The notes beneath the pieces were generated by a model that was not told where the DNA came from, made no database searches, and saw only the letters and a list, made by a program, of their open reading frames with translations. Source: Thermoanaerobacter wiegelii Rt8.B1 (GTDB lineage: Bacteria; Bacillota; Thermoanaerobacteria; Thermoanaerobacterales; Thermoanaerobacteraceae). Taken from it: a stretch of 64,000 bases of DNA. The stretch covers positions 1,480,001-1,544,000 of the forward strand of contig NC_015958.1 in NCBI RefSeq assembly GCF_000147695.2. The letters run 5' to 3'. The stretch's first letter is position 1. Each line of letters begins with the position of its first letter. This document shows, in pieces, positions 1 to 64,000 of the stretch. The translations under genes and the position numbers were made by a program.

Positions 1-2
1 CT

Positions 3-1076
3 CCAGGTGGAATTGTAAATGTTTTAAATCACAAAAAAGAATTCATAGGAAAAGGATACATAAATCTAAAATCCATGATAACTGTCAGATTATTGACCAG
101 AGATATTAATGAAGAAATAGATGAAGAGTTTTTTCGAAGAAGAATTAAAAGAGCATGGGAATACAGAAAAAAAGTTATGGACAATTTAAACTCCTGCAGA
201 GTTGTATTTGCAGAAGCAGATTTTTTACCCGCTTTAATCGTGGACAAATTTGGTGACTATCTTGTTTTGCAAACTCTTGCATTAGGCATAGACAAATATA
301 AAAATACAATAGTAAAGCTCCTTGTTGAAATATTAAATCCCAAAGGCATTTATGAAAGAAATGATGTAAATGTAAGAGAATTAGAAGGGCTTCCACAGCA
401 AAAAGGATATTTGTGCGGCAAGTTTGACACAATGCAACAATTTGAAGAAAATGGAATAAAATTTTGGGTAGACATTGAAAATGGCCAAAAGACTGGGTAT
501 TTTTTAGATCAAAAAGAAAACAGAAAAGCAATTCAAAATTACGTTAAAGATGCAGAAGTTCTAGACTGTTTCAGCCATACAGGCTCATTTACAGTACATG
601 CCCTGCACTATGGTGCAAAAAGAGTTGAGACAGTCGACATCTCTGAGGAAGCCATTGAAATCGCAAAAAAGAATGTAGAACTCAATGGTTATCAAGAAAG
701 ATGTAATTTCGTATGTGACAACGCCTTTGACCTATTAAGAAGATATGACAAAGAAAGCAGAAAGTTTGATACTGTAATACTAGATCCCCCTGCCTTTACA
801 AAAAGCAAAGAAACTGTAAAAGACGCATTAAGGGGATACAAGGAAATAAATTTAAGAGCATTAAAAATTCTAAGAGAAGGAGGCTTTCTCATCACCTGCT
901 CTTGTTCACAGCACATAAAACCAGATATGTTTTTAGGTGTCATTAAAGAGGCAGCCAATGATGCTAAAAGAAATGTAAGACTTGTAGAACAACGTACTCA
1001 ATCAAAAGACCATCCAATATTATTAGCCTCTGAAGAAACTCAATACTTAAAGTGCCTAATTCTACAAGTCTTATAA
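3..1076 (+). CDS. Class I SAM-dependent rRNA methyltransferase, RlmI-like (5' partial)
   Basis: The protein methylates a cytosine in 23S rRNA if it follows the RlmI family. The reading frame is open from base 3, so the gene starts before the window. The visible first ~30 residues (PGGIVNV, FIGKGYIN) look like a PUA RNA-binding domain, and a start at the Met at base 75 would cut that domain. The methyltransferase core shows the SAM motif DCFSHTGSFTVHA, an acidic strand-2 end (VDISEEA), the DPPAF motif IV and a CSCS segment that fits a catalytic Cys. RlmI proteins run to about 390 residues, so roughly 35 are missing. The exact target base is inferred from the family. Confidence 0.88.
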   Translation, partial: PGGIVNVLNHKKEFIGKGYINLKSMITVRLLTRDINEEIDEEFFRRRIKRAWEYRKKVMDNLNSCRVVFAEADFLPALIVDKFGDYLVLQTLALGIDKYKNTIVKLLVEILNPKGIYERNDVNVRELEGLPQQKGYLCGKFDTMQQFEENGIKFWVDIENGQKTGYFLDQKENRKAIQNYVKDAEVLDCFSHTGSFTVHALHYGAKRVETVDISEEAIEIAKKNVELNGYQERCNFVCDNAFDLLRRYDKESRKFDTVILDPPAFTKSKETVKDALRGYKEINLRALKILREGGFLITCSCSQHIKPDMFLGVIKEAANDAKRNVRLVEQRTQSKDHPILLASEETQYLKCLILQVL

Positions 1077-1142
1077 AAAAGAACACTTTCCCTATTTTTA
1101 TCATATTGTGTAATAGTGAAAGTGTATAAATGAGGTGAAAAA

Positions 1143-1376
1143 ATGGAGAGGCAACAATTAGGCTCCAGGCTTCTATACGAGGGTACCGTCGGATACGATG
1201 TCCTTCAGCTTCAAATGATTCTTCAAAGTTTAGGCTATGACCCTGGTCCAATAGACGGCATTTTTGGACCAAGGACCAAAAACGCTGTTATGAAATTTCA
1301 AAGGGACAATGGCCTTAAAGTTGACGGAATTGTAGGACCTGAAACAATGAGAGTTATAAATATGCTTATACCTTAA
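1143..1376 (+). CDS. Small peptidoglycan-binding domain protein
   Basis: This 77-residue protein is almost entirely one PG_binding_1 domain. It has the typical repeats [32 protein letters not shown] and DGIVGPETM. There is no signal peptide or catalytic domain, so it is either a stand-alone cell-wall-binding module or a spore/cortex-associated remnant. A GAGGTG ribosome-binding site lies 7 bases before the ATG. Its stop overlaps the convergent pyrE stop by three bases. Confidence 0.8.
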
Positions 1377-1945
1377 AATTTCCTGCTTCCCGGCTTTACA
1401 AGAGGAATGCCTTCTTTGCAAAGGGGACATTCCTCTCTTTCAAATGCTTCAACATACAAGCTTACCACAGACTTAAAAGGAACTTCAAAATTTACCTTTC
1501 CGTCACTTCTATCAACTATGCTTCCAACTCCTATTACATTACCTTTTAAAGAATTGACTAACTCTATAACTTCTTTTACGGAGCCCCCTGTTGTCACTAC
1601 ATCTTCTACTACAAGCACATTTTCTCCTTCTTTGATTTCAAATCCTCTTCTTAGCTTCATCATTCCTTCTTCTCTTTCTGCAAAAAGAGCTTTTGCTCCA
1701 ACTTGACGAGCAACTTCATAGGCCAATATAATTCCTCCAATTGCAGGCCCTATTACAACATCTATTTCGTGGCCTTTAAATTTTAATGCCAATTCTTTAC
1801 TAAAAATTTCGCTGTATTTAGGATATTGAAATATTTTCGCACACTGCAAATAGGTATTGCTGTGTTTTCCTGATGTCAATAAAAAATGTCCTTTGTTAAT
1901 TACTCCTAACTTGCTAAAAATCTCTAAGACTTCTTCTTTTTCCAT
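1373..1945 (-). CDS. pyrE: Orotate phosphoribosyltransferase
   Basis: PyrE joins orotate to PRPP to give OMP, step five of UMP synthesis. The PRPP-binding loop is clear ([14 protein letters not shown]), as are the N-terminal [12 protein letters not shown] and VIGPAIGGI segments. I start at the ATG at 1945 because AAGGGGATG lies just before it; a TTG at 1966 would overlap the pyrD end and has no ribosome-binding site. The length (190 residues) is normal. The C-terminus has a Cys pair (CPLCKEG) seen in some Firmicute PyrE proteins. It is the last gene of the pyr operon. Confidence 0.95.
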
Positions 1946-1958
1946 TTTCTCATCCCCT

Positions 1959-2867
1959 TTAATCAACCTTTAAAGAACCTATAATCTCATTTATGTCTTC
2001 TATATTGTTTAAAACCATATATTGTTTTATTCCCTCAATAACCTCAATTGTGCAATTGGGATTTACAAAATTACAAGTGCCAATTGCCACTGCCTTCGCC
2101 CCCGCAATCATAAATTCTAATGCATCTTTAAATGAACTTATACCGCCCATACCTATAACAGGAATTTTCACGGCTCTCGCTGCCTCATGCACCATCCTAA
2201 GGGCAATAGGCTTTATAGCAGGTCCAGACAAACCCGCAATCACGTTCTTAAAAACAGGGGTTCTTGTATCAATATTTATAGCCATTCCTGCAATTGTATT
2301 AATTAAAGATACAGCATCTGCTCCTCCATCTTCTGCTGCTTTAGCACAAACCCCAATATCCGTCACATTTGGTGTTAATTTTACAATAACAGTTTTTTGT
2401 GTAACTTTTTTTACTTCTTTTGTTATATTAAATATATCCTCAGGATTTATTCCAAAAGCCATACCACCTTTTTTTACATTTGGACAGGAGACATTTATTT
2501 CAATTCCATCAACACCATCTATATCAAGCTTCTTTGCCATGTAAGCAAATTCCTCAATGGTTTCTCCTGCAATATTTACTATTACAGCAACATCATAATC
2601 TCTTAAAAAAGGCAGCTCTTTCTCAATGAAAGCATCTACACCCGGATTTTGAAGCCCTACACTGTTTAGCATTCCACAAGGAGTTTCATAAACTCGTGGA
2701 GGTGGATTACCTTCTTTAGGTTTTATTGTAAGTCCTTTTACAACTATCGCTCCTAATTTATTTAAATCAATATATTCTCCGTACTCTCTTCCAAACCCAA
2801 AAGTACCTGAAGCTGTCATCACCGGATTTTTTAACTTAAGTCCCCCAACTTCAACTTGTAAATTCAA
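1959..2867 (-). CDS. pyrD: Dihydroorotate dehydrogenase B, catalytic subunit
   Basis: This is a class 1B PyrD, an FMN TIM-barrel enzyme that oxidises dihydroorotate to orotate and passes electrons to PyrK. Motifs are [17 protein letters not shown]-type substrate binding ([13 protein letters not shown]), [10 protein letters not shown] and GMGGI. The active-site base Cys of class 1B is in INVSCPN. The start is a TTG at 2867, directly after AGGAGGTGG and overlapping the pyrK stop in TTGA, so the two subunits are likely translationally coupled. Longer frames upstream would run into pyrK. Confidence 0.94.
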
Positions 2868-3595
2868 AATTCCACCTCCTCTGCCCAAAAGACGGGACCA
2901 TCTTTGCACACTCTTTTGTACTCAAAACCACCATCTTTTTTCACTTTACAAGCGCATACAAGACAAGCTCCTATGCCACAAGCCATCCTTTCTTCTACAG
3001 ATATTTGACAAGGAATGTTATTTTTCAAAGAAATCTCTTTAAGAGCTTTTAGCATAGGCTTTGGTCCACAGCCATATATTATGTCAATCTTATCAATTAT
3101 ATCCTCAATTCCTTGTGTCACCATTCCTTTTTTCCCAAAACTTCCGTCCTCTGTCGTGACAATAACTTTTCCTAAATTTTTAAACTCCTCCACAAGAAAA
3201 ATTTCTCTTTTAAATCCCAACGCAATATACAAATTTTTTGCTTTGATTTTTTTAGCAAGGTATAGAAGGGGAGGAATGCCTATTCCCCCTCCTACTATTA
3301 ACACATTTTTGTCCTCATATAGTTCAAAACCATGTCCGTGAGGACCTGTTACTTCAATTGTGTCTCCTTTTTTCATTTCGAATAAATTTTTAGTACCTTC
3401 CCCTTTAACCTGATATACAATTGTCATTGATTTGTCATCAGCAGAGCATACGCTTATAGGCCTTTTTAGAAAAGTCTTGCCTTTGCAGTCTACCATTACA
3501 AATTGGCCTGGAGAGGGTATTCCCCCCTTCCACTCAAATACCAATTTATAAATGCCACTGGCTATCTTTTCATTAGACAATATCCTGGTCTCCAT
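2864..3595 (-). CDS. pyrK: Dihydroorotate dehydrogenase B, electron transfer subunit
   Basis: PyrK is the FAD/[2Fe-2S] partner of PyrD and lets it use NAD+. The FAD domain shows [12 protein letters not shown], and the NAD domain has [20 protein letters not shown]. The C-terminal iron-sulfur ligands are visible as [12 protein letters not shown] plus the downstream Cys in RVCKDGPVF. The length (243 residues) is close to family size. It sits between pyrF and pyrD with coupled overlaps, which supports co-translation of the complex. Confidence 0.94.
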
Positions 3596-3603
3596 TTTTC
3601 ACC

Positions 3604-4527
3604 TCAACAAGCGATGTATTTTCTTTTAACAAGGCCATTGTTAATCATGCCTGTCATAAGAATTACTTCTGCTCTCGCCGCTTGTGCATACTCATATTCA
3701 GAATATACATCTTTCCAGTAAGGACTTTGATATGCATAGATAACGCTACGTGAAGAATTTATTATCGCGCCAAGTCCATTCTCATCAAAACAATCCATTA
3801 TATCTTCAACAGTCCCCCCTTGTGCCCCATAGCCTGGCACTAGAAAGAAACAATTTGGCATTTCCTTTCTTAGCACTTTTGCCTCCTCTGGATATGTTGC
3901 CCCCACTACTGCACCTATAGAACTATAGCCATACTTCCCAACTGCTGACTTTGAAATTTTATTTATTATTTTAGCAACTCGTTGATATACGTATTCTCCT
4001 GTTGCAGTTTTTATATCCTGTATATCTTTAGAACCTTTATTTGAAGTCTTGACAAGTGCAAATATACCCTTATCGTATTTAATCGCATCTTCTACATAAG
4101 GCATTATAGTGTCTTCACCCATATAGGGATTTACAGTAATCGCATCAAACAACTGGTTTTGCAAATATGCTTTTGAATACATTTTTGCAACCTCTTGTAT
4201 ATCTCCTCTTTTAACATCCGCTATTACCATAAGCCCTAAATTTTTAGCGTATTCAGCAGTTTTGAAAAAAGCTTTAAATCCTTCTATCCCATAAACTTCA
4301 TAAAAAGCAACTTGGATTTTGACCGCAGGCACAACATCGTAGACTGCATCTATTATACCTTTATTAAAAAGGTATAAAGCTTCAGATATGCCTTCAATAT
4401 TTTCTCCTTTTCTCTTAAAAGCAACGTCTTTTATAAATTGTGGAGTTTTTTCAATTCTGGGGTCAAGCCCCACTACAACAGGGCTTTTCTTAGCTTTTAT
4501 ACTCTCAATTAAATTATCAATAAACAT
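3604..4527 (-). CDS. pyrF: Orotidine-5'-phosphate decarboxylase (long form)
   Basis: PyrF decarboxylates OMP to UMP, the last step of the pathway. The catalytic Asp-Lys-x-x-Asp tetrad is seen as IADVKRGDI. At 307 residues it belongs to the longer type 2 group rather than the ~240-residue enterobacterial type. N-terminal VVGLDPR and C-terminal [13 protein letters not shown] agree. The start ATG follows AGAGGATGGTG. A gap of about 60 bases separates it from pyrC, the largest inside the operon after the leaders. Confidence 0.94.
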
Positions 4528-4586
4528 CTACACCATCCTCTTATTGAAAATTTATTCATTTTATCGCATAAATATTCCTTTATTAA

Positions 4587-5882
4587 TTATACCTCAATTT
4601 TTTCAATTTTTCTATCCCTTGCATATTTTATTTGACCTTCAACTATTGTGTATTCCACAACTCCTTTTAGCTTCATACCATGGAAAGGTGTGTTTTTTCC
4701 TTTTGATTTAAATTTATCTTTGTCAACTACATACTCTTCATAAGGGTCTACAATCACAATATCCGCTGTCTTGCCAACCTTTATTCCACTGGATATACCC
4801 AATATATTTGCAGGATTTATGCTCATGTAATTGACTAACTCCTTTATGGTTATTTTACCTGTCTGTACAAGGAAAGTATTTATCACGGAAAAGGCTGTTT
4901 CTAAGCCTGATATTCCAAAAGCAGCCATGTCGTAAGGCACTTTTTTGTCATCCTTAGTGTGAGGGGCATGGTCTGTCGCGATTGCATCTATTGTGCCATC
5001 TTTCAATCCTTCTATTAATGCTTCTATATCCTCTCTTGTCCTTAAGGGTGGATAAGCTTTTGTGTTTGTATCGTAATTGTAGACTGCTTCATCTGTCAAG
5101 GTAAGATTGTGAGGAGTCACTTCAGCAGTTATTTTCACTCCCTTTTCTTTCGCTTCTCTTATAAGTTCGACACTTCCCTTTGTTGAGATATGTGCGATGT
5201 GAATCCTTACACCGGTTGACTTTGCAAGTATAATATTTCTTGCAAGCATGACTTCTTCTGCTTCTCTTGGTATGCCTTTTAATCCTATCATTGTGGAAAT
5301 TACTCCGCTATTCATTACACCTTCGCCACTTAATGTTTTGTCTTCACAGTGAGTTATCATGAGTAAGTCATACATTTTTCCATATGTCATTATCCTCTTC
5401 ATAAGCCCTGCACTCATTATTGGAAAACCGTCATCAGATAAGGCAACAGCCCCTGCTTTTTTAAGTTTTGCCATCTCGGTTATCTCTTCACCTTTCATTC
5501 CCTTTGTCATAGCTCCTATAGGTAGTACTTTTACAACTCCTTCTCTTTGCGCAATGCTTTTTACATATTCTACTACTATTTCATTGTCTATAGTAGGATT
5601 TGTATTTGGCATGCAGGCAACAGTAGTGTAACCTCCTGCTGCTGCAGCCTCTGTACCTGTTTTAATAGTCTCTTTCTCTTCAAATCCCGGCTGCCTTAAA
5701 TGTGTGTGCATATCCACAAAACCTGGGAGTACATATTTGCCTGCCGCATCAATTACTACTGCATCCGAAATTTCTATATTTTTATCTATCGCCTTTATTA
5801 TTCCATAGTTTATTAATATATCCGCTTTAACTTCACTTCCAAACCCATCTATTACAGTACCGTTTTTTATAATCATCCTCAT
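4587..5882 (-). CDS. pyrC: Dihydroorotase
   Basis: This is a type I dihydroorotase, a Zn amidohydrolase that cyclises carbamoyl-aspartate. The metal HxH motif is [10 protein letters not shown], further ligands are in MITHCED and IHIAHIST, and the catalytic Asp is in [10 protein letters not shown]. The length (431 residues) is standard. The ATG at 5882 is chosen because AAGGAG precedes it. A GTG start at 5900 would overlap pyrB and put the ribosome-binding site inside the gene. One base separates it from the pyrB stop. Confidence 0.95.
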
Positions 5883-5883
5883 T

Positions 5884-6798
5884 TTAATTTCTCCTTTCAC
5901 AAAGTATTTTTAAAAGTGCCATCCTGACAGCGACACCATTCGTTACCTGTTCTTCTATGACAGAATACTCAGCATTTGCTGCTTCTGAAGTAACTTCAAT
6001 ATTTCTGTTTATAGGTCCTGGATGCATCAATATCGCATCGGCTTTTGCAAGTTTCATTCTCTCTTTATTTATCCCAAAATATTCTCTGTATTCGTCAATT
6101 GATGGGAATAGTCCACTTTTTTGCCTTTCCAATTGAATTCTTAGTCCCATCACTACATCCGCATCCTTTATAGCTTCTTCTACATTGTAGTAAGCTTTAA
6201 CTCCCATCTTTTCTATTTGTGGTGGCATCAAGGTGGAAGGGCCTGCAACTCTCACTTCCGCCCCCATCTTTTTAAGTCCCCATATATTTGACCGTGCAAC
6301 TCTGCTGTGCATAATGTCTCCTATTATCGCCACTTTTAATCCTTCAAAGCTTTTTTTCTTTTCTCTGATTGTCATCATGTCCAACAAGGCTTGGGTGGGA
6401 TGTTCATTTATACCATCTCCTGCGTTTATGATAGAGGCATCTGTGTATTTTGCCATAAGATGCGGCGCTCCACTCATGTTGTGCCTTGTTATTATCACAT
6501 CCGCCTTCATCATCTCAACAGTCCTTATGGTGTCTATTAAAGACTCCCCTTTAGCAACACTGCTGGTTGCCACTTCTATATTTCCGTAATGAGCGCCTAA
6601 ATACTTTGCTGCCATCTCAAAAGATAGTCTTGTCCTCGTGCTAGGTTCGAAAAAAATCGTCACAACTGTCTTTCCCTTTAGTATCTGTGAATATTTTTCT
6701 CCATTTAGAATTTTTTTCATCTCCTTTGCAATGTCTAAAAGTTCAAGTATTTCTTCTTTCGATAAATCCTTAATGCCTAATAGGTCTTTTCTATCCAC
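5884..6798 (-). CDS. pyrB: Aspartate carbamoyltransferase catalytic subunit
   Basis: PyrB condenses carbamoyl phosphate and aspartate, the committed step. The carbamoyl-phosphate loop [13 protein letters not shown], the motif HPTQALLDM and the C-terminal MHPGPINRN are intact. The start is GTG at 6798, one base after the stop of a 38-codon leader ORF and behind AAAAGGAGGAAGG. No pyrI regulatory subunit is present, as usual in Firmicutes. Expression should be controlled by the PyrR attenuator at 6817-7001. Confidence 0.95.
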
Positions 6799-6799
6799 A

Positions 6800-6916
6800 T
6801 TACCTTCCTCCTTTTGAAAAAAGAGTAGTCACCACATCACGATAATGTGAAATGGTACTACTCTTTTTGTATAAAATATTATCTTCTGTTAAAATTAGGG
6901 TTTTAAATTTTGGCAT
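6800..6916 (-). CDS. Putative 38-residue leader peptide of the pyrB attenuator
   Basis: An ORF starts at an ATG (6916) with a strong GGGAGG ribosome-binding site and ends in TAA one base before the pyrB GTG. It begins MPKFKTLILTEDN and ends TLFSKGGR. It runs straight through the intrinsic terminator hairpin (6817-6868). If translated, ribosomes would melt that hairpin and deliver themselves to pyrB. No homologue is known to me. It could also be accidental, but the ribosome-binding site, length and stop position argue for function. Confidence 0.5.
   Translation of the reverse strand: MPKFKTLILTEDNILYKKSSTISHYRDVVTTLFSKGGR
6817..6868 (-). terminator. Intrinsic terminator of the pyrB attenuator
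   Basis: The arms AAAAAGAGTAGT and ACTACTCTTTTTT flank a smaller inner CACAT/ATGTG stem, followed by a T run on the minus strand. It lies between the PyrR loop and pyrB, where premature termination is expected when PyrR-UMP is bound. Confidence 0.85.
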
Positions 6917-6970
6917 AAAAAATCCTCCCTTTTTAGAGTTTAATACTCCGGGAGAATATCTATCATTCTC

Positions 6971-7001
6971 CCTTTTTAGCCTCGCTGGGCTAAATTAAAG
7001 G
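6971..7001 (-). promoter_or_regulatory. PyrR-binding anti-antiterminator upstream of pyrB
   Basis: On the minus strand the loop AGCCCAGCGAGGCT is enclosed by a CCTTTAA / AAAAAGG lower stem, matching the known PyrR RNA-binding loop. It starts just after the pyrR stop codon. A second small hairpin (GGGAGAAT / ATTCTCCC, 6950-6972) follows and may be part of the antiterminator. Confidence 0.82.
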
Positions 7002-7003
7002 TG

Positions 7004-7591
<588 letters not shown>

Positions 7592-7606
7592 CTACATATA
7601 ATTATG

Positions 7607-7642
7607 CCAACCTTGCCAGCCTCACAGGACTGCTTAAAAGAC
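7607..7642 (-). promoter_or_regulatory. PyrR-binding loop upstream of pyrR
   Basis: The minus strand reads AGCAGTCCTGTGAGGCT, which matches the classical PyrR loop AGUCCnGnGAGGCU almost exactly. Flanking CTTTTAA and AAGGTTGG can form the lower stem. Confidence 0.87.
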
Positions 7643-7654
7643 TTCGTTTTCTAT

Positions 7655-7683
7655 ATATTATCACATTCTTTTCAACTTGTCTA
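7655..7683 (-). promoter_or_regulatory. pyr operon promoter
   Basis: TAGACA (7678-7683) and TAATAT (7655-7660) on the minus strand are 17 bases apart. Transcription would start a few bases before the first PyrR loop. Confidence 0.65.
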
Positions 7684-7760
7684 TAGGGAATATTTAAAAA
7701 AATAAAAATTGTGCTAAGATGTTAGTATTGACACCAATATTAAAAGAAGGATGTGACAAA

Positions 7761-8756
7761 ATGGAAGTAGGAAAAGTACCTGTAGAAATACTCAAAAGAA
7801 GTGTTTTCCCTTATCTTGGCGTTAAAAGAAAAGAAGTTTTAGTCCACTCCCAATTAGGAGAAGACAGTAGCATAATCGATTTCGGCGAATACGTGGCGGT
7901 CCTTTCAACAGATCCCATAACAGCAGCAGACAAATTAAGTGGCTTTTTATCTGTCATAATATCCTGTAATGACTTGGCTTCTTGTGGTGCAAAGCCAATT
8001 GGAATATTATCAACTATAGTGCTTCCTGAAGGTACTGAAGAAGCTATTTTACATGGCATCATGAAAGAAATAGATAGAGCAGCAAAAAAATTAGGCATTG
8101 AAGTTTTAGGAGGCCACACAGAAATAACCTCTACAGTAAACAAGCCTATTATAAGCACAACAGCAATTGGCATGGCTAAAAAAGGTGAGTACATAACCAC
8201 AAAAGGCGCAAAAATAGGCGATGATGTCATAGTTACAAAAGCTTTAGGCCTTGAAGGCACAGCAATTTTAACAACTGACTATGAAGATTTGCTGCTAAAG
8301 CGCTACGATAAAGATTTTATCTTAAAAGCACAAAGTTTTATAAACGAAATAAGTGTCATAGAAGAAGGACTTACTGCAACACAAAATGGTGCAAATGCAA
8401 TGCACGATATAACAGAAGGAGGAATATTAGGAGCAGCTTATGAAATTGCAGAAGCCTCTGGCCTTGGCATTAAAATATATGAAGAAAAATTGCCAATACG
8501 CCCTGAGACAAAAGAAATTTGCCGTTTTTTTGGCATAAACCCTTTAAAGCTCATATCCAGCGGTTCAATGATAATTACTGCCAGTGATGGAGATAAAATA
8601 GTCAAATCTCTATCCGAAAAAGGAATACAAGCTACAATAATAGGTAAAATTATAAAAGAAGGAAAATATTTAATAACATCAAAAGGAAAAGAAGAAATAA
8701 TTCCACCAGAGCGAGATGAAATATACTTAGTAAATAAAGAGAGGATTCTTTTATAA
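7761..8756 (+). CDS. AIR synthase / HypE-superfamily protein
   Basis: This PurM-like ATP-binding protein has two halves: an N-terminal part with GEDSSIIDFG, STDPITAADK and HTEITSTVNKP, and a C-terminal part with MHDITEGGILGAAYEIAEASGLG. These fit the AIRS family that includes HypE, PurM and SelD. No hyp or pur gene is nearby, so the substrate is unknown. The alpha-ribazole kinase-like subgroup is one possibility that I cannot test. The ATG at 7761 is chosen since AAGGA precedes it; a Met at 7719 lacks a ribosome-binding site. Length 331 residues. Confidence 0.75.
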   Translation: MEVGKVPVEILKRSVFPYLGVKRKEVLVHSQLGEDSSIIDFGEYVAVLSTDPITAADKLSGFLSVIISCNDLASCGAKPIGILSTIVLPEGTEEAILHGIMKEIDRAAKKLGIEVLGGHTEITSTVNKPIISTTAIGMAKKGEYITTKGAKIGDDVIVTKALGLEGTAILTTDYEDLLLKRYDKDFILKAQSFINEISVIEEGLTATQNGANAMHDITEGGILGAAYEIAEASGLGIKIYEEKLPIRPETKEICRFFGINPLKLISSGSMIITASDGDKIVKSLSEKGIQATIIGKIIKEGKYLITSKGKEEIIPPERDEIYLVNKERILL

Positions 8757-8792
8757 TTCTATCTCAGGGTGTAAACAAACTTTTTATGATAT

Positions 8793-9063
8793 GTTGGCAT
8801 TTTGCATAAGTGAAGCGACTTGACAGCCCGGCACTCAACCGAAAATGTTAAAAAAGGAGAATAAGAGAAAGGACCAGCCCGTTCAGTTGAGTGCCAGGAA
8901 ACTTAGCGAGACCGAGGAGCGAAAGTGGGGCCAAAGCCAAGGAGGGCGGAGGCGGGCACCTGAGACAAGGAGGTCGAATGTGCCCGGAACCCCGCTTGAG
9001 CCTGAGGTCGAGCGCTAGTTTAGTCGGCGATGTCACCTGGAGCGAACGATGCAAAATGCCAAC
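8793..9063. ncRNA. GC-rich structured RNA candidate closed by a perfect 15-bp stem
   Basis: A compact 271-base block without a credible gene is far richer in G and C than its surroundings. Its ends (8793-8807 and 9049-9063) are perfectly complementary over 15 bases. Inside are a 10-bp stem (8830-8839 with 8886-8895), a CGGGCAC/GTGCCCG stem (about 8953-8959 with 8980-8986), a GGC-CAAA-GCC hairpin and an AGC-GAAA-GT loop. The GAAA loops favour the plus strand as the RNA. I do not recognise the family; it does not fit RNase P, tmRNA, SRP or 6S RNA. It could be a mobile RNA element. Confidence 0.65.
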
Positions 9064-9090
9064 AAAAAATTAGAATTTTATCAATAAAGC

Positions 9091-9119
9091 GAGATAGGAT
9101 TTCCTTGTAATCCTATCTC
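9091..9119. terminator. Bidirectional terminator between the structured RNA and rluD
   Basis: An 11-bp perfect inverted repeat (GAGATAGGATT and its complement) with a seven-base loop sits between the rightward structured region and the leftward pseudouridine synthase gene, overlapping the latter's stop codon. Confidence 0.7.
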
Positions 9120-10036
9120 TATTTGTTTCTCAAAATTTCAATCAACCTCACAAAATACTCAGGAAGTGGAGCTTCAAATTCCATATACACTCCTTTTGTA
9201 GGATGCATAAATCCTAAAACATGTGAATGCAATGCCTGCCCTTCCAACTTAAACTTTTGCTTTTTAAAGCCATATACTGGGTCCCCTACAACAGGATGAC
9301 CAATATAAGCCATATGCACTCTTATCTGATGAGTCCTACCTGTCTTTATAACCGCCTCTACTAATGTATTTTCTTTAAACCGCTCCAAAACTTTGTACAA
9401 TGTAAGAGCATATCTTCCATCCTCTATTACAGCCATCTTTTTTCTGTCAACAGGGTGCCTTCCTATAAGAGCCTCAATTTTCCCCTCTTCATGTTTTATA
9501 ACTCCCTCTACAATAGCAACATATTTTTTAAAAACACTTCTCTCTTTTATTTGATTAGAAAGACTTATATGCGCCTTATCATTTTTAGCAACAACCATCA
9601 CACCAGAGGTATCCTTATCAAGCCTGTGAACTATACCCGGCCTTAAAATGCCGTTAATTCCCGATAAATTTTTGCAGTGGTAAAGAAGTGCATTAACAAG
9701 TGTACCGCTGTAATTACCCGGCGCCGGATGCACTACCATTCCCTGGGGCTTATTTATCACAATTATATCATCGTCTTCATAAAGAATATCCAAAGGTATA
9801 TTTTCTGGCAGTACATCAATTTTCTCTGCCTCTGGGATATTTACAACAACCTCATCATTCTCTTTTACCTTATAACTGGGCTTTACCGTTTTACCATTTA
9901 CAAAAACAAGCTCATCCACAATCAATTTTTTAATATAAGACCTTGTGTAATCTAACTCTGCCGCAAGAAAAACGTCTATTCTCTTTCCCTCATCCTCTTT
10001 TTCTCCTTGCAAAACTATCTTATCTACTACGTTCAT
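9119..10036 (-). CDS. RluA/RluD-family 23S rRNA pseudouridine synthase
   Basis: It isomerises uridines in large-subunit rRNA. An N-terminal S4 domain (RIDVFLAAELDYTRSYIKKLI) is followed by the catalytic domain with the motif GIVHRLDKDTSGVMVVAKN, whose Asp is the nucleophile. The later segment GRTHQIRVHMAYIGHPVVGD is also typical. At 305 residues it matches YlyB/RluD-type proteins, which commonly sit directly after lspA in Firmicutes, as here. Confidence 0.93.
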   Translation of the reverse strand: MNVVDKIVLQGEKEDEGKRIDVFLAAELDYTRSYIKKLIVDELVFVNGKTVKPSYKVKENDEVVVNIPEAEKIDVLPENIPLDILYEDDDIIVINKPQGMVVHPAPGNYSGTLVNALLYHCKNLSGINGILRPGIVHRLDKDTSGVMVVAKNDKAHISLSNQIKERSVFKKYVAIVEGVIKHEEGKIEALIGRHPVDRKKMAVIEDGRYALTLYKVLERFKENTLVEAVIKTGRTHQIRVHMAYIGHPVVGDPVYGFKKQKFKLEGQALHSHVLGFMHPTKGVYMEFEAPLPEYFVRLIEILRNK

Positions 10037-10040
10037 CCCA

Positions 10041-10481
10041 TCACGCCTTCTCCATAAAAATCATAAGATATCCTAATATAATAGCTCCTATAACTATAAA
10101 AGAATCTGCAACATTAAAAACCGCAGGGAAAAATTTAAAGTCAATAAAATCCACAACATACCCCAGCCTCACTCTGTCAATTAGGTTTCCAATAGCACCA
10201 CCTAAAATCATAGCAAGTGTATAATTATACACACTATTTTCCGGCAATTTAATCATAGAATAAATCAACACAGCTCCTACAATTACTGTTATCACTATAA
10301 AAAAAAGAGTCTTATTCTGCAGCATCCCAAATGCCGCACCTTTATTTTCTACATAAGTAAGATGAAGAAAATTCTTTATAACCGGATAGCTCCATATAGG
10401 CATAAGATATTTTACTGCAAGGTATTTTGTCACTTGGTCAAGCAAAACTACAAACGCTACAATAATTATCTCCAAAGTCAA
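10041..10481 (-). CDS. lspA: Lipoprotein signal peptidase (signal peptidase II)
   Basis: LspA cleaves the signal peptide of diacylglyceryl prolipoproteins in the membrane. Four hydrophobic segments are visible. The two catalytic Asp residues lie in NLIDRVRLGYVVDFIDF, and the conserved ENKGAAFG motif is present. The start is TTG, preceded by AGGAGG with good spacing. Length 146 residues. It forms a two-gene unit with the downstream pseudouridine synthase gene. Confidence 0.94.
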   Translation of the reverse strand: MTLEIIIVAFVVLLDQVTKYLAVKYLMPIWSYPVIKNFLHLTYVENKGAAFGMLQNKTLFFIVITVIVGAVLIYSMIKLPENSVYNYTLAMILGGAIGNLIDRVRLGYVVDFIDFKFFPAVFNVADSFIVIGAIILGYLMIFMEKA

Positions 10482-10669
10482 TTCCTCCTATGTATTCATT
10501 TGTTTTTGTAACCATATTGCTGTACGAATATATTATACAAAATAAAACATTTTAAAGCTATAGGTTTAAAATATAGTGCTCATAAGATATAATGAAATTA
10601 TGGAGGAATATATACAAAATTGCATTAATTCCTCTGCAGAAATTTAATATAAATTCAGGAGTGATAATT

Positions 10670-11248
10670 ATGGAATTCCCAATAAAACATAATATTTACA
10701 CATATTCCGATTATCTTAAATTGGAAGATGGTGAAAGAGTAGAATTAATTGAGGGTAACTTTGTCGCTATGTCACCTTCACCTTCAAGAATTCATCAAAA
10801 AATAATTACAGAAGTTTCAAGGGTTATAGGGAATTTTATTAAAGAAAAAAATTTAGAATGTGAAGTTTATGTGGCACCCTTTGACGTAAGATTAATAGAC
10901 AAAGATGAAACTGAAGAAAATTGTAAAAATGTTGTTCAACCTGATATTTCCGTGATATGTGATAAAAGTAAATTAGACGATAAAGGCTTAAAAGGTGCAC
11001 CCGACTTTATAATCGAAGTCGTTTCACCCTCAAATGTTTCTATTGATTACGTTAAAAAACTCTATTTATATGAAAAATTTAAAGTGAAGGAATACTGGAT
11101 AGTAAATCCTGTTTCAAAAAATATATTTGTCTACAAATTGGATGAAAAGGGTCAATATTCAGAACCCGAAAAATATACAATAGAAGATACTATAAAAGTT
11201 AATATTTTTAAAAAATTAGAGATAAATATCGCAAAACTTATTAAATAG
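10670..11248 (+). CDS. Uma2 family (DUF820) putative endonuclease
   Basis: This 192-residue protein has the Uma2 fold signature of the PD-(D/E)xK superfamily. It shows an N-terminal VELIEGNFVAMSPSP segment, QPDISVICDKSK, the conserved GAPDFIIEVVSPSN, and KLYLYEKFKVKEYWIVNP. The family's true substrate is not well established and copies often occur in mobile or repeated contexts. ATG 10670 is chosen because CAGGAG lies 8 bases ahead. It is single, at the left edge of the accessory island. Confidence 0.82.
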   Translation: MEFPIKHNIYTYSDYLKLEDGERVELIEGNFVAMSPSPSRIHQKIITEVSRVIGNFIKEKNLECEVYVAPFDVRLIDKDETEENCKNVVQPDISVICDKSKLDDKGLKGAPDFIIEVVSPSNVSIDYVKKLYLYEKFKVKEYWIVNPVSKNIFVYKLDEKGQYSEPEKYTIEDTIKVNIFKKLEINIAKLIK

Positions 11249-11306
11249 CTTTGAAAGGTTTTTCCTTTAGAACTTGAGAAGTATACATAAAGTTTTTACG
11301 GTATTC

Positions 11307-11460
11307 TTAACCTTCCATCTCATTTAAAATTTCAGCCACATCCAAAAAATTACTATCCTCCACATAAATCTTTTGAAATTGCTTTAACGCCTTTTCTTTT
11401 TGCCCCAGTTTCCTATAAACTGTACCCAACAAATCCAGCTCACTTTCAATTATACCTCCT
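11307..11460 (-). pseudogene. Remnant of a TPR-like gene
   Basis: The minus strand between 11460 and 11307 encodes about 50 residues without a usable start codon. They read ESELDLLGTVYRKLGQKEKA, then LKQFQKIYVED and EILNEMEG, ending in TAA. The A-L-x-x-F pattern resembles a tetratricopeptide repeat. An in-frame stop lies just upstream, so this is probably a degraded 3' end. It occupies half of the otherwise empty 300-base gap before the DUF2357 gene. Confidence 0.4.
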
Positions 11461-11547
11461 CTAAATTACGGATCCAGTTAAAAAATATCTTCTATCGCTT
11501 TAAAAATTTCCTATACATCGGCATTACTTCTTCCAATTTTAAATGAA

Positions 11548-14037
11548 TTATTGCTGTATTTCTCTTCTTATCCTCTTTATAATTGCATTAGGTCTTTTTG
11601 AAAATTCTTCTATAGGTATTTTATCTCGTAAAATATCATCTTTATAAATATAATAATAACCCTCATTTATAAATATCGTTAAATTCCCTATTTTAAAGCC
11701 TGTTATTTTTGTATTTTCGTCAATCATTTTACTATTAATATTGACTTTTAAAAATTCTTCTTGATGCTCATACAACCTCTTAAGTTCCAAATAAAGTCTA
11801 TAGTCTTCTTTTGTTTTTATACAAAGTTCTGATACGTTTTTTGCATTCTTAAGAAGAAACAAATTAGTATATATACGATTTGTAACTCCAAAAGGACCAC
11901 AAGTAATAGGTATTTCAAGCTTTTTCCATTTTTCTATTTCAAATTTTACATATAACTCATCAGAATCCTTTGGTATTTCTTTTATATCTTTCCTTTTTAC
12001 TATTTCAAAACCTTTTATCCTACCATAATAGTGTATCCCCGCTTCTTTATCAAATTTTTTGATTGACTGGTATATCGCAACATATTTAAACTTGATACCG
12101 CTAGACTTAATATTTTTATAAGGTATATGATAAAAATTATATTTGAGATTTATCTCAAGCTGTTCTTTACTTGACAACGGAGCAACAAGTACTTCTTTAT
12201 CATCAAACTTTACTTGATCAAGGTATTCATATGTACCACCTTGGAAAACTGAATCTTCAAAAGCTGATTCGAAAGAGTTATTTATAAGGTCATCTATGAG
12301 TTTCTCAACAAGCTTAGTAGAACCAGGTAAAAATGGCAGTCCTCCCACATTAACTTTTTCAATACTTTTATAAAAATGATGTTCTTTATATTTTTCTTCG
12401 TCAGAATATGGAAACAATATAAAAGCCCCGAAAACCATTTTCTCAAAATTTTTATTATTTTTATTTTCATACACAATGGCATCACGGTATCTATGCATAG
12501 TGTTTATATCCTCTTCTTCTGGACCTGGAGAACGATATTTATTATAATAATCTGTATCAACAACTGCAGGATTTATTTTGTATTTTGCATCAAGTACATA
12601 TTTAAATATAGTATTTGATCCAACTTTACTCAACGATAATATACTATCAGGCATTTGAGGTGTAGTTGGGATATTATCATATCTAAATTTCTTATTGTAC
12701 ACTAGGGAATATATCTCCCCATTTTTTGGATTTTGATATTCAACACGAGTCTCCTCGCCTTTTGTCAAAGTAACAGTAAGTCCTCGATTATTAAATTTAA
12801 TAATACCTTGCTTTACAAGACTATATTTTTCTCTCAATATTGAATTAAGTTTGATAAAACACCAATATTCATATAATATAGCCAAATCTTTCATAGATAT
12901 TTTAAAAATGTATTCCCTTATCATAAGTCCCTTTAAAAGCATAATATAATATTTATAAACATCCTTGTATCCTGGCGCCATATTAAGCACAAGGGAAAGT
13001 GAATTCATAGTATATATATCTCCAACATCTTTCAAAAAACTGTAATTTAAATGCCTTCCAAGCTTATATATCATCGCTTCAATGCTTTTTTTAATATTTT
13101 CATCAACAATACTTGATTCTTTTTCATAATTTTTCTTAACTAAATTAAGCTTTTTTATTATAGATTTTATAATGTATTTTACCAATCTGTTTTCATATGT
13201 ATCATAGGTAATAGAACTCTTTACAGAGAAAACTTTGTCAACTATTATTTCCCCATTAATGTTCTTCACATATTGAGGATGCTTGTTAATCCATTTTATT
13301 CCCTCTCTGTCAACCCTTTTTGCAGTATAATATTTGAGTATTTCCCTATCTTTTTTTAATACATGATGGGGCATATTTAGCACAATCATGATCGATTTAT
13401 TTAACTTATCAAACACTTGATTTATAATCGCAAAAAATTCAGTGAGGCTGTTTCCTACCTTGTTTTTAGTCATGCTATAAAAGTATGTCCTTTTATAAAA
13501 ATCAAATGTAAGATTGTATAATTCATTGTTAATATCTTGTAAAAGAGCATAATAATCCTTTTGATAGTCAATTTTAGAAGGAAAAACCTCAATAGTTACC
13601 TTTAGATATTCTCGATTATTCACTAGCATAATAAGCTCTGAATATCCAATATCATTTTTAAAATTAATAATACCTGATAATACTCTTTTGGAAGCACCTA
13701 CAAAACGTACTTTGTTTCTGATATTTATATTCTCATGCCAAAATAATACATCATCATCTGTTTTTTTCTCAATCACAATTTCATAATTCTGTTGTTCATA
13801 AAAAAGAGGATAACTATCCCCCGTATATGGCACCATTTTATTCTCTATTGGAGAATAAATTTCTGCAGTATATTCTGTACACGAGATATATATTTTTGCC
13901 TTTATGTTTTTATTAATATCTAAAGCACCAACATTAGGATGATAGGGATTGCTTTTTATTGAAAAATCAAATTTCGGAGTAGATATATAAAGCAGGTCAA
14001 CATCAGAGCCAGTATGACGTAAATCCATCTTCTTCAT
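11548..14037 (-). CDS. DUF2357 McrC-like PD-(D/E)xK nuclease
   Basis: This large protein (829 residues) is the nuclease partner of the upstream McrB-like GTPase. The nuclease core is visible: MPDSILSL near residue 460 supplies the first acidic residue, and YVLDAKYKI near residue 482 the D-x-K pair, followed by the helix INTMHRYRDAIVY. The N-terminal ~400 residues are likely the adaptor/DNA-recognition part seen in DUF2357 proteins. It overlaps the mcrB-like gene by about 35 bases; the first ATG is only two bases from AAGGAG, so the fourth-codon ATG (14028) is an alternative start. The pair is a type IV, modification-dependent restriction candidate. Confidence 0.78.
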   Translation of the reverse strand: MKKMDLRHTGSDVDLLYISTPKFDFSIKSNPYHPNVGALDINKNIKAKIYISCTEYTAEIYSPIENKMVPYTGDSYPLFYEQQNYEIVIEKKTDDDVLFWHENINIRNKVRFVGASKRVLSGIINFKNDIGYSELIMLVNNREYLKVTIEVFPSKIDYQKDYYALLQDINNELYNLTFDFYKRTYFYSMTKNKVGNSLTEFFAIINQVFDKLNKSIMIVLNMPHHVLKKDREILKYYTAKRVDREGIKWINKHPQYVKNINGEIIVDKVFSVKSSITYDTYENRLVKYIIKSIIKKLNLVKKNYEKESSIVDENIKKSIEAMIYKLGRHLNYSFLKDVGDIYTMNSLSLVLNMAPGYKDVYKYYIMLLKGLMIREYIFKISMKDLAILYEYWCFIKLNSILREKYSLVKQGIIKFNNRGLTVTLTKGEETRVEYQNPKNGEIYSLVYNKKFRYDNIPTTPQMPDSILSLSKVGSNTIFKYVLDAKYKINPAVVDTDYYNKYRSPGPEEEDINTMHRYRDAIVYENKNNKNFEKMVFGAFILFPYSDEEKYKEHHFYKSIEKVNVGGLPFLPGSTKLVEKLIDDLINNSFESAFEDSVFQGGTYEYLDQVKFDDKEVLVAPLSSKEQLEINLKYNFYHIPYKNIKSSGIKFKYVAIYQSIKKFDKEAGIHYYGRIKGFEIVKRKDIKEIPKDSDELYVKFEIEKWKKLEIPITCGPFGVTNRIYTNLFLLKNAKNVSELCIKTKEDYRLYLELKRLYEHQEEFLKVNINSKMIDENTKITGFKIGNLTIFINEGYYYIYKDDILRDKIPIEEFSKRPNAIIKRIRREIQQ

Positions 14038-15754
14038 ATCTCCTTACCATATAAATAATTTTTTCTGCTGACCTTGGATATACACAATTATCCATATCTT
14101 TAAGCATCTTATCACTAACATCCATATCCTCATATTCATACTTGGCTTCATAATTGCCAGAACATATTTTAAATAATTCGATAAGTATTTTCTTTATACT
14201 GATACTGCTTCCGTGTATCCTGGGCAAAATCTTTTGCAATATTTCTAAATCCAACGCTTCATCAAAATCCATTAAACCATTTAACTCATTGTATATCATA
14301 TAAAAACTTATTTCATCTCTCACCCTATAACCAAAATGCAAATTTCCTTCTCTTAGAACATCATTAATTTTTTTTAAAACCAAAATCACATCATCAATAA
14401 TTTCCCTATAATCAAGACAATCATTTAATGTTAGAAATTCACTCTTCAAAAAACTATTGTTTAATACTTTTTCAGTAATTTCTTCGATATCTCCAACAAA
14501 ATAATCGAGGTTTACATCAGAAAACTCAATAACATTTGCTCTATCAAGCACTTTTTTGCTAAAGGGAAACGTAGTCTCATCCATATTAACAGTGCCAATG
14601 AAATATAAATTTTCAGGTATGTACAAATTGCCATATTCATGGAAAGAATCCTCATCTAACAGTTCTTTGTTCAAAAGGGGATCTGTAACAATTCTATCGC
14701 CATCCTTTTTTCGTGACTCTATAATTGAAAGAATATCGCTGAAATAATACTCTACACGTGCAAGGTTCATTTCATCCAATACAAAAAAGTAAGGTTTATT
14801 TATATCGTTTATAGCCCTTTTTATAAAATTTGTTAAAACTCCAGGATGAAATTTATTATGCATATCTTTGTAACCTAATAATTCCGTAGAATCTGACCAG
14901 TCAGGTCTTACAGGTACCAACATAAATCGTCCATTCTTGGTATTGCAACCTATAGCCTCCGCAAAAAGTCTTGCAAGTTTGCTTTTCCCTGTACCTGAAA
15001 TACCAGCAAGAATTAAAAATGGCTTTGACTTCAAAGATAAATAAAAATTTTCTATTAACTTATCATTGTAGCTAAACCCCTGATTTTTTATGTAACTTTT
15101 TATGTAATCAAGTTCATCTTTGACATTATAACTAGTATCGTTGTCAGGTATATAATCTTCCTCATTTTCATATATTTGATCCTTATCTTCACCGCTTAAA
15201 ACAGAAACGTTTTTATAAATATTTATCAAATCATGAAGGTCATTTTTTAATGTTTCATCATCTGGTAAATCATCATTCTCATATTTTTTATAAAATATTG
15301 TCCCTTTTTCATAAAATTCATTGCCAATTGGTAAATTATTATCTGTATTCCATCCCTTTGCCTCTATTTTACTCCTTATTTTTGAAGCAAGAGATAACAT
15401 TTTTTCAATGGCCCCAAATTTGCCATATTTATCTTTTAACTTAGTATAGCCTTGATTCAAAGTTAAATATAGCCTTTTCATATCAGAAGAAAATAGATAA
15501 ACAATATATACCCCTTCCATTGTAGTTTGTGTAATATTTTTGTCCATAATAGCAACCCAAGGAATTTCTGCCCAGTTACCTTGACCATTAGAGCCTTTAA
15601 TAAAATATTCATCACCTATAAAATCAAATTTTTGTATCTCCTGAGGTATTTCTTTTCGTAATATATCTCCTATTCTATTTCCTTTAAACGGCTGTGAGGT
15701 TCTAGCTTTTATATAATTATCCATAACCTCTTTAAAAAGAGTCTTTAGTGACAT
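14003..15754 (-). CDS. McrB-like AAA+ GTPase with MrcB N-terminal domain
   Basis: This is the motor of a predicted McrBC-like restriction system. Residues 1-110 resemble the MrcB N-terminal (DUF3578) domain, with GQGNWAEIPWVAIMD and VYIVYLFSSD. The AAA+ part has Walker A AGISGTGKSKLARLFAEA near residue 255, VRPDWSDSTELLGYKD, Walker B FFVLDEMNLARVEYYFSD near 325, and sensor GTVNMDETTFPFSKKVLDRA, whose VNMDET region is typical of McrB. The length (583) is typical. The decayed restriction gene upstream and nearby IS elements place it in a defence island. Whether the target is methylated DNA is inferred from the family. Confidence 0.85.
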   Translation of the reverse strand: MSLKTLFKEVMDNYIKARTSQPFKGNRIGDILRKEIPQEIQKFDFIGDEYFIKGSNGQGNWAEIPWVAIMDKNITQTTMEGVYIVYLFSSDMKRLYLTLNQGYTKLKDKYGKFGAIEKMLSLASKIRSKIEAKGWNTDNNLPIGNEFYEKGTIFYKKYENDDLPDDETLKNDLHDLINIYKNVSVLSGEDKDQIYENEEDYIPDNDTSYNVKDELDYIKSYIKNQGFSYNDKLIENFYLSLKSKPFLILAGISGTGKSKLARLFAEAIGCNTKNGRFMLVPVRPDWSDSTELLGYKDMHNKFHPGVLTNFIKRAINDINKPYFFVLDEMNLARVEYYFSDILSIIESRKKDGDRIVTDPLLNKELLDEDSFHEYGNLYIPENLYFIGTVNMDETTFPFSKKVLDRANVIEFSDVNLDYFVGDIEEITEKVLNNSFLKSEFLTLNDCLDYREIIDDVILVLKKINDVLREGNLHFGYRVRDEISFYMIYNELNGLMDFDEALDLEILQKILPRIHGSSISIKKILIELFKICSGNYEAKYEYEDMDVSDKMLKDMDNCVYPRSAEKIIYMVRRYEEDGFTSYWL

Positions 15755-15878
15755 TTTTATCTTACCTTTCTCAAAAATATAAATTTCTCTAGTTATTATT
15801 CAAAATATCCCATTTTTATTTAATTAAACACTTTATATATTTCGACATGTATTTTAAAAATTCCTTCTTAAGCCTTTT

Positions 15879-17318
15879 TTAACTTCTTTTCCCTACATTA
15901 TTTTTTTGAATACTTCTATTTACAATATCTTTAAATCTTTCATAGCTATTGACCCAATCAAAAACTACATCACTGGATACGGTGGCAAAATGTTTACGGG
16001 CACATTCAATTTTGGCTTTTTCCACATCGGTTAAATTAATTCTTTCTTTTTCAAATTTTGATTCCACAATAAAATACAACTTTGCCTTATGATCATCAAC
16101 TTTATGTATTATTGCCCAGTCAGGAGTATAATTTCCATAAGGGGTTTCAATGACAAGTCCTCCCTTTTTCAATTTTGTAAAGAGAAGAACATCAGGATCT
16201 TCATCAAGGCTTCTTGCAAATTCATACTCCCCATGACTATCTACACGGATATCTGGAGAGCTTTTCGGTATTCTTCTTTTGTTTTATATGCTTTTTTAGC
16301 ACTTTCATTTAGCATCCATTGTTCAATTTCATCCACAGCAAAAATATTCTTCTCTTCAAACACAACCCCTTCTAAAACTTCATATTCTATATTTTTAGCC
16401 TGGAATTCATTCAATTTATTTTGAAGAATCTTAATTACTTCATCCAAAATCTCCTGTTTTTGCAATAAAATTTTATTTTCTAAAGCTGAATAAATTCTGA
16501 TTAAAGCTTTCCTTGGTAAGAAAGTTTGATGCATGAGATAATTTATTATTTCAAAATCACTTTTATTATTTTCTATTTCTTCTATTCCAAGATTAATTGT
16601 AAATTTAGCAGGATCATGTATTTGCAACTCATTTGATTTTTTGAAATCTATACATCCTGTTGCTATTTCATATTGACGATAAATAAATTTATTAGTTAGA
16701 TGTTTATTGATTTCTTCTATACTTTGTTTAATAAATTCCTCTTTATCAATGTTTACATGGTAAATTGTTCTTTTGTTTATTCGTTCACGTAATTCTGCTA
16801 AAAGCTTTTGAAATTCTTTTTCCGTTACAAAACTGTGATATCCATTTTCCACAGGTTCTTCATCACCATTTTTAATCTCAATTCGCTTACTTCCTTTTGC
16901 TTTCATATTTTCTATAAATTTCTCTTTAATAGCTTCTTGATATTGTTGTAAACTTGAATTTGTAAATTCATGATATATTATCTCTGCTGCATCTTTCGTT
17001 AGTTGGTTAGTTTTAGCATTAATAATTCCAGTATTAATAAGTTCAGTCCTAAAAGCTTCCACTGTATCTGCTACAAGAAATTCCTCTGGCATCCCCGGCA
17101 TCTGCCAAGGTTTGGTAAATAACTTCAAAAGTAACTTCTTCCTGATCTAATCCTTCCTCCAATCTAAAATCTTTTTGCAAGGCTTCAGCGAAGTGATCGT
17201 AATAGTCATTGGCAATTACAGTCAAAACATTTATTTCACTGTCAAAACATCGGTTTCCATAAATATCCACCGGCAGTCGCAAGTCTCGTCCTATTTCCTG
17301 CTATATGTCTAAGCTGTA
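15879..17318 (-). pseudogene. Decayed type III restriction enzyme Res subunit (C-terminal half)
   Basis: Three pieces in different minus-strand frames align in order with the C-terminal half of type III Res proteins. They are QEIGRDLRLPVDIYGNR to about 17100, MPEEFLVADTVEAFRTEL onward from 17128 to 16241, and ARSLDEDPDV to GNYTPDWAIIHK ending in AKIECARKHFATVSSDVVF (to 15879). At least two frameshifts separate them (near 17105 and 16262), and a small insertion with an in-frame TAG lies near 17300. The helicase half is missing; homology stops at an IS110 fragment at 17318. No mod gene is present, so the gene is dead. Confidence 0.8.
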
Positions 17319-17870
17319 AGTCGGAAGAAGAACTGCAGAACAAATAATAGACGAAATCGGCACGAATATGGAACAGTTCCCCTCTGCTGCCCATTTGTAT
17401 TCTTGGGCAGGGCTGTGTCCAGGTCATAATGAAAGTGCTGGTAAACAAAAGTCTGCCAGAACTCGAAAAGGTAACCAAAAATTGCGAAGCTCTCTTATTG
17501 AAGCCGCCAGGGCTGCCTCAAGGGCAAAAGATACTTATCTCTCAAGTCAGTACCACCGCATCGCTGCTCGAAGAGGAGCAAACCGAGCAGCAGTTGCAGT
17601 GGCACATAGCATTTTAATTATAGTTTATCATATTCTCAAACGAAAGCAACCATATATTGAATTAGGTCCTACTTATTATGAAGAGAAAAAGCGTAATATG
17701 ATTATTCGTCAATCTTTAAAAAAGCTAGAGTCTTTAGGTCTTAAGGTCACGGTCGAATCTGCAGCGTCTTGACTTTTAATTTAACTTTATTAACCATTCA
17801 TTTATCCCATATTTTTACATCAGTATGGGTTTAGTTCTTTGTTGCCTTTTTGAGAGACACTATTTTCAGG
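17319..17870 (+). pseudogene. IS110-family transposase 3' fragment with right end
   Basis: This segment matches the last ~150 codons and the right terminus of the complete IS110 element at 21445-23034 with only scattered base changes. It encodes [20 protein letters not shown] and the Ser-containing [13 protein letters not shown] region, then the same downstream noncoding end TTTTCAGG. The left two thirds are gone, and the left junction abuts the type III res remnant. The right end still adjoins half a CRISPR repeat, so the copy had also inserted into a CRISPR repeat before truncation. Confidence 0.88.
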
Positions 17871-17954
17871 ATAGGTAGGCTAAAAACTCATTTCGCCTTT
17901 GCCATACATCACAAAGCATCTCCGTACTATTTTCAGGATAGGTAGGCTAAAAAC
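17858..17954 (-). CRISPR. Two hybrid IS110/CRISPR repeats around one spacer-like unit
   Basis: Two 30-base units (17858-17887 and 17925-17954) differ only in their first base. Each joins the last ~13 bases of the IS110 right end (ending TTTTCAGG) to ATAGGTAGGCTAAAAAC, the right half of the CRISPR repeat. Between them are 37 bases, the usual spacer size here. Identity ends at the 30-base boundary: bases before each unit are unrelated. After 17954 only 18 bases remain before the IS21 end. Confidence 0.75.
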
Positions 17955-18007
17955 ACTGCTATGATGTAATGGTGTAAAAGTCAATATATTTTTGTACAAA
18001 AAATGTA

Positions 18008-18400
18008 CTAAGATGCATTCGAAGAACTGTTAAAATATTCAACTTTTGACTTTAATCTATATGAAGGCCCTTTTATTGATATAACATGCGAATGATGAAG
18101 TAATCTATCCAATATTGCATTGGCTAATGTTGCTGATCCAAATACTTCTGCCCAATTAGAAAAGGGCATATTAGTTGTAATAATAGTACTATGCTTTTCA
18201 TACCTTTTAGATATTAGCTGAAAAAATATATTTGAAGCATCTGTGTCTATTGGTAAATACCCTACTTCGTCTATTATTAACACTTTATACTTTGAAAAAT
18301 GTTTTAATCGGATCTCTAAACGGTTTTCTGCTAATGCCTTTTTTAATTGAGACATTAATTCTTGAAAATGAATAAAATATGTAGAATATAATGCCCCCAT
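18008..18400 (-). pseudogene. istB: IstB ATPase, C-terminal part of a split gene
   Basis: This is the C-terminal 130 residues of the IS21 helper ATPase. Walker B is KVLIIDEVGYLPID, followed by NIFFQLISKRYEKHSTIITT and FGSATLANAILDRLLHHSHV. The N-terminal ~40 residues (MSNYIKLLNNLEELGLNN) lie at 19880-20000 behind AGGTAGGTG with a GTG start. The segment with the Walker A motif is absent on both sides of the IS3 insertion, so a deletion went with the insertion and the protein cannot be functional. Confidence 0.88.
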
Positions 18401-18664
18401 TTGTCAAGACAATTTTTTTAAAAATCTAAGTTAGATTTTTGCACCTCCTTTATTTTGATAATTTTATATAAAATGTAAGTTAGATACACAAAGTGAAGTT
18501 ATTTGTGTGTTTAGATTTATCACAATTAGTGCATACCATTTTAGATATTTGGACAGCTATGTCAAACATCAACATCTTAGTGATCTACAAGTTGTATATT
18601 ACTGATGCATCAAGGCATGGAATGAAAAGTTCACCACAGGGAACATGTGATAAATGCCACAGAT

Positions 18665-19564
18665 TTAGCCAGCTTGCACAAGAGTATTAGGTTTTCCGTA
18701 GTAATATTCAGCAGGTGTTCTATTCCCTAATGACTGGTGTGGTCTCTTATTGTTGTAATATTCAATATACTCTTGTGTTATTTTTCTTAGCTGATGCCCA
18801 GTTTCACAATCTTCCAAGTACAGCTTCTCCCATTTGTAGCTCCTAAAAAATCGTTCTATACGTTGATTGTCTAATGCTCTGCCAAAACTCACCATAGATA
18901 TTTTGATATTATTTTCTTTCAGCAAATTTATATAATCATCACAGGTAAACTGTGAGCCTTGATCACTGTTCATGATTTCTGGAGCTCCATGCTGCTTTAT
19001 GGCTTTCTTTATTGTATCAATAACAAATGTATGTTCAAGTGTATTAGACAGCCCATATCCTACAATATACCTAGATTACCAGTCTATTATGGCTACCATG
19101 TACATAAAGCCTCGTTTCATCCGACAATATGTTATATCTATTGACCATACTTGATTAGGATGATCAATGTTTAACCCTTTTAATAAGTATGGATAGAAAT
19201 ATTTGCTATGCAGTCTCTTACTAAGATTTGGCCCAGGGTAGAATCCGTGTATGCCCATTTCCCGCATATAGCGGCGAGTTCTTTTACGGTTGATAAGAAT
19301 TCCATAATCCCTCCTTAGTATAGTTGTCATTCTGCGATAGCCATATTCGGGATGGGCTGTATAAACCTCATCAATTATGCGCTTAATCATGTATTCTTCA
19401 TCGCTTGTTGGAACAGACTTGTAATAAAGGCTTGTACGATTAATGCCTAAGAGCTCAGCCTGTCTGCTGATACTAAGCTTTTTATCACCCCTATCAATCA
19501 TTTTCATGCGTTCCTCACGAGATTTAGAATTGGCCAGATTTTTTTTTAAGCCAGGCATTCTCAT
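18665..19564 (-). pseudogene. IS3-family OrfB transposase with in-frame stop
   Basis: The DDE integrase has an HTH_21 region (SISRQAELLGINRTSLYYKS), the first catalytic Asp in VWSIDITYCRMKRG, the second in NSDQGSQFT and the Glu in NQRIERFFRSYKWE. A TAA at 19076-19078 interrupts the frame in MVAIIDW-stop-SRYIVGYG, where a Tyr codon is expected, between the first and second catalytic residues. The second half (from 18973) retains no useful start. A single-base nonsense change is the simplest cause. It would normally be made by frameshifting from OrfA. Confidence 0.88.
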
Positions 19565-19817
19565 AAGAGAGCTGCCCTATTTGTTTTAATAATTCCTCCT
19601 TCTCCTTTTCATATGATCTTTTGACCTTTTCTAACTCGTCGGTTTCTTTGCTAAATACCTTTGCTGCATTATTGATAAATTCTGCTTTCCAGCGACTAAT
19701 CATATTCGGATGTATTTCATATTCAGCAGCGATTTCATTAAGCGTTTTTTCTTCTCGTAATGCCTCTAATACAATTTTGGCTTTTTGTTCTGGTGTAAAA
19801 TTTCTTCTCTTATTCAT
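19524..19817 (-). CDS. IS3-family OrfA, HTH protein
   Basis: This 97-residue protein is the DNA-binding OrfA of an IS3 element. RRNFTPEQKAKIVLEALRE and IAAEYEIHPNMISRWKAEF form the helix-turn-helix, followed by a leucine-zipper-like coiled coil (EKVKRSYEKEKEELLKQIG). It overlaps orfB by about 40 bases in another frame, as expected for programmed frameshifting. The gene is intact, but its partner is not. Confidence 0.88.
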   Translation of the reverse strand: MNKRRNFTPEQKAKIVLEALREEKTLNEIAAEYEIHPNMISRWKAEFINNAAKVFSKETDELEKVKRSYEKEKEELLKQIGQLSYENAWLKKKSGQF

Positions 19818-20037
19818 AACTATATTCTAACTTATTTTTGCCTTTTTGTCTGTCTAGTTTTCTGGTATCATTATACATATAGAGCATCTAACACTTTTTT
19901 CTCCTGATTTAATCAGGTTTAAGTACATATCTATATTATTTTTTATGTTATTTAATCCAAGTTCTTCTAAATTGTTTAATAGCTTAATATAGTTACTCAC
20001 ATTTTCACCTACCTCTGCAATAATTTATCTAATTCTA

Positions 20038-21213
20038 TTAAGTATTATTTGTACATATTTGTTCAATATCTTCTCTATTTTTGATGAGATTTTCCATTAA
20101 TTCTCTATAATGAGATTCATGATAGTTTATCTTTTTATCACTTAATATATGGACAGATATCAAATCTGTGTTAAAATATACATGTAACTCATTTTCTACT
20201 GTTTTAAGAGTTACAGTTTTGTTTATATATTTTGGAGGGACTGAGTATCTACTCCCTTTGTAATATATCATAGAATCTTTATGGACAGTTGCTTTTTGCT
20301 CGAAGTTCATATAACTTTCTATGATATCATTAGTTGGTAGCGGAGATAGATACTCCTTTTCTTTTTGGAATAATATTATCGGTTGTATCCCTGTTGATTG
20401 ATTTGTGGATTGATTAACCTTTTTGTTTATTTCATCAATTATCTTTATTAAATCTTCTTCATTTTCAAATTCACCATTGTATGGCAGTAACCAATCAATA
20501 AATTTATTAGATGATTCCACCTTTCCTTTGGTATATGAATGTCTTGGTTTACATAAGCGTATCTTAAAGCCAAAATCATTTGCAAATGCTTTTATTTTAT
20601 TATTTATCTTCCTCCCATCGTTTGTTATATCAACTACTGTTTTCATATTGTCAAAAAGTATTTCCTCCGGAACACCTCCTGTAGCTTTAAATGCGTTTAT
20701 CAAGCATTCAACTACATCTTGTTGAGTTTTTGCTTTCCTATATTCAAAGTAGCAATATCTTGAATATCCAAGTTTATAGTTAAATACATTAACAACGAAT
20801 TCTTCTCCATATCTCGAAACTAATTTTATGTCTTCCTTCCAATCTACCTGGGCCTGTTTTCCCGCAGGAGTTTCAAATCGTGGATGACCACTTGCTTTTT
20901 TAGTAGGTTTCAGCCCCTTTCTCTTTACATATTTGTTGAAATTAGAATATGTCCCAATATCATAATTTTTAGAAACAAAGTATTCATATACTCCCTTTAC
21001 CGTAACCCCCTTTATTTCAAGCTTTGCTTTTATTTCATCATAGTATTTATCTAATTTACTTTGTTTATTTCTTGTTTTTGGCTTGCCTTCATATCCTTCA
21101 TAATACTTTTTAACAGTTCTCCTATCTACTCCATATTCTCTTGCTAATTCTGAAAAATTAGGTTTTATCTCCATAGCTTTAAATATACTAATTTCACCTA
21201 ATAGATTTTTCAT
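20038..21213 (-). CDS. istA: IS21-family transposase IstA
   Basis: The 391-residue DDE transposase begins with a helix-turn-helix (NFSELAREYGVDRRTVKKYYEG). The first catalytic Asp is in AGKQAQVDWKEDIKL, the second in EEILFDNMKTVVD and the Glu in YTKGKVESSNKFIDWLLPY. The ATG at 21213 is chosen because GGAGGG lies just before; a longer frame would start at the element's terminal repeats. It appears intact, but without IstB the element is not self-mobile. Confidence 0.9.
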   Translation of the reverse strand: MKNLLGEISIFKAMEIKPNFSELAREYGVDRRTVKKYYEGYEGKPKTRNKQSKLDKYYDEIKAKLEIKGVTVKGVYEYFVSKNYDIGTYSNFNKYVKRKGLKPTKKASGHPRFETPAGKQAQVDWKEDIKLVSRYGEEFVVNVFNYKLGYSRYCYFEYRKAKTQQDVVECLINAFKATGGVPEEILFDNMKTVVDITNDGRKINNKIKAFANDFGFKIRLCKPRHSYTKGKVESSNKFIDWLLPYNGEFENEEDLIKIIDEINKKVNQSTNQSTGIQPIILFQKEKEYLSPLPTNDIIESYMNFEQKATVHKDSMIYYKGSRYSVPPKYINKTVTLKTVENELHVYFNTDLISVHILSDKKINYHESHYRELMENLIKNREDIEQICTNNT

Positions 21214-21310
21214 TTTTGGTATCCCTCCTACAAACAGAAGGATACCAAATTTATGTACAAATTTGTACATTTTTATTTTCCACTTTTCGTACATTCTTAT
21301 TTTATCATTT

Positions 21311-21444
21311 ACAGGCTAAAAACTTTTCTAAAGCAGACTTGTATCGACTAGAAGGGGAGAGTTTCAATTCCTTATAGGTAGGCTAAAAACGAGGCTGGGC
21401 TTTTCAACGCTGCGACAGGTGGTACAAGTTTCAATTCCTTATAG
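21311..21444 (-). CRISPR. Trailer-end CRISPR remnant cut by IS21 and IS110
   Basis: From left: the last bases of a repeat (to 21323), a 37-base spacer, a full 30-base repeat (21361-21390) starting GTTTCAATTCC, a second 37-base spacer, and the left half of a repeat ending CCTTATAG at 21444 where the IS110 element begins. The repeats start with G instead of the C used in the main array, consistent with older trailer repeats. This is the continuation of the array at 23022-25765. Confidence 0.88.
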
Positions 21445-21512
21445 ACTCCCATGCCGCAAATGCGGCACCAGCAGAGGATGAAAATGTCCTTTTTTGATGA
21501 TATAATCAGTAC

Positions 21513-21660
21513 AGCGGCTGGTGAAGAAAGGTCGTTCTTACCTTGGTGCTTTGAGCCCGACTCATAGACAGACTCCAACGACCAGGTGCACCACAGATTG
21601 TTGCTCCCTTTACGGGAAGCACGCAGGATAGAATAACCCCTTATGGTTGTTGCACCAGCT
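21513..21660 (+). ncRNA. Candidate IS110 bridge RNA
   Basis: A TATAAT (21501-21506) precedes a strongly structured noncoding stretch that ends about 55 bases before the transposase start. Two loops are closed by perfect stems: GGTCGTT/AACGACC (21530-21536 with 21577-21583) and GGTGCA/TGCACC (21585-21590 with 21651-21656). The first loop holds CTTACCT and CTCATAG, which fit the right and left CRISPR-repeat target with one wobble and one mismatch. The second holds CAGGATAG (21624-21631), identical to the element's right end plus core. This agrees with target- and donor-binding loops of IS110 bridge RNAs. Confidence 0.65.
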
Positions 21661-21715
21661 CTTCAATTTTACAGTCGCTATCGTTCAAATTTTAAAAAAA
21701 GGAGTTGGCTCTTTC

Positions 21716-22936
21716 ATGGATTTAGTTTACTCTCACGTTTGCGGATTAGATGTCCATAAAAAGAATGTCGTAGCTTGTATAATAACACCAGAAGGTAAAG
21801 AAATCAGTACTTTTTCAACTATGACCGATGACCTTATTGCATTAAAAGAATTTATTAAAGCTAAAGGTTGTTCTGTTGTTGCTATGGAAAGTACCGGCTC
21901 TTATTGGAAACCTATTTACAATCTACTTGAGCTTGAGAGCATTAAAATCCTACTCGTCAATGCTAAGCATATTAAAAATGTCCCTGGTAGAAAAACCGAT
22001 GTAAAAGATGCTGAGTGGATAGCAAGTCTCTTACAACATGGCCTTTTGCAAGGCAGCTTTGTGCCAGATCGTGAACAAAGAGAACTTCGCGAGCTTGTAC
22101 GCTATAGAAAAAGCCTCATTGAAGAAAAATCAAGAGAACTTAATCGCATACAAAAGGTTTTAGAAGGAGCTAATATCAAACTGTCTTCCGTAGTCTCTGA
22201 TATCAACGGGGCATCCAGTCGTTCTATACTTGAGGCTATTATAAATGGTGAAGAAAATCCCGAAACCCTGGCTGAGCTTTCTCAAGGCAAGCTAAAAAAT
22301 AAAATGGATGAACTAAAACGCGCTTTAAAAGGCTTGATCAATCATCACCAAAGGATGCTTCTGGAAATACAGCTTAGACACATTGATTACCTTGATGAAG
22401 AAATAGCAAAATTAGACGAAGAAATTAAAAATCGAATGCTCCCTTTTGAAAAAGACCTGGCACTGCTGGATACAATCCCTGGAGTCGGAAGAAGAACTGC
22501 AGAACAAATAATAGCCGAAATCGGCACGAATATGGAACAGTTCCCTTCTGCTGCCCATTTGTGTTCTTGGGCAGGGTTGTGTCCAGGTCATAATGAAAGT
22601 GCTGGTAAACAAAAGTCTGCAAGAACTCGAAAAGGTAACCAAAAATTGCGAAGCTCTCTTATTGAAGCTGCCAGAGCTGCCTCAAGGGCAAAAGATACTT
22701 ATCTCTCAAGTCAGTACCACCGCATCGCTGCTCGAAGAGGAGCAAACCGTGCAGCAGTTGCAGTGGCACATAGCATTTTAATTATAGTTTATCATATTCT
22801 CAAGCAAAAGCAACCATATATTGAATTAGGTCCTACTTATTATGAAGAGAAAAAGCGTAATATGATTATTCGTCAATCTTTAAAAAAGCTAGAGTCTTTA
22901 GGCCTTAAGGTCACGGTCGAATCTGCAGTGTCTTAA
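21716..22936 (+). CDS. IS110-family DEDD transposase (recombinase)
   Basis: The 406-residue recombinase has the RuvC-like N-terminal domain: [15 protein letters not shown] (Asp), [13 protein letters not shown] (Glu) and [16 protein letters not shown] (Asp-Asp). A coiled-coil middle follows. The C-terminal Tnp20 domain contains [17 protein letters not shown] and the Ser motif [12 protein letters not shown]. The ATG at 21716 follows AAAGGAG with good spacing; starting further upstream would enter the structured RNA. All catalytic residues are intact, so the element may be active. Confidence 0.93.
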
Positions 22937-23021
22937 CTTTTAATTTAACTTTATTAACCATTCATTTATCCCATATTTTTACATCGGTATGGGTTTAGTT
23001 TTTTGTTGCCTTTTTGAGAGA

Positions 23022-25765
23022 CACTATTTTCAGGATAGGTAGGCTAAAAACATGTTAGGAGTAGAAGACAAGTATCAGGAGAACGACATCTTTCAATTCC
23101 TTATAGGTAGGCTAAAAACAATGGTTAAGTTGTGTTTTGTGAAGTAAAGGCCCTGCTTTCAATTCCTTATAGGTAGGCTAAAAACTTGAGCAAAAAGAAT
23201 TTTTAGCTTTTGTGGATTACAGCTTTCAATTCCTTATAGGTAGGCTAAAAACTACCATCCTCAATTGCGTAAACTTCAAGTGGGTACATCTTTCAATTCC
23301 TTATAGGTAGGCTAAAAACTTTTAAATCAAACATCTTCCACCACCCCTCCTATATCTTTCAATTCCTTATAGGTAGGCTAAAAACCAAGCATTGGTAATG
23401 TTATACCTATCGCAAGTGCATCTTTCAATTCCTTATAGGTAGGCTAAAAACGCAAAAATATCGTGACAAATTCTACAAAGTTGCATTCTTTCAATTCCTT
23501 ATAGGTAGGCTAAAAACACATTGAAATTACAGATAAACCAAGCATTATCCCTTCTTTCAATTCCTTATAGGTAGGCTAAAAACGAGGGCTAGCAAGCCCT
23601 TTTTATTTTATGTTCATGACTTTCAATTCCTTATAGGTAGGCTAAAAACTCTGTTAGCCATATATTATCTTTTGAGGAAATTTGTCTTTCAATTCCTTAT
23701 AGGTAGGCTAAAAACGCACAGGCAGGAAGAAAGTTTGTCATACGTGAGAACTTTCAATTCCTTATAGGTAGGCTAAAAACGTCCCGGCAAAGATGCGGAC
23801 AAGTGGATGCCAAACTCTTTCAATTCCTTATAGGTAGGCTAAAAACTGTGTGACGATGTCTTTTACGATAGCGCCCAAAGTTCTTTCAATTCCTTATAGG
23901 TAGGCTAAAAACTACGAAATGCTACTACAACTAAAGGACGATATATCCTTTCAATTCCTTATAGGTAGGCTAAAAACACGTTATAGCAGAACCAACGCCA
24001 GAAATAACACCATCTTTCAATTCCTTATAGGTAGGCTAAAAACCGAAAGCTGGCTTCATTATAGCACCAAATGTCATATCTTTCAATTCCTTATAGGTAG
24101 GCTAAAAACCAAATTCCCTTAAATCTTCATCTTTTACTAGTCGCACTTTCAATTCCTTATAGGTAGGCTAAAAACGATGGAATAAAAGGGAAGAAAGAAA
24201 AGTATATTGGAGTCTTTCAATTCCTTATAGGTAGGCTAAAAACTCAAGGGTGGGATAAATATGACAGACTTCATATATACTTTCAATTCCTTATAGGTAG
24301 GCTAAAAACTTGTATGGCCCTTCGGGGCCTCTTTTTTTATGCCTTCTTTCAATTCCTTATAGGTAGGCTAAAAACAATAAAAGAGTAAAGAATATAAGAA
24401 TATATGCATATACTTTCAATTCCTTATAGGTAGGCTAAAAACTTGGTAGGCGAAGACGGATTCGCCTACATAGACGATGCTTTCAATTCCTTATAGGTAG
24501 GCTAAAAACTCTGTTTAGTTTTTCTCTGCTTATCTCAGATAAAAACTTTCAATTCCTTATAGGTAGGCTAAAAACCAATTTTGTTTTTTAATTCATCTGA
24601 CAGTGTGTGTACTTTCAATTCCTTATAGGTAGGCTAAAAACGTATTATCTTTAAAAGCCTCGGCAAACTTCCATATTACCTTTCAATTCCTTATAGGTAG
24701 GCTAAAAACTCGGCATCAAGTGTTAGTTGTAAAATACCATACCCATCTTTCAATTCCTTATAGGTAGGCTAAAAACTATTGTAGACGAAATGTCAATGGT
24801 GGGGAATGATGCTTTCAATTCCTTATAGGTAGGCTAAAAACGTATGCACTATATGGCGGTCACAGGAGCAAAAAAACTTTCAATTCCTTATAGGTAGGCT
24901 AAAAACCAATTTTCCTTTGTTCTTCTTTCCTTCTAGCTAGCTTTCAATTCCTTATAGGTAGGCTAAAAACCAAAAATATATTTAAAGCCATTAAAAAGCT
25001 TGCAGACTTTCAATTCCTTATAGGTAGGCTAAAAACTATTTAGCCTCCCCTCTTATATAGTCTCCTATCCAGCTTTCAATTCCTTATAGGTAGGCTAAAA
25101 ACTTGTTGAGCCAAGGTACTGTACGGAACTGTACTGTGCTTTCAATTCCTTATAGGTAGGCTAAAAACTTAGGATAATTAAGGCTATTGAAGAAGAAGAA
25201 AACAACTTTCAATTCCTTATAGGTAGGCTAAAAACCAACAACATCAGGAACAGCTACAGTAACAGCTTCATGCTTTCAATTCCTTATAGGTAGGCTAAAA
25301 ACAAGATGATGAAATTGAAATATACATAGATAAATTCGTCTTTCAATTCCTTATAGGTAGGCTAAAAACTATAAATGTGTGGAATGCTCAAGAAAGAGCA
25401 TTTTACTTTCAATTCCTTATAGGTAGGCTAAAAACTTATAAGCTTTTTGAGGTTTATGTCAGACGAGCTACTTTCAATTCCTTATAGGTAGGCTAAAAAC
25501 CTATACCGCAAATATAAGGCGGTGGCATAGATGTACTTTCAATTCCTTATAGGTAGGCTAAAAACTCGGCCATCTTCTATATTGATTAGCCACTGCATCC
25601 CAGCTTTCAATTCCTTATAGGTAGGCTAAAAACGAGAATTAGAATTATACAAAAGCATTTATAAAAAGTCTTTCAATTCCTTATAGGTAGGCTAAAAACC
25701 CACAATCTTATACCTTGCCATTTTAACCCTCCCTTCTTTCAATTCCTTATAGGTAGGCTAAAAAC
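23022..25765 (-). CRISPR. CRISPR array: 41 intact repeats plus one IS110 hybrid repeat
   Basis: Forty-one copies of a 30-base repeat (plus-strand CTTTCAATTCC to GGTAGGCTAAAAAC) run from 23090 to 25765 with 36-39-base spacers, a period near 66. The left-most unit (23022-23051) is a hybrid of IS110 right end and half repeat. On the minus strand the repeat starts GTTTTTAGCC and ends GGAATTGAAAG, so the crRNA 5' handle would be ATTGAAAG, as in type I-B/III systems of clostridia. The leader and promoter are therefore on the right. I counted repeats by eye. No cas gene lies within the window. Confidence 0.96.
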
Positions 25766-25835
25766 CCATTATAATCAAATATAATAAAGAACAAATTTTT
25801 CTTTTTTCATCTTATCTGTCAAGTATTTTAACTTT

Positions 25836-25863
25836 ATTATACCATATTGTTTGACAAAATCAA
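25836..25863 (-). promoter_or_regulatory. CRISPR leader promoter
   Basis: TTGATT (25858-25863) and TATAAT (25836-25841) on the minus strand are separated by 16 bases and would transcribe the AT-rich leader (25766-25830) into the array. Confidence 0.6.
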
Positions 25864-25886
25864 CTATTTTCTAAAATTGAAAAAAT

Positions 25887-25940
25887 AATTTGTCGTCGAT
25901 CCTCAACATTTTTTGCATTATCTTAGGTCGACGACAAATT
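25887..25940. repeat. 13-bp perfect inverted repeat beside the CRISPR leader
   Basis: AATTTGTCGTCGA (25887-25899) and its exact complement (25928-25940) flank a 28-base loop. There is no T run of the usual length, so it is an imperfect terminator candidate for mscL. It could also be a dispersed palindromic element or a protein site at the leader boundary. Confidence 0.6.
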
Positions 25941-25962
25941 TATATTAATCAATATTCTTACC

Positions 25963-26331
25963 TTACTTTTCCTTTAATACCTCTAATATTTCTCTTAAAA
26001 GTTTTACTTCCTCTGATGGTTCAGGTGGTGTTTGTTCTTTTTCTTTTGCTTTTCGCTGTCTAATAGCATTCATAGGAGCTACTATGAAAAAATATATGGC
26101 TGCAGATACGATAATAAAGTTAACAACAGCATTAAGGAAATTACCTATGGCTATTGGTCCTAATTTAAGGGCAGAAAAATCAGGAGCTCCAAATATTGCT
26201 CCAATCAGTGGAGTTAAAACATCCACAACTAATGAATTTACTACTTTGTTAAAAGCTGCACCTATTATTACAGCTACTGCTAAATCCAAAACATTTCCAC
26301 GCATAATGAATTCTTTAAACCCTTTTAACAT
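25963..26331 (-). CDS. mscL: Large-conductance mechanosensitive channel
   Basis: MscL opens under membrane tension to release solutes during osmotic downshock. The N-terminus MLKGFKEFIMRGNVLDLAVAV and first helix AAFNKVVNSLVVDVLTPLIG are classical. A second membrane helix (FLNAVVNFIIVSAAIYFFIV) and a charged C-terminal helix with LLREILEVLKEK follow. The length (122 residues) is slightly short of the usual 130-140, mostly in the periplasmic loop. It is monocistronic. Confidence 0.95.
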   Translation of the reverse strand: MLKGFKEFIMRGNVLDLAVAVIIGAAFNKVVNSLVVDVLTPLIGAIFGAPDFSALKLGPIAIGNFLNAVVNFIIVSAAIYFFIVAPMNAIRQRKAKEKEQTPPEPSEEVKLLREILEVLKEK

Positions 26332-26468
26332 ATTTTTCTCCTTTCAACAAGTGATTGATTGTCCACACTTTATATTTTATCACTAAAATGTTAGTTGTTA
26401 AGTCAAAAAATTGGCAAAATAATACACCACAAAGTTATCTCCCTTCAGTTCAATAACTATCTACTTTC

Positions 26469-27224
26469 CTACACTCCTCTAACCCAAAACGCTATTGCCA
26501 ATGCAATTCCCCATAAAACTACAAAATTCTTTACTTTCTTATTGTCAAACCTTTGTGATACTTTTGCTCCCCAATATCCTCCTAAAGCAAATCCTATCAT
26601 CAGAATAAAAGCAAAAGGCCATACTACTTTTCCACTAAAGAGTAAAACTAAACCGGAAGTGACATTTATAAAAAGTGAAAGAAGGTTTTTTATACCATTT
26701 GCTGTGTGTATATCAGTAATACCTGCTATGCCTAAAGTGGCAAGCATTAAAATGCCAATACCTGCTGCAAAATATCCTCCATAAAGAGAAGTAAGAAATT
26801 GAAGTATAAAAACAAATACTAGTGATTTTTTCTTTATATCTTCTCCTTCCTTTAGATTAAATTTATTTATTCTGTCATTTAATGCTAAAATTATGGTCGC
26901 AAATAAAACCAAAAAAGGTACGACAAAATTAAAAACCTTGTAAGGAGTTATCATAAGAAGATATGCTCCTAAAATACCTCCAAATAACGAGGGAAATATT
27001 AAAATCTTCAAAAGATGCTTTGTCTTAACGAGTCTTTCTTTAAAGCCCCATGCACCTGTGACAGAACCAGTCCACAGAGCAACTGTATTTGTTATATTGG
27101 CAGATAGAGGATTTACACCAACCCATACAAGGGCAGGAAAGGTTATTAAAGTGCCACCTCCTGCTATAGCATTAGTAGCTCCTGCTAAAATAGAAGCCAC
27201 TAAAATTATTACGTAATTACTCAT
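26469..27224 (-). CDS. TSUP/TauE-SafE family membrane transporter
   Basis: This 251-residue integral membrane protein has about seven to eight hydrophobic segments. It contains the family-typical ILAGATNAIAGGGTLITFPAL start and the second-repeat GGYFAAGIGILMLATLGIAG. Members export sulfite, sulfoacetate or related anions; the substrate cannot be told from sequence. The ATG overlaps the stop of the upstream nitroreductase gene, so the two form an operon. Confidence 0.87.
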   Translation of the reverse strand: MSNYVIILVASILAGATNAIAGGGTLITFPALVWVGVNPLSANITNTVALWTGSVTGAWGFKERLVKTKHLLKILIFPSLFGGILGAYLLMITPYKVFNFVVPFLVLFATIILALNDRINKFNLKEGEDIKKKSLVFVFILQFLTSLYGGYFAAGIGILMLATLGIAGITDIHTANGIKNLLSLFINVTSGLVLLFSGKVVWPFAFILMIGFALGGYWGAKVSQRFDNKKVKNFVVLWGIALAIAFWVRGV

Positions 27225-27844
27225 TAGATTATCTCTCCAAATTCGTCAAATTTAAATCTATAGGCTCTTGGTAGTAAATCTTTCTCTGGGTCTTTGTAAC
27301 CTATCGCTATTATCATAGGTACCATTTTTTCTACATCTATCCCTAAAAACTCCTTCATCTTTTCTTCACTAAAACCATCCATAGGATGGGTCTCAAGGCC
27401 ATAAACTCTTGCAACTATCATTATATTCATTGCAAAAAGTGCAGTATCTCTTATGGACTTTCTTTTAGCTTGCTCCATGTCTTTCCACACTTCAAGGACC
27501 CTTTCTTTTGCTGATTCTCTCCTTTCTTTTGGCATATACCCCAGTTCTACAGAACTGTCTAAAACTCTGTCTATATGTTCAAAAGCTGTTTTTGGATTTG
27601 CTATTAAGACAATTACAGCCGATGCATCTTCCACTTTTTGTTGGTTAAAACAGATTTCTTTGAGAATTTTCTTTTTTTCTTTGTACTTTACAACTATGAC
27701 CTCCCAAGGCTGAAGATTATTAGCTGAAGGCGCTGTAGCAGCTACCTCAAGGACTTCTTTTATAAGGTCATTGGATATTTCTTTTGTCGTGTCAAAAAAT
27801 GTGATAGACCTTCTCTCTGTTATAAGTTTCTGGCATTCTTTCAT
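27224..27844 (-). CDS. Nitroreductase family FMN protein
   Basis: This is an FMN-dependent NAD(P)H oxidoreductase of the nitroreductase fold. The N-terminus has ERRSITFFDTTKEIS (RRS FMN-phosphate site) and APSANNLQPWEVIVV; the C-terminal half has METHPMDGF and the GYKDPEKDLLPR end typical of the family. The length (206 residues) is normal. The physiological substrate is unknown. It is the first gene of a two-gene operon with the TauE-type transporter. Confidence 0.88.
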   Translation of the reverse strand: MKECQKLITERRSITFFDTTKEISNDLIKEVLEVAATAPSANNLQPWEVIVVKYKEKKKILKEICFNQQKVEDASAVIVLIANPKTAFEHIDRVLDSSVELGYMPKERRESAKERVLEVWKDMEQAKRKSIRDTALFAMNIMIVARVYGLETHPMDGFSEEKMKEFLGIDVEKMVPMIIAIGYKDPEKDLLPRAYRFKFDEFGEII

Positions 27845-28104
27845 ACTTATACACTCTCCTTTTTTTAATCCAGAATTACAAAACTAACCTAAAAATGGTA
27901 TGCCAGTTTTTAAAAAATGCCGATAGTAGATTTATATTCTCCACAAAAGTATGAAATCCTTCCTGCCTTTTTGAAAAAAGATTTAGAACAAACTCTTTTG
28001 AGTTATAATCGAAATAACAACGAATTTTTGCATATTTTTAATTTGTTTACTTTTTCATCCCCAAAACGTCTTTATTAATGAAAAGCTATAAGGAGGAGGG
28101 GTTA

Positions 28105-28569
28105 ATGTGGCAGGATTTGTACAAAGCTGCATTCTATTATTTACTTAAATTGGGTGTACCACAGGCTGATGCTGAAGACATAGCTCAAGAAGCTCTGCTT
28201 TCCACATACTTGCATTTAGACGGCATTCAAGAGGGAAAATTAAAAGCTTATGTGCTGACAGCAGCACGAAACAAATACACTGATTTTTTGCGCAAAACTA
28301 AAAAAGATGTGACAGTTTCTATTATAGATGTCTTTCCTCAAAGTACCTTTTCAGAGTTTCAACAGATTGAAAATAAAGAAGTAATAAAAAAAGCAGTTAA
28401 TAGGCTTACTCCCAATGAGCAAAAGCTCTTTTACCTTAAATTCATATTAGAAATGTCAAATGAAGAAATTTCCTCTTACTTAAAAACCAATTCCAATACA
28501 GTAAAGACAATGGTATGGAGACTAAGAAAAAAATTAAAAGAATATTTAAAAGAGGAGGAGAAAAGTTAA
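28105..28569 (+). CDS. ECF-type RNA polymerase sigma factor
   Basis: Region 2 is seen in DAEDIAQEALLSTYLHLD with AARNKYTDFLRKTKK, and region 4 in LTPNEQKLFYLKFILEMSNEEISSYL followed by the helix SNTVKTMVWRLRKKLKEYL. At 154 residues it is typical of ECF sigma factors. The ATG at 28105 is chosen because AAGGAGGAGGG lies just before; a Met at 28078 has no such site. The anti-sigma gene starts on the base after its stop. Confidence 0.9.
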   Translation: MWQDLYKAAFYYLLKLGVPQADAEDIAQEALLSTYLHLDGIQEGKLKAYVLTAARNKYTDFLRKTKKDVTVSIIDVFPQSTFSEFQQIENKEVIKKAVNRLTPNEQKLFYLKFILEMSNEEISSYLKTNSNTVKTMVWRLRKKLKEYLKEEEKS

Positions 28570-29529
28570 ATGGGATCAGATTTAAATAAGCCAATAGGCG
28601 ATATACCTTTTGACGAAAAAGCTTTTTTGCGCAAAGCTCGTTTTAAAAGCATACTTCGCATAATAATAATTTCTTTAATTATCGCCATAGGTGCTTTTGT
28701 ATTAACCTTCATAGTTCCCGAAATGATGCTGCAGAATCAAGAAAACCGCATAGATAGCTTTTATCCGGATATTATTAAATTTACAGAACCTAATACCTTC
28801 GCAATTTCAGGAGAAAGTTATAATGTCAGGCTATTCGGGCGGCAAAAAGAATATTATCTTTTAAGGTTAATAGGAAATAAGCCTTATCCTGCCGGAATAG
28901 TCACAGTTGATTTTGATATCTGGGGAGGAGAGCAATTTAAAGGAGACAAATCTTTTTGTGTTATCGAAACTGACCATATAATCCCTTATTCCAAAATCTC
29001 CACAGCCATACCAGAAGGTACAAAAGAATACCTTGCTCCTTATGCCGTGCCAAAATTAAAATTTTACAATCCCGCAGTAAAATACGATAAAGTTATAAGA
29101 GAGTTTGATGTACTAAAAAATATACCTAACGATAATCTCGTTGAAATGGCTTTATCTTTTGACAGGCCTTTAACCCTCAGCGAAATTAAAACTATTATAC
29201 CTGAGGATTTAAAGCTAATGTGGGGTGCCGTTTTAGTTTATGAAGAAAAAGATTATAAGCAAAGAAGCTATCTTGCAGAAAGATTGGTTGGAAACCCATA
29301 TGTTAATAGCCTTAATGGCGAAAAAGAATTTTTAAAAGAACTGGAACGACTTAGTAATGTACAAAGTTATTCTTCAACTAATCTAAAAAGGACAGTGAAT
29401 TTCTTAAAGGAAAACGGGATAAAATACTACGGCGTCGTCGTAGTGGGACACCCCGAATCTTTGCAAGAACTATCTTCTAATTCAATTATCACAGGAGCAG
29501 TTTTAGGAATAGTAACAGAACCATATTAA
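28570..29529 (+). CDS. Membrane anti-sigma factor (Sigma_reg N/C type)
   Basis: A short cytoplasmic N-terminus (about 30 residues, FDEKAFLRKARFKSILR) is followed by one membrane helix (IIIISLIIAIGAFVLTFIV) and a ~260-residue extracytoplasmic domain. This is the layout of the YhdL-type sigma regulators paired with ECF factors in Bacilli and Clostridia. Its gene directly abuts the sigma gene with the GGAGGAG ribosome-binding site inside the sigma 3' end. The signal sensed is unknown. Confidence 0.78.
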   Translation: MGSDLNKPIGDIPFDEKAFLRKARFKSILRIIIISLIIAIGAFVLTFIVPEMMLQNQENRIDSFYPDIIKFTEPNTFAISGESYNVRLFGRQKEYYLLRLIGNKPYPAGIVTVDFDIWGGEQFKGDKSFCVIETDHIIPYSKISTAIPEGTKEYLAPYAVPKLKFYNPAVKYDKVIREFDVLKNIPNDNLVEMALSFDRPLTLSEIKTIIPEDLKLMWGAVLVYEEKDYKQRSYLAERLVGNPYVNSLNGEKEFLKELERLSNVQSYSSTNLKRTVNFLKENGIKYYGVVVVGHPESLQELSSNSIITGAVLGIVTEPY

Positions 29530-29572
29530 ATTTCTTACTAACATTTTTTCACCTACATAAAGAGGTAATATA

Positions 29573-30844
29573 CTACTTATAATCAAAATATTTTTCCAAA
29601 AATTTTTCTTTATCCCAGCTATGGTCTTTTGCTAACTGCTCCTCTGTTACATTGAAATAATCATATCTTACATTATCCCCTTGGTCTGGAACAGGGTCAT
29701 CCCATGTAACATCTACGTAACTGATTTTGCCGTCAATTCTTATCATATTCCAAGCATGAGGCATAGACCCACTATAATTAAAACCTGTACCAGCTACTCC
29801 AATGCTATCAATCCCAGCTAATTGAGCAAGTAAATTAAAAGCTGCAGCATATCCTTGGCACACCCCTACTCCTTTTATCAAAACTCCATAAGCAGTATAA
29901 GATTCTGGTGGTATAGTGTTATTTATTAAATTTTCATAATCATATTTAGTATTCTTTACAATGTAGTCGTGAATTGCTTTGACTTTATCTATATCAGACA
30001 TATCCGGTTTTATTATTTGGCTAATAATTTCTTTAGCTTTAATATATACTTCATCTTTCATTTTTTCCAATTTATCTTTAGGATATATATATTCAAATTT
30101 TATACTTACTTTACTTATGACATTGTTAAAACTATTTGCAGAAATAGTCCACTTATTAGCATAGCCAATTTCAGGATGATGTGCCAATATCAGATCTACA
30201 ATATCCGATATACTGTTTAATATATCATTAACTGTACCACTACTTCTTACAGAATTGTAGAAAGAATTGCTAAGGGTAAAAGTTATCTCATCTTCATTGT
30301 TTTCAAGAGCATTTTTAATTAAAAGATACAAATCTTTTTCACTGGTTATATTAGAAGATGAAAAAGTATTAGTTTCGCTAACTGTGTTTTTTGGTGCAGT
30401 TATTGAACTTACCCTTGTTCTTTGGTTGGAAGAATTGATTATTATGTGCCCATTATCGTATATTACTTCATCTCCAAGGGTTTCACCAACAAATCTTAAA
30501 GGCACATAGGTATAACCGTTTATAATTTGTGGTGCTACAATAAGCTCATAACTTTTTCCATTAACTTTTGCAATTTTGTGGCCAATTATAAGTTGTACAG
30601 TCGTTTCGCCGCGAAAGGCTGTAACCGTTTTAGTTTTCTCTTCCCAGTTTACCTTAGCACCTAATGCTTCAAAAAATGCCCGCATAGGGACTAAAGTTGT
30701 GTCGTTTTTTATAACAGGCTTTTGTTCAAAAACTACATTTTGGCCATTAATTGTAATTGTTATATTTGCCGCTTGTGCTGAAATAGGAATTAATATAGAA
30801 AAGGCTACAAAAACTAATAGTATTAAAGATATCTTTTTAAGCAT
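29573..30844 (-). CDS. Secreted transglutaminase-like protein with copper-amine-oxidase N-domain
   Basis: A signal peptide (KKISLILLVFVAFSILIPIS then AQA) is followed by a Cu_amine_oxidN1 cell-surface domain (residues ~30-125; KNDTTLVPMRAFFEALGAKV, YVPLRFVGETLG). The C-terminal transglutaminase-like domain carries the Cys-His-Asp triad in GVGVCQGYAAAF, MPHAWNMIRI and YVDVTWDDP. It is probably a surface cysteine peptidase or crosslinking enzyme. The length is 423 residues. Confidence 0.87.
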   Translation of the reverse strand: MLKKISLILLVFVAFSILIPISAQAANITITINGQNVVFEQKPVIKNDTTLVPMRAFFEALGAKVNWEEKTKTVTAFRGETTVQLIIGHKIAKVNGKSYELIVAPQIINGYTYVPLRFVGETLGDEVIYDNGHIIINSSNQRTRVSSITAPKNTVSETNTFSSSNITSEKDLYLLIKNALENNEDEITFTLSNSFYNSVRSSGTVNDILNSISDIVDLILAHHPEIGYANKWTISANSFNNVISKVSIKFEYIYPKDKLEKMKDEVYIKAKEIISQIIKPDMSDIDKVKAIHDYIVKNTKYDYENLINNTIPPESYTAYGVLIKGVGVCQGYAAAFNLLAQLAGIDSIGVAGTGFNYSGSMPHAWNMIRIDGKISYVDVTWDDPVPDQGDNVRYDYFNVTEEQLAKDHSWDKEKFLEKYFDYK

Positions 30845-30975
30845 TATATATCACCTCTGAACTTTCTAGAGACTAATATTAAACTATACAACAATATTTC
30901 TCTATCTCTTTAATAATTATACTAAATCTCAGAAAACTTTTTTATGAATAATTCAACAAAAAAGGATATAAATTA

Positions 30976-31005
30976 TTGACGAGGGTTTGTTTCGTATGTT
31001 ATAAT
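30976..31005 (+). promoter_or_regulatory. tRNA-Trp promoter
   Basis: TTGACG (30976-30981) and TATAAT (31000-31005) are 18 bases apart, with transcription starting just before the tRNA 5' end. Confidence 0.75.
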
Positions 31006-31016
31006 AAAAAGCGCGC

Positions 31017-31092
<76 letters not shown>

Positions 31093-31122
31093 TTATTGAA
31101 AAGTTAATGTTTCCAGCAAACG

Positions 31123-31165
31123 AACCCTCTCAAAAAATCCGAAGTTGTTGGGAGGGGTTTTATTA
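31123..31165 (+). terminator. Probable terminator after tRNA-Trp
   Basis: AACCCTCTC and GGGAGGGGTT form an imperfect stem followed by TTTTATTATT, about 30 bases after the tRNA end. Confidence 0.6.
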
Positions 31166-31223
31166 TTCCTAAATCGCTACCATTCAGAAATTTAAAACTA
31201 ATAAACTTATCTTAACGTTAATT

Positions 31224-31409
31224 TTACGGTTCTTCTGGTATAATTATCCATGCAATTAAATAAGCTAAAAGTCCAGTTCCCCAAAATATTATTAGAAATG
31301 CCCAAATGAGTCTTATAATTGTTGGGTCTACATTAAAATACTCTGCTATTCCTCCACATACGCCTCCTATCATTCTTTGTGTTCTTGAGCGATAAAGTTT
31401 TTTTGACAT
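31224..31409 (-). CDS. PspC domain protein
   Basis: This 61-residue membrane protein is a single PspC domain: KLYRSRTQRMIGGVCGGIAE, then YFNVDPTIIRLIWAFLIIF with one or two membrane passes. PspC proteins sense envelope stress in phage-shock systems, but stand-alone copies in Firmicutes have unclear roles. The ATG at 31409 has AAGGAGTG in front; a Met three codons earlier does not. Confidence 0.88.
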   Translation of the reverse strand: MSKKLYRSRTQRMIGGVCGGIAEYFNVDPTIIRLIWAFLIIFWGTGLLAYLIAWIIIPEEP

Positions 31410-31589
31410 TATACACACTCCTTAATTTTTTATTTTCTTCTCTAATATGACCTTCAAATACCAATTTTTTGTGGCCTTTTTACAACACCTCTTCCTCTTA
31501 AAATTAATATACCAGAGTATTATTACTCTTGCAAACAATTTATTTGTGATAAAATATAATTAAAAATAACCAATTTGGGAGGTATCATC

Positions 31590-32006
31590 GTGAAAAGCTA
31601 TAGAAAAGAGTTGTGGTTTGAAACAAAAAAGAGAAGAGAATTTATAAACATTACACCTCTTATAGAGGAATGCGTTAGGGAAAGCGGAATCAAGGAAGGG
31701 CTTCTTTTATGTAATGCAATGCACATTACCTCAAGTGTTTTTATAAATGACGATGAACCAGGCTTACATAAAGATTTTGAAAATTTTTTAGAAAAATTAG
31801 CCCCCGAAAAGCCCTATGACCAATATTATCACAACACATATGAAGACAATGCAGATGCTCATTTAAAGCGCACAATAATGGGAAGAGAAGTAGTAGTAGC
31901 AATAACAGATGGAAAATTAGATTTTGGTCCATGGGAACAAATCTTTTACGGTGAATTTGATGGAAAAAGAAAAAAGAGAGTGTTGGTGAAAATTATAGGT
32001 GAATGA
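31590..32006 (+). CDS. YjbQ/UPF0047 family protein
   Basis: It belongs to the small secondary-thiamine-phosphate-synthase-like family. The pattern [39 protein letters not shown], the C-terminal [19 protein letters not shown] and the conserved HITS/NDDE/AHLK residues are present. The start is GTG at 31590 after GGGAGG. Length 138 residues. Enzyme activity is weak in known members, so the role stays open. A terminator hairpin (AAATCTCC/GGAGATTT) follows at 32010-32033. Confidence 0.85.
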
Positions 32007-32029
32007 TAAATCTCCAGTTTCCCGGAGAT

Positions 32030-32653
32030 TTATAATGTCTTCTTATAATCCTCATTACTTATTTTATCAGTTTCTTCTACATAGCCAGCATTTTCATCGT
32101 CATAGTCATCGTCATAATTATCCAAGCCACTTTTTGTTTTATTAAACCGTGCAACTTCTTGATAAGAATCCTCAGCATCAAATTGAATTTCACCTTTTAA
32201 ATCCTTATACCCCCATCCAAAGGGGTATTTTATCATTCTTTCTTCATTAGGTCTTGAATTTTTTAAATCATTAAGTTCTAAGTCATTATTTTTAGCACAC
32301 TCTGCACAAAGAGCAGTATAAGGAAGGGCTTCTAAACGTTCTTCTTCAATTGGCTTATGGCAGTGAGTGCATATGCCGTAAGTACCCATTTCCATTCTTT
32401 TAAAAGCATCTTCTACTTGCCTTAAAATATGTTTTTCGTTATCTTTAAGAGCATAATTTTTCTCTACTTCATAAACTTCAGAGCCAAAATCTGCCGGATG
32501 ATTATCCAAAAGAGAAAGTTCTTGATAATACTCTCTCTGTGCAATTCCGCCAATGCCATCATTGTAATTCATTTGATTTATAGTACTTAAGACCCTTTCC
32601 TTTTCTTTTAATAGTAATTGTCTAAAGTGTTCCAGCTTTTCACTATCCATCAT
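32030..32653 (-). CDS. TraR/DksA-type zinc finger protein (YteA-like)
   Basis: This 207-residue protein has an N-terminal coiled coil (KLEHFRQLLLKEKERVLSTI) and a C4 zinc finger (GICTHCHKPIEEER, then ALCAECAKNN), followed by an acidic tail with repeated DDYDD. This fits the YteA group found in spore formers. It may act on RNA polymerase like DksA, but this is unproven for the group. It shares a terminator region with the convergent YjbQ gene. Confidence 0.85.
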   Translation of the reverse strand: MMDSEKLEHFRQLLLKEKERVLSTINQMNYNDGIGGIAQREYYQELSLLDNHPADFGSEVYEVEKNYALKDNEKHILRQVEDAFKRMEMGTYGICTHCHKPIEEERLEALPYTALCAECAKNNDLELNDLKNSRPNEERMIKYPFGWGYKDLKGEIQFDAEDSYQEVARFNKTKSGLDNYDDDYDDENAGYVEETDKISNEDYKKTL

Positions 32654-32665
32654 ACCAACTCCTAT

Positions 32666-32977
32666 CTAATATAGCTTTTGATTTACAATCTTAACTATGT
32701 CAGCTATGATACTGCCAATTAAAGGTAAATTCAACACCACCAATTTTTGAAGAATATAAAGAACTATCGCGCCAAGTATTGTAAAACCTACCGCTATTCC
32801 AAAACCTCTTGCTACCCCGCCTATAAAGTTTAGCCACAAAAGCCTATACGGGCTTTGCATAAGCTCGACGTAATCAGCAATTTTCATCTTCTCCATCATC
32901 TCTGACATTTGGTCCAACTGCTTTTTTATTGCAGTTAACATAATATTATTATTGTTTTTATATTCGTCTTTATTCAA
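32666..32977 (-). CDS. DUF5665-type small membrane protein
   Basis: The 103-residue protein has an N-terminal helix (IKKQLDQMSEMMEKMKIADY) then two membrane segments (FIGGVARGFGIAVGFTILGA, and a shorter hydrophobic stretch near LNLPLIGSIIADIV). The motif SPYRLLWLNFIGGVARGFG is recognisable for this family. The function is unknown. It is 12 bases upstream of the YteA-like gene and probably co-transcribed with it. Confidence 0.75.
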   Translation of the reverse strand: MNKDEYKNNNNIMLTAIKKQLDQMSEMMEKMKIADYVELMQSPYRLLWLNFIGGVARGFGIAVGFTILGAIVLYILQKLVVLNLPLIGSIIADIVKIVNQKLY

Positions 32978-33117
32978 GACTTTTTCCTCCTCACATTTAA
33001 TTTTTCCAGTATCGTTTTCTTTATTACTGTAAAATAAAGCCTTTATAAAGGTTTATTTATTCATTAGAAAAAATATGCAATTAATCTTGCATTTAATAAT
33101 AGTTTACCTCAAAATGT

Positions 33118-33164
33118 ACTTCAAGTGAAGTGTTATTGACTTTTAATTTTTTACATATTATCAT
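33118..33164 (+). promoter_or_regulatory. Promoter with adjacent 14-bp palindrome
   Basis: The perfect palindrome ACTTCAAGTGAAGT (33118-33131) lies just upstream of TTGACT (33136-33141) and TATCAT (33159-33164), spaced 17 bases. It is a likely operator for an unidentified dimeric regulator of the downstream PLP-enzyme gene. Confidence 0.5.
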
Positions 33165-33197
33165 TAATTTAAAGCACAAATTGTGGGAGTTGATAAA

Positions 33198-34379
33198 ATG
33201 GATTTAAGTTTTAAAACAAAAGTAGTACATATAGGAAATCAAGTAGATAAAGAAATCCCTCCAATGCCAAAAACTCTTCCTATCTATCAAACTTCCGTTT
33301 TTACATTTGATACATTAGAGGAAGTTTATGACTATCTCGATGGAAACCCTTCAAGGTATATGTACACGAGACTTGGAAATCCTAATCAAACTGCTGTAGA
33401 AGAGTTAATTGCCAATTTAGAAGGGGCAGAAGCAGGACAATCTTGTTCGTCAGGAATGGCGGCAATTTCTTCAGCTTTATTGGCAGAAGTGAATGCAGGA
33501 GACCACATAATCGCGGCAAAAGATATATACGGTGGTACAAACAGCCTTTTCAAGGCAGAATTTAAAAGACTTAATATTGATGTAACTTTAGTGGATTTCT
33601 CCGATTTAGAAGCTGTTGAAAAAGCTATAAAGCTAAATACTAAAGTAATATACATGGAAATCATGACAAATCCTCTCATAAGAGTTTTTGACATAGTAGA
33701 AGTTGCAAATATCGCAAAAAAACACAATATAAAATTGATTGTTGACAATACCTTTACAACCCCTTATTTGATAAAACCAATTGAATTAGGAGCTTACGCT
33801 GTAATACACAGTGCAACAAAATACATTAACGGCCACAGCGATGTCATCGCCGGACTTATAGCAGGCAATAAAGAATTTATCTCTCGTACAAAAAGAATTA
33901 CGCAAAACTTTGGCGGTTCAATGAGCCCCTTTGACGCATGGCTGACTTTAAGAGGAGCAAAAACTCTATTCTTAAGAATGAGAGAACACTGTAAAAACGC
34001 AATGGAACTGGCTAAATTCTTAGAAAGCCATCCAAAAGTCAAAAAAGTGTATTATCCCGGACTTCCTTCTCATCCTGACTACAGCGTTTCAAAGAAGTTG
34101 TTTAAAGATGAGTTTGGAGGTATGTTAAGTTTTGAAATAGAAGGTGGAGAACCTGAAGTAGATAAGTTTATGCAAGGGCTTAAACTTGTTAAATTTGCTC
34201 CTTCACTGGCAGGAGTACAAACCATGATAACTCATCCAAAATCCACTTCCCATAGGTCTCTCAGCAAGGAAGAATTAAACTCATTAGGAATTTCAGAAGG
34301 ACTTATAAGAGTTTCTGTTGGAATAGAGGAAATAGAAGATATTATAAATGACTTCAAACAAGCTCTTGACAAAGTATAA
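33198..34379 (+). CDS. Cys/Met metabolism PLP enzyme (cystathionine gamma-synthase/lyase type)
   Basis: This fold-type I PLP enzyme handles gamma-substituted amino acids. The PLP Lys is in VIHSATKYINGHSDVIAG, with SSGMAAISSALLAE (phosphate site), YTRLGNPNQTAVE and the C-terminal LIRVSVGIEEIEDII. Whether it works as cystathionine gamma-synthase, gamma-lyase or methionine gamma-lyase cannot be settled by eye; a second paralogue lies at 47962. The ATG at 33198 follows GGGAG with 8-base spacing. Length 393 residues. Confidence 0.87.
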   Translation: MDLSFKTKVVHIGNQVDKEIPPMPKTLPIYQTSVFTFDTLEEVYDYLDGNPSRYMYTRLGNPNQTAVEELIANLEGAEAGQSCSSGMAAISSALLAEVNAGDHIIAAKDIYGGTNSLFKAEFKRLNIDVTLVDFSDLEAVEKAIKLNTKVIYMEIMTNPLIRVFDIVEVANIAKKHNIKLIVDNTFTTPYLIKPIELGAYAVIHSATKYINGHSDVIAGLIAGNKEFISRTKRITQNFGGSMSPFDAWLTLRGAKTLFLRMREHCKNAMELAKFLESHPKVKKVYYPGLPSHPDYSVSKKLFKDEFGGMLSFEIEGGEPEVDKFMQGLKLVKFAPSLAGVQTMITHPKSTSHRSLSKEELNSLGISEGLIRVSVGIEEIEDIINDFKQALDKV

Positions 34380-34414
34380 TAAAAGAAGTTTAGGGCTTTC
34401 CCTAAACTTCTTTT
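34380..34414. terminator. Strong intrinsic terminator, target of the group II intron
   Basis: AAGAAGTTTAGGG and its complement form a 13-bp perfect stem with loop CTTTC, then a T tail. It serves the PLP-enzyme gene and originally also the convergent bcp gene. The intron begins three bases after the T run. Confidence 0.92.
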
Positions 34415-36125
34415 ATGTGCGCCCGGCATGGGCGATAACTAGGCGGTGAAAGTCCGCTGTGGGCTTGGTAGTGGGAACCACTAGCCAGAAGCAAGGGTGT
34501 CCATCGTGAGGTGGAATCTGAAGGAAGCTTAAGGCAAAATCTCGGTCTGATGAACAAGAACCAGATAAGAGGCTGAATTGGGATGGATGAGTTTGCGTAA
34601 CAAAACGAAGTCCAACACTACCCGAATCCCATCCAGTATATCTGGCAGATATGTGAGATGAAAGTTATCGTTTTTACCCGGGGAGGTCTCAAGGATAAGT
34701 CATGGGAGTGAACTCTGAAATGACAACCCATACAGTGATGTATGGCTGGACCTTGAGAAGTCAGCAGAGGTCATAGTACTTATCTAGTCATGAATAGATA
34801 AGGAAGGACCGAACATTAGGAGGTTTTGGAAATCTTATGAACTCGAGAGATATGCGAAGACTGCAGACAACTCAACAAAGAGGCTATCCGTTGGAGGGAG
34901 AAATGGAATTTCAAAAGACAACGGAAGTGCATAGTATATCACCGGCGTCAGAAGATAGAAGAAACGATGTACAAAGATATACCAGCAATATGATTGAGAT
35001 GATAGTAGAACGAGAGAACATGAGATTAGCATACAAGCGAGTCGTTGCAAATAAAGGGAGCCATGGAGTCGATGGGATGGAAGTAGATGAACTTCTACCG
35101 TATCTCAAAGAGAAATGGCCAACCATAAAGCAACAATTGCTGGAAGGGAAGTATAAACCACAGCCAGTGCGAAGAGTAGAAATTCCCAAACCAGATGGAG
35201 GAGTAAGACTACTAGGAATACCTACAGCACTAGATAGGCTAATACAACAAGCAATAGCCCAAATACTAAATAGAGTCTACAACCATACATTTTCCGATAG
35301 CAGTTATGGATTCAGACCAGGACGCAGTGCAAAAGACGCAATAAAAGCCGCAGAAGCATATATAAATGAAGGATACGCATGGGTTGTAGATATGGACTTA
35401 GAAAAGTTCTTTGACAGAGTAAACCACGACATAATAATGTCCAAACTAGAAAAGCGGATAGGAGACAAAAGAGTACTAAAGTTAATACGAAGATACTTAG
35501 AATCAGGAGTAATGATAAACGGAATCAAAGTATCAACAGAAGAAGGAACGCCGCAAGGAGGGCCACTAAGTCCGTTATTAGCAAATATCATGTTGGACGA
35601 ATTAGACAAAGAACTTGAAAAACGTGGGCATAAATTTTGTCGATATGCAGACGACTGCAACATATATGTAAGAAGCAGGTCTGCAGGAAACAGAGTAATG
35701 AAGAGCATAAAGAAATTCATAGAAAGCAAATTAAAACTAAAAGTCAACGAAGCAAAAAGTGCTGTAGATAGACCCTGGAGAAGAAAATTTCTTGGATTTT
35801 CATTCTATACAAAAGAAAATGAAGTGAGGATAAGAATCCATGAAAAATCCATCAAAAGGTTTAAGGAAAAAGTAAGAGAAATAACCAATCGGAACAAGGG
35901 AATAAGCATGGAATGTCAATTCTCAAATTAAATCTCCAAAGATTTTCAAATTATAATGGCATTTTTTAAGTGCATAAAAGTATTTTTTCTCAAATTATTA
36001 CAGCCTGATTAAAAATTTTTTTCACTTTCCAAGAGCATTACCGCCAAAATATGTTAATATCTGTTATTGAAATTTTATTTAATTAATATATAATAAAATT
36101 GAGAGTAACACAAAAAGTGCTACTC

Positions 36126-36947
36126 TCATAAACTGATTTCATTTTGTGCCTGGTATATTACTTCTTCGTCTATTTCTCTTAGCCTTTTAGAATACGCATA
36201 GAGTAAAGAAGCTGTTACCAGGTTATTTATTATCCTTGGGAGCCCTTTTGTTAGGGAATATATTGCTTCATATGCTGATGGTGTAAATATATCATCCATC
36301 ATTCCGGCTATTTTCATTCTTGTTTTTATATAATCTTGAATTTCTTCTTTTTTTAGCCCTTGCATCACATACTTTATAGAAATTCTTTGCCTTAGTGCAC
36401 TGTTTACATTGAGAGCTAGTTTGTTTCTTATGTGTGGTTGTCCTGAAAGTATCAATATATACGGGTTTTGAGAATCCATATTAAAGTTAAATATTATTCT
36501 CAAATCTTCAAGAACATCATTAGAAACCAGTTGTATTTCATCTAATATTATGACAGGAGTTATTTTCTGGCTATAGTAAAGTTCTGTTATCGCTCTTTGT
36601 ATCTGGTAAAAGAGCGTTACTTTTTTGTATGAGGGTGTTTCGCCTAAAATCATAGCCAATGCTTGATAGAATTCTCTCACTGTAAGTGTAGATAAAGCGA
36701 AATAACATGGTTTAAATGTAGAACGGTTGAGGCTTTCAGCATATCTTCTTAATGCAGTAGATTTACCTGAACCGGCCTCCCCAACGATAAGTCCTATACC
36801 CCTTGTTTCTTGTAAATATTTTAACCTGGCATTTAATTCAGCAATGTCTTCACTTATGTAAAGGTCGTTTACACTTATCTCTTTAGAAAATGGATTAAAT
36901 TTCATTCCAAAATATTGGGTAAACACTTTAAGGCACCTCTCTTTCAA
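36126..36947 (-). CDS. Transposition AAA+ ATPase (TniB/ExeA-like)
   Basis: It probably regulates target selection for the DDE transposase, as TnsC/TniB/MuB proteins do. Walker A is GLIVGEAGSGKSTALRRYAE, Walker B PVIILDEIQLVSNDVLEDLR, and a sensor follows in PYILILSGQPHIRNKL with the Arg finger region SALRQRISIKYVMQGL. Length 273 residues. Its start overlaps the transposase stop by four bases (ATGA), so the two are co-translated. Confidence 0.9.
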   Translation of the reverse strand: MKERCLKVFTQYFGMKFNPFSKEISVNDLYISEDIAELNARLKYLQETRGIGLIVGEAGSGKSTALRRYAESLNRSTFKPCYFALSTLTVREFYQALAMILGETPSYKKVTLFYQIQRAITELYYSQKITPVIILDEIQLVSNDVLEDLRIIFNFNMDSQNPYILILSGQPHIRNKLALNVNSALRQRISIKYVMQGLKKEEIQDYIKTRMKIAGMMDDIFTPSAYEAIYSLTKGLPRIINNLVTASLLYAYSKRLREIDEEVIYQAQNEISL

Positions 36948-38257
36948 TCAATGATATCGTTAAAAGAGATTACTTTATGCTTGGTAAAATCACTTATTTC
37001 TTCATTTTCGTTTACGTCATTTTTGCCTTTTATATACGCAGCAGGAATTTTAGCATTCTCATGAAAGTTCACTTTATACGCTTCCCCCACTTTTTTGCCC
37101 TCATAATAAAGTAGAAGCGGTGTATTATCCTTAAGCCACTCAGGGTCATATCTGACTTCTAAGTGCATATTTTTAAACTTTTCTTCTGTTTCATAAAGTA
37201 TATTTTCCACTTTAAGTGTAGCATCCTTATTTACCTTACGATTTACTCTTATGAGAAAACATTCATTCAACATATCTATGTTACACATATTTATTCTTGA
37301 TATTTGTGACATGAAAAAATCTAAAGGACTCATGCCAATACTGCTGTGTTCTTTTCTGTTGTAATCTTCCTCCAGCCATTTAAAAAACATCATGTTGAGT
37401 TCATCTATACTCTTTACGGAGGTAGGATCTATTGTGCTTAAGAATCTCATTCTCACCGTATGAAAGAATCTTTCTATTTTTCCTTTTGAATGAGGTGAAA
37501 AAGGCTCAGCGTGAATAAGAGATGTGCCTAGTGAAGCACAGATATATTCCAATTGAGTGCTTCTATATATCTTTCCGTTGTCAGTGTAAAGCATTTTGGG
37601 TATCCCCCTTCTTAGCACCGCCTCTTTAAATGAGTCTCTTAAAGCTAAAAAATTCTGGGTATAGTAAAAGCGAGCATAGGTACAAAGCCTTGAAGCATCA
37701 TCTATATATGCAATAAGGTACGTTTGTCTTTTTGTTTTACCTTCTTTAATATATGGCCCATACATGACATCAGTTTGCCACAGTTCATTGATGTATTCAT
37801 GGGAAAACCTCTTTGTTTTACCCTCTTTTTCTTTATCTAGAGATTTTACAGGAATGTTTTTCAAAAACCTATAGAATGTCGAAAGGGATACTTTATCCGG
37901 TGATATTATTCCTTCTCCTATCAATGTCTCATAAAGAAGTTTGTTGGGCATTTCAGGATGTTCAAGCTTCTTTTGCTTTATTCTCTCTGAAAGTTCAAAG
38001 TCTATCTTTCTGTATTTGCCTCTGTCACTTCGATAACCCGGCTTTAACGCTTCTATACCACCTCTTAAATACTGATACAGCCACCCTCTAAGTGTCTTAG
38101 GAGTATATCTTCTCATTCCAAGATAAGGTATCTCAATAGGTTTATCGGAAAGAGCATCAAAATATTCTTTCTGATTTTTTACCTGTCCGTTTAACACCGG
38201 ACTTATCAGTGAAAATCTCTTTAATGCTATAGCTTCTCTCGCTTTTTCATCAAGCAT
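36944..38257 (-). CDS. DDE transposase (rve integrase core, Mu/TniA-like)
   Basis: An N-terminal HTH region (PIEIPYLGMRRYTPKTLRGW) precedes the integrase core with Asp in ELWQTDVMYGPYIKEGKT, Asp in PKMLYTDNGKIYRS and Glu 35 residues on in FSPHSKGKIERFFHTVRM. A beta-barrel Mu-type C-terminal domain follows (ILYETEEKFKNMHLEVRYDP). Length 437 residues. All three catalytic residues are intact. It is the central gene of the transposon. Confidence 0.92.
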   Translation of the reverse strand: MLDEKAREAIALKRFSLISPVLNGQVKNQKEYFDALSDKPIEIPYLGMRRYTPKTLRGWLYQYLRGGIEALKPGYRSDRGKYRKIDFELSERIKQKKLEHPEMPNKLLYETLIGEGIISPDKVSLSTFYRFLKNIPVKSLDKEKEGKTKRFSHEYINELWQTDVMYGPYIKEGKTKRQTYLIAYIDDASRLCTYARFYYTQNFLALRDSFKEAVLRRGIPKMLYTDNGKIYRSTQLEYICASLGTSLIHAEPFSPHSKGKIERFFHTVRMRFLSTIDPTSVKSIDELNMMFFKWLEEDYNRKEHSSIGMSPLDFFMSQISRINMCNIDMLNECFLIRVNRKVNKDATLKVENILYETEEKFKNMHLEVRYDPEWLKDNTPLLLYYEGKKVGEAYKVNFHENAKIPAAYIKGKNDVNENEEISDFTKHKVISFNDIID

Positions 38258-38393
38258 TTATATGTTCCCCCTTCACTTTTTTGATTTCTTAATCGTAATT
38301 TTAGCTCATATCTGGGGGACATTAAAGGAAAAAGCTATGTTGCTAAGAAAAAATCAAAATTTTTATTTAAATCTTTCATGTTTAATGCTAAAA

Positions 38394-38975
38394 TTATGTG
38401 AGAGGGGCCAGAAATGATTTTTGGCAATGGGCATAAAACCGTTGGGAAAAGAGTGGTACAATGTTTATTATGTCCAAAATCTCTCTGGCCCTCTCTCTTT
38501 GAGAACTAACCTCGAATAACTTTATGTAAGGGTCTATTTGCCTTAATCCATATATGATAAAACTTAAATTATTCATTATCCTTTTGGTGTAAAAATATAT
38601 ATGCTGTCTTGAAAATAGTATGGTAGGGAAGTTTCTTTTTAAGTCATTTATGAAAGAACTGAGAGTTTTTTCTCTTGTAAGTGTCTCTTTTAAAGACTTT
38701 ACAATCATATTGAAAGAATACTGAAAATGAGGAATACAGAAATCAGGGAGGTAGGAAAGAGTCCTTTTGCACACAGGGCATATATACCTTCTTATGGCTA
38801 TTTTTACACAGTTAGGTCCATCTAAATAGTAACGGTAGTAAAAACCGTGCTTTTTTAGTTTTACTCTGCACTTGCAGTCAGAATGAGGGCATCTGTCTGG
38901 TGGGTCAGGAAAATTGTAATCTTTACTTCTTTGCAAATATTCTTCAATGTTATCAACATGAAAAATTATTTGCAT
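38394..38975 (-). CDS. Zinc-finger DUF6431-type transposon protein
   Basis: The 193-residue protein has Cys pairs near its N-terminus (RCPHSDCKCRVKLKKHGF) and again in YICPVCKRTLSYLPDFCIPH, giving one or two zinc ribbons, then a mostly helical C-terminal part. Proteins of this kind accompany the TniA/TniB-like pair in Firmicutes transposons. The role (DNA binding or target choice) is inferred from context only. It is the first gene read from the transposon's right end. Confidence 0.7.
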   Translation of the reverse strand: MQIIFHVDNIEEYLQRSKDYNFPDPPDRCPHSDCKCRVKLKKHGFYYRYYLDGPNCVKIAIRRYICPVCKRTLSYLPDFCIPHFQYSFNMIVKSLKETLTREKTLSSFINDLKRNFPTILFSRQHIYFYTKRIMNNLSFIIYGLRQIDPYIKLFEVSSQRERAREILDIINIVPLFSQRFYAHCQKSFLAPLT

Positions 38976-38999
38976 AAAACAACATCTCCAATTAAAAAA

Positions 39000-39049
39000 T
39001 TAATGCTAAAAGAATGTGATGAATTTTTTTCACATTCCTTTAGCATTAA
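39000..39049. repeat. 20-bp inverted repeat near the transposon right end
   Basis: TTAATGCTAAAAGAATGTGA (39000-39019) and its near-exact complement (39030-39049, 19 of 20 bases) flank a 10-base T-rich loop. A third copy with two changes lies at 38382-38401 at the end of the zinc-finger gene. Candidate binding site or regulatory hairpin. Confidence 0.75.
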
Positions 39050-39524
39050 TTTTATCACAAGATTATTTAATCTGAAAAATTTTATCGGTTTTGGGCTGAA
39101 TTAATTTGAGAAATGACAATGGAAAACAGAATAAATAGACTAAATCAAATAACAACAGGATGGGTCAACTATTTTGGATTAGCAGACGCAAAAAGCATAA
39201 TGAAAACCCTTGACGAATGGATAAGGCGAAGACTAAGGGCATGTATATGGAAACAATGGAAGAAGATAAAAACGAAGCATGATAACTTAGTAAAACTAGG
39301 AGTAGAAGATCAAAAAGCCTGGGAATACGCCAATACAAGGAAAGGCTATTGGAGAATTTCCAACAGCCCAACCCTGAACGCAACTCTTACAAACAAATAC
39401 TTTGAAAGCATTGGATACAAGAGTTTAACAAAAAGATATCTAACTGTGCATTAGTTCCTAATGAACCGCCGTATACCGAACGGTACGTACGGTGGTGTGA
39501 GAGGACGCTGAATAAAGTAATTAT

Positions 39525-39998
39525 TCAGCTCCTACTCGATATTTCATCTAGCGCTTCTAATACCTCTTCAACGTGTCCATCTACTTTTACCCTTCTAAAT
39601 ATTTTTCTCACAATTCCTTCAGAGTCAATGATAAAAGTTGACCTTTCTATTCCCATTTTCTTTTTGCCATACATGTTTTTCTCTTTGTATACCCCATATT
39701 CTGTAGACACTTTCGCATCTTTGTCACTTAGAAGAATAAAAGGAAGATTGAATTTTTCAATAAACTTCTTATGAGAAGTTTCATCATCTAAACTTATACC
39801 TATTACGACAGCATTTTTCTCTTCTATTGACTTTATGTTATCTCTAAAAGAAACAGCTTCTTTTGTACAACCTGGAGTGTTATCTTTTGGATAAAAGTAT
39901 AAAACAACCTTTTTACCTAAAAAATCTGAAAGGGAAACTTGTTTTCCATCATGGGTATTTAAAGTAAAGTCAGGAGCCTTTTTACTTAGCTCTACCAT
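39525..39998 (-). CDS. bcp: Thioredoxin-dependent peroxiredoxin, Bcp/PrxQ type
   Basis: It reduces peroxides. The peroxidatic Cys is in YPKDNTPGCTKEAVSFRDN, followed by the VVIGISLDDE segment and IERSTFIIDSEGIVRKIF. The resolving Cys usually found five residues after the first is replaced (KEAVS), and no other Cys exists in the protein, so it must work as a 1-Cys enzyme. ATG 39998 gives the family length (157 residues). The final four residues SSRS and the TGA come from the antisense strand of the group II intron. It lies downstream of aroF at the end of the trp operon. Confidence 0.9.
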   Translation of the reverse strand: MVELSKKAPDFTLNTHDGKQVSLSDFLGKKVVLYFYPKDNTPGCTKEAVSFRDNIKSIEEKNAVVIGISLDDETSHKKFIEKFNLPFILLSDKDAKVSTEYGVYKEKNMYGKKKMGIERSTFIIDSEGIVRKIFRRVKVDGHVEEVLEALDEISSRS

Positions 39999-40078
39999 GC
40001 TATCCCTACTTTCTAAAATTATTTTCTTTAGATAATTATTTTCTGTTACTTCTATTATATATTTTCTCACGCAAAATT

Positions 40079-40861
40079 TCAATAGCTTTTTATCTCTCTC
40101 ATCAATTCTTCAAATTGGGAAAAATCAAGGGACTGTTCTCCATCAGATAAAGCTTTATCGGGCTCAGGGTGAACTTCCACCATTATTCCATCTGCGCCAG
40201 CAGCTATTGCAGCTTTTGCCATCGGTATAATTAAGCTTCTCTTTCCTGTACCATGGCTTACATCTGCAATAATAGGCAAATTTGAAAGTTCATGAATTAC
40301 TGAAATTGCAGCAATATCCAGCGTATTTCGTGTATAAGTTTCAAAAGTCCTTATACCTCTTTCACACATGATGATGTTGGTGTTTCCTTCAACTGCAATA
40401 TATTCCGCTGCATAAAGCCATTCTTCATAGGTAGCTGAAAATCCCCTTTTTAACAAAACAGGCTTTTTGGTTTTTCCTACTTCTTTGAGAAGCGAAAAAT
40501 TCTGCATATTTCTTGAACCTATTTGAAGAACATCAGCATATCTTTCCACAATTTCAACATCTCTCACATCTAAAACTTCAGTTACAACTGGCAAATTAAA
40601 CATATCTCCCACATTCTTAAGCATTTTAAGTCCATCAATCCCTAAACCTTGAAAAGAATAAGGAGAGGTGCGGGGTTTATAAGCTCCTCCTCTTAAAGCA
40701 TTTGCGCCACAGCTTTTAACTTTTTCTGCTGTTTTTACTAGCATTTCTTCATTCTCAACAGCGCAAGGTCCCGCTATTATTAGTTTATCTTTTCCAACAG
40801 TTATATCTCCTATTTTTATTGATATTTTATTATTTTTGTCGCCAATTATTTTAAGGTCCAT
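40079..40861 (-). CDS. aroF: 3-deoxy-7-phosphoheptulonate (DAHP) synthase, AroA-I beta type
   Basis: This enzyme makes DAHP from PEP and erythrose 4-phosphate, the first shikimate-pathway step, and so feeds the trp genes it follows. Motifs are LIIAGPCAVENEEM, LRGGAYKPRTSPYSFQGLG, PVLLKRGFSATYEEWLYAAE, IADVSHGTGKRSLI and GIMVEVHPEPDKALSDGEQS. The length (260 residues) is that of the short form without an ACT domain. The ATG at 40861 is chosen because AAGGTG lies six bases before; upstream Met codons overlap trpA. Confidence 0.94.
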   Translation of the reverse strand: MDLKIIGDKNNKISIKIGDITVGKDKLIIAGPCAVENEEMLVKTAEKVKSCGANALRGGAYKPRTSPYSFQGLGIDGLKMLKNVGDMFNLPVVTEVLDVRDVEIVERYADVLQIGSRNMQNFSLLKEVGKTKKPVLLKRGFSATYEEWLYAAEYIAVEGNTNIIMCERGIRTFETYTRNTLDIAAISVIHELSNLPIIADVSHGTGKRSLIIPMAKAAIAAGADGIMVEVHPEPDKALSDGEQSLDFSQFEELMREIKSY

Positions 40862-40872
40862 TTTCATCACCT

Positions 40873-41661
40873 TCATAACACTTCTTTTAAGCTGGATACA
40901 AAACTCTTAACTTCCTGCAGCATTTCAGATTTATTATACCCTTTAGCAATTCTTTCTACAAGGGCACTCCCTACAATAATCCCATCACTAAAATCTTTTA
41001 ATTTTTTCGCCATCTCCGGAGTAGATATGCCAAACCCTATTGCCTTTGGCATATTGGTATATTGAGAGACCATTTTCATATATTCTTCAATGTCAGTTTC
41101 AATGTCTTCTCTTGCTCCTGTGACACCTGTAATTGATACGCAATATACAAATCCTTTGCCATTTTCAGTGATTAATTTTATTCTTTCTTTTGATGTGGGA
41201 GCGACTAAAGGTATTAAATAAATATCGTATTTATCTGCTTCTTCAGAAATATCTTTTCTCTCTTCAATAGGCAAGTCTGGAATGATAAGCCCATCTATCC
41301 CTACATCTTTTGACTCTTTTAAAAATTTTTGTATGCCATATTTGAATATAGAGTTATAGTAGACAAGGTAAACCAGAGGGATATCACTTTTTAACCTTAT
41401 TTTTTCTACTATTTTCATTATATCAGGAATTTTTACACCTTTATTTAAAGCTCTTTGTGAAGAAGCCTGTATTGTAGGTCCATCAGCTAAGGGATCAGAA
41501 TAAGGTATTCCCAGTTCTATTATATCCGATCCTGCTTCTTCTAAGGCCAAAACTATATCATAAGTTGTCTCAATATCCGGGTCTCCCGCTGTTATAAAGG
41601 TTATTAAGGCTTTGCGCCCTTCTCCTTTTAAGGCTTCAAACTTTTTGTCAATCCTATTCAT
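40873..41661 (-). CDS. trpA: Tryptophan synthase alpha chain
   Basis: TrpA splits indole-3-glycerol phosphate and channels indole to TrpB. The catalytic Glu is in [20 protein letters not shown] and the Asp in [11 protein letters not shown]. Phosphate-binding segments [14 protein letters not shown] and [11 protein letters not shown] are intact. Length 262 residues. Its ATG overlaps the trpB stop by four bases. Confidence 0.96.
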
Positions 41662-42833
41662 AACTCCACCCCCAATACTTTCGCAACTGTATTTACGTCT
41701 TTATCTCCTCTGCCTGACAAATTTACAATGATAATATTGTCTTTCCTTAAATTTGGAGCCAGTTTCATAGCATATGCCAAAGCGTGAGCGCTTTCCAAAG
41801 CTGGTATTATCCCTTCTGTTTGAGATAAGTCCATAAAAGCCGCCAATGCTTCTTCGTCTGTCGCATATACATATTGAGCTCTATTACTTTCTTTTAAAAA
41901 GGCATGTTCTGGACCTACCCCCGGGTAATCCAGTCCTGCAGATATAGAGTATACTGGCATTATTCTCCCCTCTTCATCCTGTAAAAGATAAGTCATCATG
42001 CCGTGCAATACTCCTACAGAACCTTTTGCCATTGTAGCTGCATGTTTCCCTGTCTCAATTCCTTCACCTGCAGCTTCCACGCCTATCAATTTTACCTCTT
42101 TATCTTCAATGAAGGGATAGAAAATTCCCATGGCATTACTGCCTCCGCCGACACAAGCAATCACATAGTCAGGAAGTCTTCCTTCTTTTTGAAGTATTTG
42201 CTCTTTTGCCTCATCCCCTATTACTCTTTGAAAATCTCTCACCATAGTAGGATAAGGATGAGGCCCAACAACAGAACCCATCACATAAAAAGTATTATCT
42301 ACATTTGTCACCCAATCTCTTATTGCTTCATTTACTGCATCTTTTAAGGTTCCCGTCCCTGATTTTACTGGTGTTACTTTTGCACCTAAAAGTTTCATTC
42401 TAAAGACATTTAAAGATTGCCTTTTTATATCTTCTTCTCCCATGAATATTTCGCATTCCATTCCAAACATTGCAGCAGCTGTAGCAGTTGCCACTCCATG
42501 CTGTCCTGCTCCTGTCTCAGCTATAACTCTCTTTTTATTCATCCGTTTTGCCAATAAAATCTGTCCCAATACGTTGTTTATTTTATGGGCTCCTGTGTGG
42601 TTTAGGTCTTCCCTCTTTAGATAAATTTTCGCCCCGCCAAACCTTTTAGTAAGATTCTCAGCATAATACAAAGGTGTAGGTCTTCCTGAATATTCCCTCA
42701 AGTAATACCTATATTCTTCCATGAAATCTTTATCCTGTTTAGCTTTTTCAAATTCCCTCTCTAATTCTATAAGCGCATTCATCACAGTCTCTGGCACATA
42801 CTGACCTCCAAAACGTCCAAATCTTCCACTCAT
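41658..42833 (-). CDS. trpB: Tryptophan synthase beta chain
   Basis: TrpB joins indole and serine. The PLP Lys lies in [17 protein letters not shown], the phosphate loop is [10 protein letters not shown], and [27 protein letters not shown] and GPEHAFLKE are typical of the classical TrpB1 group. Length 391 residues. Four-base overlaps link it to trpF and trpA. Confidence 0.96.
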
Positions 42834-43441
42834 CGAATACCCCTCACTTTTTCAATAAATGATTTCATTTTTTTAAAATCTTTATAACCTTCTGTCTCAA
42901 CGCCACTGGAGACGTCAACAGCATAGGGATTTACTATTCTTATAGCTTCCTCTACATTGTTTTCGTTTAGCCCTCCTGCCAAAATTATTGGAACATTCAA
43001 TTCAAATCCTTTTAAAACTTCCCAATTAAATGTTTTTCCTGTACCACCGTATTCGTTTTTTGTCAAAGTGTCAAATACAAAACTATTTACTCTAAATTCT
43101 TTTGTTTTTTCCAAATCTTCTTTGTCTTTTATGCGTATTGCCTTCCACACTGTGAAATTTTTAAAATTATCTATATAATCCTGTGTTTCATCACCGTGAA
43201 ACTGTAAAACATCGAGATTTAGTGTTTGAGCTATCTTTAATGCATTTTCCACTGGTTCATTTACAAAAACTCCCACTGTTTTGATCTCTTTATCAAGAAG
43301 GCTTATGAGGTATAAAGCCTGTTCTACCTCTACTTGTCTTTTGCTTTTTGCAAAGACAAATCCTACATAATCAGGTTTTAGCTCATTGGCATATTCAATA
43401 TCCTCTTTTCTTCTCAGTCCGCAAATTTTTACTTTTACCAA
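42830..43441 (-). CDS. trpF: Phosphoribosylanthranilate isomerase
   Basis: TrpF isomerises PRA to CdRP. The catalytic Cys is in [15 protein letters not shown] and the Asp in [35 protein letters not shown] and [10 protein letters not shown] complete the TIM-barrel signature. Length 203 residues. It is a separate gene, not fused to trpC. Confidence 0.95.
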
Positions 43442-43442
43442 T

Positions 43443-44225
43443 TTATCCTCCTCCTTTTGCCTCCCTTACAAAATCAGTGATTTTGTCAATATCATCTATA
43501 ATTTTCATAAAAGTCTCGCCAATTAATACGGCATCTACTCCCAAAGAAGCTAAATACCTTACATCTTCAGGTATTTTTATTCCACTTTCGGAAACAATTA
43601 TTGTACTTTGAGGTATATATTTAATCAAATTTTCTGTTGTATTTATATCTACATTAAAAGTCTTAAGGTCTCTGTTATTTATACCTATTATGTCACATTC
43701 AGCTTCTAATGCTATTGCAAGCTGCTGTCTATCGTGAACTTCCACAAGCGCATCTAAACCTACACTTTTAGATAAATTATAGAAAGTATTTAAGTTATCC
43801 CCTAATACGGAAACAATGAAAAGTACTGCGTCGGCTCCTAAAATTTTTGATTCATATATTTGGTATTCATCCACAATAAAATCTTTTCTCAAAATAGGTT
43901 TTGAAGTGACTTTTTTTACTTCACTAATGTAATTGTCATCCCCTTTAAAAAATTCCTTCTCTGTCAAAACGGAAATAGCGTCAATATCAACTTTCTCATA
44001 CACTTTTGCAATTTTTACTGCATCAAAGTCTTCTTTTATAATTCCTTTAGATGGAGAGGCTTTTTTTATCTCTCCAATAATTGATATACCCTCTTTTTGA
44101 AGTGCTTTCTTGAAATTGCCAGAATAGCCTCCTTTAATTTCGTTAATTAGTTCCTCTACTGGCTTTATTCTTTTTTTCTCTTCCACCTCCTTTTTTTTGT
44201 GTCTCACAATCTCATCTAATACCAT
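43443..44225 (-). CDS. trpC: Indole-3-glycerol phosphate synthase
   Basis: TrpC closes the indole ring. Conserved motifs are IIGEIKKASPSKGIIKED, KPILRKDFIVDEYQI, LVEVHD, IIGINNRDLKTF and IIVSESGI. Length 260 residues. The ATG at 44225 is chosen because AGGAGG lies nine bases before it; it shares bases with the trpD stop. Confidence 0.95.
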   Translation of the reverse strand: MVLDEIVRHKKKEVEEKKRIKPVEELINEIKGGYSGNFKKALQKEGISIIGEIKKASPSKGIIKEDFDAVKIAKVYEKVDIDAISVLTEKEFFKGDDNYISEVKKVTSKPILRKDFIVDEYQIYESKILGADAVLFIVSVLGDNLNTFYNLSKSVGLDALVEVHDRQQLAIALEAECDIIGINNRDLKTFNVDINTTENLIKYIPQSTIIVSESGIKIPEDVRYLASLGVDAVLIGETFMKIIDDIDKITDFVREAKGGG

Positions 44226-45241
44226 CAACTAAGCCTCCTTTGGTACTCCAAAATCTCTGTAAGCTTATCAAGAGCTAAACCCGTATCTATTAGATAATTT
44301 GCGACTTTTATTCCTTCTTTTAAATCTTCCACAACTTTTCCTATATATAAGGCCGCTGCTGCGTTTAAAACGACTATATCTCTTTTAGGCCCTTTTTCAC
44401 CTCTTAAGATGTTTAAGATTATTTGAGCATTTTCTTTAGCGTCTTTGCCTTCTAAATCTTCAAGTTTTGCATAAGGGATACCGTAATCTCCTGGGTCTAT
44501 CACATAATCAATGACTTTGCCTTCTTTTACTTCACTGACAAAAGTAGGAGAAGTAGTAGTTATTTCATCAAGGCCATCAAAGCCGTGGACCACCATAGCC
44601 TTTTCAATTCCCAATCTTAAAAGTACTTCAGCAAGGGGATGAATCAATTCTTTATCATAAATTCCTAACACCTGTCCGTTTACAAATGCGGGATTTGTCA
44701 ATGGTCCTAAAACATTAAATACCGTTCTTGTGCCTAACTCTTTTCTAATGCCTGCTACGTTTTTCATTGCGACGTGATATTTGGGCGCAAACAAAAATCC
44801 CATACCCTTTTCTTCAATTAATCTTTTTGTTTTTTCAGGCACCATTTCAATGTCAAATCCCAATTCCATCAAAACATCTGCACTTCCACTTTTACTGGAA
44901 ACAGCTCTATTGCCGTGTTTTGCAACTTTTACTCCTGCAGCTGAAGCAATTATAGCAACCGCCGTTGAAATATTGAATGTCTTCCCACCATCGCCACCTG
45001 TCCCACAAGTATCTATCACATAGTCAGAGGCAAGTTCTACTTTTATTGCGTTGTCTCTCATTGCCTTCGCGAAACCTGTTATTTCTTCCACACTTTCACC
45101 TTTTAATCGTAGTCCTATTAATATGCCCCCTATTAAAGAAGGAGTTGCATTGCCACTCATAATTTCATTCATAACAGCATAAGCTTCTTTTTCTTCAAGA
45201 CTTTCCTTTAAAACAATTTTTTTAATAGCTTCTTGTAACAC
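44225..45241 (-). CDS. trpD: Anthranilate phosphoribosyltransferase
   Basis: TrpD transfers the phosphoribosyl group to anthranilate. Motifs are [20 protein letters not shown] (PRPP loop), [29 protein letters not shown] and [11 protein letters not shown]. Length 338 residues. It is not fused to trpG. One base separates it from trpG. Confidence 0.96.
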
Positions 45242-45242
45242 T

Positions 45243-45812
45243 TTAAAGCACCTCCAAAAAATTTCTCAAAATTTCTTTACCCCGCTCTGTCAAGATAGAT
45301 TCTGGATGAAACTGTAAACCATATACAGGGTACATTTTATGCCTTACTCCCATAATCACTCCTTCCTCTGTATAGGCTGTAATTTCTAAATCTCTTGGAA
45401 GAGTTTGTCTGTCAATAACAAGAGAATGATATCTCATTGCCTCTATAGGATTTTTAATATCTTTAAATATCTCTTCTCCTTTGTGAAACACGAGAGAAGT
45501 TTTGCCATGCATTATCTTATCTGCTTTCACAATTTTTGCACCATATGCATATCCAATCGCTTGGTGGCCAAGACATATTCCTAATATTGGAATTTTGTCC
45601 CCTAAACTTTTAATGACATCAACGCATATGCCTGCATTTTCAGGCCTTCCCGGTCCAGGTGATAATATAATTTTTTCGGGATTTAGTTTTTCAATGTCTT
45701 TAACAGACACTTCATCATTTCTTATTACAAATATTTCTTTGCTCATTTCTCCCACATATTGATAAAGATTATAGGTAAAGGAATCGTAATTATCTATAAT
45801 CAGAATCATCAA
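45243..45812 (-). CDS. trpG: Anthranilate synthase component II (glutamine amidotransferase)
   Basis: TrpG supplies ammonia from glutamine to TrpE. The Cys nucleophile is in [16 protein letters not shown], and His-Glu in [31 protein letters not shown] and [12 protein letters not shown] are typical. Length 189 residues. The start overlaps the trpE stop by four bases. The protein is intact although its partner TrpE is frameshifted. Confidence 0.96.
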
Positions 45813-47234
45813 AGAACCTCCTTAAGAGCCATTGCCTTATTTAAAGTTTCATAATATTCCATCTCAGGAATTGAATCATATACAATACCTGCTCCCGCTT
45901 GAAGGTAAGCATAACCTTCCTTGAAGAGAATAGTCCTTATTGCTATGCACATGTCCATATTGCCATTGTAGGAAAAATAACCAACAGCTCCTGCGTAAAA
46001 AGACCTTCTCACATTTTCAAGTTCGTCTATTATTTCCATCGCCCTTATTTTTGGTGCCCCAGAAACTGTACCTGCAGGAAGACAAGCTATAAGAGCATCA
46101 AAAGCCGTAAGTCCTCTTTTTAACTTTCCTGAAACAGTCGATACAATGTGCATTACATGAGAGTAAAAATCTACTTCCATAAAACGCTCTATTTTTACAC
46201 TTCCAAATTCACTAACTTTTCCTATATCGTTTCTTCCAAGGTCAACTAACATCACATGCTCTGCCCTTTCCTTTTCATCTTTTAAAAGTTCCTCTTTAAG
46301 TCTTAAATCTTCTTCTGCATCTTTTCCTCTTCGCCTTGTGCCTGCAATGGGATTTGTAGTCACTTTGTCTCCAAAAACACTTACAAGGCTTTCAGGTGAA
46401 GAACCAAGAAGCTGAAAATCACCAAAGTCGATATAAAATAGATATGGAGATGGATTTTTTGACCTCAATCTTCTGTAAACCTCAAAAGGGTGCGAATTAA
46501 CTCGTGCTTTTAATCTTTGTGACAGTACTACTTGAAATATGTCTCCTTTTTCGATGTATTCTTTTGTTTTTTAACAATTTGGCAAAACTCCTCTTTTGTA
46601 AAGTTGTAATTCACTTCTTTTTCCTCTTGAGGTGAAAGGTCATGAAATTCTATGTTAGTTGATTTTATCTCTTGCAAAAGACCGTTAATCTCTTGTAAAA
46701 CTTCCTCATACTCTACATCTTCATCAGGATATACGTTATAAACAATATAAATCCTGTGTTTAAAGTGGTCATAGCAAATAAAACTTTTATAAAACATAAA
46801 GTATACGTCCGGTATATTTATTTCATCAGGGTTTTTATCCGGCAGTCTTTCATAAAGTCTTATCGTATCGTAAGATACATAACCCACAGCCCCCCTACAA
46901 AAGGAATATCAAGTCCTAAAGGATTATAATTAAGCTGTAAAACATTTTTTATCTCTTCAAGCACCATACCTTTTTTATGCTCTTCTCTGTCTGTGATAAT
47001 TTTTATATCTCTGTTGTAGCTTAAAATTAATAAATAAGGGTCTTTTCCTATAAAGGAATATCTCCCCCAGTTAGTGCCTCCATTTGCACTTTCCAGTAAA
47101 AATTTGTTTTTGCCTTCAAGACTATAAAAAATGTTTATTGGGGTCAATTCATCTCCGTTTATTTCTACATAGACCGGAAAGACATATCCTCTTTTTTTGT
47201 GTTCGCAAAAATCTTCTTTAGAAATGTTTACCAC
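45809..47234 (-). pseudogene. trpE: Anthranilate synthase component I, broken by two frameshifts
   Basis: TrpE makes anthranilate from chorismate. Three frames are needed to read it. Frame one runs from the GTG at 47234 (behind GGAGGTG) to DIPFVGG, where a run of six Gs should be seven. Frame two continues with GYVSYDTIRLYERLPD to FCQIVKK near 46560, where one base is missing again. Frame three reads [16 protein letters not shown] onward with [30 protein letters not shown] and [14 protein letters not shown]. The catalytic domain is complete. Either the gene is dead or these are sequencing errors in repeated bases. Confidence 0.92.
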
Positions 47235-47254
47235 TTTATCACCTCCTGAAAATT

Positions 47255-47570
47255 AAAAAAGTCACTCCGCCCATTGGGGCGAAGTGACTCGCGGTGCCAC
47301 CCAATTTGTCCTGTATTACTAAAAAAAGCATTTCACCAAAAGGGCGAAATGCTCGCTTGTGCCACCTTTTTAACACAGGACCACTCTTTCGGGTACGGAG
47401 ATTCCTCGATACCCTGTCTTTTTAACGGTAGACCACCGGATACTGCTACTTAAAAGTTCGCATCTCACCTCACGGGCCCATTCAATATCAGCTACAGTAC
47501 TCGGCTTTCACCCTCCCGAGCTCGCTTTGACTAAACGCTGATATCTACTCTTCCCGGTCATTGGTTTTCA
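47255..47570 (-). promoter_or_regulatory. Tryptophan T-box leader with duplicated antiterminator/terminator
   Basis: Stem I carries a UGG specifier (47478-47480) in GATATTGAATGGGCCC. Two T-box/terminator modules follow. The first has GGTGGCACAAGC (47355-47368) and terminator 47321-47353; the second has GGGTGGCACCGCG (47291-47304) and terminator 47255-47289. Uncharged tRNA-Trp (discriminator G) would pair with the TGGCACC bulge and prevent termination before trpE. Only one stem I is evident. Confidence 0.88.
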
Positions 47571-47595
47571 TACAAATTTATATTGTGTTATTTTA

Positions 47596-47624
47596 ATTCT
47601 ATAACGCATTAAATTATTTGTCAA
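47596..47624 (-). promoter_or_regulatory. trp operon promoter
   Basis: TTGACA (47619-47624) and TAGAAT (47596-47601) on the minus strand are 17 bases apart, just upstream of the T-box leader. Confidence 0.8.
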
Positions 47625-47650
47625 TATATTTTTATGCAAGTCAAAGTTAA

Positions 47651-47941
47651 TTATACATAATATTTTTTTATCTTCTCGTCAATTGTAACTCCTTCAGGTT
47701 TATAATCAATCTTTACAACAGATATGACCCTACTTGCTCCTTCTTTTATACAAATTTCCTGCGCTTTTTTAACTATCTCTAAAAGAGTATCAAGTTCTCC
47801 TTCCATTGTAGTCTCCATTGGTCCCACAACATACTTTACACCTGTTCTCTTTATATATTCTATGACTTTATCTACAATGGGATACACCTTTTCTTCAGAA
47901 ACTACAGGCAATACCTGTAGGCTTAAATTGACAACTGGCAC
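47651..47941 (-). CDS. MTH1187/UPF0045 family thiamine-binding-like protein
   Basis: This 96-residue protein has the ferredoxin-like pattern of the family: VNLSLQVLPVV, VIEYIKRTGVKYVVGPMETT and EGASRVISVVKIDYKP. Members bind thiamine-like ligands and are thought to be thiamine carriers or sensors. It lies 20 bases after the methionine gamma-lyase gene and is probably the last gene of that operon. Confidence 0.84.
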   Translation of the reverse strand: MPVVNLSLQVLPVVSEEKVYPIVDKVIEYIKRTGVKYVVGPMETTMEGELDTLLEIVKKAQEICIKEGASRVISVVKIDYKPEGVTIDEKIKKYYV

Positions 47942-47961
47942 TTTATCACCTCAAAACCTTT

Positions 47962-49152
47962 TTAAATTTGTTTAAGAGCTTGATCCAAATCCTCTATTAT
48001 ATCATTGTAATCCTCAAGCCCTACTGATATTCTCACCATACTTTCTGTGAAGCCGAATTCCTCAAGCTTTTCTTTTGGATACCCTCTGTGAGTCATAAAG
48101 GAAGGTACTTCCACTAATGTTTCTGTATCTCCTAAGCTTACCGCTAACTGACACAATCTTAAATTACTTATAAACTTCTCTAAATTTTTGGTTCCTCCCT
48201 CTATTTCAAAACTTATGATAGCTCCGAATCCTCTCATTTGCTTTTTCGCTATTTCATGGCCTTTAAAACTTTCAAGACCAGGATACATAACATTTTTTAT
48301 TTTAGGATGCGAATTTAAAAAATTCGCTACCTCTATTGCATTTTTTTCATGTTGCCTCATTCTTAAGCCTAAAGTCTTTATGCCTCTCAACATCAACCAA
48401 GCATTGAAAGGGCTCATTACCCCACCAAATTCACACATATAATCAAATTTTAAATAATGTATATACTTTTCATCTTGTGAAACTGCAACTCCTCCAAGTG
48501 CGTCACCGTGGCCTCCTATATATTTAGTAGCACTATGAACAACTACATCGGCTCCCAATAGAAGAGGATTTTGAAAATAGGGGGTAGCAAAAGTATTATC
48601 AACAACAATTTTAATATCTTTTTTATGACATACCCTTGCAACCTCTTCAATATCTATAATAGATAAATTTGGATTAGAAGGAGTCTCAAAATACACAACT
48701 TTTGTGGAGTCATCTATACTTTTTTCTAATTCGCTTATATCTGTAAGGTCCACTATTTTATAATTTACTCCATATTTAGGCAGTATATTTGTCACTACGT
48801 TATAACTTGAACCATAAAGAGTCTTATGAACTATTACAGTATCTTTGAGTTTTAAAAGAGAAAATAAAACTGAACTAATAGCAGCCATCCCGGAAGAAAA
48901 AGCTACTGCCCCTTTGCCATATTCCAACTCCGCTAATCTGTTTTCAAATAATCTTAAGGTCGGATTATTACCTCTTGTATAAACATAGTCTTGAGATTGA
49001 AAAGTCATCACCTTTTCAACATGTTCGAGGTCATCAAAAACAAAAGTAGTCGTCTGAAAAATTGGAGGATTCAAAGCATTTTCAGGATTTCTATTAAACC
49101 CAGTCCCGTGAATTGCCTTTGTGTCAAATCGATAATTTTTATCCGCTTCCAT
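47962..49152 (-). CDS. Methionine gamma-lyase-like PLP enzyme
   Basis: This Cys/Met metabolism enzyme has its PLP Lys in VVVHSATKYIGGHGDALGG. The N-terminus DTKAIHGTGFNRNPENALNPPIFQTTTF and YTRGNNPTLRLFENRLAELE resemble methionine gamma-lyases. The Cys expected at the MGL active site is not obvious (TLYGSSYN), so O-acetylhomoserine- or cystathionine-directed activity is possible. Its place after mtnP and mtnA suggests methionine/methylthio recycling. AGGAGG precedes the ATG. Length 396 residues. Confidence 0.8.
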   Translation of the reverse strand: MEADKNYRFDTKAIHGTGFNRNPENALNPPIFQTTTFVFDDLEHVEKVMTFQSQDYVYTRGNNPTLRLFENRLAELEYGKGAVAFSSGMAAISSVLFSLLKLKDTVIVHKTLYGSSYNVVTNILPKYGVNYKIVDLTDISELEKSIDDSTKVVYFETPSNPNLSIIDIEEVARVCHKKDIKIVVDNTFATPYFQNPLLLGADVVVHSATKYIGGHGDALGGVAVSQDEKYIHYLKFDYMCEFGGVMSPFNAWLMLRGIKTLGLRMRQHEKNAIEVANFLNSHPKIKNVMYPGLESFKGHEIAKKQMRGFGAIISFEIEGGTKNLEKFISNLRLCQLAVSLGDTETLVEVPSFMTHRGYPKEKLEEFGFTESMVRISVGLEDYNDIIEDLDQALKQI

Positions 49153-49163
49153 AATCGCTCCTC

Positions 49164-49934
49164 CTATAATTCAATCACTGCCCTATTACAACTACAATGA
49201 TTTTGATCTAACTTTTCTTCTAAGAAAACCTTTATAAATGTTTTTATCACTTTTTCTTTGCTCAATTCTAAGATATTTTTTATTTCATGTAATGTTATAT
49301 TGCCCTTCATTCCTGTAGCCCAATTTGAAACTATCCCCACCGCAGCATAGCACATTCCTAATTCTTTCGCTAAAACTACTTCTGGAACATTAGTCATCCC
49401 CACTACATCGGCACCTAAATTTTTATACATTCTTATCTCTTGTGCAGTTTCAAATCGTGGACCTTCAGTGCACACATAAACTGCATCTCCCTTTATCAAT
49501 AAGTCTTCTTTTTTAGCAGCATTATAAAATTTTGCCCTTAAATTACTACAATAAGGGTCACTCATATCTACATGTCTTACCACTCCATCTTCCCCTTCAA
49601 AAAAGGTCAATGGTCTCGATTTAGTAAAATCTAAAAAATCTTTAAGTACTACAACATCCCCTGGCTCATAATTTTCATTAAAAGAACCAACTGCAGCTGT
49701 TGCATACACATATTTTACTCCCATTTGTTTCAATGCCATAATATTTGCCCTATAATTTACGAGATGAGGTGGAACTGCATGACCTTTCCCATGTCGGGGC
49801 AAAAAACCAATTTCCTCCCCCGCAATAGTCACAATATCAATTTCCACTTCTCCATATTTTGTCTCTACCATTTTTTTTGACACCTTTTGTCCTATTTCGT
49901 AAAATCCAGTACCACCAATGATCGCCTTTTCCAT
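49164..49934 (-). CDS. mtnP: S-methyl-5'-thioadenosine (or thioinosine) phosphorylase
   Basis: It splits MTA with phosphate to adenine and methylthioribose 1-phosphate. Motifs are AIIGGTGFYEIGQK, FLPRHGKGHAVPPHLVNYRA, YVCTEGPRFETAQEIRMY and GMTNVPEVVLAKELGMCYA. The ATG at 49934 follows GAGGAGG; an upstream Met at 50003 would add 23 unrelated residues and overlap mtnA. Since an MTA/SAH deaminase is nearby, methylthioinosine may also be a substrate. Confidence 0.9.
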   Translation of the reverse strand: MEKAIIGGTGFYEIGQKVSKKMVETKYGEVEIDIVTIAGEEIGFLPRHGKGHAVPPHLVNYRANIMALKQMGVKYVYATAAVGSFNENYEPGDVVVLKDFLDFTKSRPLTFFEGEDGVVRHVDMSDPYCSNLRAKFYNAAKKEDLLIKGDAVYVCTEGPRFETAQEIRMYKNLGADVVGMTNVPEVVLAKELGMCYAAVGIVSNWATGMKGNITLHEIKNILELSKEKVIKTFIKVFLEEKLDQNHCSCNRAVIEL

Positions 49935-49999
49935 TAAAAATGTACCTCCTCTGTCTTTTGTATTTATATGCAAATAATCAAAATTAATCCGGGTATCCT

Positions 50000-51046
50000 T
50001 CACTTTAGCTTTAATATGTTTTCCCTGAAAGGAGGTCTAATTATTCCTTTTTCTGTAATTATTCCCGTTATATTTTCATGAGGAGTCACATCAAAAGCTG
50101 GATTGTACACTTCTATTCCTTCAGGTGCAATTCTTACGCCATTTATATGAGTTACCTCTTCAGGACTCCTTTCCTCTATAACTATCTCTTTTCCTGTCTC
50201 AATGTTAAAATCAATTGTGCTGGTAGGAGCTACCACATAAAAAGGAACATGGTACATTTTTGCCACAGCAGAGAGCATAAAAGTTCCAATTTTATTGGCA
50301 GTATCCCCATTTAAAGCAATTCTATCGGCTCCTACTAATATCACATCTATTTTCCCATCTCTTATCAAAGTAGCAGCAACACTATCAGCAATTAACTTTG
50401 CAGGAATTCCTTCTTGTACTAATTCCCATGCTGTCAATTTTGCGCCTTGAAGCCTAGGCCTTGTCTCATCAGCATATACAAAAATATTTTTCCCACTGTA
50501 ATGGGCTTCTCTAATAACTCCTAAAGCAGTTCCATACCCTACGGTTGCAAGGGCTCCCGTATTGCAATGGGTCAAAATAACTGCATTTTCTTTAATTATC
50601 TCATTCCCAAATTTAGCCATCTTTTTGTTGGTTTCTATATCTTCGTAGTAAATATTATCTGCCTCTTTTTTTAATAGCTCATATAGGTCTTGTAGTCCTA
50701 GCTCTTTATTATTCTCAATAACTTTTTTCATTCTATTTATTGCCCACATAAGGTTTACAGCAGTAGGTCTTGATTTTGAGAGAATTTCTAAAGCTTCCTC
50801 CATTTTTTTAAAGAAACTTTCTTTTTCCTCATTAATAAATTCTTTTGCAGCCAATACCACCCCATAAGCTGCTGCAGCTCCAATTGCCGGTGCCCCCCTT
50901 ACCACCATGTCTTTTATAGCAAAATTTACGTCTTTATAAGTTCTGCACTCAAAAATCTCATAACTATTGGGCAATTTTCTTTGGTCAATTAAATATAAAA
51001 CTCCATCTTTAAACTCTATAGTTTTAATCTCTCCCACTTTTTTCAC
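50000..51046 (-). CDS. mtnA: S-methyl-5-thioribose-1-phosphate isomerase
   Basis: MtnA opens methylthioribose 1-phosphate to the ribulose form. Motifs are VVRGAPAIGAAAAYG, the catalytic Cys in ILTHCNTGALATVGYG, TRPRLQGAKLTAWEL and the catalytic Asp in VDVILVGADRIALNGDTANKIG-type sequence. C-terminal ERSPEEVTHINGVRIAPEG agrees. Length 348 residues. It lies between the aldolase gene and mtnP. Confidence 0.93.
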   Translation of the reverse strand: MKKVGEIKTIEFKDGVLYLIDQRKLPNSYEIFECRTYKDVNFAIKDMVVRGAPAIGAAAAYGVVLAAKEFINEEKESFFKKMEEALEILSKSRPTAVNLMWAINRMKKVIENNKELGLQDLYELLKKEADNIYYEDIETNKKMAKFGNEIIKENAVILTHCNTGALATVGYGTALGVIREAHYSGKNIFVYADETRPRLQGAKLTAWELVQEGIPAKLIADSVAATLIRDGKIDVILVGADRIALNGDTANKIGTFMLSAVAKMYHVPFYVVAPTSTIDFNIETGKEIVIEERSPEEVTHINGVRIAPEGIEVYNPAFDVTPHENITGIITEKGIIRPPFRENILKLK

Positions 51047-51053
51047 CTCTTTA

Positions 51054-51701
51054 TTATTTTTTTACCTGCCCATAAGTTTTAAACTTTTCTAACATTAACC
51101 TCATTTCATCTTCTGGAAGAATAACTGGTTCTCCTATAGATTTTGACCTGTAATATAATTCTGCCACGTACTCAATTTGAATACTTATATTAAAAGCATT
51201 AGGCAAATCTTCAGCTCCTACCAAAAGTCCGTGATTGGCTAATAGCACAGCTTTTCTATCCTTCATAGCCTCAAAAGCGTTTTCTGCCAATTCTTTTGTA
51301 CCAAAAGTTGCATATTTAGCACATCTGACATTTGGTCCTGCTAAAGCCACAAGGTAATGAACTGGTGGAAGGTCCCAATGTAGACAGGAAAGAGTTGTAG
51401 AATATACTGGATGAGTGTGTATAATAGCGTTTATGTCTTGTCTGTTAGCGTAAAAAATTCTGTGCATCTCATACTCTGAAGAAGGAGTCCTATTACCTTC
51501 TATTACATTGCCATTTAAGTCCATTACTACTACATCCTCAGGCTTAATTTCAAAATAATCAATTCCTGAAGGAGTTATAGCCATCAATCCTTTTTCCTTA
51601 TTGTAAATGCTTAAATTCCCTCCTGTACCTCTTGTAAGATTAGAATTTATAAGTTTTTTGCCATATTCTACTATTTGTTCTCTTTCTGATTTTAATAGCA
51701 C
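51054..51701 (-). CDS. Class II aldolase (fuculose-phosphate aldolase type)
   Basis: Zn ligands are visible in INAIIHTHPVYSTTL and in AVLLANHGLLVGA, with the acid/base region RGTGGNLSIYN and TPSSEYEMHRIFY. In this cluster it most likely cleaves methylthioribulose 1-phosphate (or 5-deoxyribulose 1-phosphate) to DHAP plus an aldehyde, in place of the MtnB-W-X-D route. I start at the GTG at 51701: GGGGTG lies seven bases before, it gives 215 residues as in FucA, and the promoter at 51760-51788 excludes longer starts. Confidence 0.87.
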   Translation of the reverse strand: MLLKSEREQIVEYGKKLINSNLTRGTGGNLSIYNKEKGLMAITPSGIDYFEIKPEDVVVMDLNGNVIEGNRTPSSEYEMHRIFYANRQDINAIIHTHPVYSTTLSCLHWDLPPVHYLVALAGPNVRCAKYATFGTKELAENAFEAMKDRKAVLLANHGLLVGAEDLPNAFNISIQIEYVAELYYRSKSIGEPVILPEDEMRLMLEKFKTYGQVKK

Positions 51702-51759
51702 TTTTATCACCCCATTTTTAATATGTGCTCTAAATAATTTTACAATTTCTACCAAAGCC

Positions 51760-51788
51760 ATCATATAAAAATGCAAATAAAGTGTCAA
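51760..51788 (-). promoter_or_regulatory. Promoter of the aldolase-mtnA-mtnP operon
   Basis: TTGACA (51783-51788) and TATGAT (51760-51765) on the minus strand are 17 bases apart, giving a 5' leader of about 50 bases. No SAM riboswitch is seen. Confidence 0.78.
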
Positions 51789-51808
51789 CTTACAAAAATT
51801 TGGGTATC

Positions 51809-51833
51809 CTGCCTTAGCAGAATACCTTTTCCA
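51809..51833 (-). terminator. Terminator after the MTA/SAH deaminase gene
   Basis: On the minus strand GGTATTCTGC and GCAGGATACC pair around TAAG with one mismatch, followed by CAAATTTTT. It separates mtaD from the aldolase operon. Confidence 0.75.
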
Positions 51834-51835
51834 TG

Positions 51836-53134
51836 TTATTCTTTCCCTATTAATTCCTTCGCCCTTTTCTCTACGTTATACATTACTTTTTCCACATCTA
51901 CAGTTTTTATTTCTCTATTTTCCATTATTATTTTGCCATTTATTATCACTGTATCCACATCTGATGCTTGAGCAGTATAAGCTAAAGCAGAAATTAAATT
52001 GTGATGTGGATAAAAATGCGGCTTGTCAATATCAATAATCACTATATCCGCTTTTTTCCCTACTTCGATGGAACCTATCTCTTTATCCCACAATAAAGCT
52101 TTAGCGCCATTGATTGTCGCCATTTTTAGAGCTTCCAATGCCGGTACAGCAAGAGCATCGTAATTTAACGCCTTATTAATAGTGGCAGCAAAATGAATCT
52201 CTTCAAACATGTTTAAGTTATTGTTACTGGCTGGGCCATCTGTTCCCAAAGCTACGTTTATTCCTTTTTTTAGCATTTGATCCACAGGAGCAAAACCACT
52301 GGCTAATTTGGCATTACTGGTAGGATTGTAAACTGGTGATACCTTCATTTCCTTTAATATTTCAATGTCTTCATCGCTTACATGAACACAATGAGCTGCT
52401 ATAGTTGGAACATCAAATACTCCTATGTCCTTTAAATGTTTCACAGGAGATTTTCCATGCTTTTGGAAACTTTCTTCTACTTCTTTTTTTGTTTCTGATA
52501 CATGAATATGAATTCCTGTATTTAACTCTTTAGCTAACTCTACTACTTCCTTTAAATAAGAGGGGCTACAGGTATAAGGTGCATGAGGACCCACCATTAC
52601 TTTGATTCTTCCATCCGCTTTATTATGCCAGGTATTATAAAGTTTTCGCGTATCTCTTAATTTTTCCTTATTTATTTCAGCGTCACTTTCTTCTATAATA
52701 CCCCTTGTCAACACTCCTCTTATCCCTACTTCTTCTGTTGCTTTAGCTACTTTATCCATAAAAAAATACATATCGCAAAAAGTAGTAGTACCAGAATAAA
52801 TCATCTCTATCATACTCAATAAAGAACCCCAGTAAACGTCTTCTGCTGAAAGTTTAGATTCAACGGGCCAGATATGTTTACTCAACCAATCAAATAACGG
52901 CACATCATCTGCATAATTCCTAAGTAAAGACATTCCCAAATGAGTATGAGCATTTATAAGACCCGGCATTGCAATTTTTTTTGTCCCATCTATGACTCTG
53001 TCAACTTTTATATCCGGATTAATTTCTCCTATGTAAGTTATCGTGTCGCCTTCAATATAGATATTGGTGTTTTCCATAAGTGGCTGTTCTTCTTTCATAG
53101 ATAGCAAAGCTACATTTTTTATAAGCAGATTCAT
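51836..53134 (-). CDS. mtaD: 5-methylthioadenosine/S-adenosylhomocysteine deaminase
   Basis: This amidohydrolase deaminates MTA and SAH. The Zn HxH is in [20 protein letters not shown], with further ligands in [38 protein letters not shown] and the Asp in [19 protein letters not shown]. Length 432 residues, ATG behind TTAGGAGGG. Having both a deaminase and a phosphorylase suggests MTA is degraded at least partly as methylthioinosine. Confidence 0.92.
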
Positions 53135-53155
53135 AATATCCCTCCTAAAAATAAT

Positions 53156-53187
53156 GTTTAAAAAGGGGAAAAATCCCCTTTTTAAAC
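53156..53187 (-). terminator. ileS terminator
   Basis: A 13-bp perfect inverted repeat (GTTTAAAAAGGGG and complement) with a six-base loop overlaps the ileS stop codon and carries its own T run. Confidence 0.88.
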
Positions 53188-55980
53188 TTGTGTTTGCTGC
53201 TCAATGTGAGAAGCACATCTTGCGCAAATAGTTGGATGCTCTTTTATAGTCCCTACTGTTTCACTGTACATCCAGCAGCGTTCGCATTTTTCACCCGGTG
53301 CATGGGTTACCACAATCTTCAAATTATAATCTTCACTTTCATAAGCATTTTGAGGAACAGGTTCTTCTGGTTGGTGAAGTACCACTTTTGAAACTATGAA
53401 CACATATTCGAGGTCATTAAAGCCTTTAAAGAAATCATAAAGCTCTTGAGATGGATATATATCCACTTGTGCCTCTAAAGAGTGACCTATCTTTTTGTCA
53501 GTTCTCGCTATTTCAAGAGCTTTAGAAATATCTTTTCTTGTGTCAAAAAGTTTTTCCCATTTTTCTATTATATAAGGGTTATTGTATTTTTCTTGGACTT
53601 GAGGCCAATCAGCTAACTGAACACTTTCAAAATTATTTTGACTGTCGTGCTTCATATATGACCATATTTCTTCTGAAGTAAATGTAAGCACTGGTGCTAT
53701 CAACCTTACAAGAGTGTCTAAAATAATGTAAAGTGTCGTTTGAGCCGCTCTTCTCTCTTTAGAAGTAGCAGGATAAGTGTACAATCTGTCTTTTAAAATG
53801 TCCAGGTAAAGGCTACTCATATCTACTACACAGAAGGTATGAACCAGATGGAGAAAATCGTAATACTCATATTTATCAAAAGCCTCTGTAAGCTCTTCAA
53901 CTACTCTGTTAAGCCTATATAAAGCCCATTTATCTATCTCTAAAAGCTCTTCGTAAGGGAGCATATCCTTATCAGGGTCAAAGTCATAAAGATTGCTTAA
54001 CAAGAATTTACTAGTGTTACGTATTTTTCTGTACGCTTCTGTCATCTGTTTTAAAATCTCTTGTGAAATTCTCATATCTGAAGTAAAATCAGCAGAAACA
54101 GTCCAAAGCCTCAAAATATCTGCTCCATATTCTTTAATTACATCAGCTGGGTCAATACCATTCCCTAAAGATTTTGACATTTTCCTTCCTTCACCGTCTA
54201 CAACAAATCCGTGGGTCAATACGTTTCTATAAGGTGCTTTTCCACGTGTTGCCACAGATGTCAAAAGGGAAGACTGGAACCATCCTCTGTGTTGGTCTGA
54301 ACCTTCTAAATAAAGCTCTGCAGGCCACTTTAGGTCAGGATGAGTTTGCAACACAGCTGCATGGCTGGAGCCTGAATCAAACCACACATCCATAATATCT
54401 GTCTCTTTCCTAAACTTTGTAGAACCGCATTCGCAAGTAATCCCTTTTGGCAATATCTCTTCAGCTGACATTTCAAACCATGCATCTGAACCCTTTTGCC
54501 TGAAGATCTCTTTAACTGCATTTATTGTATCATCATTTATAAGCGGTTTCCCACACTTTTCACAGTAGAATATAGGAATTGGCACACCCCATACCCTTTG
54601 CCTTGAAATACACCAGTCTCGTCTATCTCTTACCATGTTAGTTATGCGCTCTTCGCCCCATGAAGGATACCAATTAACTTCTTTAATAGCTTTTAGTGCC
54701 TCTTCTCTAAATCCTTCCACAGAAGCAAACCACTGTTCTGTCGCCCTAAATATTATTGGACTTTTACATCTCCAACAGTGAGGATATGAGTGGGTAATAC
54801 GTGTTTCTGCCACTAATGCATTAGCTTTTTTCAAGTCTTCCTTAATGACCTTGTTAGCCTCTTCATAATACAGACCAGCATATCCTGGCGCTTTATCTGT
54901 AAAATATCCCTTATCATCTATTGGATTTAAAACCTCAAGACCGTACTCTTGCCCAACTAAAAAGTCTTCTTCACCATGGCCGGGAGCAGTATGAACACAT
55001 CCAGTACCAGCTTCTAAAGTTACATGCTCACCCAAGATTATTAAAGAATCTCTGTCATATAAAGGATGGGTAGCCTTCATGCCCTCCAAATCTTTCCCTT
55101 TAAATACAGCAACTATTTCATAATCTGAAAGGTTAGCTTCTTTCTTTACAGTATCTAACATATCTTTTGCCATTATATATACTTCGTCTCCAAACTTTGC
55201 AAGCGCATAATCAAACTCTGGATTTAAAGCAATTGCAAGGTTAGCCGGAATAGTCCATGTAGTAGTTGTCCATATTACAAAATACACATTATTAAGATTC
55301 TCAACAATTCCCTTGAATTTCCCCAAATCATCTTTAACTCTAAATTTTACATAAATAGAATCAGAGGTTTCATCAAAGTATTCAATTTCTGCTTCTGCCA
55401 AAGCAGTCTCACAGCTGGGGCACCAATATACAGGCTTTAGACCTTTATAGATATAGCCTTTCTTAGCCATTTCACCAAATACTTCTATCTGTTTAGCTTC
55501 ATACTCCGGATTCAAGGTAAGATAAGGATTATCCCAATCTCCCCTTACTCCCAATCTTTTGAATTGAGCTTTTTGCTTTTCAATCTGAGAAAAAGCAAAA
55601 TCCCTACACACTTTTCTAAATTCTGTAGGACTTACTTCATGCCTTTTTATACCTAAAGTTTTTATAGCTTGCTGTTCAATAGGAAGACCGTGTGTATCCC
55701 ATCCTGGCACATAAGGAGCATCATAACCCCTCATTGTTTTGTATTTCACTATAATGTCTTTTAATACCTTATTCATAGCAGTTCCAATGTGTATATCTCC
55801 ATTAGCATAAGGCGGCCCATCGTGTAAAATATATTTTTCCTTGCCTTTATTTTTTTCCAATGTTTTATGATAAATATCCATTTCTTCCCATCTTTTTAAT
55901 ATCTCTGGCTCTCTTGTTGGCAAATTAGCCTTCATAGGAAAATCTGTCCTCGGCAAATTAAGTGTCTTGTTGTAATCCAC
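53182..55980 (-). CDS. ileS: Isoleucyl-tRNA synthetase
   Basis: This class I synthetase charges tRNA-Ile. The HIGH motif is in [18 protein letters not shown] and KMSKS in [19 protein letters not shown]. The CP1 editing domain has [22 protein letters not shown]-terminal zinc finger ([18 protein letters not shown]) places it in the bacterial type. Length 932 residues. Expression is under the T-box at 56027-56262. Confidence 0.97.
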
Positions 55981-56026
55981 TGAACATTACCTCCTCTTCA
56001 AATATTATCTTTCAAACTAAAAATAA

Positions 56027-56262
56027 AACTTCTCGTCAGGGACGAGAAGTTCGCGGTACCACCCTACTTATTAAGACAAAGAAAAACTTTGCCTTAATCT
56101 CTCATTTAAGATAACGGGAAACCCGGCACAGCTTACTCCTATTTCAGCCTGCAGCTCCGAGGTGATTTTCAGTAGAAACGAACTTATTGGCTCGCACCTA
56201 CCGCCAACTCTCTGGAAGTCACTTCTACTTACTCGTCCTCATCATAGCTTTTAACAATATTT
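56027..56262 (-). promoter_or_regulatory. Isoleucine T-box leader of ileS
   Basis: The T-box AGGGTGGTACCGCG (56052-56065) and an 11-bp terminator hairpin (56027-56051) are clear. The specifier AUC (56164-56166) lies in CTGAAAATCACCTC. The variable base of TGGTACC is U, fitting the A discriminator of tRNA-Ile. Confidence 0.94.
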
Positions 56263-56270
56263 TTTACACA

Positions 56271-56299
56271 ATTATATAATACCACAAGTTTTTCGTCAA
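56271..56299 (-). promoter_or_regulatory. ileS promoter
   Basis: TTGACG (56294-56299) and TATAAT (56271-56276) on the minus strand are 17 bases apart, just before the T-box leader. Confidence 0.82.
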
Positions 56300-56312
56300 T
56301 AGTATGCATATC

Positions 56313-56558
56313 TCATGCAGTCAGAGCAGATTTCACTTTTACACCAGGAAGACTTCCAAGTTTACCAGTAAGAGCCCCTATTTCATCCGTTGTACCATCA
56401 ACTATTAAAGCGATAACCGATACTCCTCTATCTTTATAGGGTATACCCATTCTTCCTACAATAATGTGGCCGTACTCACTCAATATGTGATTTACCCTAT
56501 CCGCCACATTTTCTCTATTTTGAATTAATATTCCAACAACCCCTAATCTATTCTGCAT
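56313..56558 (-). CDS. TM1266-like iron-only hydrogenase system regulator
   Basis: This 81-residue ACT-like protein reads RLGVVGILIQNRENVADRVN, then ILSEYGHIIVGRMGIPYKDR and VDGTTDEIGALTGKLGSLPG. It matches the small putative regulators linked to [FeFe]-hydrogenase genes and resembles NikR/ACT C-terminal domains. No hydrogenase gene is in view. It overlaps the divIVA 3' end by some 10 bases. Met codons at 56576 and 56570 are alternative starts. Confidence 0.78.
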   Translation of the reverse strand: MQNRLGVVGILIQNRENVADRVNHILSEYGHIIVGRMGIPYKDRGVSVIALIVDGTTDEIGALTGKLGSLPGVKVKSALTA

Positions 56559-57033
56559 CCTTCTCCTCATCCTCATCTGGAATCAATTCTTTCTCATCTA
56601 TTGAAAGTATTGATTCCAACTGGGCTTCTAAAAGAGATTTAAATTTCGCTTTAAAAACATTTAATTGCTTGCGATATCTTTCTAACTCCATTCTTATTCT
56701 TACAACTTCTTGATTTGCCTTCTCTAATATTTTTTCTGCATTTTGTTGTGCATTTTGTATGATAAGTTGTGCTTCTTTTTCTGCATTTCTTTTCAATTCC
56801 TCTGCAGTATTTTGAGCAACAATCAAAGTATTGTTTAAAGTGTTCTCCATATTTATGTAGCTTTGAAGTTTTTCATTCATTATATTAATTCTATCTTTTA
56901 ACTCCGCATTTTCTTTGTATAACATCTCATAGTCTTCCATAATTTTATCCAAAAACTCGTCCACTTCCTCTTCATTATAACCCCTAAAAGACCGCCTAAA
57001 TTCTTTATTATGTATATCCATAGGCGTCAGCAT
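56548..57033 (-). CDS. divIVA: DivIVA-domain cell division/polarity protein
   Basis: The N-terminal membrane-binding domain reads LTPMDIHNKEFRRSFRGYNE and EVDEFLDKIMEDYEML. A long coiled coil with ENAELKDRINIMNEKLQ and AEKILEKANQEVVRIRMELE follows. Length 161 residues. Its position at the end of the ylm block is the standard one in Firmicutes. It marks curved membrane at septa and poles. Confidence 0.92.
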   Translation of the reverse strand: MLTPMDIHNKEFRRSFRGYNEEEVDEFLDKIMEDYEMLYKENAELKDRINIMNEKLQSYINMENTLNNTLIVAQNTAEELKRNAEKEAQLIIQNAQQNAEKILEKANQEVVRIRMELERYRKQLNVFKAKFKSLLEAQLESILSIDEKELIPDEDEEKDAE

Positions 57034-57060
57034 AATATTACCTCCTTTTCTTTTGTAACA

Positions 57061-57807
57061 TTATATAAACCTTAGAATATGTACAGAAACGCGACCTTTT
57101 TTTGTATTACCTCTCACTTCTTCTAATCTAATTCTTCCAAAACCACGTAAAGAAATTACATCTCCCTCTTTTACTTCTGAAGAAGGGTCCTCTGTATACT
57201 CCCAATTTATTTGAAGAAGACCGGAATTTATAAGTTCTGAAGCCTTCGTCCTTGATATACCAAAACCTGCAGCTGCCACACTGTCAACCCGTAGTGAGGC
57301 TACGGTAGAAAAAATGTCCTTATATTTTATTTCAGGTTCCAACACATCTTTCAAGTCAATTGAATTAACTCTTACCTTCTCTTTCCCGACTTTAAAAAGG
57401 TTCATAAGTACATAACTTTCCACATCTTTATGTAACAATATGTCACATTTATCCTCTTTTACAATTATATCGCCTATTTTTTGTCTTTTTATCCCTAACC
57501 CTAAAAGTGAACCCAATACATCTCTATGAGATAGCTTAGAAAAATTGCCTTCAATTCTTACAGCACAAATAGGGGTATCCTCCGGCTGTAAAAAATCGGG
57601 GTAAATAATTGCTATCTTTCTTTCTGCTAAAGGGTATCCTCCATCGAGATTATAGTTTATATCTTGCTGTCGATACTTTAATATAGTTTTTTCAAAAATT
57701 TTTTGTTCAGAGAGGCTTAAAAAGTCTGTATATTTTACTCTTTTAGATTTTAAAACGCCTTTAATTATGTCTTCAAATCGGGATACAGCAAATTCCTTGT
57801 CCATCAT
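57061..57807 (-). CDS. ylmH: YlmH-type RNA-binding S4 domain protein
   Basis: An N-terminal domain (FEDIIKGVLKSKRVKYTDFL, YPLAERKIAIIYPDF) is followed by a C-terminal S4 domain (SLRVDSVAAAGFGISRTKAS, ELINSGLLQINW, VKEGDVISLRGFGRIRLEEV). YlmH binds ribosomes and takes part in rescue of stalled 50S-peptidyl-tRNA complexes. Length 248 residues. It overlaps yggT by four bases. Confidence 0.92.
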   Translation of the reverse strand: MMDKEFAVSRFEDIIKGVLKSKRVKYTDFLSLSEQKIFEKTILKYRQQDINYNLDGGYPLAERKIAIIYPDFLQPEDTPICAVRIEGNFSKLSHRDVLGSLLGLGIKRQKIGDIIVKEDKCDILLHKDVESYVLMNLFKVGKEKVRVNSIDLKDVLEPEIKYKDIFSTVASLRVDSVAAAGFGISRTKASELINSGLLQINWEYTEDPSSEVKEGDVISLRGFGRIRLEEVRGNTKKGRVSVHILRFI

Positions 57808-58112
57808 ATATACCTCATCAGTAATAATACTAATTTAAAAACTAAAGGACGAACTAAATACTGAATCACCAAAATCGCCAAAACCGGCGAAAAATCTATC
57901 ATTAAATTTCTTCCAATAGAAGACCTAAATTGTAATGCCCTAAAAGGCTCAAGTATTGGTTCTGTCGTTACGATCACAAAGCGAGAAAGTGGATTTGACA
58001 TATTCTCCATTCGTAGCAAAGATAAAATAACCCTTATCAATATAAGCCAATTTATAACTTCAAAAAAATAATCTAATGCTGTTAAAATTGCAAAATTTAC
58101 AGGCAAAATCAT
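57804..58112 (-). CDS. YggT family membrane protein
   Basis: The 102-residue protein has two membrane segments (ALDYFFEVINWLILIRVILS and DFSPVLAILVIQYLVRPLVF) and the family motif NPLSRFVIVTTEPILEPFR. Its job in division/envelope assembly is not settled. It lies between sepF and ylmH, as in most Firmicutes. Confidence 0.9.
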   Translation of the reverse strand: MILPVNFAILTALDYFFEVINWLILIRVILSLLRMENMSNPLSRFVIVTTEPILEPFRALQFRSSIGRNLMIDFSPVLAILVIQYLVRPLVFKLVLLLMRYI

Positions 58113-58122
58113 TTCCTCCTTA

Positions 58123-58536
58123 TCAATTTAGATTGTATAAAGAATTTACTTCATCTTTTATATCCCCTGTAATGTCAAAATTCTCAGGCGCAACTAAAAA
58201 TATATAGCCAGATATCTTCTTTATCTCTCCATTAAGAGCATAGGCTGCACCGCTTAAAAAATCCACTACTCTTTGAGCTTCATTTTTGTCCATCTTTTGT
58301 AAATCTACAATCACCGGTTTTTTATTTTTTAATTCATTGCATATATTCATCACTTGTTCAAACTTTTCTGGCTTTAAAATCAAAACTTTTACTTGGGTCT
58401 GTGTATGAATATTGACAATTTTAGGCTTTCTATCGTAAGGTATGACAGGTTGTAAAGAGTCTACTTCTTCTTTCTCTTCTTCTGGCTCATCGATACCAAA
58501 GAAACTCATTAATTTATCAATCACTTTTGAAGACAT
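58123..58536 (-). CDS. sepF: Cell division protein SepF
   Basis: SepF anchors and bundles FtsZ at the division site. An N-terminal amphipathic helix region (VIDKLMSFFGIDEPEEE) is followed by an acidic linker and the DUF552 domain (VKVLILKPEKFEQVMNICNE, KKPVIVDLQKMDKNEAQRVV, DFLSGAAYALNGEIKKI). Length 137 residues. Confidence 0.94.
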   Translation of the reverse strand: MSSKVIDKLMSFFGIDEPEEEKEEVDSLQPVIPYDRKPKIVNIHTQTQVKVLILKPEKFEQVMNICNELKNKKPVIVDLQKMDKNEAQRVVDFLSGAAYALNGEIKKISGYIFLVAPENFDITGDIKDEVNSLYNLN

Positions 58537-58539
58537 TAA

Positions 58540-59238
58540 TTATCCCTCCACATTATATTGTCTTTGCCCAAAAATAGAAGTGCCAATTCTAACAATATTC
58601 GCCCCTTCTTCAACTGCTACCCAATAGTCATTGGACATGCCCATTGACAAAAATTCTACTTGTACATTATGTTGCTTAATTTCTTTTAGCTCTTCAAATA
58701 ATTCTTTCATCTTTCTAAAATAGGGCCTTACCTCTTCCGGTGGAAGGTAAGGAGCTATTGTCATAAGCCCTCTAATTCTTATATTATCATATTTTTCCAT
58801 TTCTTTAACAAAATTATGCATTTCTTCAGGAGGAATTCCGTATTTACTTTCCTCTCCACCAATATTGATTTCCACCAAACAATCTATTACGAGACTCTTT
58901 TGTTTAGCCCTTTTGTCTATTTCTTCTGCCAATTTAATACTATCTAAAGAATGTATCAACTTAACTTTGTCAATAATGTATTTCACTTTGTTTGTCTGTA
59001 AATGTCCTATAAAGTGAAATTCTACCTCATTTTTTAAATAAGGATACTTTTCATTTAACTCTTGAACCTTATTCTCACCTATGTCAGTTATTCCACAAGC
59101 AATAGCCTCTTTTATAGTTTCAACACCGAAAGTTTTAGTAGCTGCCACAATTAATATTTCCTCCGGATTTCTATTTACCTTTAATGCATGCTCTTTTATG
59201 TTTTCTTTTATCTTTCTTATATTTTCATATATAGTCGT
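58540..59238 (-). CDS. YggS family PLP homeostasis protein with a non-standard start
   Basis: YggS binds PLP and balances cellular PLP pools. The core is intact: LIVAATKTFGVETIKEA (PLP Lys), GITDIGENKVQEL, FHFIGHLQTNKVKYI, LVEINIGGEESKYG and SMGMSNDYWVAVEEGANIVR. Homology begins well before the first usual start codon (GTG 59148). The frame is open upstream to a TAA near 59250 but has no ATG, GTG or TTG there. GGGGGG lies six bases before an ACG at 59238, which would give 232 residues, the normal family length. Confidence 0.85.
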   Translation of the reverse strand, partial: TTIYENIRKIKENIKEHALKVNRNPEEILIVAATKTFGVETIKEAIACGITDIGENKVQELNEKYPYLKNEVEFHFIGHLQTNKVKYIIDKVKLIHSLDSIKLAEEIDKRAKQKSLVIDCLVEINIGGEESKYGIPPEEMHNFVKEMEKYDNIRIRGLMTIAPYLPPEEVRPYFRKMKELFEELKEIKQHNVQVEFLSMGMSNDYWVAVEEGANIVRIGTSIFGQRQYNVEG

Positions 59239-59250
59239 ATTTATCCCCCC

Positions 59251-60447
59251 TTATTTGCTCAAGTAATCCTCTCCATTTACCGCTATTTCGTCATACACTT
59301 TTAATCCAAATGTTTTATCAAGGCTTTCTACAATCGCATATTTGCCATCTGTAGCCTTTATTACTACTTCTTTAAAAGTAGGAACTTTGCCATTTTTTAT
59401 TGCAAAAACTCCTTCTTTTCCTTCTTTTTGTACAATAGAAGAAAGAGGTATTTTAAGTCCATTGTACTCTTTAACTTTAACTTTTACATTTATTTTAGAA
59501 GTTTTATAAAAGTTGGGATATTCATCTATCATCTCAATTATTCCTATATATAATTTATCGTCACCTTTATAGGTTTTTATAACTTTTCCCCGCAATTCAC
59601 CACCATAATTATCAATCAAAATTTTCACATTACTATCTTCTTTTAATAAGTCCTGTTGTTTTTCATTTAAAACCAACGCTAAATACCATTCCAAATTATC
59701 CACTATTTTTACAAAAGGGTAATCTCCTTTTACTTCTGTACTAATTTCTTTGGATTGAAAGTTTAAATTTTCAAGTTGTGTCGGATTTAAATTGAACATA
59801 TCTTTTTCATGTAGAATACTTTCACTGCCATCGAAATAGTAACTTACAATTCCTGACTCTGGTGAATTTACAGTAATCACATTTTTTTCTACATATTTTT
59901 CTAAATACTCCTTTTGCTCTTTTAAGTTTTCAATTCTTTGGAGCATTATTGGCCCTTTACTTAAAATTTCTTCTTTTTTGGCTTTTAAGTCTTCAATCCT
60001 TTTTTGTATTTTATCTGCACCAGGGCTATTTTGCTGTATCGCATTTTGATAATTTTGCTCTTCTTTCTTTATTATGTCGTCTAATTTTTGAACATCTGAA
60101 TAAAAAGGTATATTAGTATCCTGATTTTTTAGTTCTCTGTTTACCTCATCTAATTGATGTAGTTTTTCCTCATTAAAATCAGCAGAATAAACTTGCACAA
60201 TAGGAGTACCTTTGGGAACTTTTTCTCCACTTGGTACAAGTTTTTTTATTTTACCATCAAAAGGAGCATTTATCATTATTTCATTTTTTATAACATATCC
60301 TTGGGCATTAAAGGCTATTAAAATACTTCCATAAGTCACTACTGTAGTTTTATTTTGGTTTGCAAAAGTCGTTATCCCTACTTTACTTATGTAAACTATC
60401 ACCAATAATATAACTATAATTTTAGCTAACCTTTTCACATCTCTCAC
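59251..60447 (-). CDS. HlyD-family membrane-anchored adaptor-like protein
   Basis: One N-terminal membrane helix (LAKIIVILLVIVYISKVGIT) is followed by a barrel-sandwich half (INAPFDGKIKKLVPSGEKVP), a long coiled coil (~residues 105-195), the second barrel half (VNSPESGIVSYYFDG) and a beta domain ending in KVYDEIAVNGEDYL. This is the architecture of efflux adaptors, but no transporter gene is beside it. It heads the yggS-sepF-yggT-ylmH-divIVA run; a role in envelope assembly is inferred from position. Confidence 0.78.
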   Translation of the reverse strand: MRDVKRLAKIIVILLVIVYISKVGITTFANQNKTTVVTYGSILIAFNAQGYVIKNEIMINAPFDGKIKKLVPSGEKVPKGTPIVQVYSADFNEEKLHQLDEVNRELKNQDTNIPFYSDVQKLDDIIKKEEQNYQNAIQQNSPGADKIQKRIEDLKAKKEEILSKGPIMLQRIENLKEQKEYLEKYVEKNVITVNSPESGIVSYYFDGSESILHEKDMFNLNPTQLENLNFQSKEISTEVKGDYPFVKIVDNLEWYLALVLNEKQQDLLKEDSNVKILIDNYGGELRGKVIKTYKGDDKLYIGIIEMIDEYPNFYKTSKINVKVKVKEYNGLKIPLSSIVQKEGKEGVFAIKNGKVPTFKEVVIKATDGKYAIVESLDKTFGLKVYDEIAVNGEDYLSK

Positions 60448-60537
60448 CTATCAATATATTCTATATAAATGCCGATTTTCCTTCTACAAATTTATGCATA
60501 TATTCATTTTATCACAGTTTTTGATATTTTTATAGAC

Positions 60538-60575
60538 AAAATAAGGAGATGGTGAATTGCCCATCCCCTTATTTT
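60538..60575 (-). terminator. Terminator after the tryptophanase remnant
   Basis: AATAAGGAGATGG and CCATCCCCTTATT pair with a GT wobble around a short loop and are followed by a T run in both directions. Confidence 0.7.
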
Positions 60576-60760
60576 TTATTCTACCGGTTCTAATCTCGCA
60601 GTAAAATGCCTCAATATTGGCGGCTCATAAGTAAATCTATATCCTTTTATTTTATCTCTTCTTGCATAAACTCTTTTTACAGCCTCTGCTATAACATCCA
60701 TATGGCTGTTAGTGTAAACTCTCCTTGGAATTGTAAGGCGCACAAATTTATTTATCGCTC
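60576..60760 (-). pseudogene. Tryptophanase / beta-eliminating lyase C-terminal remnant
   Basis: About 60 codons on the minus strand read [57 protein letters not shown] and stop. This is the C-terminus of tryptophanase or tyrosine phenol-lyase. Nothing upstream matches the rest, so most of the gene has been lost, though the terminator is kept. The gap between the HlyD and RidA genes (60448-60868) is thereby largely explained. Confidence 0.82.
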
Positions 60761-60868
60761 TAGTTACAATTATACTGTTTTACCTAAAATTTCTTAACTG
60801 TTGATACCTCCTATTTTTATTTCCACAGCTTGTAATCGTTTAATAATTCTTTAAAAAAAGAGAAAACT

Positions 60869-61246
60869 TTATTTATGAGCAACTACTTCTATTTCTATAA
60901 GGGCACCCTTAGGAAGACTTTTTACTTCAACTAAGGAACGGGCAGGTGGATTGTCTTTAAAATACCTTCCATAAATCTCATTAATTTTTGCAAAATCCTC
61001 CATGTTAGTGACAAATACAGTCGTCTTTATAACATTATTAAGGTCCATTCCGGCAGCTTTTAAAATCGCTTTTATGTTCTCTAAAACCCTTTCCGTCTGC
61101 GCTTCAATACCTCCTTCTACAAGTTCTCCTGTAGCAGGATCAATTGCTATTTGTCCGGATGTGTACAAAAAGCCATCTATCATTACAGCTTGCGAGTATG
61201 GTCCAATAGCTTTAGGGGCGGCATCGGTGTTTATAATGGTTTTCAT
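60869..61246 (-). CDS. ridA: RidA family enamine/imine deaminase
   Basis: RidA hydrolyses reactive enamine intermediates such as 2-aminoacrylate. Motifs are AAPKAIGPYSQAVMIDGFLYTSGQIA-like (start TDAAPKAIGPYSQAV), NIKAILKAAGMDLNNVIKTT and the Arg in NPPARSLVEVKSLPKGALIE. Length 125 residues. The nearby Cys/Met PLP lyases produce such enamines, a plausible link. Confidence 0.94.
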   Translation of the reverse strand: MKTIINTDAAPKAIGPYSQAVMIDGFLYTSGQIAIDPATGELVEGGIEAQTERVLENIKAILKAAGMDLNNVIKTTVFVTNMEDFAKINEIYGRYFKDNPPARSLVEVKSLPKGALIEIEVVAHK

Positions 61247-61504
61247 TTATTTTCATCCTTTCAGTAAAAGTGTTATACAATATGTAAAATCTGAATACAT
61301 AGAATATTATATCATTAATATTTATGGCTTATCAATATTTTTTTAATGATTATAAAATTTTTTGCACTCCTTTGTTGTCAAAAATTTTAATATTAAACCC
61401 AGTGAAAAATAACGTAATATTGAAATAAAAAGAGAAAAATCTCATTTACCTTGTGTTTTTTTATGTTTTGGGCGAAAAATTGTGGATAAACTTAATTATT
61501 TAAT

Positions 61505-61529
61505 TTTGACTTTCTTTGACCTTTATAAT
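61505..61529 (+). promoter_or_regulatory. Promoter overlapped by a CtsR-type operator
   Basis: The minus strand of 61505-61521 reads GGTCAAAGAAAGTCAAA, an exact match to the CtsR heptad pair with a three-base spacer. TATAAT follows at 61524-61529. A DnaA-box-like TGTGGATAA lies upstream (61481-61489). The rest of the 250-base gap from ridA shows nothing else. Confidence 0.7.
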
Positions 61530-61558
61530 ATTAATTAAAGTAGAAATACAATTTAGTA

Positions 61559-61682
61559 TGTGCAGGAGGTGGTAAGTATGGTATTAAGGAGTGGTTTTCT
61601 CCCTTAATCGTACTTCCCATCTCTGCACTTCCCAAAAAATACATTGAAAAAGGAGAGGTGAGAAGTTCGCCTCTCCTTTTTT
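61559..61682 (+). other. Short transcript unit: 9-codon ORF inside a long hairpin, then terminator
   Basis: GTGCAGGAGGTGG to AAGGAG pairs with CTCCCTTAAT to CATCTCTGCAC in an imperfect ~28-bp hairpin (61559-61628). Within it, AGGAGGTGGTAAGT leads to an ATG (61578) and the ORF MVLRSGFLP with stop at 61607. A strong terminator (AAAGGAGAGG with its complement, 61649-61682) follows. The hairpin hides the ribosome-binding site, as in an RNA thermometer or translational attenuator. No downstream gene remains. Confidence 0.6.
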
Positions 61683-61810
61683 CATTTTTTAAAAAATTCT
61701 ATAATGGTGGGTAATAACACCCTATTTAAAAAAATAGAGCACTTGTTCTAAATACCTGTTATATTATAATTGTTCAAATACTAAAAACACTCAAAAGGCC
61801 AGAATAAGTG

Positions 61811-61951
61811 CATAACAATTATATCACAAAACTTTTAAAAGCTGAAGATATAAATCAAAATGTCATAACAAAAGTTAAAGTATCAAAGAGGGAGGCATAT
61901 GGATATAGGAATTTTGAACGATTTAGAAAGAGGATACCTTATTGTGTGTAA
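61811..61951 (+). pseudogene. ISL3-like transposase C-terminal remnant
   Basis: An open stretch reads NYITKLLKAEDINQNVITKV and REAYGYRNFERFRKRIPYCV before TAA. The AYGYRNFERFRKRI pattern is the C-terminus of ISL3-type transposases. The rest of the gene is absent. 61952-62158 shows no further gene. Confidence 0.6.
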
Positions 61952-62158
61952 ATAAGGGTAACAAGGGAATATAAAAGCAAATACTGGATAGCCTCTGTAT
62001 CAAATGAGGTCTAGAGTATAATGAAGTTATTTACATTTAATGTAAAATTGCTAATAATTACATTATGTTCTGATCTAAAAAGTAAGGGCAGGCATTCAGA
62101 AAACACCTACCCCACCTCTTGACAAAGAACCACATTTTAAATACTACACCAGCCAGCA

Positions 62159-64000
62159 CTATATTTGCCAGGCAACTTGGAACCCACTGGAAACTGCATC
62201 AATAATCTTACCTACATTGTAAGCATCTCCAATAACTCGAACATCAATTCCTTTATCCTCTAAGGTTTTCTTAAGTTCGTTTCCGACAGGCGACTGTCCA
62301 ATAGCTAATACAACCTTATGAGCACGTATGAAATCTTGTTTCCCTTCCTTACCCACTGCTGCTACACCCTCGGGAGTGATCTCAGTAACTACCTTACCTG
62401 TCCTTGCAGTTATACCCAGCTTGGTGAACTGCTGCATCATATCGAATCGGCTTATTGGCTCCATGTCTATAGCTATATCGGATAGCATTTCGACTATAGT
62501 TACCTTAGCCCCTTTTTCAGCCAGATAATGGGCGGTTTCGCAGCCTACTAATCCACCACCAATCACAACAACTTCTTCGTCTTTATCGAAAGACACCTTT
62601 CCTGCTAATACATCCCATGCCTGGAAAACAAACGTATTTTCTTTCTCCGCCCCTTTAATCCTGGGTGTCACAGGTTCAGAACCCGTAGCAAGGATCACAT
62701 AGTCCGGTGAAAGCGCTGCAATAGTCTCAGCATCTGCGGTAACACCGCTTCTGACTTCTACGCCAGCTCTCGAAAGTTCCGCTTCAAGCCAGTCGCGGAA
62801 CCACTTAATTTTAGCTTTTCCAGGCGACGCTGATGCAATTTCTAGCTGGCCCCCTAGATGTTGTTTCTTTTCATACAATATAACTTGGTGCCCTCGTTTG
62901 GCAGCAGTGATAGCTGCCTGCATCCCCGCCGGTCCTCCACCGGCCACTACTACTTTTTTCTTTACAGGAGCTTGTTTAATTTCGCTATATACACCTTCAC
63001 GGCCAGCTACGGGGTTGACGGTGCAACGGAGACGGAGATTCTGAAATACACGTCCGCCTATGCAGCCAATATTGCAGGAAATGCACTTACGTATTTCGTT
63101 TTGCCGACCCTCTTTAGCTTTCTTGGGCCATTCCGGATCGGCTATCAATCCGCGACCGACAGCTACAAAATCCGCCCGCCCTTCAGCAATGATTTTTTCG
63201 GCGAACTCAGGCTCACGAATCACACCGACAGTAATTACCGGGATATTTACTACCTTCTTTATTTCTTCCGCAAGATATACGCGCCATCCCTGTTCAAACC
63301 TCGATGGCTCCAGAAGAGTAGGCATCGACTCGTAAATGCCTGCACTTACATGTAACACATGTACGCCCGCTTCCTCCAGCATTTTGGCTATTTGTTTGCC
63401 CTCTTCTAAAGTATTGCCACCCTCGACAAACTCGTCGGCACTAAAACGGAAACTTATTGGATAGTCTTCTCCTACAGCTTCTTTAATCCTCCGAATTATC
63501 TCCAAAGGGAAGCGCATTCTTCTTTCAAAGCTACCACCATATTTGTCGACCCGCCGATTTGTACGTGGCGACATGAACTGCCCAATAAGATATCCATGTG
63601 CGCCGTGCAGCTCTATTCCGTCAAACATCGCTCCTTTAGCTCTCACAGCAGCATCAACGAATTTCTGAATTATCTCTTCAATTTCGTTGATTGTGAGCTC
63701 TCGCGGTTGAGTACCCAGAAATGAACAAGGAACTGGAGATGGAGCTACAGGTTGAAGCCCTTCTGTTATACCAGGAGTGGTTTGACGACCAGCATGGTGT
63801 ATCTGCATAAAAATTTTAGCCCCATAACTGTGGACAGCCTCTGCCAGCTCAAAAAATCCGGCCATGTACTTGTCGTCATCAAGCCGCAACTGGCAGGCAA
63901 CATTTTTGCCCTGAGGGTAATCTACCTGCACATTTTCTAAGATTATAAGCCCTACCCCACCCCTTGCACGGGCTACGTAATAGTCAATGAGTCTTTGACT
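62159..64000 (-). CDS. Old-yellow-enzyme / 2-enoate reductase-like flavoprotein (5' partial)
   Basis: An FMN TIM-barrel half (IFMQIHHAGRQTTPGITEG, FDGIELHGAHGYLIGQFMSP, PISFRFSADEFVEGG) is followed by a [4Fe-4S] site (KCISCNIGCIGG then LRLRCTVNP). A pyridine-nucleotide/FAD domain with KKVVVAGGGPAGMQAAITAA and VVVIGGGLVGCETAHYLAEK completes it. This layout fits 2-enoate reductases, 2,4-dienoyl-CoA reductase and BaiCD. The frame is open to the window edge (reads SQRLIDYYVARARGGVG), so about 35-60 N-terminal residues are missing. The DNA is clearly more GC-rich than its neighbours. Confidence 0.92.
   Translation of the reverse strand, partial: SQRLIDYYVARARGGVGLIILENVQVDYPQGKNVACQLRLDDDKYMAGFFELAEAVHSYGAKIFMQIHHAGRQTTPGITEGLQPVAPSPVPCSFLGTQPRELTINEIEEIIQKFVDAAVRAKGAMFDGIELHGAHGYLIGQFMSPRTNRRVDKYGGSFERRMRFPLEIIRRIKEAVGEDYPISFRFSADEFVEGGNTLEEGKQIAKMLEEAGVHVLHVSAGIYESMPTLLEPSRFEQGWRVYLAEEIKKVVNIPVITVGVIREPEFAEKIIAEGRADFVAVGRGLIADPEWPKKAKEGRQNEIRKCISCNIGCIGGRVFQNLRLRCTVNPVAGREGVYSEIKQAPVKKKVVVAGGGPAGMQAAITAAKRGHQVILYEKKQHLGGQLEIASASPGKAKIKWFRDWLEAELSRAGVEVRSGVTADAETIAALSPDYVILATGSEPVTPRIKGAEKENTFVFQAWDVLAGKVSFDKDEEVVVIGGGLVGCETAHYLAEKGAKVTIVEMLSDIAIDMEPISRFDMMQQFTKLGITARTGKVVTEITPEGVAAVGKEGKQDFIRAHKVVLAIGQSPVGNELKKTLEDKGIDVRVIGDAYNVGKIIDAVSSGFQVAWQI

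What the first reader, a model, noticed from the sequence alone, without database searches (positions are those of the whole stretch)
17858..17954. Hybrid IS110/CRISPR repeat duplicated over exactly one repeat length around a spacer-sized insert
An IS110 insertion turned a CRISPR repeat into a hybrid (13 bases of IS right end + ATAG + right half repeat). That hybrid occurs twice, identical for 29 of 30 bases, with identity ending at the 30-base boundary and 37 unrelated bases between. This is the product expected if Cas1-Cas2 used the hybrid as template, cutting one end by sequence and the other by a fixed-length ruler. It would mean adaptation tolerates replacement of nearly half the repeat, including the 5' handle of the crRNA. 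Two independent insertions plus deletion are possible but would not predict the exact 30-base limit.
Basis: partly seen in the sequence, partly recalled or inferred. Interest (0 to 1): 0.85.

Follow-up and report, generated by a model that had tools for sequence, protein, structure and literature searches.

The report
Transposon-altered CRISPR repeat copied by adaptation
A jumping gene replaced nearly half of a CRISPR repeat, and the bacterium's memory-making machinery then copied that damaged repeat at normal length while storing a new spacer; an unrelated bacterium shows the same event, which is natural evidence that the machinery measures part of the repeat by distance rather than reading it.

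Summary
Two copies of a hybrid IS110/CRISPR repeat (17859-17887 and 17926-17954) match over 29 consecutive bases. Base 30 differs (C vs T), and 37 spacer-sized bases lie between. Only the left copy is attached to IS110 sequence.

In Desulforamulus putei DSM 12395, a complete type I-B operon (Cas1 69% identical to that of the window's genome) is followed by leader, hybrid repeat, 39-bp spacer, hybrid repeat and IS110 end. The IS-free copy directly abuts the leader, where adaptation places new repeats. Identity there runs 31 bases leftward from the repeat/leader border, against a 30-bp native repeat.

Best explanation: IS110 inserted into a leader-proximal repeat, and Cas4-Cas1-Cas2 then used the hybrid as template. 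It needed the leader-proximal 17 bp and placed the second cut by distance (about 30±1 bp), tolerating 8-9 changes in the leader-distal 13 bp.

In the window the leader is no longer next to the hybrid; an IS21 without target-site duplication marks a rearrangement. No protospacer was found. Rulers are already known for types I-B, I-E and II-A; natural, recurrent copying of a transposon-made repeat is the new part.

The parts
17319..17870 (+). 3' remnant of an IS110-family element (end of the transposase gene and right terminus ...GAGAGACACTATTTTCAGG)
   Evidence: 97% identical to the intact IS110 at 21445-23034 over the 300-nt stretch compared; right end shared with other copies
17858..17887 (-). 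hybrid repeat 1: IS110 end (13 nt) + ATAG + right half repeat; contiguous with IS110, so the original insertion junction (crRNA sense is the minus strand)
17888..17924 (-). 37-bp spacer-like unit (38 bp if the copied repeat is 29 bp)
   Evidence: length inside the spacer range; unique in 20 family genomes at 3 mismatches; no phage, plasmid or viral-contig match
17925..17954 (-). hybrid repeat 2: IS-free copy, 29 of 30 identical, on the leader side of repeat 1
17955..17972 (.). 18 bp, probably a truncated further spacer; resembles none of the leaders seen
17973..21313 (.). IS21-family-like element (with nested IS3-like element about 18391-19875) joining two formerly separate array pieces; flanks AATGG and GGCTA do not form a target-site duplication
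   Evidence: an intact copy at G000:2201716 has a 5-bp CTGAG duplication, the window copy has none
21314..21444 (-). right end of a repeat, spacer, native repeat (21361-21390), spacer, left half-repeat (21428-21444)
21445..23034 (+). intact IS110-family element inserted in a repeat (transposase 21716-22936)
   Evidence: PF01548 and PF02371
23022..23051 (-). hybrid repeat of the intact IS110, not duplicated
23090..25765 (-). CRISPR array of 41 native 30-bp repeats, leader on the right from 25766

Best explanation
An IS110-family element inserted into a CRISPR repeat of a type I-B array at its ATAG core, replacing the leader-distal 13 bp of the repeat with its own right end while leaving the leader-proximal 17 bp (crRNA sense GTTTTTAGCCTACCTAT) intact. 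While that hybrid was the first repeat next to the leader, Cas4-Cas1-Cas2 integrated a new spacer there: it cut at the intact leader/repeat border and placed the second cut at a fixed distance of about 30 bp, which now lay inside IS sequence. Repair then duplicated the hybrid. Shown: the two copies, the size of the insert, the IS-attached and IS-free copies in the expected order, and an independent case abutting the leader. Inferred: the enzyme, and that the window's copy 1 was leader-proximal at the time. A rearrangement at an IS21 later separated the hybrid piece from its leader (inferred).
For: Window: 29-nt identity, 37-bp insert, IS-free copy on the leader side. D. putei DSM 12395: leader - hybrid - 39-bp spacer - hybrid - IS110 end, next to a full I-B operon. 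Its leader aligns with the leader of the second D. putei locus, where a native repeat abuts it. The events are independent: different IS110 ends (ACTATTTTCAGG vs TTTAATTTTCAGG), different spacers, Cas1 69% identical. The window genome has one Cas1, of type I-B, with Cas4 and Cas2. Array-specific first bases (C in 41 of 41, G in 85 of 85) show that in native repeats the copied unit spans all 30 bp. Rulers placing the second cut at a set distance have been reported for types I-B, I-E and II-A (PMC6895254).
Against: In the window, identity is 29 rather than 30, the leader is not adjacent, and no protospacer was found. Identity in D. putei is 31 leftward from the leader border, so neither case is exactly 30; a one-base change, a chance match or a ruler slack of one base must be allowed. 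IS110 can occupy neighbouring repeats (G004, L031), so the starting point of the two-insertion model exists.
Confidence: 0.88

Rival explanations
1. Two IS110 copies inserted in neighbouring repeats; a deletion then removed the second element plus the left half-repeat, leaving only its last 12 bases.
For: IS110 often sits in these repeats (17 of 22 ends in the family), and two elements one spacer apart exist in G004 (L031).
Against: The deletion would have to end exactly at the spacer edge on one side and 12-14 bp from the IS end on the other, twice and independently. If the retained IS length were uniform over about 1590 bp, landing within one base of 13 both times has probability about 4e-6 (a rough null). 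It does not predict leader adjacency in D. putei.
Confidence: 0.06
2. Gene conversion or template switching copied the IS-derived left half of hybrid 1 onto the neighbouring native repeat.
For: The 17-bp right half repeat gives some homology.
Against: There is no homology on the other side, so the tract would have to end at the repeat border by chance, in both species.
Confidence: 0.03
3. A DNA-level tandem duplication or IS110 recombinase by-product, with no CRISPR enzyme involved.
For: The region is rich in IS elements and rearranged.
Against: A tandem duplication would repeat the spacer too; the sequence after copy 2 (ACTGCTATG...) differs from the spacer (TCATTTCG...). IS110 recombination exchanges at the core and would not be expected to keep 12 bp of the IS next to a spacer (reasoning from how IS110 recombines).
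Confidence: 0.03

Closest known systems
Ruler-defined repeat duplication in CRISPR adaptation (types I-B, I-E, II-A)
   Same: The second integration site is set at a distance from an internal repeat element, keeping repeat length (PMC6895254).
   Different: Known from engineered insertions and deletions in repeats; here a transposon made the change in nature, and the product was inherited in two genera.
Type I-B CRISPR-Cas adaptation module (Cas4-Cas1b-Cas2)
   Same: Both genomes carry Cas1b and Cas4 and Cas2 (D. putei; window genome by sequence), with 30-bp repeats.
   Different: The template repeat lacks most of the 8-nt crRNA handle sequence.
IS110-family insertion sequences
   Same: The transposase has the DEDD_Tnp_IS110 and Transposase_20 domains.
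   Different: This group preferentially occupies the CRISPR repeat ...CTTATAG/GTAGGC... (17 of 22 ends).

Membership tests
Product of CRISPR adaptation | Repeat duplicated at repeat length around a spacer-sized insert | tested here: met
   29 of 30 with a 37-bp insert (window); 31-nt identity with a 38-39-bp insert (D. putei); native repeat 30 bp, spacers mostly 34-40 bp
Product of CRISPR adaptation | New repeat on the leader side, next to the leader | tested here: met
   Met in D. putei; in the window copy 2 is on the leader side but the leader is no longer adjacent
Product of CRISPR adaptation | Insert derives from foreign DNA with a PAM | tested here: inconclusive
   No protospacer in phages, plasmids, viral contigs or family genomes
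Product of CRISPR adaptation | Cas1 and Cas2 present and apparently intact | tested here: met
   Open reading frames with full-length Cas1b matches, plus Cas2 and Cas4; activity not tested
Type I-B CRISPR-Cas | cas8b, cas7, cas5b, cas3, cas6 with cas4-cas1-cas2 | tested here: met
   All found beside the D. putei array; in the window genome only cas4-cas1-cas2 was examined
IS110 family | DEDD transposase with C-terminal Transposase_20 domain | tested here: met
   PF01548 and PF02371
IS110 family | Bridge RNA guiding target choice | tested here: inconclusive
   Only short matches to target and donor in the left-end non-coding region; no Rfam family hit there

The most novel reading that the evidence does not exclude
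IS110 landing in the leader-proximal repeat rewrites the array's heritable template: every later repeat is a copy of the hybrid, so new spacers get crRNAs with a foreign handle. The element would thereby disable or re-route CRISPR memory without touching cas genes, and its preference for CRISPR repeats would be a selected trait.
Probability: 0.15. Interest if true: 0.8.

Novelty: new variant of a known kind. Interest (0 to 1): 0.64.

Why it matters
It is a natural experiment, repeated in two genera, on which part of a type I-B repeat adaptation reads and which part it only measures. It indicates that the leader-proximal 17 bp plus the leader suffice and that most of the crRNA handle sequence is not checked during acquisition. 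It gives ready-made substrates for integration assays and shows how mobile elements can change the repeat that an array propagates.

Tried and rejected
Protospacer searches for both spacers gave only chance-level matches. The idea that 17955-17972 is a leader was rejected: it resembles no leader seen and is unique in the family. The idea that 17858-25765 is one continuous array was rejected because the IS21 between its parts has no target duplication, whereas an intact copy does. The idea that the last repeat base comes from a PAM was rejected because it is constant within each array and differs between arrays. A search for further pairs of IS110 ends one spacer apart, in two overlapping samples of 398 genomes of the phylum each, found only the two known cases. 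Searches for papers on IS110 hybrids of CRISPR repeats found none among those held. The Haloarcula hispanica (I-B), E. coli (I-E) and Pyrococcus furiosus ruler papers are not held.

Full report
What is there. The window belongs to one contig of a 2.79-Mb genome (G000). Its native CRISPR repeat is 30 bp, (C/G)TTTCAATTCCTTATAGGTAGGCTAAAAAC on the plus strand. The crRNA sense is the minus strand (ATTGAAAC at the repeat end, from knowledge of such repeats), and leaders lie on the right: flanks there are shared between arrays and relatives, while degenerate end repeats lie on the left. An IS110-family element sits in repeats at 21445-23034 and at about G000:2671823-2673410, each time leaving CTTATAG|IS|TTTTCAGGATAG|GTAGGCTAAAAAC. 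The finding is a third such junction (17859-17887), attached to a truncated IS110, followed by 37 bp and a second, IS-free copy of the hybrid (17926-17954). The two copies share 29 consecutive bases; base 1 of the 30 differs, C vs T.

Uniqueness. In 20 genomes of the family there are 22 ends of this IS110 group with the exact 13-base right end, 17 of them in CRISPR repeats (counted by hand). Copy 2 in the window is the only hybrid repeat without an IS110 end in front of it.

The independent case. A scan of 84,980 species genomes for the hybrid junction found six stretches. One, Desulforamulus putei DSM 12395 (L041, L058), has two copies 69 bp apart. In plus orientation it reads IS110 end - TTTAATTTTCAGGATAGGTAGGCTAAAAAC - 39 bp - the same 30 bp - CGTCAGAGTGCCC. 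The sequence right of copy 2 aligns with the sequence right of the native leader-proximal repeat at the second D. putei locus (L042, CCATCAGAAAGCCC), so it is a leader. Identity runs 31 bases leftward from that border (one base beyond the 30-bp repeat), plus one C past it. Right next to it stand open cas2, cas1 and cas4 genes, with cas3, cas5b, cas7, cas8b and cas6 further on: a complete type I-B operon. Cas1 is 69% identical to the single Cas1 of the window genome, also type I-B. IS ends, spacers and hosts differ, so the events are independent.

Mechanism. Adaptation duplicates the leader-proximal repeat and puts the new copy on the leader side. That predicts the order IS - hybrid - spacer - hybrid - leader, a copied length of about 30 and a spacer-sized insert. 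All three hold in D. putei; in the window all but leader adjacency can be seen. The leader-proximal 17 bp are native in both hybrids. Of the leader-distal 13 bp, 9 (window, against the G-type repeat) and 8 (D. putei) differ from the native repeat; TTC at positions 8-10 happens to be kept in both, so a need for those three bases is not excluded. The second cut therefore fell at about the normal distance although the sequence there was foreign. This agrees with ruler mechanisms reported for types I-B, I-E and II-A (PMC6895254).

Why the window array looks odd. Native repeats lie to the leader side of the hybrids, which continued adaptation from a hybrid would not give. The IS21-like element at 17973-21313 explains this. 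An intact copy elsewhere is flanked by a 5-bp duplication (CTGAG), but this one has AATGG on one side and GGCTA on the other. The hybrid piece and the native array piece were thus probably joined by a later rearrangement. The 18 bp after copy 2 match no leader and nothing in the family, so they are probably a further, truncated spacer.

Limits. No protospacer was found for either spacer. Neither identity length is exactly 30 (29 and 31), which calls for one mutation, a chance match, or one base of slack. Activity of the enzymes was not tested. The D. putei genome is a draft and the array lies near a contig end, although the pair itself and the leader are inside the contig.

Noticed in passing
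window 21445-23034; about G000:2671823-2673410; L048, L049 (G004): An IS110 group prefers CRISPR repeats as its target: 17 of 22 ends in the family lie in repeats, with six insertions inside about 17 kb in G004.
   Followed up: partly
window 21560-21650: The non-coding left end of the IS110 has short matches to its junctions (CAGGATAGA at 21624 and AGACTCC at 21570 to the donor, CCTTAT at 21639 to the repeat), as might be expected for a bridge RNA with guides for the CRISPR repeat.
   Followed up: partly
window 23090-25765 and G000:2673465-2679131: The first base of the repeat is C in 41 of 41 repeats of one array and G in 85 of 85 of the other; the related G004 array with the same leader has G, so a single-base change appears to have been copied through a whole array.
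   Followed up: partly
window 17973-21313: IS21-family-like element carrying a nested IS3-like element, flanked by unlike CRISPR pieces without a target-site duplication.
   Followed up: yes
L058 7578-8827: Another IS110-type transposase, apparently split into two frames, sits between cas5b and cas3 in the D. putei I-B operon.
   Followed up: no
L042 about 6150-6080 (minus strand): A short element with IS110-like left and right ends and no transposase lies just beyond the second D. putei leader, perhaps a MITE.
   Followed up: no
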